A stretch of DNA of 47,198 bases. It comes from an uncultured Burkholderiales bacterium. GTDB taxonomy: Bacteria; Pseudomonadota; Gammaproteobacteria; Burkholderiales; Burkholderiaceae_C. A model generated the notes under the pieces. It was not told where the DNA came from, searched no databases, and saw only the letters and a list, made by a program, of their open reading frames with translations. The translations under genes and the position numbers were made by a program. This document shows, one piece after another, positions 1-47,198 of the stretch (its first letter is position 1; each line of letters begins with the position of its first letter). The DNA is taken from the NCBI GenBank assembly GCA_903896615.1, contig CAITYM010000042.1:1-47198 (forward strand), given 5' to 3'.

Positions 1-75
1 AAGGATGACAAACGTCCAGTGCTGCAATTACAAATGAAAAGACCGGCAAATTATCCGGTTCAAGTACAGAAATAA
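1..75 (+). CDS. C-terminal end of an unidentified protein (partial)
   Basis: An open frame enters from the left edge and ends at a TAA at 73-75, giving the last 24 residues of a protein (ending PVQVQK). It is too short to assign to a family. The frame is open from base 1 and the residue mix is ordinary, so a real gene end is plausible, but nothing else supports it. A weak GCCC/GGGC hairpin follows near 108-121. Confidence 0.45.
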   Translation, partial: KDDKRPVLQLQMKRPANYPVQVQK

Positions 76-254
76 GCGCACCAATTCTGGATTAATCCTT
101 CTTTTACGCCCTTTAATGGGCAAAAACCGGCTTTTTATTAAATAATTAGTATTCATTTAATTGCTTTGTAAATTATTTTAAAAATATTTGAAACTTGTGT
201 GCACCATTTGCGAGTCAGCTGCGTTAAATATCCATTGATTACTAAGGTATGAAA

Positions 255-446
255 ATGGAAAAGTCCACACAATCGGCTGACTCATTGGTTTTAAGATTTG
301 AACAACGATTTTTGAAAGTCTCATATGAGGCTACAAAAATTAAAGCCTCATTTGACCGGTTACGAGCACAACTTGCTCAGGAGGCAGAGCAAAAAAGCAG
401 ACCTGCGGCGCGCATTTACGGTGACATGCGTGGTCTTAAGGCCTAA
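255..446 (+). CDS. Small hypothetical protein, 63 aa, helical
   Basis: I do not recognise this protein. It is short, charged and probably almost all helix, with a central stretch rich in Lys, Arg, Glu, Gln and Ala (near FEQRFLKVSYEATKIKASF). It has no signal peptide or membrane segment. Two in-frame ATGs exist, at 249 and 255. The purine stretch AAGG at 244-247 sits only one base before the first but seven before the second, so 255 is the likelier start. It stands alone, about 180 bases after the previous gene end, and is followed by a good terminator at 559-587, so it could be a monocistronic unit. That it is a gene at all is moderately likely. Confidence 0.5.
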   Translation: MEKSTQSADSLVLRFEQRFLKVSYEATKIKASFDRLRAQLAQEAEQKSRPAARIYGDMRGLKA

Positions 447-558
447 GCAACTAAGCAACTATGTGAGAACTGGCTTGTTGAGTTAAATCGCAATTTTCAG
501 CTGGATTTAGAGATTTGTCAGTTCTAGCGCGATTTCGAGTTTGTTCACAAAATAATCG

Positions 559-587
559 AATCACAGTTTTATACTGTGATTTTTTTT
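559..587 (+). terminator. Rho-independent terminator
   Basis: A perfect 8-bp stem AATCACAG / CTGTGATT with a 7-base loop is followed directly by seven T. It lies about 110 bases after the small hypothetical gene and before the aldolase, and would end transcription on the plus strand. Confidence 0.8.
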
Positions 588-711
588 GACCATTAACTCC
601 ATAAGTTTATAAACTACGGTGTCAAAATCTGTAGCTTTAGGCAGCTAAGAATCGGAATTAGAAGAATTATTTTGATATTGACTATCTTTCATGTCTTTGC
701 ATTTCAAAAGT

Positions 712-1470
712 ATGAACATCCAGAAAAATAAATTTAAAGAGGCTTTGATAAATGGCACCCCTCAAAAGGGGTTGTGGACAACACTTTCAAGTTCCTACTC
801 TACAGAAGTATTAGCTGGTGCAGGGTTTGATTGGATGCTTTTGGATATGGAGCATTCACCTAATGAGATGGATACTATTTTGGGTCAATTACAGGTCTTG
901 GCTGGGTACCCCGTAAATGCGGTGGTACGCCCTGTATGGAATGACACACTTCTAATCAAGCGCTTACTAGACATTGGTGTTCAGACCATTTTGTTGCCTT
1001 ATGTTCAAACAGCTGGTGAGGCAGAAAATGCAGTTCGTGCGATGCGATACCCTCCCCGTGGAATAAGGGGGGTGAGTAATGTAACTCGAGCGACTCAGTT
1101 TGGTCGTGTCAAAGACTATATGAAGGTCTGTGAAGCTGAGTTGTGTTTATTGGTTCAAATTGAAACCCAGACCTCTCTTGATCATTTAGAGGCCATAGCT
1201 AGTGTGGACGGTGTTGACGGCGTATTTATCGGGCCAGCTGATTTATCGGCCAGTCTAGGGTACCCAGGCCAACAAAGTCACCCAACCGTCATCAAAACCA
1301 TTGAGGATGCGATCAAACGTATTCGGGCCTGCGGTAAGGGTGCCGGGATACTTACTGGGGATTCGACTTTGGCTAAGCAATACATAAAGGCTGGAAGTAC
1401 CTTTACTGCTGTTGGGGTGGATGCGGCACTTTTGGCTAGGGCTGGTGAAGCGCTTGCCCAACAGTTTTGA
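712..1470 (+). CDS. HpcH/HpaI family aldolase
   Basis: Class II, metal-dependent pyruvate aldolase of the HpaI (4-hydroxy-2-oxoheptanedioate aldolase) family. These enzymes cleave 4-hydroxy-2-oxo acids to pyruvate plus an aldehyde in the cytoplasm. Visible hallmarks are the LLLDMEHSPNE segment carrying the catalytic His (residue 48 from this start), RPVWND with the substrate Arg, the metal Glu in VQIET, and the metal Asp in IGPADLS. Length (252 aa) is normal. An ATG at 691 in the same frame would add seven residues. I prefer 712 because family members begin close to the NxFK motif, but neither start has a good ribosome binding site. No other 4-hydroxyphenylacetate pathway gene is adjacent, so the true aldol substrate is unknown. 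It is a single-gene unit with its own terminator. Confidence 0.9.
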   Translation: MNIQKNKFKEALINGTPQKGLWTTLSSSYSTEVLAGAGFDWMLLDMEHSPNEMDTILGQLQVLAGYPVNAVVRPVWNDTLLIKRLLDIGVQTILLPYVQTAGEAENAVRAMRYPPRGIRGVSNVTRATQFGRVKDYMKVCEAELCLLVQIETQTSLDHLEAIASVDGVDGVFIGPADLSASLGYPGQQSHPTVIKTIEDAIKRIRACGKGAGILTGDSTLAKQYIKAGSTFTAVGVDAALLARAGEALAQQF

Positions 1471-1514
1471 CCTCGTTTTAAAGATTTATTAAAGAGATCC
1501 CAATCAGGGTCGAT

Positions 1515-1534
1515 TCAACCTTTACCAAGGTTGA
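1515..1534 (+). other. 8-bp perfect hairpin after the aldolase gene
   Basis: TCAACCTT and AAGGTTGA form an 8-bp stem around a 4-base loop, with no T-run. It lies just ahead of the stronger terminator hairpin at 1543-1575 and may be a 3'-end stabilising structure. Confidence 0.5.
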
Positions 1535-1542
1535 GATTTAAG

Positions 1543-1575
1543 CCACTTGCTTTTAAGAGCAGGTGGTTTTTTTTT
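1543..1575 (+). terminator. Rho-independent terminator of the aldolase gene
   Basis: CCACTTGCT and AGCAGGTGG form a 9-bp stem (one G-T pair) with a 6-base loop, followed by nine T. The T-run is on the plus-strand side only, so it serves the aldolase gene rather than the convergent tonB gene. Confidence 0.85.
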
Positions 1576-1722
1576 GGTTATTCCAACAAGTGTTACTGAG
1601 TTTAATCAATTGTTCACCCGCCCCTGAAAATGATCGATTTTGCGGGTTGGGCTAGCAAAAGTTAGATCAGCGGTTCTCTCAAGTGAGCGCATGGGGGGTG
1701 ACGTAAAAAGCAAACCTCTGCC

Positions 1723-2439
1723 CTACTTGACTTGGACTTTAATGACGATCTCCTGAGTCGAAGCTATGGGATGGCCGTCCTTTAAAGCGGGGAAGAATTT
1801 CCAGTTTGTAAGACTACTCAGTAGCAAGCGGTTTAGGGTTGGATTTTGTGTGGGTTTAACCCATTCAACACTTACCGCTCCGTCCACACTAATCGTGAAC
1901 CGCGCGATAGCTTGGGCTTGTAGAGCCTCCTCGCGAAGGCTGTCAGGTATTTGCGGCATCGGTTGAAGCAGCGCGCGCGCAGCGCTTTGGGTAGTTTGAG
2001 GCCCTGCCGTATTACTTGTAGTGTTGGTCTCAGTATTGACGTTCTGTCCCCCTTGTTCACTGTTGGGCTTTAAAGGTGCCGGTGCGGGATTTGGTAAAGA
2101 AGTGGGTGAGGGGGTTGTTAAGGGGGTAAGGCTCGCGCTGTTACGGGTATGGGTAGGTGTTAGGGGAGGTGCAATCTGGGCAGGGGATGACTCAATCTTA
2201 ACTTTAGGAGGAGGTGTAACTTTCGTCTGAGCTGCTAATTCAACTTGCTCTATGAGTTCAGCTTGCATCTGTGAGGGCTGGGGGGTACTTGAGTTTGAAC
2301 CGCTCAGGCCAATTGAGAGCAAAGCAAGCAGGAACATCCAAATCACAACCGCACTGGGTAAGGTCCACAAAAGACGACGGATAGGATCATCAAAGCACTG
2401 TGCTTGGGAGCTCGTGCTATGCGCTTGATTAGTCGACAT
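1723..2439 (-). CDS. tonB: TonB energy-transducing protein
   Basis: TonB links the proton-motive-force motor ExbB-ExbD in the inner membrane to outer-membrane receptors. From the ATG at 2439 the protein is 238 aa. It has a short cytoplasmic start, one membrane helix (about residues 26-45), a Pro/Thr/Ser-rich periplasmic spacer (about 75-160), and a C-terminal TonB domain (about 160-238). The C-terminal domain carries the usual FTISVDGAVSVEWV and WKFFPAL segments. A TTG at 2451 in frame could add four residues; the ATG is preferred. The gene overlaps the end of exbD by 11 bases, so translation is probably coupled. Its position at the end of a receptor-exbB-exbD-tonB series suggests it is dedicated to the receptor encoded at 3570-6086. 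Confidence 0.88.
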   Translation of the reverse strand: MSTNQAHSTSSQAQCFDDPIRRLLWTLPSAVVIWMFLLALLSIGLSGSNSSTPQPSQMQAELIEQVELAAQTKVTPPPKVKIESSPAQIAPPLTPTHTRNSASLTPLTTPSPTSLPNPAPAPLKPNSEQGGQNVNTETNTTSNTAGPQTTQSAARALLQPMPQIPDSLREEALQAQAIARFTISVDGAVSVEWVKPTQNPTLNRLLLSSLTNWKFFPALKDGHPIASTQEIVIKVQVK

Positions 2440-2833
2440 GCTTGACTGCAATTAAAAAGTGTTGTGCCCCTGCTTGTCTTGCCCTTAACATAGCTTGTAC
2501 CGTTATGCCATTTGGAGCAGCACTATCAGCCGAGACAATAACGCTGGTTTGATCGCTGATTAGCATGGGTTTTAGGGTTGAAGCTAGGGACTCAATCGTG
2601 ACTGCTGTTTTATCCAGAAAAATGTTGCTCTCCTTAGTAATGGTGAGCGTAACTGGAGTCACCGCTTTAACAGGATCAGCGTGCCCCTCAGGTAGGTTGA
2701 CAGGCAAAGAGTGAAGGTTTTGCATCGACAGGGACGCAAGCATAAATGTGGCTAACAAAAAGAACATCACGTCAATCATTGGAATGATCTCGATGCGTCC
2801 TTTTTTGGTCGATCTGGAACGTTTAATCTTCAT
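2429..2833 (-). CDS. exbD: ExbD/TolR family biopolymer transport protein
   Basis: Proton-channel partner of ExbB in the TonB motor, in the inner membrane with a periplasmic domain. The 134-aa protein has the standard build: a short basic N-terminus, one membrane helix starting at IIPMIDVMFFLLATFM with the essential membrane Asp (residue 21), then a periplasmic domain ending LIAVKHVD. ExbD is chosen over TolR because the gene sits with a TonB receptor and tonB rather than with tolA/tolB/pal. Its ATG lies one base after the exbB stop, and a GGAG ribosome binding site is embedded in the last exbB codons. It overlaps tonB by 11 bases. Confidence 0.9.
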   Translation of the reverse strand: MKIKRSRSTKKGRIEIIPMIDVMFFLLATFMLASLSMQNLHSLPVNLPEGHADPVKAVTPVTLTITKESNIFLDKTAVTIESLASTLKPMLISDQTSVIVSADSAAPNGITVQAMLRARQAGAQHFLIAVKHVD

Positions 2834-2834
2834 C

Positions 2835-3488
2835 TTAGACTCCCTTTGGAATTACATTGCCTTTTTCCTCTGCCATTCGAATGCTATCAAGCAACCGGGT
2901 CCCAAGTCTTTCTAACTCATCCATCGCTTCTGCTTGTTGCTTAGAGAAATAGTTAAACGCAAAAAGCGCAATGATTGCAATGAATAATCCAATACCTGTG
3001 GCAATTAAAGCTTGTGCAACACCTCCAGTAACACCAGTAGGGTCTACAAGCCCCGAGCCACCAAAGAGTTCAAAGGAGTGCATCATCCCGGTTATTGTGC
3101 CTAATAGGCCTAGGAGGGGTGCGGCGGTAACTATAGTTTCGAGTATCCAAAGATATCTATTCAGTGCTTTTTCTATTAGCTGGGATTCATCATTAGCACG
3201 TGACTCAACCCACCAGGCGGGATGGGATTTGTTTTGCATGATTACACCAATAAATCTAGAGTAATAATTGTTACTACCTAAATTATGAATAGATGTTTCA
3301 AGAGCAGCCCAATCAAAACCGTAGCTCTCAATGAGTTGTTCAATCGATTCAGGGAGCTGCATAAACCGAGAATAAACATAAATTTTGTCAACTATTATGA
3401 CAAGGGCGATTATTCCTAAAACAAAAAGTGGGTAAACAACTGCCCCTCCTGCTTTGATAGCGCCTAAGGCTTCGTAAATGTCTTGCAT
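2835..3488 (-). CDS. exbB: ExbB / MotA-TolQ-ExbB proton channel family protein
   Basis: Inner-membrane scaffold of the TonB motor, working with ExbD to harvest proton-motive force. At 217 aa it shows three hydrophobic segments: about residues 15-36, about 112-135 (TAAPLLGLLGTITGMMHSF, the conserved MotA/ExbB signature) and about 160-180. A cytoplasmic loop lies between the first and second. It starts 81 bases after the receptor stop and abuts exbD, which fits one transcript from receptor to tonB. TolQ is the alternative, but the neighbours argue for ExbB. Confidence 0.9.
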   Translation of the reverse strand: MQDIYEALGAIKAGGAVVYPLFVLGIIALVIIVDKIYVYSRFMQLPESIEQLIESYGFDWAALETSIHNLGSNNYYSRFIGVIMQNKSHPAWWVESRANDESQLIEKALNRYLWILETIVTAAPLLGLLGTITGMMHSFELFGGSGLVDPTGVTGGVAQALIATGIGLFIAIIALFAFNYFSKQQAEAMDELERLGTRLLDSIRMAEEKGNVIPKGV

Positions 3489-3569
3489 AAAATTGACTCC
3501 GGTAAAAATATTGAATTAACGCTTTAGAAAACTTAAGCTCTAAGCTGTAATTTAGGAATTGGAATTTTT

Positions 3570-6086
3570 TTAAAACCTTTTCGTAATCCCTGTGTAAATT
3601 GCTCTTCTTTGCCCGTACTGTGGTGCGTAAATGCCGATGCCGCTACCGTCCCGAATCTCGTATACGTGGTCAAGGGCGTTGTTGATAACCAATCGATATT
3701 CCAAAGGCCCAAGGCCAATGGTTTGAATTGTTTTGCTTGCTCCCAAGTTTAAAACTGTGTAGGGAGAGAGGGTACCTGTATTTGCAAATCCATTTCTAAG
3801 ACCACTTGCATAAATCATACTAGCACTAAAGTGAATATCCCTCCAACGGTAAGTCCCACCGGCTGTGAGCGAATGGGTCTGTTCGTGATCAACATTGACC
3901 CAATTGTTAGATGCGTAATTTAGTGTTTGTTGATCAAAGAGGTACTGACTTGAGATGATGGATCTGGCAAGACTTACGTTGTCAGAAATATTTAAATAAG
4001 TACTGAGGTTTCCTATCTTCACAGTGTTGCTCCACTCAAGACCATATATTTTTCCGTACGCATAATTGAACGGTGTCAAAATAAGTGCAGGTCCAAACTG
4101 TCCCTCGTCAAGGGTATTTTGTGTATTCTTTAGGTAGGCATCAATCCCTGTGGAGTATTTTTGATTTACCTTTTGATTAATCCCAATATCATAGTAATCA
4201 CCGCTTTCTGCCTTAACGGGGGAGTTTAAGCCAGGTATAGCATTGGTTGTATTTGCAAAAGCACTTTGAGTCGTTGTTGAAACCAGTTCGTTGGGGGGAG
4301 GGGTGTAGTAATGGGAATAACCTGTGTGCACTGTGGTTGAATCTGAAGGTTTGAATACAAAGCCTAGTCGCGGGCTTAATTGATTGCCGCTCACAAAGGC
4401 TGAAAAGTAATCGTATCTAAGTCCGTAGTTAAGAGTTAATTTACTACTAATTGCCCATGCATCTTGTGCATAAATGCCAATTTGTAAATTGCCATTTCTT
4501 TTGCTGTCGTCCGTAATACTTATAGGGCCGGAGCCAGAAATATTCGTCGTTCCTGGGGTGAGTTGGTAAACGGATGAGTCGTCCCGCGTTGATACATTCT
4601 CTACGCGTCCAATCATGCCTAGTTTTAATGTATGCAATTCATTGAGTTTATAGGTGGCATCAGACTGCAGGCCTGTGGTCTCACTGCTTTTAAGCACATT
4701 TGATGCAACTCCGTTAAAGTATAAATTACCTATTATGTCTGGCAGGTAATGTGTCGTTGAATAATTGGTGAAAATAGATGTCTGATAGTTAATGTTGTCG
4801 TTAACAGATTTTTGAATTGATAGGACAAGAAATTCATTTCTTTCAAATTGTTGATCGTTTAAATTTATAGAATCAAAAGTTACGGATGGGTTACCACTCA
4901 CACCTGTTCTGAGACTTTTACCGCCCCACGGTTGATCTGGGTTGTTAGGTATTTGAAAGGCCCCGGAATATGTGCCCCCCATCAGTGATAATTTGGTCGT
5001 TGAATCTACTAGGTAAGAGATGTATCCGAACCCTCTACCTTGATGCGTAAGGTCGTGATAGGGGGTTACATTGCTATTTGGGTTTTCAATACCGCTGTTA
5101 TTCGTAAGAAAAGAACCCGTCCAAAAGTAAGATGTATCTCCGTTTGAACCTCCGTATTGGAAGCTTGGATTGAGCGTTCGATAAGAGCCCGCATAGATAC
5201 CCATGGATCCACTTTCCTCAATTTTTGACTTTGTTGTAATATCTACGACACCCGCCGTATTGAATCCATATTGAGCAGGCAATGCCCCAGTCAGAAGATC
5301 TACGCTTTGCGCAAAACGGGTGTCCAAATTTTGTCCAAATCCGCTTAAACCTTGAGGTAGAGTTACACCGTTCACCTGATACTGAACGTTGGCGTGTTCG
5401 CCTCTTACGTGTATTTGTCCATAAGAATCGTTAACCACCCCAGGCGCGTCTAAGAGTACCTGATTTAGAGGTGTGCTATCACCCTGAGGGAGTTGGTCAA
5501 TGTCTTTCGCCGTTAAATGGTACTTGCTGCCCCCGGTTTTTGAGGAGACTTCAATTCGCTGAGTTTCGACTAGATTAGCAAATAAATTAATTTCTAGAGC
5601 TTCCTCTGAAGCTAAGGTGATATCTGTTTTAGTCGAACCTGTTTGATCAACAACGCTGATTCCAACGCCAGTTGAAAAACCTGGTTTTTGAGCCTCTAGT
5701 GCATAGGTTCCACTGTGTAAATCTTTGAATGAGTAAATACCTTTTTCGTTGGTTTGGGCGGTTGATAAAATGCCGCCTTGTGCATTTTGCAAGTTAATTT
5801 GAACGCCTACCAGTGGTCGCCCAAGGCTGTCTTGAATGTGCCCTTCAATATTTTGCGCATAGGCGGGAAAAAAAATTATTGTGCAAAGCCCCAACTGGAT
5901 GGGTCTCACAAATACTTTAAACAGTAAATTTAAAAAAATTAATAAAGTAAACAAGTTAAAGGATTTAAAAGCCTTGGGCTTAGGCCAAATTGAGGTGATC
6001 CTTAAAGGCATTCTCCTCAATACATATTTTTTAAAAATTTGCTTAGCCCAGTGATCAGCCATGGAGCAAGGTTTCTTGGTCTTCAC
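3570..6086 (-). CDS. TonB-dependent receptor with carboxypeptidase-regulatory-like N-terminal domain
   Basis: Outer-membrane gated barrel importing an unidentified ligand. After a long hydrophobic leader ending near residue 78 (FFPAYAQ) comes a carboxypeptidase-D-regulatory-like beta sandwich (about 79-155). The plug follows, with conserved stretches LPQGDSTPLNQVLLDAPGVV, HVRGEHANVQYQVNG and QYGFNTAGVVDITTK. A beta barrel fills the rest and ends in a terminal Phe (YTGITKRF), the barrel-assembly signal. The frame starts at GTG (6086) behind a GGTGAGAA stretch. An ATG at residue 26 would give a shorter, more normal leader. The substrate is not readable. No Fur-like box is visible upstream, so I do not assume iron. 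It is followed by exbB-exbD-tonB on the same strand. Confidence 0.9.
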   Translation of the reverse strand: MKTKKPCSMADHWAKQIFKKYVLRRMPLRITSIWPKPKAFKSFNLFTLLIFLNLLFKVFVRPIQLGLCTIIFFPAYAQNIEGHIQDSLGRPLVGVQINLQNAQGGILSTAQTNEKGIYSFKDLHSGTYALEAQKPGFSTGVGISVVDQTGSTKTDITLASEEALEINLFANLVETQRIEVSSKTGGSKYHLTAKDIDQLPQGDSTPLNQVLLDAPGVVNDSYGQIHVRGEHANVQYQVNGVTLPQGLSGFGQNLDTRFAQSVDLLTGALPAQYGFNTAGVVDITTKSKIEESGSMGIYAGSYRTLNPSFQYGGSNGDTSYFWTGSFLTNNSGIENPNSNVTPYHDLTHQGRGFGYISYLVDSTTKLSLMGGTYSGAFQIPNNPDQPWGGKSLRTGVSGNPSVTFDSINLNDQQFERNEFLVLSIQKSVNDNINYQTSIFTNYSTTHYLPDIIGNLYFNGVASNVLKSSETTGLQSDATYKLNELHTLKLGMIGRVENVSTRDDSSVYQLTPGTTNISGSGPISITDDSKRNGNLQIGIYAQDAWAISSKLTLNYGLRYDYFSAFVSGNQLSPRLGFVFKPSDSTTVHTGYSHYYTPPPNELVSTTTQSAFANTTNAIPGLNSPVKAESGDYYDIGINQKVNQKYSTGIDAYLKNTQNTLDEGQFGPALILTPFNYAYGKIYGLEWSNTVKIGNLSTYLNISDNVSLARSIISSQYLFDQQTLNYASNNWVNVDHEQTHSLTAGGTYRWRDIHFSASMIYASGLRNGFANTGTLSPYTVLNLGASKTIQTIGLGPLEYRLVINNALDHVYEIRDGSGIGIYAPQYGQRRAIYTGITKRF

Positions 6087-6236
6087 AATTTATTCTCACC
6101 AATTGGAGCAATGCATTTAAGAGCATGACTCTTAGCTATATTAGAGATGTATTAGATAGAAGGCTAATCTTCTGGGTTAATAAAAAAACCACTTGAAGCT
6201 ATTAAAAACAGACCCCCTACAAATCCGCGAATGATA

Positions 6237-6719
6237 CTAACCTAGGGTAGGCGGTGCTCGGGATTGATAGTTGCAATGCGCAGTAAGCAAAGCACAATAA
6301 ATTGAAAGTGGGGGATTTATGCAAAAAGCATTCTTCAAGAGTAAGAGTACGTAAATGGATGAGCCTAGGCACACCCCCAACATTAGAGATTCAAATAAGT
6401 TGCAACTTGGAGTGCTCTCGTTTTCGCACTGCTGTGATGAGCAAACTTGTGAGCCGACATAACCAAAGTGAGAGTCCAAAAAAGCAGCAGAACTTGGAGT
6501 GTGGCTGCCGGTTAGCGGTTTTGTAGGGGTAACTTGAGCGTTGAATGGCTGGTTCGTTTGATGTATCAAACCAAGCGGGCTCGGGTGGTAGATGCTGTGA
6601 ATGAGGCCAAAAAACTGGGATACCAAAAAGCAAGTTGTTAAAAGCGTAAGTAGTGCCCAAGCCATTTGCTTACGGCTCGTGCAGACATGTGGCTCAATTC
6701 TAAATTTGCAAGTGACCAT
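6237..6719 (-). CDS. Small His/Cys-rich membrane protein, DUF2946-like
   Basis: A 160-aa protein with a hydrophobic N-terminal helix (about residues 19-40), a polar His-bearing middle with a CxxxxxC pair (CSSQQC), and a second hydrophobic stretch (about 108-130). It has a C-terminal SRAPP motif. The layout (N-terminal helix followed by HS..H, a late LFESLMLG helix, and an RAPP/RGPP tail) resembles the DUF2946 family, which often sits beside metal-related TonB receptors; this is a resemblance by eye only. It is the first gene before the receptor, 150 bases away on the same strand. An inner-membrane or periplasmic metal-handling role is inference. The true start may be the Met at residue 19. 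Confidence 0.6.
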   Translation of the reverse strand: MVTCKFRIEPHVCTSRKQMAWALLTLLTTCFLVSQFFGLIHSIYHPSPLGLIHQTNQPFNAQVTPTKPLTGSHTPSSAAFLDSHFGYVGSQVCSSQQCENESTPSCNLFESLMLGVCLGSSIYVLLLLKNAFCINPPLSIYCALLTAHCNYQSRAPPTLG

Positions 6720-7047
6720 GAATTCTTGCTAATGGCTCTTGATATATAACAGTTAAGTACGGGTTATTCAGTATTACTTGCGGGGCTTGGAGCCCGACCT
6801 TTGACTATTTTAAGTCATAATCAAAAATCAAGCCTTGTTTAATCACAAGAGTCCTGCATACCTACGAACTTTACAATTCCAATATTCCAGTTCCCATTTG
6901 GGTTAATAGGGCTTGGTTGGGTGTTGGGCAATTTGGGAGAGGGGAGAATTCATATTCTTTAATTCTTTTGTGTGCCATTTAATATGAGCGGGAATTTTGT
7001 TGTTGGATTAAATTGACTGATTTGTAGTGAACTTAGGGTGTGCAAAT
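6720..7047. other. Divergent intergenic region between the TonB locus and the SMP-30 gene
   Basis: About 330 bases without a gene, separating two divergent units, so promoters for both should lie here. I see a small GC-rich hairpin GGGCT/AGCCC at 6783-6795 and AT-rich runs. I find no Fur-like box, no recognisable riboswitch core and no promoter I could assign with confidence. Confidence 0.5.
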
Positions 7048-7968
7048 ATGTTTTATGGTGAATTAGAGAATGGTGGGTTTGAGGTTCTTGAGCCCGAATT
7101 TTCAAAGTGCTTTATCGGTCATGCACGACTTGATCGCCTTTGGACTGGCGCAAGATGGGCTGAGGGACCGGCATGGTTTGGGGGGGGGCGGTACTTAATT
7201 TTCTCTGATCTACCAAATAATAGAATGATGCGATACGATGATACAGATGGCTCAGTATCAACTTTTAGAGAACCTTCTGGATTTGCCAACGGCAATACCT
7301 GTGACCTTGAGGGCAGGCTTATAACCTGTGAGCACTTTAACCGACGTGTTACGCGAACTGAACACGACGGCCGAATTACCGTAATTGCTGATCGTTTCGA
7401 GGGTATGCGCCTGAATTCACCCAATGATGTCGTAGTCAAGTCAGACGGAACAATTTGGTTCACCGATCCTGATTACGGAATCATCGCTGACTATGAAGGG
7501 CAGGTTCAGCCTCGGGAGCAAAAGGGTTGCTTTGTCTATAGATTTGATCCGTCGCGAAATAAATTAACAGTGGTTGCAGATGATTTCGATCATCCCAATG
7601 GACTGGCGTTTTCTAAAGATGAGAGTGAGCTCTTTATTGCCGATAGCGGAGGTACAGAGTCTCCCCAGGGACCTCGCCACATAAGGCGATTTAAGGTGAT
7701 TGGGGAGGGGGCTGTGTTAAGGGATGTTGGGGTATTTGCTGAGTGCAGCTCAGGGTTTTTTGATGGGTTTAGAGTGGATAATGAAAACCGAGTTTGGAGC
7801 AGTTCTGCAGAAGGTGTTCAATGCTTCAACCGTGAGGGCGCAATGATTGGTCGGGTTCGTGTTCCAGAGATGGTTGCCAATGTGGCATTTGGTGGAAGAA
7901 TGCGAAACAGACTGTTTATTTGCGGTACGACTTCGCTTTATTCGGTGTATCTCAAAATAAATGGATAA
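7048..7968 (+). CDS. SMP-30/gluconolactonase-like sugar lactone hydrolase
   Basis: Six-bladed beta-propeller lactonase of the SMP-30/LRE family, which hydrolyses sugar or other lactones using one divalent metal. Family landmarks are present: Glu in WAEGPAWF (residue 39), Asn in NSPNDVVVKSDGTIWFTDPDYG, Asn in DHPNGLAFSKDE, and the catalytic Asp in FFDGFRVDNENRVWSSS. I place the start at ATG 7048 because an AGGG motif (7035-7038) lies just ahead. A GTG at 7027 would add seven residues but has no ribosome binding site. At 306 aa it has the usual length, with no signal peptide. It stands just upstream of a flavin monooxygenase gene, though 185 bases separate them. The physiological lactone is unknown. 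Confidence 0.88.
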   Translation: MFYGELENGGFEVLEPEFSKCFIGHARLDRLWTGARWAEGPAWFGGGRYLIFSDLPNNRMMRYDDTDGSVSTFREPSGFANGNTCDLEGRLITCEHFNRRVTRTEHDGRITVIADRFEGMRLNSPNDVVVKSDGTIWFTDPDYGIIADYEGQVQPREQKGCFVYRFDPSRNKLTVVADDFDHPNGLAFSKDESELFIADSGGTESPQGPRHIRRFKVIGEGAVLRDVGVFAECSSGFFDGFRVDNENRVWSSSAEGVQCFNREGAMIGRVRVPEMVANVAFGGRMRNRLFICGTTSLYSVYLKING

Positions 7969-8153
7969 CTTCTTTTTCTTTATCCAATGCGATTAGTATC
8001 CTAGTTTTCTAAAAAAAATTCATCAACGCAATTGTTATTAACTTTATTTCCTGTGCTTTGGGTCTTCGACGTTAACTGCGAGACGCAAGCTTAGGGGAGT
8101 GATTGATACATAAGTGCCGTAGAGCATGGTTTACACAAATGAGGAGATCTACC

Positions 8154-9392
8154 TTGAACTTAAAAGTAATACCCAAGAGCGACAAATCTGCATTTACGGC
8201 TAAACACCATGGGATCGCCTTAACCCACGAGCAAGCGGTTAAAGCAGCTTCCAAACTAGTTCCTAAACTCGCAGAGCGAGCAGCACAAGCCGAGTCTTTA
8301 AGAAGAGTACATCCAGATACGATCAAAGATTTACATGAAGCAGGTCTAATGCGCCTCATGCAGCCCAAGAGGTACGGGGGCTCAGAACTCGGTTTGACTA
8401 CTCTTATGGATGTTGTGCTTGAAATCTCCAAAGGATGTGCCTCTACTGCCTGGGTCTACTCCAATTTAGCTTCCCACTCGTGGAATATTGGCCAACTAAG
8501 CTTAGAGGCACAAGAGGATGTTTGGGGTGAAGATCCGAACGCTTTAGTGACCACTGGACTTGCTTTTCCTTGCGGCAAAGCAACCCCTGTTGAGGGTGGG
8601 TATATGGTGAGTGGTAAATGGCCATTTGGGAGCGGTGTTGACGCATCTCAGTGGATGTTCGTTGGTGCAATGACAGAACGCGTGGGGGGTGCACCTGAGA
8701 GACGTTTCTTTGTAATTCCTCGTCCCGCATTTAAGAGCTTGGATAATTGGCATGCCTACGGACTCACAGCGACAGGGAGTCATGATGTGGAGATTGCGGA
8801 GACTTTTGTGCCCGAGCACTGTAGCGTTTCAGCAGAAGTTTTTGCTGCAGGTCAAAACCTACCAGGCGCCGCAATTTATGATAACCCCATGTTTCAGATG
8901 CCAACTTTTGCGGCCTTTGCTTATGTACTTTGCATTATTCCACTGGGTACTGCAAAAGCAGCAGTCGAACAATTTACAGCAACAATGATCAAGCGAGCAG
9001 GGACTTACACAGGCGCTAGGCTCGCTGAGCTTACTCCGGTTCAAGTTCGCATTGCAGAGGCGGCGGCTTGTGTAGAGTTTGCTGAGTCTGTGATACGTCG
9101 CGATTGGACGGATTTGGAGCAAATGGTCGATCGACAAGAGTTTCCAAGTGTTGAGACCAAACTGAGGTGGAAGCGCAATGCGGCTTTTGCGACGCAGTTG
9201 GCAGTACGTAGTGTTGACGCATTGATGCCTGCAGCAGGAGCAGCTGGTTTATCTTCTCACCTGCCTTTGCAAAGGCAATTTAGAGATATACACGCAGCTT
9301 CATCGCATATCGCATTGACTTGGGATGTCCACGCGGCTGCTTACGGGCAAAGTGCACTTGGCCTTCCTACGCTGGGGGGCTTGTTACTCTAA
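8154..9392 (+). CDS. Acyl-CoA-dehydrogenase-fold flavin-dependent monooxygenase
   Basis: Protein of the group that includes HsaA, the oxygenase part of p-hydroxyphenylacetate 3-hydroxylase and IacA-like enzymes. They use reduced flavin from a partner reductase to hydroxylate aromatic rings. Supporting features are the N-terminal helical domain (AERAAQAESLRRVHPDTIKDL, RLMQPKRYGG), the central beta domain (GYMVSGKWPFGSGVDASQW, GTGSHD-type LTATGSHDVEIAETFVPEH), and a C-terminal helical bundle ending HVALTWDVHA-like. There is no catalytic Glu context typical of a true acyl-CoA dehydrogenase. Start: TTG 8154 has GAGGAG (8141-8146) seven bases ahead, far better than the upstream TTG at 8103 or ATG at 8139. 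No reductase gene is adjacent; the nearest is the partial one at the right edge. The substrate is unknown. Confidence 0.82.
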   Translation: MNLKVIPKSDKSAFTAKHHGIALTHEQAVKAASKLVPKLAERAAQAESLRRVHPDTIKDLHEAGLMRLMQPKRYGGSELGLTTLMDVVLEISKGCASTAWVYSNLASHSWNIGQLSLEAQEDVWGEDPNALVTTGLAFPCGKATPVEGGYMVSGKWPFGSGVDASQWMFVGAMTERVGGAPERRFFVIPRPAFKSLDNWHAYGLTATGSHDVEIAETFVPEHCSVSAEVFAAGQNLPGAAIYDNPMFQMPTFAAFAYVLCIIPLGTAKAAVEQFTATMIKRAGTYTGARLAELTPVQVRIAEAAACVEFAESVIRRDWTDLEQMVDRQEFPSVETKLRWKRNAAFATQLAVRSVDALMPAAGAAGLSSHLPLQRQFRDIHAASSHIALTWDVHAAAYGQSALGLPTLGGLLL

Positions 9393-9399
9393 AAGGCAG

Positions 9400-9423
9400 A
9401 TACTGAGGCATATGCTTCGGTAT
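9400..9423. other. Near-perfect inverted repeat after the monooxygenase gene
   Basis: ATACTGAGGCA and TGCTTCGGTAT can pair over 11 positions including two G-T pairs, with a very short loop. No T-run follows, so it may be a 3'-end stabilising hairpin or a poor terminator between two convergent genes. Confidence 0.45.
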
Positions 9424-9522
9424 TGTTCGCTGGCCTGAAAAGAGTTATTTTTTAAAGATTTTGGATTGCCTTTTTGGCAGATAAATAAAGGTTTTGTAGA
9501 CGTTGATTTAATTCGTAATACT

Positions 9523-9576
9523 AAAATCAAAATCAAAACTAAAACTAAAACTAAAACTAAAACTAAAACTAAAATT
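9523..9576. repeat. Hexanucleotide tandem repeat (AAAACT)n
   Basis: Six perfect AAAACT units (9535-9570), preceded by two AAAATC variants and followed by AAAATT, make nine units over 54 bases. It lies in the gap between two convergent genes (stops at 9392 and 9590). Because the unit is six bases, a change in copy number would not shift any reading frame. The Lys-Thr repeat that a plus-strand frame would encode here is almost certainly not a protein. Confidence 0.9.
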
Positions 9577-9589
9577 TCAGTTGGTATAT

Positions 9590-10483
9590 TTAAATTTTTG
9601 AAGGGGTCAAGACTAACAAAATTGCGAACAGTATTAATAAAAGTGCAACAATATCAGTATACGAGATCTGTTCACCCAAGAAAACTGCTCCGCTGAGCAG
9701 TCCCAGCACAGGCACAAGCATGATTGATAAACCACTAGTGACTGGGGTTAACTTTCTAGCAACAAGGAACCATGCTACGTATCCCACTCCAAATGAGAGT
9801 CCTCCAGAGTAAATAATTGCAAGCCATTCAAGTAGATTTGGCCATCTCCAGACTTGATTCTCAAAAAACAGTCCAATGATGGTAAAAAAAACAAATCCAA
9901 AAGTTAGCATCCAAAAGGTAAGTGCAATTGAGGATATGCTGAGCTTTGAGTGTTTGAGCAAAGTTGTACCTAGCCCCCAAAAGAATGCCGCACTAACGGT
10001 CAGAATTACCCCTAACGGATGACCTGCAAAGTTAGTGAACTCATCTGCTCCAAGCAGTACAGTGGCGGTCAAGGAACTAGTTACACCTAAAAGCGCACGC
10101 TTGTTGAGAGGGGCTTTGTACAAAATGACGCTGGTCAGCAAGGCCCAAACGGGCATTGTGTATCCCATAATTGCCGCCCGCCCTGAATTCAGTAGTTTTA
10201 TCCCGTAAATAATGCCCAGGTGCCACATTGCCATGTTCACCAAGCTCAATTTCGCAATTGTCCAACGCTCGCAAGTCGGAATAAGGAGGCTTTCTCCTCG
10301 TATATGAGCGTAGAGCCCCACACAAGCAGCACCTACCAAAAATGTGAAAGCCCTAAAAATGCCAGGTGGGTAATGGCTCACGGCAAATTTCATTACCGGA
10401 TAAGTTGAACCCCAAATTAGGGTTACACAAAATATGAGTAATAAATCAAGTCCAGTTATTTTGGTCTGCTTAAGTTCACTCAT
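9590..10483 (-). CDS. EamA/DMT family permease
   Basis: Inner-membrane drug/metabolite transporter of the 10-helix EamA type, usually an exporter of amino acids or other small metabolites. The 297-aa protein has two EamA halves: it opens with LIWGSTYPVMKFAVSHYPP, a hallmark of the first repeat, and the second half begins near LGVILTVSAAFFWGLGTTLLK. The C-terminus LGLLSGAVFLGEQISYTDIVALLLILFA is also typical. It is convergent with the flavin monooxygenase and 159 bases downstream of the HTH gene on the same strand. Substrate and direction cannot be read. Confidence 0.9.
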   Translation of the reverse strand: MSELKQTKITGLDLLLIFCVTLIWGSTYPVMKFAVSHYPPGIFRAFTFLVGAACVGLYAHIRGESLLIPTCERWTIAKLSLVNMAMWHLGIIYGIKLLNSGRAAIMGYTMPVWALLTSVILYKAPLNKRALLGVTSSLTATVLLGADEFTNFAGHPLGVILTVSAAFFWGLGTTLLKHSKLSISSIALTFWMLTFGFVFFTIIGLFFENQVWRWPNLLEWLAIIYSGGLSFGVGYVAWFLVARKLTPVTSGLSIMLVPVLGLLSGAVFLGEQISYTDIVALLLILFAILLVLTPSKI

Positions 10484-10642
10484 CTAAAGATTTTAATTCT
10501 TTTTAAATGAAACTTTTTCAATAAAGAGCGCTTCCTTTGAAACAGAATTATGTGAGTGGTTTGCCAAAATCTATGGTTAAAAAGCCGTACCCCACAGACT
10601 ATTTCCCCAAAACCCAATTCAACCCTTGGTTAAAGTGGGAAA

Positions 10643-10909
10643 TTAAGAGTTGATTTTTTGAATCATTTCAAGGAGTTGGGTCTCGCTAATCTCCCTAAAT
10701 TGTCCACGTTTGATTCGATACAAATTAGCCAAATCGATTTCTAGCAATTCAGCAGCCGCCTCTGGACTTAGTTGTTTTGCATTGATGAGCTTAATGAGAT
10801 CTTGAACGATTTGAGATTTGCGTTGCATCTCTGATGTATCGTTCACTTCAATTCCCTGATATACATTAGAACTTGTAATTTCTAAGATGTTTTCTATTTC
10901 CGCGTTCAA
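10643..10909 (-). CDS. HigA-like (HTH_37-type) helix-turn-helix protein, apparently lone
   Basis: Small (88 aa) DNA-binding protein. The helix-turn-helix lies in the second half: LIKLINAKQLSPEAAAELLEIDLANLYRIKRGQ, followed by LLEMIQKI. This layout matches the XRE-like domain of HigA-type antitoxins, usually paired with a RelE/HigB-like toxin. No toxin frame lies next to it on either side, so it is lone or the partner is lost. The start is TTG, supported by AAGGAA (10918-10923) eight bases upstream; the only in-frame ATG would cut off 27 residues. Inverted repeats at 10981-10993 and 11000-11019 upstream may be its own operators. Confidence 0.72.
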   Translation of the reverse strand: MNAEIENILEITSSNVYQGIEVNDTSEMQRKSQIVQDLIKLINAKQLSPEAAAELLEIDLANLYRIKRGQFREISETQLLEMIQKINS

Positions 10910-11263
10910 AATAACTGTTCCTTGTTTTTAAATCACTAGATCTCTTGCCATGCCTGGCGTTAAGATCTGTACGTAGCTCATACCTTATAGGTAATAACCC
11001 CGATCATATAACGAATCGGCTAACTACTCAATAGCGAGTTAATTAAATTTAAATTAAATTAAATTTAATTCGACATAGATGCATAAATTGCAAGCTCAGA
11101 ATTATGGTCATCCTTTCAAGATGAATCAATCTGATTTTGTAAGTTAGCCGGGTTTGTGGCCAATAAATGGAAATCAGTTATTTGTCTTATTAATTTAGAT
11201 TTATTTTGCAATTGCGTTAAACCAGACCAGCTGTAATTAGGGTTCAGGGGGGGCTTAATTTTC
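10910..11263. other. Intergenic region with several palindromes
   Basis: About 350 bases without a gene, between the divergent HTH and FKBP genes. It contains AGATCT twice (10938-10943 and 10963-10968, 25 bases apart), TACCT-TAT-AGGTA (10981-10993), CCGAT-N10-ATCGG (11000-11019), and an all-A/T inverted repeat at 11041-11070. The first three are candidate operators of the HTH protein. I find no convincing small gene. Confidence 0.5.
11041..11070. repeat. All-A/T inverted repeat
   Basis: AATTAAATTT at the left and AAATTTAATT at the right are exact reverse complements around a 10-base A/T centre, built from AAATT-like units. No G or C occurs in 30 bases. It could be a bent or easily melted promoter-upstream element; no function is assigned. 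Confidence 0.7.
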
Positions 11264-11890
11264 ATGCCGCTACTTGGTTTTGGAGTTAACTATAATGGGC
11301 TCTTTTGTATAAAGAGACAGACTACCGTGGAACAAAACTTATTTCAGCGTCTTTATCACCGTGTAACTGGGTTTTTCCAATCCATATTCGCGCAAAAATC
11401 ATCGGATGCCGCTAGCTCGGGACATCCAGATCACGGTCATAGGGATGAAAATGTTCATGCGCACCATTCAAGTGAGCATAACCATCAGTCAGATCATCCA
11501 AATGATCAGCCCCAGGCCAATCTCACCTTAGGCGGCTTAGATCTGAGCTTGTTTCACAAAATTGATACAGCGATTGGGCACGGTGAAGAGGCCTTCCCTG
11601 GTGCAAATGTCACAGTCCATTACACCGGTTGGCTCATTGACCCAAATGCTTCTGATTTGAAAGGACAAAAATTTGACAGCTCGGTTGATAGAGGACAAAC
11701 ATTTAATTTTCCCCTTGGGCAAGGTCATGTCATTCGCGGATGGGATGAAGGTTTCGCAGGGATGAAGATTGGGGGTAAGAGAACCTTACTTATTCCACCG
11801 GAAATGGGTTACGGAGCTAGGGGTGCTGGAGGTGTAATACCACCTAACGCAACTTTGATGTTTGAAGTTGAATTATTCAGCGTAAATTAA
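11264..11890 (+). CDS. FKBP-type peptidyl-prolyl isomerase with His-rich linker
   Basis: The C-terminal half (about residues 90-208) is a full FKBP domain: VTVHYTGWLIDP, KFDSSVDRGQTFNFPLG, GHVIRGWDEGFAGMKIGGKR, LIPPEMGYGARGAGGVIPPN and FEVELFSV. The active-site aromatic and hydrophobic residues are kept, so cis-trans prolyl isomerase activity is expected. It is preceded by a histidine-rich stretch with nine His in 25 residues (positions 54-78), likely a metal-binding segment in the manner of SlyD tails but N-terminal here. There is no clear signal peptide. The ATG at 11264 has no good ribosome binding site, and a GTG at 11327 behind AAAGAGA is an alternative start that would keep both the His stretch and the FKBP domain. 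A terminator follows. Confidence 0.88.
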   Translation: MPLLGFGVNYNGLFCIKRQTTVEQNLFQRLYHRVTGFFQSIFAQKSSDAASSGHPDHGHRDENVHAHHSSEHNHQSDHPNDQPQANLTLGGLDLSLFHKIDTAIGHGEEAFPGANVTVHYTGWLIDPNASDLKGQKFDSSVDRGQTFNFPLGQGHVIRGWDEGFAGMKIGGKRTLLIPPEMGYGARGAGGVIPPNATLMFEVELFSVN

Positions 11891-11906
11891 TAAGATGTTT
11901 TAAATT

Positions 11907-11953
11907 ACACAAACCAAGATCGCTTATAAATTGATATTGGTTTGTGTTTTATT
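11907..11953 (+). terminator. Rho-independent terminator between FKBP gene and tkt
   Basis: ACACAAACCAA (11907-11917) pairs perfectly with TTGGTTTGTGT (11937-11947) over 11 bp with a 19-base loop, followed by TTTATT. It sits between convergent genes and mainly serves the FKBP transcript. Confidence 0.7.
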
Positions 11954-12000
11954 CGAAGAATGTGGCGCATTCCTACAGATAGAGTCTCAAAGTTTTAAAT

Positions 12001-14031
12001 TTAGGTAACGAGTGCCTTTACAGCGCCTTCAATTGCAGTAGCAGTAATTCCAAAGTGCTTGTATAAATCTGCAGCGGGTGCAGACTCTCCAAAGGTGGAG
12101 ATACCGATTACTTTTCCTGCTCTACCGACATACTTATGCCAGAAATCGGGTTGAGCCGCTTCAATTGCAACAGCGGGTAAGTTTGTAGGGATAACACTGG
12201 ATCGATACTGCGAACTTTGACGATCAAAAATGTTGGTGCACGGCATTGACACCACGCGGGTTGGGATCCCTGCATCTGCTAATTTAGCCTGAGCTTCTAG
12301 AGCAATAGAAGTCTCGGACCCCGTAGCTAATATTACAGCCTTAGCTCCAGCAATGTCCTTTAGTATGTACCCGCCTTTACGAACATCTGACTCTGAACTT
12401 GCTTTGTCAAGCAATCGCGGCAAGTTCTGCCTAGATAGGGCTAAAAGTGATGGACCATCACTCCTTTCTACGGAGGCTGCCCAGGCAACCAACGTCTCAA
12501 GTCCATCTGCAGGTCTCCAAACATCAAGACCGGGAATTAAGCGAAGGGAGGGAATGTGCTCAACACTTTGATGGGTTGGTCCGTCTTCGCCAAGCCCAAT
12601 AGAGTCATGTGTCATTACATGAATAACGCGCAGTTTCATTAGCGCGGCCATTCTGATTGCATTGCGACTGTAATCACTAAAAGTAAGGAATGTACCGCCG
12701 TAGGGAATATAGCCCCCATGCAACGCAACTCCGTTCATGATGGCCGCCATACCAAACTCTCGTACGCCGTAGGACATGTGGTTACCCCACTGATCACGTT
12801 TAGCTGTTTTACAGCCTTTGAAGTTAGTTAAGTTCGATCCTGTTAAGTCTGCGCTGCCTCCAAAAAACTCAGGTGCTAAGGGTGCCAGTAAATCAAGTGC
12901 ATTTTGACTAGCTTTACGGGTTGCAACCGGATCCCCTTTGGCCGCTATGGTTTCGCATAGGGACTTTAGAGAGTCTTTGAACTCACTGCTGAGTTCGCCC
13001 TTCATGCGGCGCTCAAACTCCTTTGCTTTTGCAGGAAACTGTGTGCGGTACTCTGACATCACTTTGTTCCATCGATCTTCATTTTGTTTACCGCGCTCAC
13101 AAGCGTCCCATGACGCTTTAATTGCAGGAGGAATTACAAACGGTTCATGTGGCCAGTTAAGTGCAACGCGAGTCGCGGCAATTTCTGCAGAACCAAGGGC
13201 TGATCCGTGCACATCGTGTGATCCACCCTTGTTGGGGGAGCCTTTGCCAATAACTGTTTTGCAACAGATGAGAGTGGGGCGGCCATCGGCATGCGTTGCT
13301 TGACTCTGCGCCTGCAAAATGGCTTGATCCACGGCTTGCGGATTATGGCCGTCAATGTGAGGTATGACATTCCAACCATAGGACTCAAAGCGTTTAGGCG
13401 TGTCATCGTTGAACCAACCCTCTACATGCCCATCAATTGAAATTCCGTTGTCATCATAGAGAAAAATCAGCTTGGAGAGTCTCAGCGTTCCCGCAAGTGA
13501 GCACACTTCGTGACTTATGCCTTCCATCAAACAACCGTCCCCCAAGAATGCATAGGTGAAGTGATCAACAATATTTAAATGTTGGCCATCAACGACTTCG
13601 TTGAACTCTTCACTTAAAAGTTTTTCTGCGAGGGCCATTCCAACCGCGTTGGCAATCCCCTGTCCGAGTGGTCCTGTTGTAGTTTCAATCCCTGGAGTAA
13701 TTCCAACTTCTGGATGACCTGGGGTTTTGCTGTGAAGTTGTCGAAACTTCTTTAAATCATCTATAGACAGGTCGTAACCTGTTAGATGCAATAAAGCGTA
13801 AATGAGCATTGAGCCATGGCCGTTTGATAGAACAAATCGATCACGGTTGGACCAATGTGGATTCCTGGGATTGTGGCGAAGATGACGGTTCCAAAGAACT
13901 TCAGCTATATCTGCCATCCCCATTGGGGCGCCCGGATGCCCGGATTTTGCTTTCTCAACTGCGTCCACAGCCAACATACGAATCGCGTTTGCCATGTCTT
14001 TGGCCATTTCGGGGGAGGGAGGCTGCGTCAT
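12001..14031 (-). CDS. tkt: Transketolase
   Basis: Thiamine-diphosphate enzyme of the non-oxidative pentose phosphate pathway, moving two-carbon units between sugar phosphates in the cytoplasm. All parts are in order over 676 aa. The N-terminal pyrophosphate domain has [26 protein letters not shown] and the [18 protein letters not shown]...DDNGISIDG thiamine site. The middle pyrimidine domain has [25 protein letters not shown] and [18 protein letters not shown]. The C-terminal domain has ILATGSE. The ATG at 14031 has AGGA about ten bases ahead. It is a single gene, divergent from feoA. In some betaproteobacteria tkt is followed by gapA; that is not so here, where it converges with the FKBP gene. 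Confidence 0.97.
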
Positions 14032-14161
14032 TTCGGGAAAGTCCTACTAAATAAACATGATTTTACTTCCACCCCGAGTCATTAAGTTAAAGAGTTTTCA
14101 GGCATTTACGTCAGGGTAACTTGGAAAAGGTTTGTTTTAAGGCCTTAGTTGGCGCATACCC

Positions 14162-14191
14162 TGTTAAATAATAATGATTCTCATTTATAAT
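14162..14191 (+). promoter_or_regulatory. feoAB promoter with Fur-box-like operator
   Basis: The 19 bases at 14170-14188 (AATAATGATTCTCATTTAT) agree with the classical Fur consensus at 13 of 19 positions, including an unbroken ATAATGAT. A TATAAT -10 hexamer at 14186-14191 overlaps its right end, and a weaker TGTTAA -35 lies at 14162-14167 (18-base spacing). Bound Fur-Fe2+ would block this promoter, the expected iron repression of ferrous uptake genes. That Fur binds is inference from the match and the gene downstream. Confidence 0.75.
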
Positions 14192-14243
14192 TTAGACTTG
14201 TAGCTAAATATCACGCTGTATTAATTTTGGGGGGTGGATTTAT

Positions 14244-14501
14244 ATGTTGACGCTAGATCTTGCTATCGCAAATCAAAAATACCGCATCTCCCAACTCCAC
14301 TGTGAGCAAGAGGGAGGCGTGGACCAAGAGAGAATGCGTCAACTCTTTGAGCTGGGGTTTATAAAAGGCGAATCTGTCATGCTGCTCAGAAGAACCATGC
14401 CGGGCTCAGATCCCATGGTCGTGCGGATTGGGACTTCAACTTTTGCACTTAGAAAAGCTGAAGCTCGTACAGTTAGGGTTGAAAAAGTCAGTTCTCAGTG
14501 A
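14244..14501 (+). CDS. feoA: FeoA, ferrous iron transport accessory protein
   Basis: Small cytoplasmic SH3-like protein (85 aa) needed for FeoB-mediated Fe2+ uptake. The FeoA fold is recognisable from MRQLFELGFIKGESVMLLRRTMPGSDPMVVRIGTSTFALRKAEARTV, with the usual LG[FI]..G..V and late LR..EA.....V motifs. The first 20 residues are a little longer than average. The ATG is preceded by GGGTGGA at good spacing. It lies 52 bases before feoB and behind a Fur-box-like promoter, so the two should form one iron-repressed operon. Confidence 0.93.
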   Translation: MLTLDLAIANQKYRISQLHCEQEGGVDQERMRQLFELGFIKGESVMLLRRTMPGSDPMVVRIGTSTFALRKAEARTVRVEKVSSQ

Positions 14502-14553
14502 AAACGCGAACTACTTTAAATGGGTTAAATTAAATCGAGCATACTAAATTCAA

Positions 14554-16485
14554 ATGACCGAATCCCATATCCATTTTCATCCGCCTGGCAAATTGATTGC
14601 CTTGGTTGGAAATCCAAATTGTGGCAAAACCGCACTGTTTAATCGACTAACAGGGGGTAAACAACACGTTGCAAATTATGCAGGTGTAACGGTCGAACGC
14701 AAAGAGGGTAAGTTGATTCTGGACAATCAAAAGATTTTGCGAGTTTTGGATCTGCCTGGTACTTACAGTCTTTATCCGCGCACGCCCGACGAACGCGTTA
14801 CTTGCGATGTTTTACGAGGCGTTGCAAAAGGGGAGAGGAAGCCTGATCAGTTGGTCTGCGTGATAGACGCAACTAATTTAAGAATGAGTTTGCGATTTGT
14901 GCTCGCTATTAAGCGCACGGATATCCCCGTCATTGTTGCTCTCAACATGGTTGATGAGGCAAAGAGCCGAGGAATTAATATTGATGTACCTAAGCTCTCG
15001 CAAGAGCTTGGTCTGCAAGTTATACCTACGGTTGCTATTGCTAGGGATGGGGATAAGTTATTGAGGGAGACTTTGAATAATTTATTCTTGCCCTCGGAGT
15101 CTGTTGTGACCCCGGACATTGATACGCATACCTCCCCAAAGTTTGAGGCGCACTCAGAGGAGCCAGCTCAACAGTTGCAACAAATTGAGACGGATCATGC
15201 CCGCGTACAAAGTATCTTACAAAAGTTAGGGCTTGATGAAATCGTTTTTCATACACCCAGTGACAGACTCGACTCAGTACTTTTGCACCCATTAATTGGT
15301 CCAGCAGTCTTAGTGATGATACTGTTTACCGTCTTTCAAGCAATGTTTTCTTGGTCAACTTACCCAATGGATATGATCAAAGATTTTAATGAGTATTTAA
15401 AAGATCTGATCATTAATTCTTTTTCTCCTGGATGGGGCACAAGTTTAATTGTTGATGGAGTGCTATCTGGAGCGATGGGCGTAATTACGTTTTTACCCCA
15501 AATCCTTATATTGTTTTTATTCATACTTTTGCTAGAGGAGTCAGGCTATTTACCTCGAGCAGCATACCTACTTGACCGCTTGATGGGCTCCGTTGGCCTA
15601 TCTGGGCGCTCATTTATACCCTTGCTATCTAGTTTTGCGTGCGCTATTCCGGGAATTATGGCCATGCGCACGATTCCCAATTTGCGGGATCGATATGTAA
15701 CCATGTTGATAGCTCCATTGATGACTTGCTCTGCAAGGCTTCCTGTTTATAGTTTGTTGATTAGCGCATTCATTCCTCAAAAGATTGTTGGGGGTTATTT
15801 TGAATTGCAAGGCTTGGTTATGTTTGCGCTCTACCTGGCCGGTATAGCTGCAGCACTTTTTGTGGCTTGGATGCTTAAACTGTTAACCCGCGCTGGCCGA
15901 CAGGCTCGTCCATTAATGATGGAGTTGCCTCGTTACAGGTGGCCCAATCCATGGAACGTTTTTATAGGATTATTTCAAAGAGCTGTTATTTTCATAAAAA
16001 GAGTAGGTGGAAACATACTTCTCTTAACAATATTGATTTGGTTTTTAGCTAGTTTCCCCTTGCCCCATGATGGTCAGCCCCTTCGAATCGAGAATACTTT
16101 TGCAGGAATTTTGGGCGGTTACTTAACCGGGGTTTTGGGATCTATTGGTTTTAATTGGCAGATCTGTATTGCACTCATTCCCGGCATGGTCGCCCGTGAG
16201 GTCGCGATTAGTGCCCTTGGAACGGTCTACTCTCTAGCATCAATGGGGGAGGACGGAATATCCTCAGCTCTTGCTCCCATTATCAGTCAGCAGTGGAGTT
16301 TTGCGACAGCTTTATCACTTTTAACTTGGTTTGTTTTTGCACCGCAATGCCTGTCAACGCTTGCAGTTTTAAAGCGAGAAAGTGGGGGGTGGCGAATCCC
16401 AATGATCTCAGTGACGTACCTTTTTGGCTTGGCATATGCGTCAAGCTACATTGTTTTTCATATTACCAGTCATTTTTTTAAGTGA
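14554..16485 (+). CDS. feoB: FeoB, ferrous iron transporter
   Basis: Inner-membrane Fe2+ permease with an N-terminal GTPase-like domain. The G domain shows G1 GNPNCGKT (residues 19-26), a switch Thr in AGVTVERKEG, G3 DLPGTYSL (66-73) and G4 NMVD (131-134). Two Gate regions follow, with characteristic motifs LLEESGYLPRAAYLLDRLMGSVGLSGRSFIPLLSSFACAIPGIMAMR and the later GMVAREVAISALGT. At 643 aa it is shorter than the 773-aa enterobacterial form, mainly through a reduced linker after the G domain and a short C-terminus; such compact forms are known. No feoC follows. It is downstream of feoA in one operon. Confidence 0.96.
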   Translation: MTESHIHFHPPGKLIALVGNPNCGKTALFNRLTGGKQHVANYAGVTVERKEGKLILDNQKILRVLDLPGTYSLYPRTPDERVTCDVLRGVAKGERKPDQLVCVIDATNLRMSLRFVLAIKRTDIPVIVALNMVDEAKSRGINIDVPKLSQELGLQVIPTVAIARDGDKLLRETLNNLFLPSESVVTPDIDTHTSPKFEAHSEEPAQQLQQIETDHARVQSILQKLGLDEIVFHTPSDRLDSVLLHPLIGPAVLVMILFTVFQAMFSWSTYPMDMIKDFNEYLKDLIINSFSPGWGTSLIVDGVLSGAMGVITFLPQILILFLFILLLEESGYLPRAAYLLDRLMGSVGLSGRSFIPLLSSFACAIPGIMAMRTIPNLRDRYVTMLIAPLMTCSARLPVYSLLISAFIPQKIVGGYFELQGLVMFALYLAGIAAALFVAWMLKLLTRAGRQARPLMMELPRYRWPNPWNVFIGLFQRAVIFIKRVGGNILLLTILIWFLASFPLPHDGQPLRIENTFAGILGGYLTGVLGSIGFNWQICIALIPGMVAREVAISALGTVYSLASMGEDGISSALAPIISQQWSFATALSLLTWFVFAPQCLSTLAVLKRESGGWRIPMISVTYLFGLAYASSYIVFHITSHFFK

Positions 16486-16502
16486 TTGCTTGTGTAGGGC
16501 GT

Positions 16503-16536
16503 ATTGGAACTCCCCTTCCATTGGAACTCCCTTATT
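16503..16536 (+). repeat. Two-copy direct repeat, 17-base period
   Basis: ATTGGAACTCCC occurs twice, starting at 16503 and 16520, immediately after feoB. The last five bases of each unit differ. Function unknown. Confidence 0.6.
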
Positions 16537-16673
16537 TCAAAAAATACAATTTGAGTTATTATTTTCATTTCATGCAACGAAAAAGTATGAAACTGAATCT
16601 TCAAATACTTTTAGTTGTTTAATTTCATTGACTTGCATTCGATTCAATTAATAAGATTAGGGCGAAAATACTT

Positions 16674-17483
16674 ATGAGACATCAATTTTTTAAGATCTAT
16701 AGATTATGTTTAAGCATTGTATTGATGCAATATGCACTCAACAGTTTTGCGTTAACTCCTGATGAGGAAGATAAACAAAGAATAGCCGATTTGGTTATCG
16801 CAAATCACATCATTGCTGATCAAGGTGTGGTTGACGGTTTTGGGCACATCAGCGTGAGATCTGCAAAGAATCCAAATCACTACTTTATGTCCCGCTCTAG
16901 AGCTCCTGCGGCTGTTAATGCTCAAGACATTTTAGAATATGATTTAGATGACAATCTCATCAGTTCAAACGCGATGGTGCCTTATGGTGAGCGTTTTATA
17001 CATAGTGAGATCTATAAGTTGCGACCTGATGTCCAATCTGTCATTCACAGTCACTCACCCGGGGTTATCCCCTTTAGTGTAAGTACCGTGGCGTTAAAGC
17101 CAATTTCAAACACCAGCGGTTTTTTGTTGGGTGATGTGCCTGTATTTGAAATACGCGATACTGCAGGGGGTGCTACTGATATGCTAGTAAAGAATAAAGC
17201 TTTAGGTAATGCACTTGCAAAAAAGCTTGGTGATTCAAACGTCGTACTCATGCGCGGTCACGGAATGGCGGTTGTGGGTAACTCGATCAAAGTAGCCGTA
17301 TCTCACGCTATTTACACCGAAAGAAACGCCCAACTCCAATTGCAGGCAATACAACTTGGTGGAAAAGTTACTTACTTCACCAAAGACGAAGCAATTAATG
17401 CCGGTAATTTTATTGATAGTGCGGTCAATAGGCCCTGGGAGATTTGGGCTGAGCAGGCAACACTTCACGAGCTCAAACATTAA
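16674..17483 (+). CDS. Class II aldolase/adducin-family protein with signal peptide
   Basis: A protein with the class II (zinc) aldolase fold of the fuculose/ribulose-phosphate aldolase family. The zinc and catalytic landmarks are present: GERFIHSEIYKLRPDVQSVIHSHSP carries the catalytic-position Glu and two zinc His, and LMRGHGMAVVG carries the third zinc His. GFGHISVRSAKNPNHYFMS is the usual phosphate-site region. Unusually, about 26 N-terminal residues form a clear signal peptide (basic start, hydrophobic LSIVLMQYAL, then NSFA/LTPD), so export to the periplasm is predicted. Phosphorylated substrates are not expected there, so the activity may differ from that of the cytoplasmic relatives. 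It precedes an MFS permease by 165 bases. Confidence 0.85.
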   Translation: MRHQFFKIYRLCLSIVLMQYALNSFALTPDEEDKQRIADLVIANHIIADQGVVDGFGHISVRSAKNPNHYFMSRSRAPAAVNAQDILEYDLDDNLISSNAMVPYGERFIHSEIYKLRPDVQSVIHSHSPGVIPFSVSTVALKPISNTSGFLLGDVPVFEIRDTAGGATDMLVKNKALGNALAKKLGDSNVVLMRGHGMAVVGNSIKVAVSHAIYTERNAQLQLQAIQLGGKVTYFTKDEAINAGNFIDSAVNRPWEIWAEQATLHELKH

Positions 17484-17648
17484 TTCAAAACGAATCTGAA
17501 TTGTCCAGATTTATGTGGGTTTACCCTTGTGGTGCAGGGGCTATGGTTGAGGCTAAGATGCGAGTTTGAATTGACACTGCGCTTAATCAAACTTAAGAAA
17601 ACCGATTGTTGAAACAGCTACCTAACTTCCTTTATTAAATACACAACT

Positions 17649-18932
17649 ATGAATGAAATAAATAAAACGTCCAATGAAGATGCTATTTACCGCAAGGTTA
17701 GTCTAAGGATAATGCCCTTACTATTTATGGCCTACATTGTTGCTTACCTTGACCGTGTAAACGTAGGATTTGCTAAATTGCAAATGCTTACGGCACTTAA
17801 TTTAACGGATGCAATCTACGGGTTAGGTGCGGGAATATTTTTCTTTGGTTATTTTATTTTTGAGGTTCCAAGTAATATTTTGCTACATAGGCTTGGCGCA
17901 CGTAAATGGATCTTTAGAATCATGATATCTTGGGGCATCATCTCTGGGTGCATGATGTTTGTGAATTCAGCAACGTCTTTTTACGTTATGCGTTTTTTGC
18001 TTGGTATTGCTGAGGCAGGATTCTTTCCAGGTATTATTTTATATTTAACTTACTGGTTTCCGGCGCAAAGAAGAGGGCGCGCCACGTCGATGTTCCTAGC
18101 TGCAATTGCCTTTGCAGGAATTATTGGTGGCCCGGTTTCTGGTTGGATTATGAAGAGCATGGATGGGGCCTATGATCTCCAGGGTTGGCAATGGCTCTTC
18201 GTTATCGAAGCCATACCAAGTCTGATTATGGGACTAGTGATTCTGTATTTTTTAGATGACAGAGTTGCAGATGCAAAATGGTTGACTGATCACGAGCGTG
18301 CAGTTGTTGCGACTAATATTGCAAAGGATTCCGAGCACAAGGTGGAATTCTCAATCCTTAAGTCACTTACCTCAATTAGAGTTTGGCACATGGCCATCAT
18401 TTATCTTTGTTTTGTATCTGGACTCTACGGGATTAGTTTTTGGTTGCCAACCATCATTAAGGCCTTCGGCGTAACAGATACCTTTGATGTGGGATTGCTT
18501 AGTGCAATTCCTTGGACCTTTGGGGTTATTGCAATGTTCTTTTCAGCTAAGAGTGCAGACTTGAGAAATGAACGTCGCTGGCATGCTATTGGTGCAGGGA
18601 TTGCTGGTGCTATCGGGTTGAGCTTGAGCGTCGTCTTTCACGACAATACAGTTTTGTCGATGGCAGCTTTGACCCTTGGGACGATGGGCATTATGACTTC
18701 ACTTCCACTATTTTGGGCGCTTCCAACTTCATTTTTAAGTGGTACAGCAGCTGCAGCGGGAATTGCTTTAATTAACTCAATTGGTAATTTGTCAGGATTT
18801 GGTGCTCCTTATATTATGGGTTTAATTAAGGAGGCAACAAAATCTACAGACTCGGGTGTTTATTTACTAGCTGGGATGATGCTCTTGGGTGCCTTTCTAG
18901 TCTTTCTAGCTCCTAAGCCAAATCACAGATAA
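17649..18932 (+). CDS. MFS permease, anion:cation symporter (ACS)-like
   Basis: Twelve-helix inner-membrane major facilitator of the ACS group, which imports organic acids such as tartrate, phthalate and 4-hydroxyphenylacetate together with protons. Support: the N-terminal RIMPLLFMAYIVAYLDRVNVGFAKLQM signature of this group, the loop-2 motif FEVPSNILLHRLGARKWIFRIM, GIAEAGFFPGIILYLTYWFPAQRRGRA, and a short central loop. It is 427 aa. It follows the class II aldolase-like gene on the same strand and ends in a strong terminator. The substrate is unknown, though a carboxylic acid is likely from the family. Confidence 0.9.
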   Translation: MNEINKTSNEDAIYRKVSLRIMPLLFMAYIVAYLDRVNVGFAKLQMLTALNLTDAIYGLGAGIFFFGYFIFEVPSNILLHRLGARKWIFRIMISWGIISGCMMFVNSATSFYVMRFLLGIAEAGFFPGIILYLTYWFPAQRRGRATSMFLAAIAFAGIIGGPVSGWIMKSMDGAYDLQGWQWLFVIEAIPSLIMGLVILYFLDDRVADAKWLTDHERAVVATNIAKDSEHKVEFSILKSLTSIRVWHMAIIYLCFVSGLYGISFWLPTIIKAFGVTDTFDVGLLSAIPWTFGVIAMFFSAKSADLRNERRWHAIGAGIAGAIGLSLSVVFHDNTVLSMAALTLGTMGIMTSLPLFWALPTSFLSGTAAAAGIALINSIGNLSGFGAPYIMGLIKEATKSTDSGVYLLAGMMLLGAFLVFLAPKPNHR

Positions 18933-18953
18933 ATGTATTAATTACCACCAACT

Positions 18954-18985
18954 TATAAGGCGCATTTTGCGCCTTATATTTTTTA
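18954..18985 (+). terminator. Rho-independent terminator of the MFS gene
   Basis: TATAAGGCGCA and TGCGCCTTATA pair over 11 bp around a 3-base loop, followed by a run of T. This is a strong intrinsic terminator 20 bases after the MFS stop. Confidence 0.92.
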
Positions 18986-19196
18986 ATCCATGGATATTGA
19001 CGTTTAGGTTTAAACTGGATAGCGAGTCGAAAAAGTTTTGTGGGCGGTCACGCGCGGGATGATCTAGCTGTGACTAATGGGTCAGTGCGAGAGTCAGCAA
19101 AAATATCTCAATTTGCCACTAGAACCTCATGGTGCGAGTCAGGGGGATAGTGCGGGTTCAATGTATCAGTAAATTCTTGAAGGAATTAATTGTTTT

Positions 19197-19970
19197 ATGA
19201 AATCTTCAAAAAGAGTTGAATCTCAGGTTGTTGTTGTAACCGGTGCTGGAGGCGGGATAGGTGAGGGAATCGCTAAACGATTTGCGCAAGAGGGCGCAAG
19301 GGTTGTAGTGGGTGATATTCGACCAGAGGCAGGCAATAGAGTAGTTCAAGAAATCTTATCGAGTGGTGGTGAGGCAATATTTAGACCTGTGGATGTAACC
19401 AAATCCAATGATGTCAAATATTTGGTTGAGGAAACAATCAAGCATTTCGGAGATTTAAGCGTCATGATCAACAATGCTGGCTGGACTCACCGAAATCGAC
19501 CAGCTCTTGAGGTAACGGAGGAAGAGTTTGGTAAATGTTTTGATGTGAACGTCAAGAGTATTTATCTTTCCACAATTCATGTAACTCCGATATTTAGAAA
19601 AAGAGGAGCAGGTGTATTTATCAATATTGCCTCTACAGCAGGCGTGCGACCCAGGCCAGGTCTTACTTGGTACAACGGTTCTAAAGGTGCTGTAATTGTG
19701 ATTAGCAAATCCTTAGCGGCTGAACTTGGCCCTGATAACATACGCGTCAATTGTATTAATCCTGTTTTTAATCCCGAAACAGGGCTTTCCCAGGAGTTTG
19801 CCGGTGGAGAGTTGAATCAAGATCGATTGAATAAATTTATAGCAACAATTCCCTTGGGTCGCTTCTCTACAGCGCTGGATGTAGCTAACGCGGCATTATA
19901 TTTAGCCAGTGAAGAAGCTGCCTTTGTAAGCGGCGTTTGTATAGAAGTTGATGGCGCTAGGTGCGTTTGA
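19197..19970 (+). CDS. Short-chain dehydrogenase/reductase (SDR)
   Basis: Classical SDR oxidoreductase using NAD(P)H, 257 aa. The Rossmann motif TGAGGGIG spans residues 15-22, NNAG is at 92-95, and the catalytic set is Asn118, Ser146, Tyr159 and Lys163 (Y-x3-K). GPDNIRVNCINPV and the C-terminal FVSGVCIEVDGARCV are typical. Asp40 at the end of the second strand (VVGDI) suggests preference for NAD(H). The specific substrate is not readable. AAGGA lies about 12 bases before the ATG, somewhat far. The gene is 40 bases upstream of modA and could share its transcript. Confidence 0.9.
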   Translation: MKSSKRVESQVVVVTGAGGGIGEGIAKRFAQEGARVVVGDIRPEAGNRVVQEILSSGGEAIFRPVDVTKSNDVKYLVEETIKHFGDLSVMINNAGWTHRNRPALEVTEEEFGKCFDVNVKSIYLSTIHVTPIFRKRGAGVFINIASTAGVRPRPGLTWYNGSKGAVIVISKSLAAELGPDNIRVNCINPVFNPETGLSQEFAGGELNQDRLNKFIATIPLGRFSTALDVANAALYLASEEAAFVSGVCIEVDGARCV

Positions 19971-20010
19971 GTTAATGTATTAGTACTTCATTGTCTAGGC
20001 TCGATTATTC

Positions 20011-20790
20011 ATGAATTACTTTTTAAAAATTTATATTTTTGGTTTACTGTTGATTGGTTCTTCATTGCTCAATGTCGTTAAAGCAGCTCAATCCGATCAG
20101 GCCACTGAGGTTTCGGTAGCTGTGGCCGCTAATTTTGCAGCCCCAGCGCAAAAGATTGCTGCAGCGTTTGAGCAAGACACTGGATACAAAGCATTGCTCG
20201 CTGTTGGATCTACGGGCAAGTTTTATACTCAGATTAAAAACGGCGCTCCGTTTCAAATCCTACTCTCTGCTGATCAGGAGACACCTCAGCGACTTGAACA
20301 GGAAGGGTTAATTGTTGCTGGTACACGTTTTACTTATTCAATCGGTAAGTTGGTACTTTGGAGTAAACAAATTGAACTTGTTGATGAGCGGGGAGAAATA
20401 TTGAAGAAAGGTAACTTTGAACACATTGCAATCGCTGATCCTAAGTTAGCTCCATACGGCTTAGCTGCAATGCAAACAATCTCAAAGTTGGGCTTAGACA
20501 AACAAATTCTTTCCAAGGCAGTTTGGGGGGAAAACATAAGTCAAACCTTTTTGTATGTTGATTCTGAGGCTGCAAGTCTTGGCTTCGTGGCACTTTCACA
20601 AGTATTCAAAGACGGTCATATCACCCAGGGTTCTGCTTGGATTGTTCCAACTTCAATGTATGCCAATATCAAACAAGATGCGGTTCTTTTAAAAACTGGG
20701 AAAAATGTACCTGCAGCCGAATTATTTATGAAATATCTGAAAAGTAAAAAAGCACTAGAGATTATCAAATCCTATGGCTACAGTTTTTGA
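20011..20790 (+). CDS. modA: Molybdate ABC transporter substrate-binding protein ModA
   Basis: Periplasmic molybdate/tungstate-binding protein, 259 aa. A signal peptide runs to about residue 25 (LLIGSSLLNVVKA). The mature part has ModA hallmarks: VSVAVAANFAAPAQKIAAAFEQDTGYK, VGSTGKFYTQIKNGAPFQILLSADQETP and IADPKLAPYGLAAMQ. No modB (permease) or modC (ATPase) is in the window, so the rest of the importer must be elsewhere if it works. Its place just before the molybdenum hydroxylase genes at 20939-23593 is a sensible link between cofactor supply and enzyme. Confidence 0.92.
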   Translation: MNYFLKIYIFGLLLIGSSLLNVVKAAQSDQATEVSVAVAANFAAPAQKIAAAFEQDTGYKALLAVGSTGKFYTQIKNGAPFQILLSADQETPQRLEQEGLIVAGTRFTYSIGKLVLWSKQIELVDERGEILKKGNFEHIAIADPKLAPYGLAAMQTISKLGLDKQILSKAVWGENISQTFLYVDSEAASLGFVALSQVFKDGHITQGSAWIVPTSMYANIKQDAVLLKTGKNVPAAELFMKYLKSKKALEIIKSYGYSF

Positions 20791-20829
20791 CCTTACTTTT
20801 GTAATTTTTCTTTGATTTGATCTATGATC

Positions 20830-20857
20830 TTGACCTAGTTAGTTGGTACTATAGGAT
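20830..20857 (+). promoter_or_regulatory. Candidate promoter of the exported molybdenum hydroxylase genes
   Basis: TTGACC (20830-20835) and TAGGAT (20852-20857) are spaced 16 bases apart and resemble sigma-70 hexamers. An imperfect inverted repeat, GTTAG...GTAC with GTAC-TAAC (20838-20869), overlaps the -10 region and could be a regulator site. By-eye match only. Confidence 0.4.
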
Positions 20858-20938
20858 TTAGGTACTAACCCTTAGTTTGATTTTTGCTAATTGAGTTAAA
20901 TTACCCCACGGAAATTGTTCAAAAATATAGGAGATGTC

Positions 20939-21403
20939 ATGAGCGTAACTTTTCAGTTAAACGGTAAGACTGTATCAGCCAAGGCTGAAACGGATACCCC
21001 ACTTTTATGGGTTATCAGGGACGAGCTTGGGCTAACGGGTACGAAGTTTGGCTGCGGGGCAGCGCTTTGCGGTGCTTGTACAGTTCAGGTAAATGGCCAA
21101 GCAGTTCGTTCATGCCAAACCACGCTTCAATCTGTTGCTGGACAAAAAGTCACGACCATTGAGAGCTTAGGACATGATAATAAACATCCACTGCAAGTTG
21201 CATGGATCAAGCACGACGTTCCTCAGTGTGGCTATTGCCAATCTGGGCAACTCATGAGTGCGCATGCACTCCTGAGTATTAATAAAAATCCTACAGACGC
21301 TGAAATTGATGCTGCCATGAGTGGGAATGTCTGCAGATGTGGTACTTATTCACGCATTAAAGCTGCAATTAAAGAAGCAGCTCAAGTCATGCGTAGTGCT
21401 TAA
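20939..21403 (+). CDS. 2Fe-2S subunit of IorAB-type molybdenum hydroxylase
   Basis: Small electron-transfer subunit (154 aa) with two [2Fe-2S] clusters. The plant-ferredoxin-type cluster is bound by Cys39, Cys44, Cys47 and Cys59, and the second by Cys97, Cys100, Cys132 and Cys134 in the helical domain (CGYCQSGQ, NVCRCGTYSRI). It resembles the small subunits of isoquinoline 1-oxidoreductase (IorA) and membrane-linked aldehyde dehydrogenases. The ATG at 20939 has an ideal TAGGAG ahead; a TTG 24 bases further upstream is not needed. It is 18 bases before the large subunit gene. With no FAD subunit gene, electrons probably go to a cytochrome c. It has no signal of its own and presumably rides out with its Tat-tagged partner. 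Confidence 0.92.
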   Translation: MSVTFQLNGKTVSAKAETDTPLLWVIRDELGLTGTKFGCGAALCGACTVQVNGQAVRSCQTTLQSVAGQKVTTIESLGHDNKHPLQVAWIKHDVPQCGYCQSGQLMSAHALLSINKNPTDAEIDAAMSGNVCRCGTYSRIKAAIKEAAQVMRSA

Positions 21404-21421
21404 ATATAAAGGAATAAGAAT

Positions 21422-23593
21422 ATGACACAAAATACCCAAATTACCAGCAACCAATCAAGCGTTGCCCTATCACGCAGATCCCTTTTAAAAGCTTCCGTTG
21501 TTACAACAGGTGGGTTGTTGATGGGGGTTACTTTGACAACCAACAACAGCGCTGACGCAGCTGGCCTTCTTCATACTCCAAATGCATGGGTGCATATCGC
21601 TGATGACAATACTATTACCCTTATTTCTGCTAGATCAGAAATGGGTCAAGGTGTTTATACGTCTATGCCTATGTTGATAGCTGAGGAACTCAATGTTGAC
21701 CTTAAAAAGATTAAAGTTTCCTTTGCTCCCCCTGATGCCAAAACTTACGGTAATCCTCTCCTAGGTGGACCACAGTTGACGGGTGGATCAACTTCCGTGC
21801 GCGATGGGTGGGAGAAGTTGCGTATTGCTGGGGCTCAGGTGAGAGAAATGCTTTTGTCAGCTGCTGCTGCAAAATGGAACGTTCCTGTTGCTCAATTGAC
21901 TGCAAATGACGGCGTAGTCACTGGACCAGGGGGTAAGCATGCAACTTACGGTCAACTTGCAAATGCGGCTTCTAAACTTCCAGTGCCAGAGAAGCCTTTC
22001 ATTAAAGACCCAAAGGACTTTAAGATTGTTGGCAAGTCAACCCCGCGTCTTGATACACCTGCTAAAACAAACGGCACTGCTGAGTTTGGTATTGATGTTG
22101 TGTTGCCGGGTATGGTCTACGCGGCATTAGAGCAATGCCCAGTTATTGGAGGTACAGTTAAGAGTGTGGACTCAACTGCAGCCAAGAAAATGCCTGGTGT
22201 GGTCGCCGTAGTTCAAATTCCAGACGGGGTTGCAGTAGTTGCAGATACTTGGTGGCGCGCAAATAAGGCAAGAAAAGCCTTGACGATCGTCTGGGACGAG
22301 GGTGCAGGTGCAAAACTCGATAGCAAAGCGATGATGCAAGGATCTAAGGATGCGTCAGTAAATGGCAAATCTTTGGGTATGCTGACCGTCGGCAAACCAG
22401 CTGAGGTGATCGCTGCTTCCAGGCAAGTGGTTAAAGCCGAGTACACAACTCAATTGCTCTCGCATTCACCACTTGAGCCTATGAACTTTACGGCTTCGTT
22501 TAAAAACGGTAAGGTGCAACTTATTGGCCCTACTCAGTGGCAAGACGGCGCGCAGGGCTCAGTTGCAAAGATTTTGGGTATCAAACCAGAGGATGTTTCC
22601 CTGAGAACAACCTTTTTGGGTGGCGGATTTGGTCGTCGAATCGATCTCGATTTTATTGTCCAAGCTGCTCAAATCTCTCAGCAAGTTAACAAGCCCGTTA
22701 AACTTCTGTGGTCACGTGAAGATGACATGACACATGATTTTTACCGTCCACATTCAGTGAATACATTAGTTGCAGCGCTTGATGCTAGTGGAAAGCCTAG
22801 TGCGCTAACGCACCGAGTAACTTCACAGTCAATTACGGGCCGATTGTTTGGATTACCTGCTGATGTTGCCGATCCTTTTATGGCAGAAGCACTTGCAGGG
22901 CCTTACGAAATTCCAGCTACCCAGTTTGATCAAGTTAAGTACGATGCTGGATTAAGGGTCGGGTACTGGAGATCTGTGAGCCATTTGATGAATACATTCG
23001 CAAACGAAAGTTTTATCGATGAACTTGCCAAGAAAGCCAATGCAGATCCTGTTGCATATCGTCTATCTTTGTTAAGTTCTAAACCGCGCTTTGCGAATGT
23101 CCTAAAAACTGCAGCAGAAAAAGCCGGTTGGGGTAAGCCTTTAGCTAAGGGGCGTGCACTTGGGGTCGCTTTGATGGAGGGATATGACACTTATATGGCG
23201 CAAGTCGCTGAAATATCAATCCAAGATGACGGCAATGTCAAAGTGCACAAAGTAACTGCTGTTGCTGATTTAGGTTACATGGTTAATCCAGATACCGTTC
23301 AAGCTCAAATTCAGTCTAGTATCGTATTTGGCATGGGCGCAGCGCTCATGCAAGAAATTACAGTTAAGGACGGCAGGGTTCAGCAAACCAACTTCCATCA
23401 GTTCCCCTTGGTTCGTATGAATCAGGCGCCTGAGTTTGACATTACATTAGTTAAGAGTACCGAAAAACCAGGTGGAATCGGGGAGCCAGCAACTGCCCTC
23501 ATCAGTCCCGCCATAGCTAATGCGATTGCTTCACTGACAGGTAAGCGTTTGCGACAACTTCCAATGACAGCAGAAGCGATCAAAACTGCTTGA
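21422..23593 (+). CDS. Molybdopterin-binding subunit, Tat-exported, IorB-like
   Basis: Catalytic large subunit (723 aa) of a xanthine-dehydrogenase-family molybdenum hydroxylase, which oxidises aldehydes or hydroxylates N-heterocycles with water as the oxygen donor. The N-terminus has a twin-arginine signal, SRRSLLKASVVTTGG (from residue 17), so the folded dimer is expected in the periplasm. Further motifs are SEMGQGVYTSMPMLIAEELN, TFLGGGFGRRIDLDF (cofactor site) and GGIGEPATALISPAIANAI, which holds the base Glu of the active site. It pairs with the 2Fe-2S subunit upstream. An XdhC-like maturation gene is not in the window. A long terminator-like structure follows. The substrate is unknown. 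Confidence 0.92.
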   Translation: MTQNTQITSNQSSVALSRRSLLKASVVTTGGLLMGVTLTTNNSADAAGLLHTPNAWVHIADDNTITLISARSEMGQGVYTSMPMLIAEELNVDLKKIKVSFAPPDAKTYGNPLLGGPQLTGGSTSVRDGWEKLRIAGAQVREMLLSAAAAKWNVPVAQLTANDGVVTGPGGKHATYGQLANAASKLPVPEKPFIKDPKDFKIVGKSTPRLDTPAKTNGTAEFGIDVVLPGMVYAALEQCPVIGGTVKSVDSTAAKKMPGVVAVVQIPDGVAVVADTWWRANKARKALTIVWDEGAGAKLDSKAMMQGSKDASVNGKSLGMLTVGKPAEVIAASRQVVKAEYTTQLLSHSPLEPMNFTASFKNGKVQLIGPTQWQDGAQGSVAKILGIKPEDVSLRTTFLGGGFGRRIDLDFIVQAAQISQQVNKPVKLLWSREDDMTHDFYRPHSVNTLVAALDASGKPSALTHRVTSQSITGRLFGLPADVADPFMAEALAGPYEIPATQFDQVKYDAGLRVGYWRSVSHLMNTFANESFIDELAKKANADPVAYRLSLLSSKPRFANVLKTAAEKAGWGKPLAKGRALGVALMEGYDTYMAQVAEISIQDDGNVKVHKVTAVADLGYMVNPDTVQAQIQSSIVFGMGAALMQEITVKDGRVQQTNFHQFPLVRMNQAPEFDITLVKSTEKPGGIGEPATALISPAIANAIASLTGKRLRQLPMTAEAIKTA

Positions 23594-23663
23594 TTTGAGG
23601 CACCACTCAACGATTACTTTTAGCCAATAACTGGTTCTATAAGCTAAGACGTTATTAATAGAT

Positions 23664-23719
23664 AAAGACCTGGGCTCTTTCTAGATGCAAATCTAGCTAA
23701 GATACCTAGGTCTTTTTTC
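23664..23719 (+). terminator. Terminator with nested hairpin after the hydroxylase operon
   Basis: AAAGACCT (23664-23671) pairs with AGGTCTTT (23708-23715) and runs into a T-rich tail. Inside it, CTAGAT-GCAA-ATCTAG (23681-23696) forms a perfect 6-bp hairpin with a GNRA-type loop. A plausible branched intrinsic terminator. Confidence 0.7.
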
Positions 23720-23780
23720 TTTTGCAAGATTTTAAAGAACATGATTCGTTGGATTTCCTATCCCCAAGTCTCTAACCTAA

Positions 23781-24467
23781 ATGCGTACCCACCTTAAAGC
23801 CATACTATTTGATTTAGACGGAACACTAATTGAAACTGTTCACGAAATTGCTGACTCAGTCAACGATACGCTGCGAGCAATTGGTGACTCCCAGGTCCTC
23901 CAGTCTCAGGTTCGAGATTGGATAGGACACGGAACTCGTGAGCTCTTAATGAATTGCCTTGCATATGGACGAGCTGTGTCTGTTGCCCAAATTCGCGAAT
24001 TGCCGGGATTATCAGAGGTGTTTGCCCTATTTGACGATTTTTATTTGATGAGGTGCGGCACTAGGAGTTATTTATACCCACAAGTCCAAGAGACATTGGG
24101 TGTATTAAAACGTGCGGGTGTCAAAATGGCTATTGTCACTAACAAGGAAACAAAGTTCACGCAGGCCCTAATCAATGCACACCATTTGCATGACTACTTT
24201 GATGTTGTTGTTTGTGGCGATACGCTAGACACAAAAAAACCTAATCCCGCTGGTATTGAGTTTTGTTTAAAAGAGTTTGGCGCAAAGACTGATGAATCAA
24301 TATTTATTGGAGACTCCTTTATTGATGCTAAAACTGCTCAAAATGCAGGTATGCGTGTATGGCTAATGCCTTATGGGTACAACATGGGAGAACCGCTAGA
24401 CGCTGCACTGGCTGATCACCTGGCCTCAGGATTTGGAGAGATAGTAAGACTGATAGACACTTTTTAA
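23781..24467 (+). CDS. gph: Phosphoglycolate phosphatase (HAD superfamily)
   Basis: HAD-IA phosphatase, 228 aa, matching the Gph group that removes phosphate from 2-phosphoglycolate. The four HAD motifs are clear: FDLDGTLIE with the nucleophile Asp11 and Asp13, the Thr in AIVTNKETKF, the Lys in DTKKPNPAG, and the acidic pair in IFIGDSFIDAKTAQNAG. A helical cap domain (about 15-95) contains WIGHGTRELL, a Gph-like feature. Neighbours (the molybdenum hydroxylase before, convergent kdpE after) do not help, and other HAD-IA substrates are possible. Confidence 0.82.
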   Translation: MRTHLKAILFDLDGTLIETVHEIADSVNDTLRAIGDSQVLQSQVRDWIGHGTRELLMNCLAYGRAVSVAQIRELPGLSEVFALFDDFYLMRCGTRSYLYPQVQETLGVLKRAGVKMAIVTNKETKFTQALINAHHLHDYFDVVVCGDTLDTKKPNPAGIEFCLKEFGAKTDESIFIGDSFIDAKTAQNAGMRVWLMPYGYNMGEPLDAALADHLASGFGEIVRLIDTF

Positions 24468-24498
24468 AATGATTCAGTGTTTATTTGCAGCCTATTCC

Positions 24499-25209
24499 TT
24501 ATTTAACCATTCGGTAGCCGATCCCAGTTTCTGTCATAAAGTGCTTCGGTTGGGTAGGGTCAATTTCTAGTTTTTGCCTCAAATGACCCATATAAATTCT
24601 AAGGTAGTGACTGTGTTCGGAGGCCGCAGTTCCCCATACTTGCGTCAGCAATTGCTTGTGAGTTAAAACGCGGCTCACATTTTGAACCAGCACGGTTAAG
24701 AGTCTATATTCAATGGGGGTAAGGTGTATCTGTGAACCGAGACGTTTAACTGTGCGACTCAGAAAATCTACCTCAATATCGCCAAATTTAAATATCGGAT
24801 CGGATTCGCTTTCATCCTCATTTTCCGCCACTACACTGAGTGCGCTTCTGCGTGGACGCCGAAGGTTGGCCCTTGACCTTGCCAATAACTCACCAATGCC
24901 AAATGGCTTTGTCATGTAATCATCCGCACCTGCATCAAGTGCTTCTATCTTGTCAGTCTCATCAACTCTTGCCGAGAGAACAATGATTGGTACTTGAGAC
25001 CAAGTTCTAACTTCTCTAATTAGATTTATTCCAGAGCCATCCGGTAGACCTAAATCCACAATTAATAAATCTGGTTTGCGTGTGCCTGCATCTATGACAC
25101 CCCGTTTCATTGAATTGACCTCAAATACGGACCAGCCCTCATTTTCAAGCGCAGAGCGTACCAATCGTCTGATTTGAGGGTCATCTTCAACAAGAAGAGC
25201 AACGGGCAT
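24499..25209 (-). CDS. kdpE: KdpE, response regulator of the kdp operon
   Basis: OmpR/PhoB-type response regulator, 236 aa, which activates the kdp genes at low K+ or osmotic stress. The receiver domain has the acidic pair Glu8-Asp9-Asp10, phospho-acceptor Asp52 (LIVDLGLPDG), the Ser in VLSARV, and Lys in YMTKPFG. The C-terminal winged helix includes LTPIEYRLLTVLVQN and GYRMV. Its start lies 20 bases after the kdpD stop, as the last gene of the operon. A short acidic linker (ENEDESESD) between the domains is slightly longer than usual. Confidence 0.96.
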   Translation of the reverse strand: MPVALLVEDDPQIRRLVRSALENEGWSVFEVNSMKRGVIDAGTRKPDLLIVDLGLPDGSGINLIREVRTWSQVPIIVLSARVDETDKIEALDAGADDYMTKPFGIGELLARSRANLRRPRRSALSVVAENEDESESDPIFKFGDIEVDFLSRTVKRLGSQIHLTPIEYRLLTVLVQNVSRVLTHKQLLTQVWGTAASEHSHYLRIYMGHLRQKLEIDPTQPKHFMTETGIGYRMVK

Positions 25210-25229
25210 GGTTTAGTCGCAGACTTAGG

Positions 25230-27992
25230 CTAGTGGATTGGATCTGCAGGGATGATAGGTTGGCTCTCCATGGGCAAACTAATCATAAAAATAGCCCCTT
25301 TATCGCTTGCATTCTTAGCAGTGATTGTACCTTCGTGTGCCTCAATGATTGCCTTAACAATGGACAACCCCAAACCAACGCCCCGGGTCGTGGATTCTGT
25401 TTGACCTCTAGTGAACTTTTCAAATAAAAAGTTATCCTTAGCGTTTGTTGGACCTGTTAAACCTGGTCCGTAATCGCGTACATAAATAGAGAAGCGATCA
25501 TCCATGATATGTGCATTAATGATAATCTTATTGTCAGCCGTATGTGGCTTTGCATATTTCACTGCATTTTCAATCAAGTTTACAAATACCCTCTCTATTA
25601 GTACCGCATCACAGCGAATGAGCGGTAGATCGATAGGGATATGACTGTCGATATTGAAGTCCCCCAGGGATTGATGGCAAAGTCGAATAGAGGTACCTAC
25701 AATTTCTTGAATGGAGTGCCAATCTCTGCGCAGGTTAACTTTGCCACTCTGTAATTTTGCCATCTCCAATAAATTTGATACTAGTGCGAAAAGTTCTTTG
25801 GCTTCGTGGTGTATAGCTTTAGCTGCACTGTTTTGCTCTGGATTTAGGGGAGGTTGTGCGAGTGTTAAATTTTCAGCAAATCCGATAAGAGACGTCAATG
25901 GTGTTCTCAAGTCATGAGAAATTGTAGCTAGCAACGTGTTGCGAAGGTGCTCGGACTCCATTTCAACTGTGGTTTGCTGCGCAATTTGAACATAGTGAAC
26001 ACGCTCTAATGCAATTGAGATTTGACGAGCCATGGTATCTAAGAGCTTTATTTGCTCTGGTATTAATAACCAGCGTGCATTAGTTGGCTTGACGGCTAAT
26101 ACCCCGCGGGTATTCATTGGAGCGATCAAGGGCACATAGTGCCAGTTTGAGGCTGACAGGGTATTTGTCGCTAGGCCAGCAGATTTACTATTGTTAAATG
26201 CCCAGTCCGCGATACTTTCATCAAAATCACCAGGCAATGGCTTGGGAACTTCGAGAACATTATCTGCATCGGCTATGAAAATTCGAGCTCCTTCCCCAAA
26301 TACCCTACTGATCGTTGCCTCCCCAATTTCTATGACTTCCTTGTAGTGCAATGCAGCGGATAGTTCTCGGGTTAATTCAAATAAATAGTTTGTTTTCTGC
26401 TCTCTAATGGCTGAAATTCTGGCGGAAAACGTAAGGTTTGCAGTGAGTTGACCAATCAATAAGCCCACACCCAACATAACTGCAAATGTAAACAAATACT
26501 GAGCGTCGGCGATAGCAAAAGAAAACTGGGGCGGTACGAAAAAGAAATCAAAACACAGTACTGCCAAAACCGCGGCGAACATTGCAGGCCTTCTTCCAAG
26601 TTTGACAGAACATATTACAACGTACATTAGAAAAAGCATAACGACATTGGCTTGATCAAAGATACTTGAGAATGGATATGCAATGGCAGTAGTGAATATT
26701 CCTGCTGCTAGCGTCCAACCGTAATTTGGCCAGTTTATACCTTCAAATAGACTGGTGGAATCTTCAATCAATTCTTTACTCAAATAGGGTGCTATACGCC
26801 TAGAACTATTTGGGGTACTGATCTCAATAATGTCAATTTCAGGAGCTAGTATGGCTAATTTTCGAGTAAGAGTTGGATTAAACGCTCTAATAAAATTGCC
26901 AAATTTGTATTCTTTGGGCCGTCCTACAAGTAGAGTTGCACAGTTGAGTTGATGAGCATGTTCATATAAAGCGTTTGCTATATCATCGCCAGTTAAAACA
27001 GATGTGCTTGCGCCTAATTCCTCTGCTAGCTTTAATATCGTGAGGACCTTATCCCTTCGCTTTGCAGGTAATCTTTGTAGCGTAGGAGTCTCTACGTAAG
27101 CAACATACCACTTCACGCTAAGTTGAGCAGCTAAGCGGGCACCGCTTCGAACCGCATGTTCAGCACCCTCTGCAGGTCCTACGCAAACCAGTAAAGTTTG
27201 CGAAGTATGCCAAGACGGTGCGTCAACGATACCCTTAGATGTTGTGGTGCTTGAGTTCTCAACCCTATAACTTCGGACATCGTCACCGACACGCTCAGCT
27301 GTTTTGCGCAGTGCAATCTCGCGAAGTGCAATTAAATTACCTTTTCTAAAGAAATTATTTTCAGCTTGCTCAGCCTGTTTTGAGACGTAAACTTTTCCTG
27401 CTTTTAAGCGGTTGATCAACTCATCTGCTGTTACGTCAACCAGTATGACTTCATCAGCTTTTTCGATAATTACGTCAGGTACAGTTTCATGAACCCTTAC
27501 GCCTGTGATAGTGCCGATCGTTCCGTTCAAACTCTCTAAATGTTGAACATTAAGGGCAGTCCATACATCTATTCCCGCATCCAAAAGTTCTTGTACGTCT
27601 TGCCAACGTTTGGGATGACGTGAGCCAGGTGCATTGCTGTGTGCGAGCTCATCAACAAGGATGATGTCTGGCTTTGCATTGAGTGCAGCGTCCAGATCAA
27701 ATTCGTAAAGAGTTCTACCTTTGTGTTCAATTTCCTTGAGGGCAAGTTTGTTAATGCCGTTGACCAGAGCCTGTGTTTCGCGCCGATTATGTGTCTCAAT
27801 GAGCCCAATTAAGATATGCTTTTGTCGCTGTCTCTCGGTTTGGGCTGCATTAAGCATTGCGTAGGTTTTACCGACTCCCGCACTTGCTCCAAAATAAATA
27901 CGCAATTTTCCTCTTTTAGCCTTTAATTCATCCTCCTTTATCTTCTCAAGTAGAGCGTCTGGTTGAGGTCTGCTAAATGGGGAAATTGCCAC
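25230..27992 (-). CDS. kdpD: KdpD, K+-sensing histidine kinase
   Basis: Inner-membrane sensor kinase (920 aa) that phosphorylates KdpE. Domains in order: N-terminal KdpD domain with Walker A GASAGVGKT (35-43) and VDELAHSNAPGSRH; a universal-stress-like domain (about 250-370); four membrane helices (about 420-520); a GAF-like region; HisKA with ATISHDLRTPLTSL (His near residue 690); and the ATPase domain with NLIENAVKYA, VRDYGPGL and GVGLGLSIVKAIIEAHEGTI. The start codon is GTG with AAAGG upstream, 28 bases after the kdpC stop. Length is close to the 894 aa of the enterobacterial protein. Confidence 0.97.
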   Translation of the reverse strand: MAISPFSRPQPDALLEKIKEDELKAKRGKLRIYFGASAGVGKTYAMLNAAQTERQRQKHILIGLIETHNRRETQALVNGINKLALKEIEHKGRTLYEFDLDAALNAKPDIILVDELAHSNAPGSRHPKRWQDVQELLDAGIDVWTALNVQHLESLNGTIGTITGVRVHETVPDVIIEKADEVILVDVTADELINRLKAGKVYVSKQAEQAENNFFRKGNLIALREIALRKTAERVGDDVRSYRVENSSTTTSKGIVDAPSWHTSQTLLVCVGPAEGAEHAVRSGARLAAQLSVKWYVAYVETPTLQRLPAKRRDKVLTILKLAEELGASTSVLTGDDIANALYEHAHQLNCATLLVGRPKEYKFGNFIRAFNPTLTRKLAILAPEIDIIEISTPNSSRRIAPYLSKELIEDSTSLFEGINWPNYGWTLAAGIFTTAIAYPFSSIFDQANVVMLFLMYVVICSVKLGRRPAMFAAVLAVLCFDFFFVPPQFSFAIADAQYLFTFAVMLGVGLLIGQLTANLTFSARISAIREQKTNYLFELTRELSAALHYKEVIEIGEATISRVFGEGARIFIADADNVLEVPKPLPGDFDESIADWAFNNSKSAGLATNTLSASNWHYVPLIAPMNTRGVLAVKPTNARWLLIPEQIKLLDTMARQISIALERVHYVQIAQQTTVEMESEHLRNTLLATISHDLRTPLTSLIGFAENLTLAQPPLNPEQNSAAKAIHHEAKELFALVSNLLEMAKLQSGKVNLRRDWHSIQEIVGTSIRLCHQSLGDFNIDSHIPIDLPLIRCDAVLIERVFVNLIENAVKYAKPHTADNKIIINAHIMDDRFSIYVRDYGPGLTGPTNAKDNFLFEKFTRGQTESTTRGVGLGLSIVKAIIEAHEGTITAKNASDKGAIFMISLPMESQPIIPADPIH

Positions 27993-28020
27993 AGTGAAAT
28001 TACCTTTGTATTGCTTTTTA

Positions 28021-28593
28021 TTATTTAAGTTGATCCAACGCTAAGTTGAGCTTTAGCACATTCACTTTTTCTTCTCCGAGCCATTTAAACCAAGGACGCT
28101 CGATTGAGTGCTCCACCAAAGTTAAGACAGTTGCAGAGGTTAGTTTTCTTGTCTTCGCAATGCGGTGAACTTGGTAAAGCGCTGCTGCTGCGCTGATGTT
28201 GGGGTCAAGTCCGCTTGCAGAAGCTGTGATGAGGTCAACAGGTATGGGGAGTTTATTGGTTGGATCTGCCGCCTTTAAATCGTCAATTCTAGACTTAATC
28301 GCGTCAGTTAACGCAGGATTAAGGGGCCCTAAATTTGATCCACTAGATGCAGATGCGTTGTAGGCCATGGGAGAGGTGGCAGAAGGCCTGGACCAAAAGT
28401 ATTTGGGCTCTGTAAAGCTTTGACCGATTAACTCAGACCCAATTATTTGATCTCCCTTGTAGATCAGGCTACCGGAGGAGGCGTTAGGAAATGCGAGTTG
28501 TCCAATTTCGGTAATGAGTAATGGATAAATAAGTCCAGTTAAAACCGTTAACAATATAAAAAGTACCAGCGCAGGTCGAATAATGTTTTTCAT
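28021..28593 (-). CDS. kdpC: KdpC, subunit of the K+-transporting P-type ATPase
   Basis: Single-helix subunit (190 aa from this start) of the KdpFABC pump, which helps coupling and ATP binding. It has an N-terminal helix (RPALVLFILLTVLTGLIYPL) and family motifs GSELIGQSFTEPKYFWSRPSA, DLITASASGLDPNISAAAALYQV and RPWFKWLGEEKVNVLKLNLALD. Two starts compete. The ATG at 28623 overlaps the kdpB stop as TAATG and would add ten residues. The ATG at 28593 is preceded by the same bases, GAGAAATATT, that precede the kdpB start, and matches the family N-terminus. I prefer 28593, but coupled initiation at 28623 is possible. Confidence 0.95.
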   Translation of the reverse strand: MKNIIRPALVLFILLTVLTGLIYPLLITEIGQLAFPNASSGSLIYKGDQIIGSELIGQSFTEPKYFWSRPSATSPMAYNASASSGSNLGPLNPALTDAIKSRIDDLKAADPTNKLPIPVDLITASASGLDPNISAAAALYQVHRIAKTRKLTSATVLTLVEHSIERPWFKWLGEEKVNVLKLNLALDQLK

Positions 28594-28622
28594 AATATTT
28601 CTCTTATACAAAAGTGTAGACA

Positions 28623-30710
28623 TTAAATAGTTGATATAAAAGAGAGTAGTACATCGATTACTTTTATTCCAATAAAAGGAACGATCAAACCGCCCAAGCC
28701 GTATATCAAAAGATTCCTTCTGAGTAAGGCGGCAGCACCAACGGCTCTGTACTCAACGCCTTTTAGAGCTAAAGGTATTAAGAAGATAATAATCAACGCA
28801 TTGAAAATAACGGCGGATAATATCGCGGAGCTTGGGCTTGCAAGATTCATTACATTAAGGCTAGACAACTGTGGGTAAGTTGTAACGAATATGGCAGGCA
28901 AGATTGCAAAATATTTTGCAACATCGTTTGCAATAGAGAACGTTGTGAGGGACCCCCTTGTCATCAAAAGGGCTTTCCCCGTCTCGACAATCTCCATGAG
29001 CTTTGTTGGATTAGAGTCCAAGTCGACCATGTTGCCCGCTTCCTTGGCTGCTTGAGTGCCGCTGTTCATAGCAACAGCTACATCTGCCTGAGCTAATGCG
29101 GGTGCATCATTGGTTCCGTCCCCAGTCATCGCAACCAATCTGCCTTCAGCTTGGAAATCCCTAATCATTTGTAACTTTTGCTCCGGTGTCGCCTCAGCCA
29201 AGAAGCTGTCAACGCCTGCCTCAGCTGCAATAGCTGCTGCGGTGAGCTTGTTGTCACCTGTGATCATGACTGTTTTGATGCCCATTTTCCTCAGCTCTGC
29301 AAATCGCTCACTAATCCCAGGCTTGACGATATCTTTAAGTTCAACTATTCCTAATGTTTTTAGTCCATCAACTACAGCAAGTGGGGTGCTTCCTTTACGA
29401 GATACCTCGTCTGCCATGCGCATCATATCTGCAGGAAAGTTGCCGCCTAATGATTCAACATATTTCTTGACTGAATCAACCGCTCCCTTGCGCAGTGAGC
29501 GAACAGTGCCATCGGAGTTTTTAACGTCCATACCGCTCATTCGGGTTTGTGCAGTAAAGGGAACCTCAAACACCTCACCCTCTAACGGGTGAATGTTGCC
29601 TAGTTTTTGGGCTAAGACAACAATACTTCTTCCCTCTGGCGTTTCATCCGCTTGGGAGGCCCATATGGCGCACTCACCCAGTTCGATAACGGATACCCCT
29701 GAGGAGGGTAAAAAGGCTGAGGCTTGTCTGTTTCCAAATGTAATGGTGCCTGTCTTATCAAGCATTAAAACATCAACGTCACCTGCAGCCTCTACTGCAC
29801 GTCCTGATGTTGCGATAACGTTAGCCTGCATCATGCGACTCATACCAGCAACCCCAACTGCGGAGAGTAAGCCGCCAATGGTGGTTGGGATAAGGCAAAC
29901 GAGAAGCGCAATAAGTGATGTGATGCTCACGACCGATCCCGCTTGAGCTACATCCACGCTAAAAGCGGAGAAGGGTAACAAGGTAACAGTTACGATTAGG
30001 AAAACGATTGTGAGCGCCACTAAGAGAATGGTGAGTGCAATCTCATTGGGTGTCTTTTGCCTTTTTGCCCCTTCGACCATGCTGATCATTCTGTCCAAAA
30101 AAGATTCACCGGGGTTGACAACGATCTCAACGACCAGCCAATCGGATAGTACCTGTGTGCCTCCAGTCACAGAGGAAAAATCTCCACCTGACTCCCTGAC
30201 TACGGGCGCAGATTCACCTGTAATTGCACTCTCATCTACTGTAGCTACACCTTGGATGACTTCTCCGTCTAAAGGAATCGTGTCCCCAGTCTCTACTAAT
30301 ACAACGTCTCCTTTTTTAAGGTTTTCAGCTAGTATGGACTCCCATTTCAATCCATATGAGCGTCCATTGAGTTTTTTAGCGATCGTGCTTTTCTTTAATC
30401 CTCTAAGCGATGCAGCTTGAGCTTTACTCCTACCCTCTGCAAGACTTTCAGCAAAATTCGCAAATAAAACGGTAAACCATAACCACGCAGAGATTGAGAA
30501 AATAAATCCAATATTTCCTTCTGATGTGAATTGATCGGGATTTTTCGTGGCCATAAAGCCAATAAAAGTTGTCAAAATACTTCCCAGATACACAACGAAC
30601 ATAACTGGATTCTTCCATTGAGTTCTGGGGCTTAATTTTTTAAAGGATTCAGCAAATGATGTCTTTAATAAAGCTGGATCAAGCAGAGTCAGTGATTTTT
30701 GATTACTCAT
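28623..30710 (-). CDS. kdpB: KdpB, catalytic P-type ATPase subunit
   Basis: ATP-hydrolysing subunit of the Kdp K+ pump, 695 aa. P-type hallmarks: TGES with the regulatory Ser ([16 protein letters not shown]), [11 protein letters not shown] with the phosphorylated Asp (about residue 318), a nucleotide-binding domain with [25 protein letters not shown] and [43 protein letters not shown]. Seven or so membrane helices are spaced as in the family. It begins 24 bases after the kdpA stop behind GAGAAATATT, and its TAA overlaps an ATG of the kdpC frame. Confidence 0.98.
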
Positions 30711-30734
30711 AATATTTCTCAGTTATTTATTAAA

Positions 30735-32534
30735 TTACAACTTTGTCCAAAGCATTAGATGCTCAACCGTTGGGCCCAGAGCAAGCGCTGGAACGTAGTT
30801 TAGTAAACCAACGAGAAGAACAGTCCCTACAAGAAGGATAATAAATAACGGCCCATGCGTTGGCATCGTGCCTACCGTAACGGAGAGACGTTTTTTCTCA
30901 GCTAAGGAACCTGCAATTGCAAGAATGGGTAAAATCACTCCAAAGCGCCCAAACCACATCACTACGGCAAGTAACACGTTATAAAATGGCGTGTTTGCAG
31001 AAAGGCCTGCAAAGGCGCTACCGTTGTTATTTCCTGCAGAGCTCAAAGCATAGAGAATTTCAGAAAATCCGTGAGCCCCCGGGTTAGCTACGCCTGCCTT
31101 GCCGGCATCTGCCAGCAAGGCAATTGCAGTCCCCGCTAATACCAAAATGGGAGTCACCAAGATTGCAATTGAAGTGAGCTTCATTTCATGTGATTCAATC
31201 TTTTTACCCAAATATTCGGGCGTTCTGCCAATCATCAGGCCTGAGATAAAGACTGCTAGTATTGCAAATATCAACATACTGTAGAGACCCGTCCCAACTC
31301 CTCCAAATACAACCTCTCCAAGTTGCATCATTATTAAGGTGACAAGCCCCCCCATCGGGGTTAACGAGTCATGCATGGTGTTGACTGCTCCGCAGGATGC
31401 GGAAGTGGTGATTACGGCAAAAAGGGAGGAGGAGTTGATGCCAAAGCGAACTTCCTTCCCCTCCATGTTGCCACCCGATTGGAAGGCATTCATGGTTTGG
31501 TCCACGCCGAGCGGAGTCAGGAGCGGGTTGCCGGTTTGTTCCGCATTTGTAGTAACGACAACAGCAACTACAAAGATGATCGTCATAGCCGCTAAGATTG
31601 CTACGCCTTGACGCATATCTCCAACAACGGCACCAAACGTAAAGCAAAGGGCCGCGGGTATCAAGAAAATCGAGATCATCTGCAAAAAGTTTGTTAAAGC
31701 AGTTGGGTTTTCAAAGGGGTGTGCAGAGTTTGCGTTGAAGAAACCACCGCCATTCGTACCCAACATCTTGATAGCTTCTTGTGAGGCAACCGGACCCATT
31801 GCAAGAATTTGGGTATCTGTTTTTGAATCAATAGTAACTGGATTTCCTTTTTCGTCTTTTACGGGTTGCCCATCGTCGCCGAGTTTGGGCTCTTGATACT
31901 TTGTGATTTCAACTGTTTTTGCTTCCTTATAAGCGTCAAAGTTTTGGATTACGCCTTGGCTGTTGAGTACCACAGCAAACACAATAGACATAGGTAGAAG
32001 TATCCAAGCTGTAATCCGCGTTATGTCAACCCAGAAGTTTCCAATACTTTGCGTTGATTTTCCAGTGAACCCCCTAAAAAGGGCAAACACCACTGCAATA
32101 CCGGTTGCAGCAGAAAAGAAATTTTGTACGCTAAGAGCCAACATCTGAGTTAGATAACTCATGGTTGCTTCGCCCACATAACTTTGCCAGTTGGTGTTAG
32201 TGACAAAACTGACTGCTGTGTTAAACGATAAGTCAGGTGAGGTGGCGGGCATGCCCGCAGGATTCAGGGGTAATAGATCTTGAAGTCTTTGTACAGCGTA
32301 GACAAATAAAACTCCGATAGCATTAAACGCTAATAGCGCATAGGCGTAATGAGACCAGTTCATAGTCTCCTCATCCGATGTGCCTATTGCTTTGTAAACA
32401 TAGCTCTCTAGCCTAAGAAATATTTTAGGCAATTTGCCGTCATATACCTTAGTTATCCAAGATCCTAGGGGAGAAGCTGCAAAGAATAGAACAACTAAAA
32501 ATAGGATTAATTGTCCCCAAGCTGATGTACTCAT
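30735..32534 (-). CDS. kdpA: KdpA, K+ channel-like subunit
   Basis: Ion-selecting subunit of the Kdp pump, 599 aa, related to Trk/Ktr transporters. The four filter-like regions are visible: [59 protein letters not shown] and [22 protein letters not shown]. The frame stays open upstream to 32666, but that extension overlaps kdpF and looks non-coding. The ATG at 32534 has a strong GGAGGA seven bases ahead and gives the normal N-terminus ([17 protein letters not shown]). Its A is shared with the kdpF TAA stop (TAATG), so the two are translationally coupled. Confidence 0.97.
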
Positions 32535-32632
32535 TAAAATTCCTCCGCGCAGATTAATGCGTATATTAGATAAATTACAAGAAAAATGGAACAAACTCCG
32601 CCAATTAGGTACATAAGGTCTTGACCGTTCAT
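32534..32632 (-). CDS. kdpF: KdpF, small stabilising subunit of the Kdp pump
   Basis: A 32-residue single-helix membrane peptide directly before kdpA. It ends [12 protein letters not shown], closely matching the conserved KdpF ending YLxYALxxAExF; the family norm is about 29 residues. KdpF binds KdpA and stabilises the KdpABC complex in the inner membrane. The ATG at 32632 has AAAGGA eight bases upstream. The stop shares one base with the kdpA start, and the start shares four bases (ATGA) with the stop of a further small gene upstream. Easily missed because of its size. Confidence 0.92.
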
Positions 32633-32733
32633 GATTGGGGTCCTTTAGGGTTTGATAGTTTGACAAAGCCTCTCACTAGCAAAGTCAGTGAAAGCCACAA
32701 CGCAAAAATACTCAATATGTACACACGGTCCAT
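32629..32733 (-). CDS. 34-aa one-helix membrane protein leading the kdp operon
   Basis: An open frame of 34 residues, starting [16 protein letters not shown], then [10 protein letters not shown], and ending in a polar tail SNPKGPQS. It would place one membrane helix (about residues 4-20) with a basic end. The ATG at 32733 has a strong AGGAGA (32738-32743) at good spacing. The stop overlaps the kdpF start as ATGA, typical of coupled genes. Small unnamed proteins of this size and build are, to my knowledge, often found ahead of kdpF in betaproteobacteria. Possible roles are an extra pump subunit or a translation leader for kdpF. Coding is well supported by layout; function is inference. Confidence 0.78.
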
Positions 32734-32774
32734 GGATCTCTCCTAAATGGCGATTAATTATTGCCGATGGTTAA

Positions 32775-32840
32775 ACTATATGGCGCTAGATGTAAAAAAC
32801 CTGCATATATATTGATTTAGGTATAAAAAAACTGTAAAAA
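32775..32840 (-). promoter_or_regulatory. Candidate kdp promoter and KdpE-binding region
   Basis: On the minus strand a TATAGT -10 (32780-32775) lies about 42 bases before the first small gene, with a poor -35 (CAGGTT). Two copies of TTTTTACA (plus-strand TGTAAAAA at 32791-32798 and 32833-32840) lie upstream, 42 bases apart, about four helical turns. The distal copy adjoins GTATAAAAAAAC. The enterobacterial KdpE site also combines TTTATAC and T-rich TTTACA elements. A weak -35 with activator boxes beside it fits KdpE control; binding itself is inferred. Confidence 0.45.
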
Positions 32841-33010
32841 TTAGCTCCTATTTCATACAAATGACCCATATGTGTTAAGTGATGTGGTGGTCAGAAAACT
32901 TAATAACCCGCCTTAATAAAGGGGCTCAACCTGGAGGGTTCTCGCTATAGAAATTGAGGGGTGACAAAGCACAAGTGCTACTCAGTAGATTTCTCATTTA
33001 ACTGCACAAA
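32841..33010. other. Intergenic stretch between the kdp promoter and the hup terminator
   Basis: Part of the 379-base gap between the kdp leader gene and the HU stop. Apart from a small AGCAC/GTGCT palindrome near 32970 I see no gene or convincing site here. Confidence 0.5.
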
Positions 33011-33043
33011 AGCAAAAAGCCCAAGGGGAATACCTTGGGCTTT
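33011..33043 (-). terminator. Rho-independent terminator of the HU gene
   Basis: AAAGCCCAAGG (33016-33026) and CCTTGGGCTTT (33033-33043) pair over 11 bp with a 6-base loop. Read on the minus strand, the stem is followed by TTTTTGCTTTT. Strong intrinsic terminator. Confidence 0.88.
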
Positions 33044-33049
33044 GGGAGA

Positions 33050-33087
33050 TTCGGTTTATTTGGCTACGATTAACAGTAGCCACCGAA
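33050..33087 (-). other. Bulged long hairpin in the 3' untranslated region of the HU gene
   Basis: TTCGGT pairs with ACCGAA (33050-33055 with 33082-33087) and, inside it, GGCTAC pairs with GTAGCC (33062-33067 with 33076-33081). One strand has a 6-base bulge and the loop is 8 bases. It lies between the HU stop and the terminator and may stabilise the message. Confidence 0.6.
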
Positions 33088-33112
33088 ATTGAACTTAGCG
33101 TTCTTAGGAGGC

Positions 33113-33391
33113 TTAGCGTTTGTTAACGCGATCTTTGAGCGTTTTTCCAGCGCTAAATCTAACTACCTTAGAAGCGGCAATCTTGATGGTCGCACCTGTA
33201 GAGGGGTTGCGTCCTGCGCGCGCAGCTCTTTTCTTTTGGCTAAATGTGCCAAAGCCTACTAAGGTAACTGAGTTACCTTTGGTGAGGGACTTGCCGATAT
33301 TCTCAATAAAAGAGCTGAGAGCTCGGGCTGCAGCGGCCTTAGAGATGTCCGCGTCAGCTGCCATGTGTTCAATAAGTTCTGTTTTGTTCAT
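33113..33391 (-). CDS. HU family DNA-binding protein
   Basis: Nucleoid-associated histone-like protein, 92 aa, binding and bending DNA as a dimer. Starts [30 protein letters not shown] and carries VTLVGFGTF and the arm motif [20 protein letters not shown], then [12 protein letters not shown], all standard for HU (HupB-like); IHF differs in the arm. It is a single gene with its own terminator, between the K+ channel gene and the kdp operon. Confidence 0.95.
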
Positions 33392-33453
33392 TTAAGTCCT
33401 CTGTTGAAAAATGTTATTCTAAACCCTAATTTTAGTTCAAATTTGTATACGAC

Positions 33454-34479
33454 TTATAGCTGACGTAGCTTGGCTTTGAGCTCTTCTTCGGGGAGGTCAA
33501 GTAGGTGAGTACCCTGATGGGATTCTATCAATTTTAAACTGATAAGCATTGAAATGGCGTGCTCTTTAGTCGTGCCTTTGTCATCTGTCATGCTTTCACC
33601 AAATAAGAAAACCATTAAAGATTTACCAACGATATTCATCAACAAACCAAAGAGTACCAATCCAAGCAACATGGTACAGGCCGCTATGATTCTGCCTCCG
33701 AAAGTAACCGGAAACATATCGCCGTACCCGGTTGTAGTCAAAGTAACGATACACCACCACATGGTAGCGGGAATGGATGTAAAGAAATGCTTATCAGCTG
33801 GCACCGTATTTCCACTAATTGTGTCTAGTGGAGCATAAATAGATGCCTCAGGTGGTGAGCCTGGTGGTAGGGGGTGAATTTTATGATCCGCGTCAAGCGC
33901 GGCTTGACCAGCTGTCATGTTATCAGTGGAATATAAATCACCCTCAACAAAATACATCAAACTGCTAGATATCATAGTTACCGCAAAAAGTGCGATAAAG
34001 TAAATTCGAAGATTGGTTTTGAGCGGATTAGCAGATTTAACAGCTCCCGTCATTTCTAAGACTGCTGTCTTAGCCATTTTTAATACCCGTAGAACTCTTA
34101 ACATCCTTAGCACTCTAAATACTTTTGCTCCTTTCACCGCGTTTGCATTCAATATGAGCAGTAGTGTAGGTAATATTGAAATAAGATCAACAAGACCCCA
34201 AAAGCTGAAGAAGTATTTGATACGGTTCTTTGCGAAATATAAATTGCCAAGATAATCAAGAGTGAAGAAGAACACAGAAGTTAATTCAATATTCCAAAAT
34301 AATTGAGTATAGGTGTTTGAATATTCATCAATTGTTTCTAATGCAAGTGAAATGCAAGAGATAAAAATGAGTGAGTTGATAAGTCTTGCCCAGCGCTTAA
34401 AATTCATACTTAAGGGATTCGTAAAAATTTGTTCCAGCACAGGTTGATTCTGATAATCGCTAACCGACTGATATCCCAT
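33454..34479 (-). CDS. Voltage-sensor-type potassium channel
   Basis: Six-helix K+ channel subunit, 341 aa. The voltage-sensing S4 (residues 120-136) has a basic residue at every third position: Arg122, Arg125, Arg128, Arg131, Lys134. The pore helix and selectivity filter read TTTGYGD (248-254), the K+-selective Kv signature. S1-S3 occupy about 32-50, 62-82 and 90-112; S5 is about 157-178 and S6 about 263-285. An unusually long extracellular turret (about 180-230) with many Pro, Asp and His residues separates S5 from the pore. The C-terminus is a short cytoplasmic helix. It is 62 bases upstream of the HU gene on the same strand and near the kdp operon, suggesting a K+-themed neighbourhood. 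Confidence 0.9.
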   Translation of the reverse strand: MGYQSVSDYQNQPVLEQIFTNPLSMNFKRWARLINSLIFISCISLALETIDEYSNTYTQLFWNIELTSVFFFTLDYLGNLYFAKNRIKYFFSFWGLVDLISILPTLLLILNANAVKGAKVFRVLRMLRVLRVLKMAKTAVLEMTGAVKSANPLKTNLRIYFIALFAVTMISSSLMYFVEGDLYSTDNMTAGQAALDADHKIHPLPPGSPPEASIYAPLDTISGNTVPADKHFFTSIPATMWWCIVTLTTTGYGDMFPVTFGGRIIAACTMLLGLVLFGLLMNIVGKSLMVFLFGESMTDDKGTTKEHAISMLISLKLIESHQGTHLLDLPEEELKAKLRQL

Positions 34480-34626
34480 GGCATATTTCCTTTATTGAAG
34501 TTAAGGAAAATATTCTAAAATATGAATTTGATCTGATAGTTACGGAGAAACACTGGTCTAACATTAGACTAAAACTTGGCTAAGTTAACCCAAAAATTAG
34601 AGATCAAGGGGCAACATGCATCAACT

Positions 34627-36768
34627 CTAAACAGAGTTTTCAATTGTCTTCATTACATTCTCAGTTGTATAAGGCATGTTTCTGAATTTAATACCCATTG
34701 CATGAGATAAAGCGTTGGATAGTGCCGCTGCAGTGGGTCCTGCCGCGACCTCACCAGCTCCAAGGCTAGGGTCTGACGTATTTTCTATCAATTCGATCTC
34801 GATATCAGGGATTTCGTCAAAACCAAGTATTGGATAAGTCTCCCAATCAGAGGTTGTTATGCCGTTTGAGTCCCAATCTACACATTCTTTGAGCGTCCAG
34901 CTGAGGGACTGAATTATTCCACCTTCAATTTGATTAATTAATCCATCCCTATGAACGATTTGACCAGCATCAACGCAGGCCCAAACCTTTTGAACATTGA
35001 CTTTGTGAGTTAACTCAACTTGAACGACTACTGCGCAGTGACCAGCATGGTTTTTATATTGCGAATAACCAAGACCTAAACCAATTGAGCTTCCTGTTTC
35101 ACCTCGCATCGACCATGCGGCCATTTCACTTACTCTTTTTATCACTGCTTTAGCACGCTCATTTTTAAGGTTTATGAGTCTTAACTGAACGGGATCCATC
35201 TGAATTTGCTCAGCAAGTTCATCCATAAAACTCTCAATTGCAAATACATTTGCGTGAGCACCCAGTGAGCGAAGTGCAGATACCCGAACCGGTGATGTTT
35301 CTATGAAGTGATGTTCTATACGAAGCTCATTTGTTGAGTAGGGCGGGATAGCGTTTCTCAGCCCACCACCTGTTGGTAGCGGGACGTCTTTGGCGATGGG
35401 TTTAAGTTCATCACCAAATGCATTCCAATAACCCAGTAGTTGAATCCCGTCCCCCCAACCTGGCCGGCTTAGATGCGTGTTAGACCAAATTTGAGCGTTC
35501 CAGTTTGAGATCTTTCCATCCTGAGTAATCTGTGCACTGAGTTCAACCAAACTTGCAGAGCCCATGGGGGATTGGGTCAACTCATCTTCTCTACTCCAAA
35601 CAACTCTGACAGCAATACCTAACGAATTTGCGATAAGGGCTGCGTCAAAGGCAACATCATCCGCTGCGTTATGACCGTAACAACCAGCTCCTGGTGAGTG
35701 GATTATTCTGACTTTGTCCATATCTAAGTTTAGGGACTTAACTATTTGTTCCTTTAACTTAAAAACGCCCTGACTGTGAGACCAAATTGTGAGAGATTTT
35801 TTGTCGCTTGAGGGCTGGGCTAGTGCGCAAACCAAGCCTATAGAAGCGTGTGCAATGTAGGGCCTTGAGTAGCGTTGTCTTAAACTTTTCAAAGTGGAGG
35901 TTGGATTTGAGTTTGATCGCGGGGTGGCTAATGTGTCCCCCTTTTCATCGACTACAACTGTGCTTTGACTGCTCTGGCTGGTGAGCAACTCTTCAATTGA
36001 CTTGCAAACGGGTGCCAGTGGTTTTGTCCACTGAGTCATTTTTTTAGCTTTTGATAACGCTTGTATTAGGCGTTCCTCGTCCACTCCGATAAGAGCAATA
36101 AATTGATTTTTAACGAATACCTTATCTACACCTATCAAAGATTCAAGCGCTTTGATATCTAAATTTAAGGGTTTACAGTCTGGGTGTGGACCCCGCAAGA
36201 TACGGGCATGCATCATATCCTTTATTTCAATATCATGGATGTACCCAGCGGTTGTGAATTTATTAAATAAATCTAGCCGCTCCACGATTATGGGGGCAGG
36301 CATTGGACTATCAAATAATGGTGTTTGTAGATCATCCACCTGTATGCTATTTAGTGGAAGACTTACTGAGATCTCTTTATACGTGACGTTTCCAAAGCGC
36401 GATATGAACTTGCCCTGCGAGATACTTAGTTCTTCAAGTTTGCAGTTTAAATGTTGACTTGCAAACTCAGCATATTTATTACGCACTACAGCACACACAC
36501 GTCTAATAGCAGCGATACCTACTTCCACGGATTGACTTCCTGCGGTGTAGCCCTCATCAGGGGTAAGCCCAGTGTCCCCCGCACTTAGGTCTACCTGATC
36601 AGGACTGAATCCAAGCTCGCAGCAAAGGGTTTGAATAAGTGCTGCAGATATGCCCTGCCCAAGCTCGACTTTGCCACTGTATAAAACGACTTTTGTCTGG
36701 GTCGGAAAATCTATCCATTGACTTGCAATGGGATGTGATTTGAGGCTAGGTGAGAGGGATTGAGACAT
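34627..36768 (-). CDS. Molybdopterin-binding subunit, NicB/IorB-like, without Tat signal
   Basis: Large subunit (713 aa) of a second xanthine-dehydrogenase-family molybdenum hydroxylase. Visible motifs: SGKVELGQGISAALIQTLCCELG, SPGAGCYGHNAADDVAFDAALIA (cofactor region), and SLGAGEVAAGPTAAALSNAL with the active-site Glu. No twin-arginine or other signal is seen at the N-terminus (MSQSLSPSLKSHPIASQ), so it should stay in the cytoplasm, unlike the paralogue at 21422-23593. It follows its 2Fe-2S partner by 59 bases at the downstream end of the catabolic cluster. Closest in build to nicotinate or other N-heterocycle hydroxylases; the substrate is unknown. Confidence 0.88.
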   Translation of the reverse strand: MSQSLSPSLKSHPIASQWIDFPTQTKVVLYSGKVELGQGISAALIQTLCCELGFSPDQVDLSAGDTGLTPDEGYTAGSQSVEVGIAAIRRVCAVVRNKYAEFASQHLNCKLEELSISQGKFISRFGNVTYKEISVSLPLNSIQVDDLQTPLFDSPMPAPIIVERLDLFNKFTTAGYIHDIEIKDMMHARILRGPHPDCKPLNLDIKALESLIGVDKVFVKNQFIALIGVDEERLIQALSKAKKMTQWTKPLAPVCKSIEELLTSQSSQSTVVVDEKGDTLATPRSNSNPTSTLKSLRQRYSRPYIAHASIGLVCALAQPSSDKKSLTIWSHSQGVFKLKEQIVKSLNLDMDKVRIIHSPGAGCYGHNAADDVAFDAALIANSLGIAVRVVWSREDELTQSPMGSASLVELSAQITQDGKISNWNAQIWSNTHLSRPGWGDGIQLLGYWNAFGDELKPIAKDVPLPTGGGLRNAIPPYSTNELRIEHHFIETSPVRVSALRSLGAHANVFAIESFMDELAEQIQMDPVQLRLINLKNERAKAVIKRVSEMAAWSMRGETGSSIGLGLGYSQYKNHAGHCAVVVQVELTHKVNVQKVWACVDAGQIVHRDGLINQIEGGIIQSLSWTLKECVDWDSNGITTSDWETYPILGFDEIPDIEIELIENTSDPSLGAGEVAAGPTAAALSNALSHAMGIKFRNMPYTTENVMKTIENSV

Positions 36769-36827
36769 GCTAAATTTAGAAATGGAGATTTTTAGCGTTG
36801 AACGCCAGTCGCTTAATCCGTAAATAA

Positions 36828-37292
36828 CTATTCTCTAGCGAGTTGATTACGGGCCGACTTTGCGGCTTTGAATATTCTTAGGTGTGCACCGCAGCGACAA
36901 AGATGCCGAGAAAGAGCCTCAGTAATTTGGGCGTCTGTTGAGTTCTTGTTTTGGGTCAACAAACCTGTCAGGCGCATCATGATGCCGTTGATACAGTAAC
37001 CGCACTGAGCGGCTTGTTCCTTCAAAAATGCAGCAAGAACGATCTTCCCAATCGGGTCATTTGGTAGACCGCTAGGAGTTGTAATTTCTGCATTCTCTAG
37101 TGACCAAGACGGTGTGCTACACGAATTCTCAGGCTGTCCGTTTATAAGAACCGTGCATGCCCCGCAGTGTCCACCACCACACCCGTATCGAACGGATTTA
37201 TCACCGCACGTTGACCTCAGCGCATTGTAGAGCTGTGCGCCAGGAGCAGAGTCAATTTGGTGCGTAGTATTGTTGTGTTTAATCTCTATCAT
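36828..37292 (-). CDS. 2Fe-2S subunit of the second molybdenum hydroxylase
   Basis: 154-aa electron-transfer subunit with two [2Fe-2S] sites: Cys38, Cys43, Cys46 and Cys58, then Cys97, Cys100, Cys132 and Cys134 (CGYCINGIMM, LCRCGAHLRI). The spacing of the second set is identical to the small subunit at 20939, but the sequences have diverged a good deal. It lies between the dehydrogenase-like gene (30-base gap) and the large subunit. No FAD subunit accompanies it, so the electron acceptor is probably a cytochrome or another carrier, as in the two-subunit NicAB/IorAB systems. Confidence 0.9.
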   Translation of the reverse strand: MIEIKHNNTTHQIDSAPGAQLYNALRSTCGDKSVRYGCGGGHCGACTVLINGQPENSCSTPSWSLENAEITTPSGLPNDPIGKIVLAAFLKEQAAQCGYCINGIMMRLTGLLTQNKNSTDAQITEALSRHLCRCGAHLRIFKAAKSARNQLARE

Positions 37293-37322
37293 TTAACACC
37301 GCAAACATTGCTGTTTCTTAGT

Positions 37323-38213
37323 TTATGTTCGCTTTGCATTTTTTAACCACCAAGCAGCAAGCTGAGTTCCGTCCCCATCGCCCAAACCAGCTGCAGATGC
37401 AGAGTTAAATGCTTCTAACGCTGCATTAGCAGTAGGGAGCGGATAACCCAAGTTGTCGGCCTCCTCAACCATAGTGCGCAGGTCTTTTCTAATGGAGTCG
37501 ATATTAAAGTGCGCTGCGTCGGCTTGCTTGCCCTCAAGAGCTGCAACAACGGCTGGCGTACGCATTTTTAAAATCGCTGGAGTGCCTGAGGTATCAGACA
37601 AAATATCCATGATCTTCTCTGGCTTTAATCCCGATTTCTGCGCAAGTGAGAGTGCCTCTCCTAAAGCTTGCCAGTAGACAAGTAAGGGTAGGTTGATGGC
37701 TAGTTTTAAACTTGCACCACTACCCACGGGCCCAACGTGCTCTAATCTTCTGCACATCTGCGTAAGAATAGGCTTGGCTTTCTCGAAGTCCTCATCCGAT
37801 CCGCCCGCTAGTCCCAGAAGCTTGCCGTCCCTTGCTGGACCCACAGTTCCACCCACTGGGCACTCAACAAATCCCGCACCGGCAGACTTAAGCTTGGATC
37901 CAAGGTCGATACCTGTTTGGGGCCTTACAGTACTCATATCAATGAATAATTTGCCTTTGACACTAGAGCTCAAGGCGCCAGTATCACTGAGGTAAGCTCC
38001 GTCAATTGCTTTCGCATCTGTGAGCACAGAGATGATCACCTCACTATCCTTGACAGCTTCAGCGGGTGTATGGGCAAGAGTTGCGCCTCGAGCAGTAAGT
38101 GCGCTTGTTTTAGAGGCAGTTCGGTTCCAAACAGTTAAAGTGTGCCCTTGATCGAGCAAACGCTCTCCCATTGCACTGCCCATACGACCAGTTCCTAATA
38201 TTGCGATTTTCAT
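37323..38213 (-). CDS. NAD(P)-dependent 3-hydroxyisobutyrate-dehydrogenase-family oxidoreductase
   Basis: Beta-hydroxyacid dehydrogenase fold, 296 aa. Rossmann motif GTGRMGSAMGERLL (from residue 7), the substrate-site segment FVECPVGGTVGPARDGKLLGLAGG, and the catalytic Lys in GSGASLKLAINLPL, followed by EALSLAQKSGL and a helical C-terminal domain. Family members oxidise 3-hydroxyisobutyrate, tartronate semialdehyde and similar small hydroxy acids. It sits between the amidohydrolase (34-base gap) and the molybdenum hydroxylase genes, so it probably handles a late intermediate of the same pathway. Confidence 0.9.
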   Translation of the reverse strand: MKIAILGTGRMGSAMGERLLDQGHTLTVWNRTASKTSALTARGATLAHTPAEAVKDSEVIISVLTDAKAIDGAYLSDTGALSSSVKGKLFIDMSTVRPQTGIDLGSKLKSAGAGFVECPVGGTVGPARDGKLLGLAGGSDEDFEKAKPILTQMCRRLEHVGPVGSGASLKLAINLPLLVYWQALGEALSLAQKSGLKPEKIMDILSDTSGTPAILKMRTPAVVAALEGKQADAAHFNIDSIRKDLRTMVEEADNLGYPLPTANAALEAFNSASAAGLGDGDGTQLAAWWLKNAKRT

Positions 38214-38247
38214 AAAATAATTTGAATAGTTTTAACAGCGGATAGGG

Positions 38248-39465
38248 TTATTTAATCTTAAAGAGCTTCATTGCATTTCCGCCCTCAATCAGGCGTCGGT
38301 CCTCTGCTTTTAATTTGCTCACCTCTGCAATTAGTCCACGCGGATCATCCTCTCCCATGTCGTATGGGTAGTCAGTGCCGAGCATTACACGGTCTGCACC
38401 ATAACGATCAATTAAATTTTTGAGCATTCTTGGATCAAATGTGATGGTGTCAAAGTAGAACTTTTCAAGGTAGCTTGAGGGCTTTTTCTTGATGACTGTC
38501 CTTGTATCTGGACGTGCACGCCAAGCATGATCCATGCGAGCCCAGTAATGCGCAATGAAGCCACCACCGTGGGCAGCGATGAATTTAATTTTCGGGTGAC
38601 GAGCAACTACGCCGTCAAATATCAGATGACTTACTGCAATCGTTGTGTCCAAGGGATTGCCAATGACGTTATTAAAGTAGTGATTGGTTAAGCGCTCACC
38701 TTGAGTAAATCCAAGGGGATGCATGAAAATCACGACACCTAGCTCATTGGCCTTCGCAAAAAACTTCTCAAGCCCTAATCTTGGATCTGTCAAATTCATA
38801 CCGTTGACGTTGGTATTGATTTCAACTCCCTTTAAACCGAGTTTTTTGACGGCATACTCAAGTTCTTGAACTGCGAGTTCAGGATTTTGAAGCGGAACAG
38901 ATCCCATGCCGACAAAGCGGTCTGGATGATCACTCACCAACTGAGCTATTCCCTCATTCACCTCTCTTGCAAGTTCAGCGCCGTATGCTGGCTCAGTAAA
39001 GTAGAAATAGTGGTAGGGGGCAGGACAAACGGCTTGGATATCAATACCCATTTTGTCCATATCTTTTAAACGCTCCGTTACACCTGTTAGTTTGGGCGCA
39101 CGCGTTTTCATTTGTGCAACATTGGTGTCATTGGTCAGTTTGTTAGCGAAGATGACAGTTGGATCATACTGTGCAGCGTTTAAGTGAGCTGTTTTTTGGT
39201 TCACTACAGGATTTAAATAGTGACAGTGAATATCAACAACCTTATGCTTGCCTTTTGAGTTCTTCACAACGACTTTGCTAGAGGGCTTGACCTTAACTGA
39301 GGCCTTGCTTTGGCTGGATTTTTTGGTGGCAAATGCTCTCTCAACTCCCCCTTGGACAGCGTAATCGGGGTATCCATCTCCTTGCTCGTCGCTGCGAGAC
39401 ATGCGTTGATTGGCGGCGTGACTATGGGTAGGATCAGAGCAGGAAGGTAAGCAGGTAAAGAACAT
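38248..39465 (-). CDS. Amidohydrolase_2 (ACMSD-like) metal-dependent hydrolase or decarboxylase
   Basis: TIM-barrel enzyme of the family that includes aminocarboxymuconate-semialdehyde decarboxylase, gamma-resorcylate decarboxylase and PicC. The metal ligands are seen in VDIHCHYLNP (His80, His82), a later His in FIAAHGGGFIAHYWARMDHAW, and Asp in MLGTDYPYDMGEDDP; FMHPLGF is also typical. Most characterised relatives are decarboxylases on aromatic or muconate-type acids. An N-terminal extension of about 75 residues, polar and Lys/Ser-rich (from SQSKASVKV to KGKHK), precedes the domain. The ATG has AAGGA upstream. It lies 64 bases after livF and leads into the dehydrogenase gene. Confidence 0.87.
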   Translation of the reverse strand: MFFTCLPSCSDPTHSHAANQRMSRSDEQGDGYPDYAVQGGVERAFATKKSSQSKASVKVKPSSKVVVKNSKGKHKVVDIHCHYLNPVVNQKTAHLNAAQYDPTVIFANKLTNDTNVAQMKTRAPKLTGVTERLKDMDKMGIDIQAVCPAPYHYFYFTEPAYGAELAREVNEGIAQLVSDHPDRFVGMGSVPLQNPELAVQELEYAVKKLGLKGVEINTNVNGMNLTDPRLGLEKFFAKANELGVVIFMHPLGFTQGERLTNHYFNNVIGNPLDTTIAVSHLIFDGVVARHPKIKFIAAHGGGFIAHYWARMDHAWRARPDTRTVIKKKPSSYLEKFYFDTITFDPRMLKNLIDRYGADRVMLGTDYPYDMGEDDPRGLIAEVSKLKAEDRRLIEGGNAMKLFKIK

Positions 39466-39529
39466 AGTAATCCTTGGTAAGTGAATTGATTAAAAGTTGA
39501 ATGTAAAAAATAATGAAAAAAAATGTAGC

Positions 39530-40243
39530 TTAAAAGATACCTAAGTGCTGGGTCGCAAGCTCAGGTTTTTCAGCCACTTCTTGCGCGGAGCCGCGGTACG
39601 CAACGCGCCCCGTATTAAGAATTACAAAATCATCTGCGAGTGATTTTGCTACAGAAAAATTTTGTTCAACAAGAATGATGGAAAGGCCTTCATTTTTGAG
39701 TTTTGCGATCGAATTGTTTACTTCTTGAACAATAAGTGGAGCCAGTCCTTCAGAGGGCTCATCGAGTAACAGTACGCTTGGATTTCCCATTAAAGCTCGT
39801 CCAATAACAAGCATTTGTTGTTCACCACCAGACAATGTTCCTGATCGTTGATCTTTTTTAGGTTTCAGCGCTGGAAACATTTCGTATATTTTCGAGAGAT
39901 TCCATTTGGAATGGCTTCCCTTTTTTTGTTCGGCAACAATTAAATTTTCTTCGACCGTTAAGCTAGCAAAGACTCGGCGTCCTTGAGGTACTAAGCGGAT
40001 TCCGCTTTTGGCAATTGATTCAGGTGACTGTTTTGCAAAACTTTTACCGTTAAGTCTCATATCACCCGTACTTACTGGAAGTAATCCGGATAGGGTAAGC
40101 TGGGTCGTTGTTTTTCCTGCCCCGTTACGTCCCATAAGTGCTAGGAGGTGTCCTTCCTTTAATTCAAAGCTAACGCCGTGCAAAACATGGCTGTCCCCGT
40201 AGTGAACATTGAGTTCGTTAATTTCAAGAATATTAGTGGCCAA
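39530..40243 (-). CDS. livF: LivF-like ABC transporter ATPase
   Basis: ATP-binding subunit of a branched-chain-amino-acid-type importer, 237 aa. Walker A GRNGAGKTT (38-46), LSGGEQQMLVIGRAL signature, Walker B VLLLDEPSEGLAP, and the LivF-type RLVPQGRRVFASLTVEENL. The start is a TTG at 40243 with a perfect AAGGAG seven bases upstream, overlapping the livG end by 11 bases; longer in-frame starts would run deep into livG. In clusters of this kind the substrate is often an aromatic or other organic acid rather than an amino acid. Confidence 0.93.
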   Translation of the reverse strand: MATNILEINELNVHYGDSHVLHGVSFELKEGHLLALMGRNGAGKTTTQLTLSGLLPVSTGDMRLNGKSFAKQSPESIAKSGIRLVPQGRRVFASLTVEENLIVAEQKKGSHSKWNLSKIYEMFPALKPKKDQRSGTLSGGEQQMLVIGRALMGNPSVLLLDEPSEGLAPLIVQEVNNSIAKLKNEGLSIILVEQNFSVAKSLADDFVILNTGRVAYRGSAQEVAEKPELATQHLGIF

Positions 40244-40973
40244 GGTAAATCTCCTTGGTTTGAGGGTGGTTGACAACAGTATCTCTGTCGCCTTCAACGA
40301 TTAGGGTGCCGTAGTGTAAGAGCGTTATTTTCTCGGCAAATGCAAGCGCTACGTCCATATCATGTTCAATCATAACGATCGTTGTTGTCTTAGGAATTGA
40401 GGCGATCAAGTCTTTAACCCATAAACGTTCATCATGCGAAAGACCCGCAAGCGGTTCATCAAGTAGCAGTAATTTCGGATTTTGAGACATCGCAAGACCA
40501 ATCTCAATTCTGCGTTGCTCGCCGTAGGACATTTCACCTACTTTCCTGTTAGCACTGTTTGCTAAATCCACGCTTTTCAGAATCGATAGAGCTTGTTCGT
40601 AAACCTCATCGGTGATCTTCAGTTTTTTGAAGGGGTTGAACCTTTGACGACTTACGCCGAGCAGCGCAAGTACAACGTTATGTGCTGCTGTTTCTTGGTT
40701 AAATAAGTTAATAATTTGAAATGTGCGACTGACACCTAGGTGAGGTCTTGTTTGGGCGGGTAGGTAGGTAACGTCCTTGCCGTAAACTTTAATGGAGCCT
40801 GAACTTGGCGTAAGTTCCCCCGTAATTTGATTGAAAAGGGTCGTCTTACCAGCCCCATTTGGACCAATGATCAAACGTCGTTCCCCACTACGTATTTGTA
40901 AATTCACATTGTTGGTGACTGAAACGCCACCAAACTTTTTGCATAAATTATTAACTTCTAAGGCGAAGGTCAT
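40233..40973 (-). CDS. livG: LivG-like ABC transporter ATPase
   Basis: Second ATP-binding subunit, 246 aa. Walker A GPNGAGKTT (37-45), signature MSYGEQRRIEIGLAM (SYGEQ, usual for LivG), Walker B LLLLDEPLAGLSHDE, switch His in IVMIEHDMDVAL, and the LivG segment VSRTFQIINLFNQETAAHNV. It overlaps livM by four bases (ATGA) and livF by 11, so these genes are translated together. Confidence 0.95.
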   Translation of the reverse strand: MTFALEVNNLCKKFGGVSVTNNVNLQIRSGERRLIIGPNGAGKTTLFNQITGELTPSSGSIKVYGKDVTYLPAQTRPHLGVSRTFQIINLFNQETAAHNVVLALLGVSRQRFNPFKKLKITDEVYEQALSILKSVDLANSANRKVGEMSYGEQRRIEIGLAMSQNPKLLLLDEPLAGLSHDERLWVKDLIASIPKTTTIVMIEHDMDVALAFAEKITLLHYGTLIVEGDRDTVVNHPQTKEIYLGH

Positions 40974-41914
40974 GATTTCTTACCTACTTTTGATTTTAAG
41001 AAATTTAGGTTCGAAGAAACTATTCCCTTGGGTAAGAAAATGACGATGAATAGGAAAACAAATCCAAGGAGCATATTCCAACGCTCAATATAAGCAGATG
41101 CATAGTTTTTGAGTATCACAACCAAGATTGCCCCAAATACTGGGCCGAGTAAGGTGCCTGAGCCCCCTGCGATTACGCAGAGCAGGGACTCAGCAGACAT
41201 AGTAATCGCCATAACACTGGGGTGAATGTATTTATGAAAATATACGTATAAAAGGCCAGCAACTGCTCCAAAGAATGCCGCAGCTACATAAGTGAACCAG
41301 CGAATGGCCCAAACGTTATAGCCAAGTGCTGTCATTCTTCTGGGCTGATCTCTGGTGCCCTTGATAGATGCCCCAAATGCAGATTGGACCAATTGGCGTA
41401 TTAATCCTAAGCAACCAAGAGTAACGATCAGTGTGAACCAGAAGAAATGACTGCTAATCTCTAAATCTATCCCAAAAGGACTAGGCCTTGTCAAGCCAGA
41501 TAAACCGTTGTCCCCGTTGGTAACGGAGACCCATCTATACGCAAGACCCCAAACTATTTGTGATAGCGCAAGTGTCAGCATTAAAAAACCAAGTCCAGTT
41601 GCACGCAAGGCAATCCAACCAAAAACCATTCCGATGAGTGTGGTGAGGGTAAGGGCCATCGGCGCTGTAACGGAGTGCTCAAGTCCAAGATTGAGTCCCA
41701 GCCAAGCAGAAAGATAGGCTGCAAGCCCCAAAAAACATGCGTGTCCAAGGGAAGTCAGACCAGCGTAGCCGACGAGGAGATTTAAGCTTGATGCAAAGAT
41801 CACCGCTATGAGGGCTTGACTTGCGAGGTTCACAAAATACTCATCGCCAAAGAGCGGAAGACAAGCAAGTATGACGATTGAAATGAGAATGAGGAGCGCG
41901 CGCCAGTGTTTCAT
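40970..41914 (-). CDS. livM: LivM-like ABC transporter permease
   Basis: Inner-membrane permease, 314 aa, with about nine to ten hydrophobic segments. LivM-type motifs: SSLNLLVGYAGLTSLGHACFLGLAAYLSAWL near the start, RATGLGFLMLTLALSQIVW, and the EAA-like loop AFGASIKGTRDQPRRMTALGYNV, later AGGSGTLLGPVFGAILVV. Overlaps livH and livG by ATGA on both sides. Confidence 0.95.
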   Translation of the reverse strand: MKHWRALLILISIVILACLPLFGDEYFVNLASQALIAVIFASSLNLLVGYAGLTSLGHACFLGLAAYLSAWLGLNLGLEHSVTAPMALTLTTLIGMVFGWIALRATGLGFLMLTLALSQIVWGLAYRWVSVTNGDNGLSGLTRPSPFGIDLEISSHFFWFTLIVTLGCLGLIRQLVQSAFGASIKGTRDQPRRMTALGYNVWAIRWFTYVAAAFFGAVAGLLYVYFHKYIHPSVMAITMSAESLLCVIAGGSGTLLGPVFGAILVVILKNYASAYIERWNMLLGFVFLFIVIFLPKGIVSSNLNFLKSKVGKKS

Positions 41915-42771
41915 GTGATTACTCGCCCAAAAAGGCCTTGAGGTTTAAAGGCAATGACGATGACCATGGGTAAAAACAATATGACATACGCAAGATCTGG
42001 GATGAGTGCAATTCCAAAGGTGTAAATAAATCCAACGATGAAACTGGCTACGAATGTTCCAAATAAGCTACCCACACCGCCAAGAATGACAACGATCAAT
42101 GCTAGGGGTAGCATATCTGCATCCAGCCCGGGGTAGGCGTTAAAAATTGGCCCACCCAATGCGCCGCCCAAACCGGCAAGACCTGCGCCCAAGCAAAATA
42201 CGGTGGTAAAGAGTAACGATGCCGGTATACCTACTGCGCGTGCCATGTCCATATCGTCAACTCCCGCTCTGATCATGGCGCCGATTTTTGTGCGCTCAAT
42301 GAGTAGGTACAGCAAAACAGCTACGATTACCGCAAAAGTCAGTACTACCAAGCGGTAAGTTGGAAAGCTTAAGTTGAATATGTGAAGTGGGGATTGAAAC
42401 ATCATTGGAGTAGACACCGGAATAGGATCTCCTCCCCATGCCATTAAACAAAAATCAGCGGCAATGAAGGACAGTCCAAGCGTTGCTAGAACCTGGCCCT
42501 GTGAGTTACCACTTAACCTTCGCAAGATAAAGCGCTCAATCAATCCGCCGAGAACTGCGATACAAAGCATAGCCGCAATGTCTGCAAGAAATAGGTTGGT
42601 CCCGTTTCTTACTAACACTGCGGTGATGTAGGAGCCAATCATGAACAATGAACCGTGGGTCAAATTGGCAATACGCATTAATCCGAAAATCAGAGCAAAT
42701 CCAGAGGAAAGCATAAAAAGCAATCCTCCTAAGGATAGGCTGTTAAGCGTTTGGATTATCCAGATTTGCAT
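41911..42771 (-). CDS. livH: LivH-like ABC transporter permease
   Basis: Inner-membrane permease, 286 aa. Begins with the LivH pattern LNSLSLGGLLFMLSSGFALIFGLMRIANLTHGSLFMIGSYI, has the loop RTKIGAMIRAGVDDMDMARAVGIP that contacts the ATPases, and ends with GGVGSLFGTFVASFIVGF. Ten bases after the substrate-binding protein gene; four-base overlap with livM. Confidence 0.95.
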   Translation of the reverse strand: MQIWIIQTLNSLSLGGLLFMLSSGFALIFGLMRIANLTHGSLFMIGSYITAVLVRNGTNLFLADIAAMLCIAVLGGLIERFILRRLSGNSQGQVLATLGLSFIAADFCLMAWGGDPIPVSTPMMFQSPLHIFNLSFPTYRLVVLTFAVIVAVLLYLLIERTKIGAMIRAGVDDMDMARAVGIPASLLFTTVFCLGAGLAGLGGALGGPIFNAYPGLDADMLPLALIVVILGGVGSLFGTFVASFIVGFIYTFGIALIPDLAYVILFLPMVIVIAFKPQGLFGRVIT

Positions 42772-42781
42772 AATTTTTATC

Positions 42782-44023
42782 TCAAGATTCCAAATTCTTT
42801 GCAGGTGGCCATTCTCTTGAGTAAACTGGATTGGCTAAGAACTGCTTTTGATCATAGGTCCAAAATTGGCTAACATTGGGATAGGTCTTCACAATGGAGT
42901 TGACCAGTCGACCGTCTTTTCTCTCGACTTCTCTTACGAAGACATCTCCAACAACGTTTCCTAAGTTGTCAAATGTGAGTGGACCTCTTGCTGTTTGCAT
43001 GTTGGTCTTTCTGAGTGCCGCCATGAGTGCAACGCGGTCGCTAAATTTTCCTTTAACCGCTTCAACGGCCGCCTCTAAGATTGAGCCGTTTACGTAGGAT
43101 CCCGCAGCGTAATAGCCTGGGTCATATCCAAATGCTTTTCTAAAGGCAGGAGCGAATTTTGCATTGATTGGATTTTTGAGTTCAGCAGAGTACCAACAAA
43201 CCGTTTGAATACCAAGTGCCTCGTCCCCCATATTTCTGAGTACCGACTCGTCCAGTGCCGTCATGCCTCCGACGAGTGTCATTTTGCTTTTCAAACCATA
43301 CTCGTTAAATTGTCGAACGAACCTGAACCCATTTGAGCCTGCGAAACCGAGGAAAATTCCGTCAACATTCGTTTTGAGTTGAGCGAGGAAGCTTCCGTAA
43401 TCGGGGGTGGTTAGGGGGGAGAAGATTTTTTGAACAATTTTGCCGCCGCCTTCTTCGAACACTCGTTGAAAACCAGCGTTCATTTCGTGGCCATATGCAA
43501 TGTCATCAGCAATCATCGCCATGCGCTTGAACTTTAAAGTCTTCACGCAGTGGTCGGCCATTACATGTGAACACTGAGCTGAGGAGGAGGTCGCTCTTAC
43601 AAACCAAGGATTTGGTTTACGCTGGGTCATGTCCTCAGCTGCAGCAACTGAGAGTGTAGGGATTTTGTTAGCTTTGATGTAGTCATCTATAGCAAGTGCT
43701 TCAAAGGCTGCTAAGGGGCCAGTTAGCGCATGGATTTTGTTGAGCTCTACCAATTCTTGGATCTTGGATTTTGCAGTTGCAGGAACACCTCCCGTGTCGG
43801 CTACGAAGAGTTGAACTTTCTTGCCTGCTAACGTATTGTTTCGCTCACTCAAGTACATGTTGAGTGCTCGCTCCATATCAATGCCACCCGAGGCTAGAGG
43901 GCCTGTTTTGACCGTTAACAGTCCTAAGCGCAGCACGTCATCATCAGCCGCTCTGACCTGCGGGAAAGCCATAGTTGCTCCGACTGCAGCAGTACTTTGT
44001 ATAAAATTTCTTCTAGTTGTCAT
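42782..44023 (-). CDS. Periplasmic substrate-binding protein of the Liv-type importer (Tat signal)
   Basis: Type 1 periplasmic binding protein of the LivJ/LivK group, 413 aa, supplying the LivHMGF importer. The N-terminus MTTRRNFIQSTAAVGATMAFPQVRA is a twin-arginine-type signal (TRRNFIQ), so it may be exported folded. Family segments: LRLGLLTVKTGPLASGGIDMERALNMYL, ALTGPLAAFEALAIDDYIKANKIPTLSVAAAEDMTQR, DPGYYAAGSYVNGSILEAAVEA. The ATG at 44023 has AAAGGAG at ideal spacing; a start 42 bases further upstream is unlikely. Ligand unknown. It sits 50 bases after the CocE-like hydrolase gene. Confidence 0.92.
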   Translation of the reverse strand: MTTRRNFIQSTAAVGATMAFPQVRAADDDVLRLGLLTVKTGPLASGGIDMERALNMYLSERNNTLAGKKVQLFVADTGGVPATAKSKIQELVELNKIHALTGPLAAFEALAIDDYIKANKIPTLSVAAAEDMTQRKPNPWFVRATSSSAQCSHVMADHCVKTLKFKRMAMIADDIAYGHEMNAGFQRVFEEGGGKIVQKIFSPLTTPDYGSFLAQLKTNVDGIFLGFAGSNGFRFVRQFNEYGLKSKMTLVGGMTALDESVLRNMGDEALGIQTVCWYSAELKNPINAKFAPAFRKAFGYDPGYYAAGSYVNGSILEAAVEAVKGKFSDRVALMAALRKTNMQTARGPLTFDNLGNVVGDVFVREVERKDGRLVNSIVKTYPNVSQFWTYDQKQFLANPVYSREWPPAKNLES

Positions 44024-44073
44024 GATGTCTCCTTTGAATTTTTTACGAATTTCTAAATATTTCAAGCGCGATT

Positions 44074-45813
44074 TTATTTTTTGGGGATCACTGGGATTAA
44101 CAAATAGTTTTGCATTTCTTTTGAAAAATGCAAACTAGTTTGTCCTGCAAAAACGTCTGATAGCCTATCCCTTGGCTCATCATGCAAGAACGGCCCACAA
44201 CCTAGTAACTCGTTTTTGAAGTTAGATAACTTGAGGCCAGTTTTCTTTGAATAAGTGTAATCTTTACCTCTCACACTTAAGCCAATTCTGTAGCCCTTAG
44301 GGATAACGATAGATGTTGGCCAAATCTCCACATCTAATTCAACGGGTTGGCCCTTAACAAGTGGCTCTGGTGTTTTGTGAGTATGAAAGGGACGGTAGGG
44401 GCGAGTCAGCTTTTCATCTATGGCGCGGTGCGAGGCACGAAGCCAGCCCTGTGCCACTGGCGTGTGAGGATCTATGGCACCTGCAAAAGTCACCTCTCGC
44501 ATATCGGGGGTGAAGATGCGAACAACTAAGAATATATCTGCATCTTTAGTGCTGGAGGAGACCCAAAGTTTTGCTGCGAGCGGTCCAGTAAGCTCTGTTT
44601 GCTCCTCAAGTGGCTTGGACAGAAAACTAAGGCCTTCTCCAAGTGCGTCAAAGGACAGAACGTGTTCATGAGAGTTGGGCTGATCACTAAGACCTTGATG
44701 GGTAGGATCAAAGTGCAAGCGACTCCACTTTGTTTGTGCGAGAGGCCAATCGGTTTCTGTACGGTTTTCGAAATGGTCAACGTGCCTGACCTGCAGTCTG
44801 ACAGCAGGCTCTTTGTCCCATCCGTTTTCCTCTCCTTTTAAAAAGTGATTGAAAAAACGTTTTTGAAGCGCTATCCCGTAGTCCGTATAAAAGTGAGTCC
44901 AGTGCTCTAGGCCGTGCATCTCGAGCCATTTGTTTTTTGATGCAGATCTCATGAACGATTCACTGTTGCCCCTTAAGTGAAGGCCTTGCCCACCCCAATT
45001 ACCTGCGGAGAGAAAAGGAACCGTTATTTTTTCCCAGTTTGCAGACCTTGCTTTATGGTAATCATCATCCAATGGATGCGCCAATATATCGTCCCCAAAC
45101 GAGCATCTATTTTGTTGTAGAGTCTTGTCATCAAGCGTTTCGTCCCCGCAGACCAAGGCACCTGTTGCTTTGCTCCTTGGTCCACGCTCTCCCAAGCCGT
45201 ACTGAACCGTTTTAACCTGCATGTCATACCAGTTGGCCCAAAACGTGGACAAAATTCCGCCGTGATGGGTCATATCTCGGTACCAGTCAGATGCGCCTTC
45301 CCAAATACACATGGCAGCTAGGTGAGGGGGATTCTTTCCAGCTACTTGCCACTGATTAATACCAAAATAAGAGACACCACTCAGGCCAACTTTGCCGTTA
45401 CACCAGTTTTGAACACCAGCCCACTCGATGCATTCATAAAAGTCCTGTGTCTCGCGCGGGGAGAAGTGATCAATGAATCCAGGCGAGCGACCGCAACCCC
45501 TTGAATCAACACGAACACATACGTAGCCATCAGGGACCCATTTCTCTGGATCTACTACTTCCCAGTTTTGATATAGATTACTAGATCCGTAAGGTACATC
45601 TGGGTGCTCGGTGATCATTTTCTGCCAAGCACTGGGATATCCTTCTTGAAAGGCAAGTCCTTTTGCATAGGGTCCATAACTCAGTAGAACAGGGTATTTG
45701 CCTGGCGTTTTTGGACGGTACACATCGGCGCGCAAAATGAGTCCGTCGTCCATTTTGATTTGGACGTCCCAATCAATTTGCATGTACTCGGGTGGCGTTG
45801 TGAGCTCGTTCAT
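44074..45813 (-). CDS. CocE/NonD family hydrolase
   Basis: Serine hydrolase of the X-Pro dipeptidyl-peptidase-like S15/CocE group, 579 aa. The alpha/beta-hydrolase domain contains DGLILRADVYRP, VRVDSRGCGRSPG and the nucleophile elbow KVGLSGVSYFG (GxSxS). The His of the triad is likely in HGLEHWTHFY. A C-terminal jelly-roll domain (about 350-560) carries LTGPLAAKLWVSSSTKDADIFLVVRIFTPD and GYRIGLSVRGKDY. Known relatives cleave ester or amide bonds such as in cocaine and glutaryl-7-ACA-like compounds. The start lies 12 bases after the LLM monooxygenase stop, so hydrolysis of an ester, amide or lactone in the same pathway is inferred. Confidence 0.88.
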   Translation of the reverse strand: MNELTTPPEYMQIDWDVQIKMDDGLILRADVYRPKTPGKYPVLLSYGPYAKGLAFQEGYPSAWQKMITEHPDVPYGSSNLYQNWEVVDPEKWVPDGYVCVRVDSRGCGRSPGFIDHFSPRETQDFYECIEWAGVQNWCNGKVGLSGVSYFGINQWQVAGKNPPHLAAMCIWEGASDWYRDMTHHGGILSTFWANWYDMQVKTVQYGLGERGPRSKATGALVCGDETLDDKTLQQNRCSFGDDILAHPLDDDYHKARSANWEKITVPFLSAGNWGGQGLHLRGNSESFMRSASKNKWLEMHGLEHWTHFYTDYGIALQKRFFNHFLKGEENGWDKEPAVRLQVRHVDHFENRTETDWPLAQTKWSRLHFDPTHQGLSDQPNSHEHVLSFDALGEGLSFLSKPLEEQTELTGPLAAKLWVSSSTKDADIFLVVRIFTPDMREVTFAGAIDPHTPVAQGWLRASHRAIDEKLTRPYRPFHTHKTPEPLVKGQPVELDVEIWPTSIVIPKGYRIGLSVRGKDYTYSKKTGLKLSNFKNELLGCGPFLHDEPRDRLSDVFAGQTSLHFSKEMQNYLLIPVIPKK

Positions 45814-45825
45814 GTAAAACTTGAA

Positions 45826-46914
45826 TTATTTGATAGCTGCGTTTACTCTGGGCATTACTTCTGTAGCAAATAGCTCCATTGAGCGTTTTGCAAGTTTAGG
45901 ATCCATCCAGTCATGGCAGGCGTAGACAAGATTTCCAAAGTCACCCACTTTTTCACGGAACGCGAGGATTTGGTCAACTACTGAGTCCACAGTACCCGCA
46001 AGCACTAATCGCTTTGTGACGTAATCGGGTGTGAGCTCTGAGTCGGGCATGTTTTGATCTGTTTTGAAGAGGTTGCTTCTGCCGCCACCGGTGACTAGTT
46101 TGCGGACAAGTTGCTTGAAATAAAAGTGGTAAGGACCGCCTTCCTCTAATGCATATCTTTTGGCGGTAGCCTCATCATCAGCGACAAAGATGCTTTTTGC
46201 TACTCGCCAATCAGCAGCTGAGGGAGTCGCTCCCACAGCTTCACGTCCTTCAACATATTTAGGCCAGTGAGTTTTGACCCACTCGGGCATTAGGAAGTTT
46301 GCAGAGATTGGGAACCAACCCCGTTTGGCCATTTCTGCGACACCTTGAGAGAAAGGGGCAACAGCTGTGCCAACGATTGCTGGGTGCGGCTTTTGATAAG
46401 GTTTCATTATGAAGCCTTGACCGATTTCAGGAATCATTGTTTTCTCAACTGAGATGTTCCAAAATTGACCGTTGATGTTATACGGAGGTTCTGACTCCCA
46501 AATTTTTAGGACTGTATTGATACATTCGACAAACATGGCATTTCTATCCTTGCCAAAACTGCCAAAAACCTCTGCATCAGACATCAATCCCCCAGGGCTG
46601 ATACCCATAATCAAACGGCCCTTAAGTAAGTGGTCCAGCATGGCCACGTGGGCTGCGATCGCAGCGGGATGTGAATTGGGTAAATTTAAAGTCCCTGTAC
46701 CTAGCATTATGTTTTGGGTCTCATTTGCTAAGGTAGCCAAGAAAATCATGCTCGAGGTGACCGTTTCCGCGGCGTCCGTAATGTGTTCACCTACAAAGGC
46801 TTCACTAAACCCGAGTTTGTCGCCCAAGATGATGGCTTGTCTGTCCTCTTGAAGCGTCTCCGTAACGTTTCGACCGGGGGGATGCAGTGGCATCATGAAC
46901 ATACTGTGTTTCAT
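45826..46914 (-). CDS. LLM class (luciferase-like) flavin-dependent monooxygenase
   Basis: TIM-barrel bacterial-luciferase-like enzyme, 362 aa, using reduced FMN and O2. Family segments: MFMMPLHPPGR, LGFSEAFVGEHI, NIMLGTGTLNLPNSHPAAIAAHVAMLDHLLKGRLIMGISPGG, and PHPAIVGTAVAP. Such enzymes perform hydroxylation, Baeyer-Villiger or ring-opening reactions, for instance on pyridines and other N-heterocycles. AAGGAA lies about nine bases before the ATG. The flavin reductase gene 59 bases upstream is the natural partner supplying reduced flavin, so the two should form a two-component monooxygenase. Confidence 0.92.
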   Translation of the reverse strand: MKHSMFMMPLHPPGRNVTETLQEDRQAIILGDKLGFSEAFVGEHITDAAETVTSSMIFLATLANETQNIMLGTGTLNLPNSHPAAIAAHVAMLDHLLKGRLIMGISPGGLMSDAEVFGSFGKDRNAMFVECINTVLKIWESEPPYNINGQFWNISVEKTMIPEIGQGFIMKPYQKPHPAIVGTAVAPFSQGVAEMAKRGWFPISANFLMPEWVKTHWPKYVEGREAVGATPSAADWRVAKSIFVADDEATAKRYALEEGGPYHFYFKQLVRKLVTGGGRSNLFKTDQNMPDSELTPDYVTKRLVLAGTVDSVVDQILAFREKVGDFGNLVYACHDWMDPKLAKRSMELFATEVMPRVNAAIK

Positions 46915-46973
46915 AACTTGATTCCTTTTTAAGATTCTTTAGCGATTGGTTAGGCGTTGTGACGGGGAGCAGC

Positions 46974-47198
46974 TCAAACGGCTTGTAGTTCTGTGCCCTG
47001 CATGTATTTGCCTTTACAAAACATGAGAGTAGGGTGGTCTTGGTGGTCAAATGCCTCAACCTCACCCAGGTACAAGATATGGTCACCCGCCTCGATACGT
47101 TGGTGTGTTTTGCATTGAAACGTTGCTACGCAATTCTCAATCAGCGGGAGTCCGCCAATCCCTTCGTTGTAGGCAACAGTGCTGAATTTGTCTGGTAT
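46974..47198 (-). CDS. Flavin reductase family protein (partial, C-terminal part)
   Basis: The frame runs from the right edge to a TGA at 46974-46976, giving 74 residues. YNEGIGGLPLIENCVATFQC, GDHILYLGEVEAFDHQD and PTLMFCKGKYM match the C-terminal half of DIM6/NTAB-type flavin reductases, which reduce FMN or FAD with NAD(P)H. The N-terminal half lies outside the window. Being directly upstream of the LLM monooxygenase on the same strand, it is its likely reductase; it might also serve the flavin monooxygenase at 8154-9392. Confidence 0.88.
   Translation of the reverse strand: MPDKFSTVAYNEGIGGLPLIENCVATFQCKTHQRIEAGDHILYLGEVEAFDHQDHPTLMFCKGKYMQGTELQAV

Follow-up and report, generated by a model that had tools for sequence, protein, structure and literature searches.

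Kdp is the textbook high-affinity K+ pump. At the locus described here its operon appeared to begin with an extra small frame ahead of kdpF, raising the question whether this frame is a gene and, if so, what its product would do. The window, which denotes the whole stretch of DNA analysed, comprises 47,198 nucleotides of contig CAITYM010000042.1 from an uncultured Burkholderiales bacterium. A sequence-only reading of the window had proposed three functions for the frame: an additional Kdp subunit, a peptide interacting with KdpD, or a leader coupling translation to kdpF and kdpA.

The kdp locus and its leader frame

The frame, 34 codons long as had been claimed, is located on the minus strand at 32733..32629, a strand that the earlier reading had left unstated; this was confirmed by the ORF and its translation. 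On the plus strand of 32629..32733 stops interrupt the frame. The leader start codon is preceded by TTTAGGAGAGATCC-ATG, in which the strong ribosome binding site AGGAGA (32739..32744, minus strand) was read directly, 5 nt before the ATG. Both announced junctions were likewise found in the window: ATGA (32632-32629) is common to the leader stop and the kdpF start, and the passage from kdpF to kdpA reads TAATG.

All following genes are on the minus strand. kdpF (32534..32632, 32 aa) was recognised by PF09604 (E 1e-5) and TIGR02115 (28.1 bits, cut-off 26.85), and kdpA, with its ATG at 32534 (30735..32534), by PF03814 (E 8.8e-240). They are followed by kdpB (28623..30710, TIGR01497), kdpC (28021..28623, PF02669) and, as the next gene, kdpD, an open frame of 936 aa with its sensor domain at 27288..27917 (PF02702, E 5.5e-92). 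A KdpE-box-like site, TTTTTACAGTTTTTTTATACC, lies 86 nt upstream of the leader ATG (32820..32840, minus strand) and differs from the enterobacterial site at three positions. An ion-channel-like protein (PF00520 and PF07885; 33454-34479, minus strand) is encoded two genes upstream of the operon; a terminator-like hairpin (33043..33016) and an HU gene (33113-33391) lie between them.

Distribution of the leader gene

Regions upstream of kdpA were collected from 80 named loci, chosen by KdpA similarity, from an evenly drawn Pseudomonadota sample in which 98 of 299 genomes carried kdpA, from further samples of the class and of Acidobacteria, Nitrospirota and Planctomycetota, and from 14 plasmid loci. 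In total 249 regions were scanned with a first-round profile of 53 leaders at a threshold of 8 bits; three of them duplicate a named locus. Four loci were left unscanned, two with a missing or broken KdpA start (L003, L007) and two with a distant KdpA-like protein (L009, L010). The profile reached at least 8 bits in 183 regions, of which two overlapped KdpF, leaving 181, while none of the 249 reverse strands and none of 747 shuffles did so. The frame thus recurs far above the controls in the region where related genomes were to be searched.

Since similarity of KdpA had guided the choice of the named loci, and most of the profile came from them, fair frequencies are those of the drawn samples. 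The leader was found in 66/94 Pseudomonadota regions (98 minus four already in the set), in 10/12 of the class sample (14 minus the window and one cut locus) and in 13/18 Nitrospirota regions with the first-round profile. It was present in 12 of 18 testable acidobacterial regions (19 scanned of 23 matching genomes, the others having no KdpA start or a match under the cut-off) and in four of six planctomycetal ones, where only full-length KdpA was used, out of 12 genomes with any match. The named loci contained it in 60 of 80 cases, one being untestable, the plasmid loci in 10 of 14 and the scanned loci of the window's own order in 6/6.

Most of the first-round hits of this survey went into training a second-round profile, which added seven loci at 8 bits or more, four from Nitrospirota and three others (L256, L260, L264, L265, L216, L233, L085). 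L216 and L233 are among the 28 of 94 Pseudomonadota regions that had stayed below 8 bits at first. This profile also matched Bacillus badius (L283, 32.1 bits), a Subdoligranulum of the Clostridia (L282, 25.0 bits) and two Deinococcus plasmids (30.6 and 26.8 bits), and gave no match of at least 6 bits on 277 reverse strands. Listeria grayi (L106) was borderline, with 5.9 bits against a null maximum of 5.5. A leader was unsupported by the profile in Niallia (L284) and Bacteroides (L285), and none was found in the scanned loci of Lactiplantibacillus, Trichormus, Moraxella and Halobacterium. Counting the second-round matches, the gene spans at least six phyla.

On the Niallia taxi megaplasmid the kdp genes are preceded by a tandem pair of c-di-AMP riboswitch aptamers (RF00379, 108.6 and 101.1 bits), at L284:224-369 and 449-590. 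The aptamers are followed at 678-792 by a small frame, which the leader profile does not support.

Selection and expression signals

Codon-level selection was measured as pN/pS over 22 disjoint close pairs, picked by nucleotide identity. Picking pairs by low pS biases the ratio upward (leader 1.0, KdpF 0.65) and was therefore not used. In frame, the leader showed 130 synonymous and 88 nonsynonymous changes, a pN/pS of 0.247 (p ~2e-24 against neutrality), compared with 1.34 and 1.90 for its other two frames in the same pairs. The conservation check proposed by the sequence-only reading thus gave purifying selection, of a strength similar to that on KdpF (0.191 by the same method). Nine Burkholderia loci repeated the pattern, with a pN/pS of 0.27 for the leader frame and of 2.3 and 1.9 for the two alternative frames.

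A Shine-Dalgarno core preceded 56 of 67 leaders, the window included, and 22 of 268 control positions. The KdpE-like box was taken from enterobacterial kdp loci, where we assume it to be the KdpE site; in the enterobacterial reference it stands upstream of kdpF in 12 loci, with 0-3 mismatches. Allowing up to six mismatches, it was detected in 30 of 67 loci, always upstream of the leader, and in none of 335 shuffles.

The recurrence far beyond controls, the codon-level signature and the enrichment of Shine-Dalgarno cores together make the frame more than a chance occurrence. Judged by sequence comparison, the window frame is a genuine and ancient small gene of the kdp operon, under purifying selection at the protein level. 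A chance or decaying frame might be suspected from a copy that breaks off after 22 codons (L081) and from the repeated absences described below; the profile controls, the selection test and the linkage to kdpA speak against it and leave it a negligible probability. As a chance frame it was rejected by the empty reverse-strand and shuffle controls and by the in-frame pN/pS.

Properties of the predicted peptide

The family comprises peptides of about 26-40 residues with one predicted membrane helix. Its alignment gave the consensus MD-x-x-[YF]-[LI] ... [FL] ... L ... L-x-x-G-C-[DE]-[RK]-L, with a variable short tail after GC-[DE]-[RK]-L that is often basic and is absent in some species. For the window peptide, AlphaFold predicted a single helix over residues 2-27 (mean pLDDT 86.9, pTM 0.45) which, with the hydropathy, supports the one membrane helix suggested earlier. 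The mean net charge amounts to -1.0 over residues 1-5 and to +1.6 over the part that starts at residue 23, so the acidic MD start would probably lie outside and the C-terminal motif in the cytoplasm. A helical periodicity of conservation was marginal (p 0.018 for positions 4-21, p 0.062 for positions 4-26).

Absence of the leader and history of the locus

A KdpA tree of 176 rows was used to follow the presence of the gene. The tree is unrooted and leaves out 76 loci without usable KdpA, among them all Bacillota; five rows (L085, L256, L260, L264, L265) were scored present by eye and then confirmed by the second-round profile. The leader was present in 145 rows and absent in 30. Presence was clustered: 12 changes sufficed, while shuffles needed 28.1 on average, with 0/500 as low. 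Rows without the leader are those of Enterobacterales with Moraxella, Rhodoferax, Oryzomicrobium, Methyloversatilis, Laribacter, Agitococcus and some acidobacteria. It was absent from 12/12 enterobacterial loci, and one E. coli locus contained kdpF and no leader. Relatives lacking the frame had been named beforehand as an argument against the gene; the frame does go missing, but the clustering of the absences means that this argument reaches only so far. The wide spread of the leader suggests repeated loss rather than gain, Enterobacterales included.

The KdpA of the window is nearest to those of Rhodoferax, Polaromonas and Variovorax. In the window's genus, many genomes of which are incomplete, kdpA was found in only 3/37 genomes, that of the window included (loci L008 and L003 were noted). 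Given this rarity and the position in the tree, the kdp operon of the window may have been acquired by transfer.

Linkage to kdpA and operon rearrangements

In 50 chosen kdpA-bearing genomes, 41 matches with E<0.01 were found, one each in 41 genomes and all 41 just upstream of kdpA; nine genomes had no match at this level. At most 150 candidates per genome were scored at the first pass, so that weak copies elsewhere could escape; among the candidates scored, the best match away from kdpA had an E of 0.019 and lay in a frame of 393 aa.

The order of the genes varies. On a Burkholderia stagnalis plasmid (L288:640-900) it is kdpF, leader, kdpA. In three loci the leader comes after kdpB: the gap measures 8 nt in Deinococcus ficus (L287), 14 nt in L240, whose KdpB was identified by eye, and 446 nt in D. 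radiodurans (L104), whose leader may have a promoter of its own. Within the stretch examined, kdpF was undetectable beside a leader in L058, L121 and L240. The leader stands directly upstream of kdpA only in the variants L058, L121, L240 and L288; in the window kdpF takes that place. As the leader gene stays with kdpA in rearranged operons, KdpA is named as its likely partner.

Possible functions of the leader peptide

With moderate confidence, the leader is interpreted as an accessory single-helix component of the Kdp pump, either its fifth subunit or an assembly factor, which would act with KdpA. It is protein-coding, conserved and linked to kdpA, with a single predicted membrane helix, as a subunit should be. 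The peptide would be made together with the pump under KdpE control, would pack against the membrane-embedded part, with KdpA the most likely contact, and would stabilise or tune the pump, working like KdpF. Of the three functions proposed by the sequence-only reading, an additional subunit fits best, given the strict kdp linkage, the protein-level conservation and the movement of the gene with kdpA, from which a physical association is a plausible next step. The peptide would not be essential to the pump mechanism, since it is missing from Enterobacterales and the pump of E. coli functions as KdpFABC. A variant of the same idea, quite unlikely in our estimate, is a factor for assembly or targeting whose action on KdpA is transient, or which shields it from proteolysis, and which does not stay in the mature pump; it accounts for the same data and agrees with the absence from many lineages, and nothing specific speaks against it.

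MgrB, which acts on PhoQ, offers the comparison for a different role, in which a regulatory membrane peptide for the sensor kinase KdpD would report pump abundance or damp signalling. The peptide is indeed a small single-helix protein, the operon often includes kdpD, KdpD was found in 142 of 146 kdpA-bearing genomes, and Trichormus, with a short KdpD, has no leader. If the leader served KdpD, it should occur only with a membrane-bound KdpD, yet it is kept in all four KdpD-less genomes (loci L185, L230, L247, L249; genome completeness is full for G453, 78% for G404 and 57% for G467, with no rating for G600), in D. radiodurans, and in 8/8 acidobacteria whose KdpD open frame measures 381-431 aa, contig ends not being considered in these lengths. 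The proposal of a KdpD-interacting peptide is disfavoured and considered unlikely; a separate kinase could still be the partner.

To the suggestion that translation of the leader tunes kdpF and kdpA, the spacing of the genes gives a divided answer. Such a leader would bring ribosomes to kdpF and kdpA while the peptide itself has no task. Among 176 loci with both leader and kdpF, 94, the window among them, allow a kdpF start overlapping the leader end, the overlap being 4 nt in 84, and Shine-Dalgarno sites precede the leaders. In the other 82 no kdpF start codon overlaps the leader; in 26 of these the smallest possible gap exceeds 12 nt and in five it exceeds 40 nt, and three could not be placed. 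Overlap was lacking in 37/65 loci of Pseudomonadota, 11/12 of Acidobacteria, 11/12 of Nitrospirota, 3/3 of Planctomycetota and 12/59 named loci, so that the tight spacing seen in the window does not hold across the family. Nor does the first place in the operon, which the leader occupies in the window: it is preceded by kdpF in L288 and by kdpB in L287, L240 and L104, and in L058 it occurs without a detectable kdpF. Together with the conserved amino acids of the leader, this leaves little room for coupling as the main role, to which we assign a low probability; coupling may come on top of another role, especially in betaproteobacteria. The preferred reading remains an accessory component of the pump.

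Relation to known families and systems

Among Pfam and NCBIfam families none fitted the 53 leaders, which gave scattered weak matches only (best E 0.012), and no PDB chain fits the family. A duplicate of KdpF was considered and rejected: PF09604 and TIGR02115 matched 0/53 leaders at E<=0.1, and hhalign of the leader against the KdpF profiles gave a probability of 20% (E 0.001), so that a weak similarity remains. In RefSeq one 34-residue relative, WP_212667346.1 (L097:445-549), bears the misleading name 'potassium ABC transporter ATPase'. In L096 and L098-L104 no listed feature covers the leader, the plasmid gene table being incomplete. On these comparisons of sequences and annotation, the leader is a real, wide and mostly unnamed gene that is often absent from annotation.

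In the literature no description of the leader family was recognised, a weak negative drawn from open-licence papers, and the main text of PMC10117765 leaves kdp unmentioned. Excerpts of three papers give a 120-nt 5' region before kdpF in Mycobacterium smegmatis (PMC5401905), a region of ~100 nt before kdpF in Caulobacter (PMC8552747) and 143 nt between a terminator and kdpF in Bacillus thuringiensis (PMC6488665). These regions are long enough for a gene of the leader type, and such '5' UTRs' reported upstream of kdpF merit re-reading for coding sequence. In the excerpt from PMC5401905 the operon of Clostridium acetobutylicum is written kdpZYABCXDE.

The KdpA chains of the PDB, three 557-aa variants in 25 entries, are apparently all one E. 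coli protein, and two Kdp structure papers, as far as their excerpts go, use E. coli (PMC6255902, PMC12629597). It is nearly an even bet that the ancestral Kdp was a five-part complex and that, in most Pseudomonadota with kdp and in at least five further phyla, the pump contains another single-helix subunit next to KdpF. This subunit would have been missed because biochemistry and structures used an enterobacterial pump that lost it. If most of the other lineages sampled make one more conserved membrane peptide, the four-subunit picture would become a special case. The fifth subunit may determine the affinity for K+, the stability or the inhibition of the pump, for which E. coli would have other solutions.

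Small hydrophobic frames have been named in kdp operons before, among them kdpZ and kdpY of Clostridium acetobutylicum. Its orfZ/kdpZ, like kdpZ of Alicyclobacillus acidocaldarius, stands before a kdpF-like frame and kdpA as the leader does, and would probably be the same gene. To our knowledge, orfZ/kdpZ has not been recognised as a wide family or given a function. The earlier label 'undescribed' thus stands as regards Pfam and NCBIfam and has to be given up in part, with one relative named in RefSeq and a probable Clostridium counterpart.

The leader has no sequence relation, in Pfam, NCBIfam or the PDB, to the class of AcrZ, CydX and MgtR, and resembles it as a short, co-regulated membrane helix of the kind that partners transporters and oxidases. 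The closest likeness is to KdpF, which also has about 30 residues and one helix, lies in the same operon under similar selection and is absent from some operons. It differs from KdpF as a separate neighbouring gene, with its own conserved MD start and GC-[DE]-[RK]-L end.
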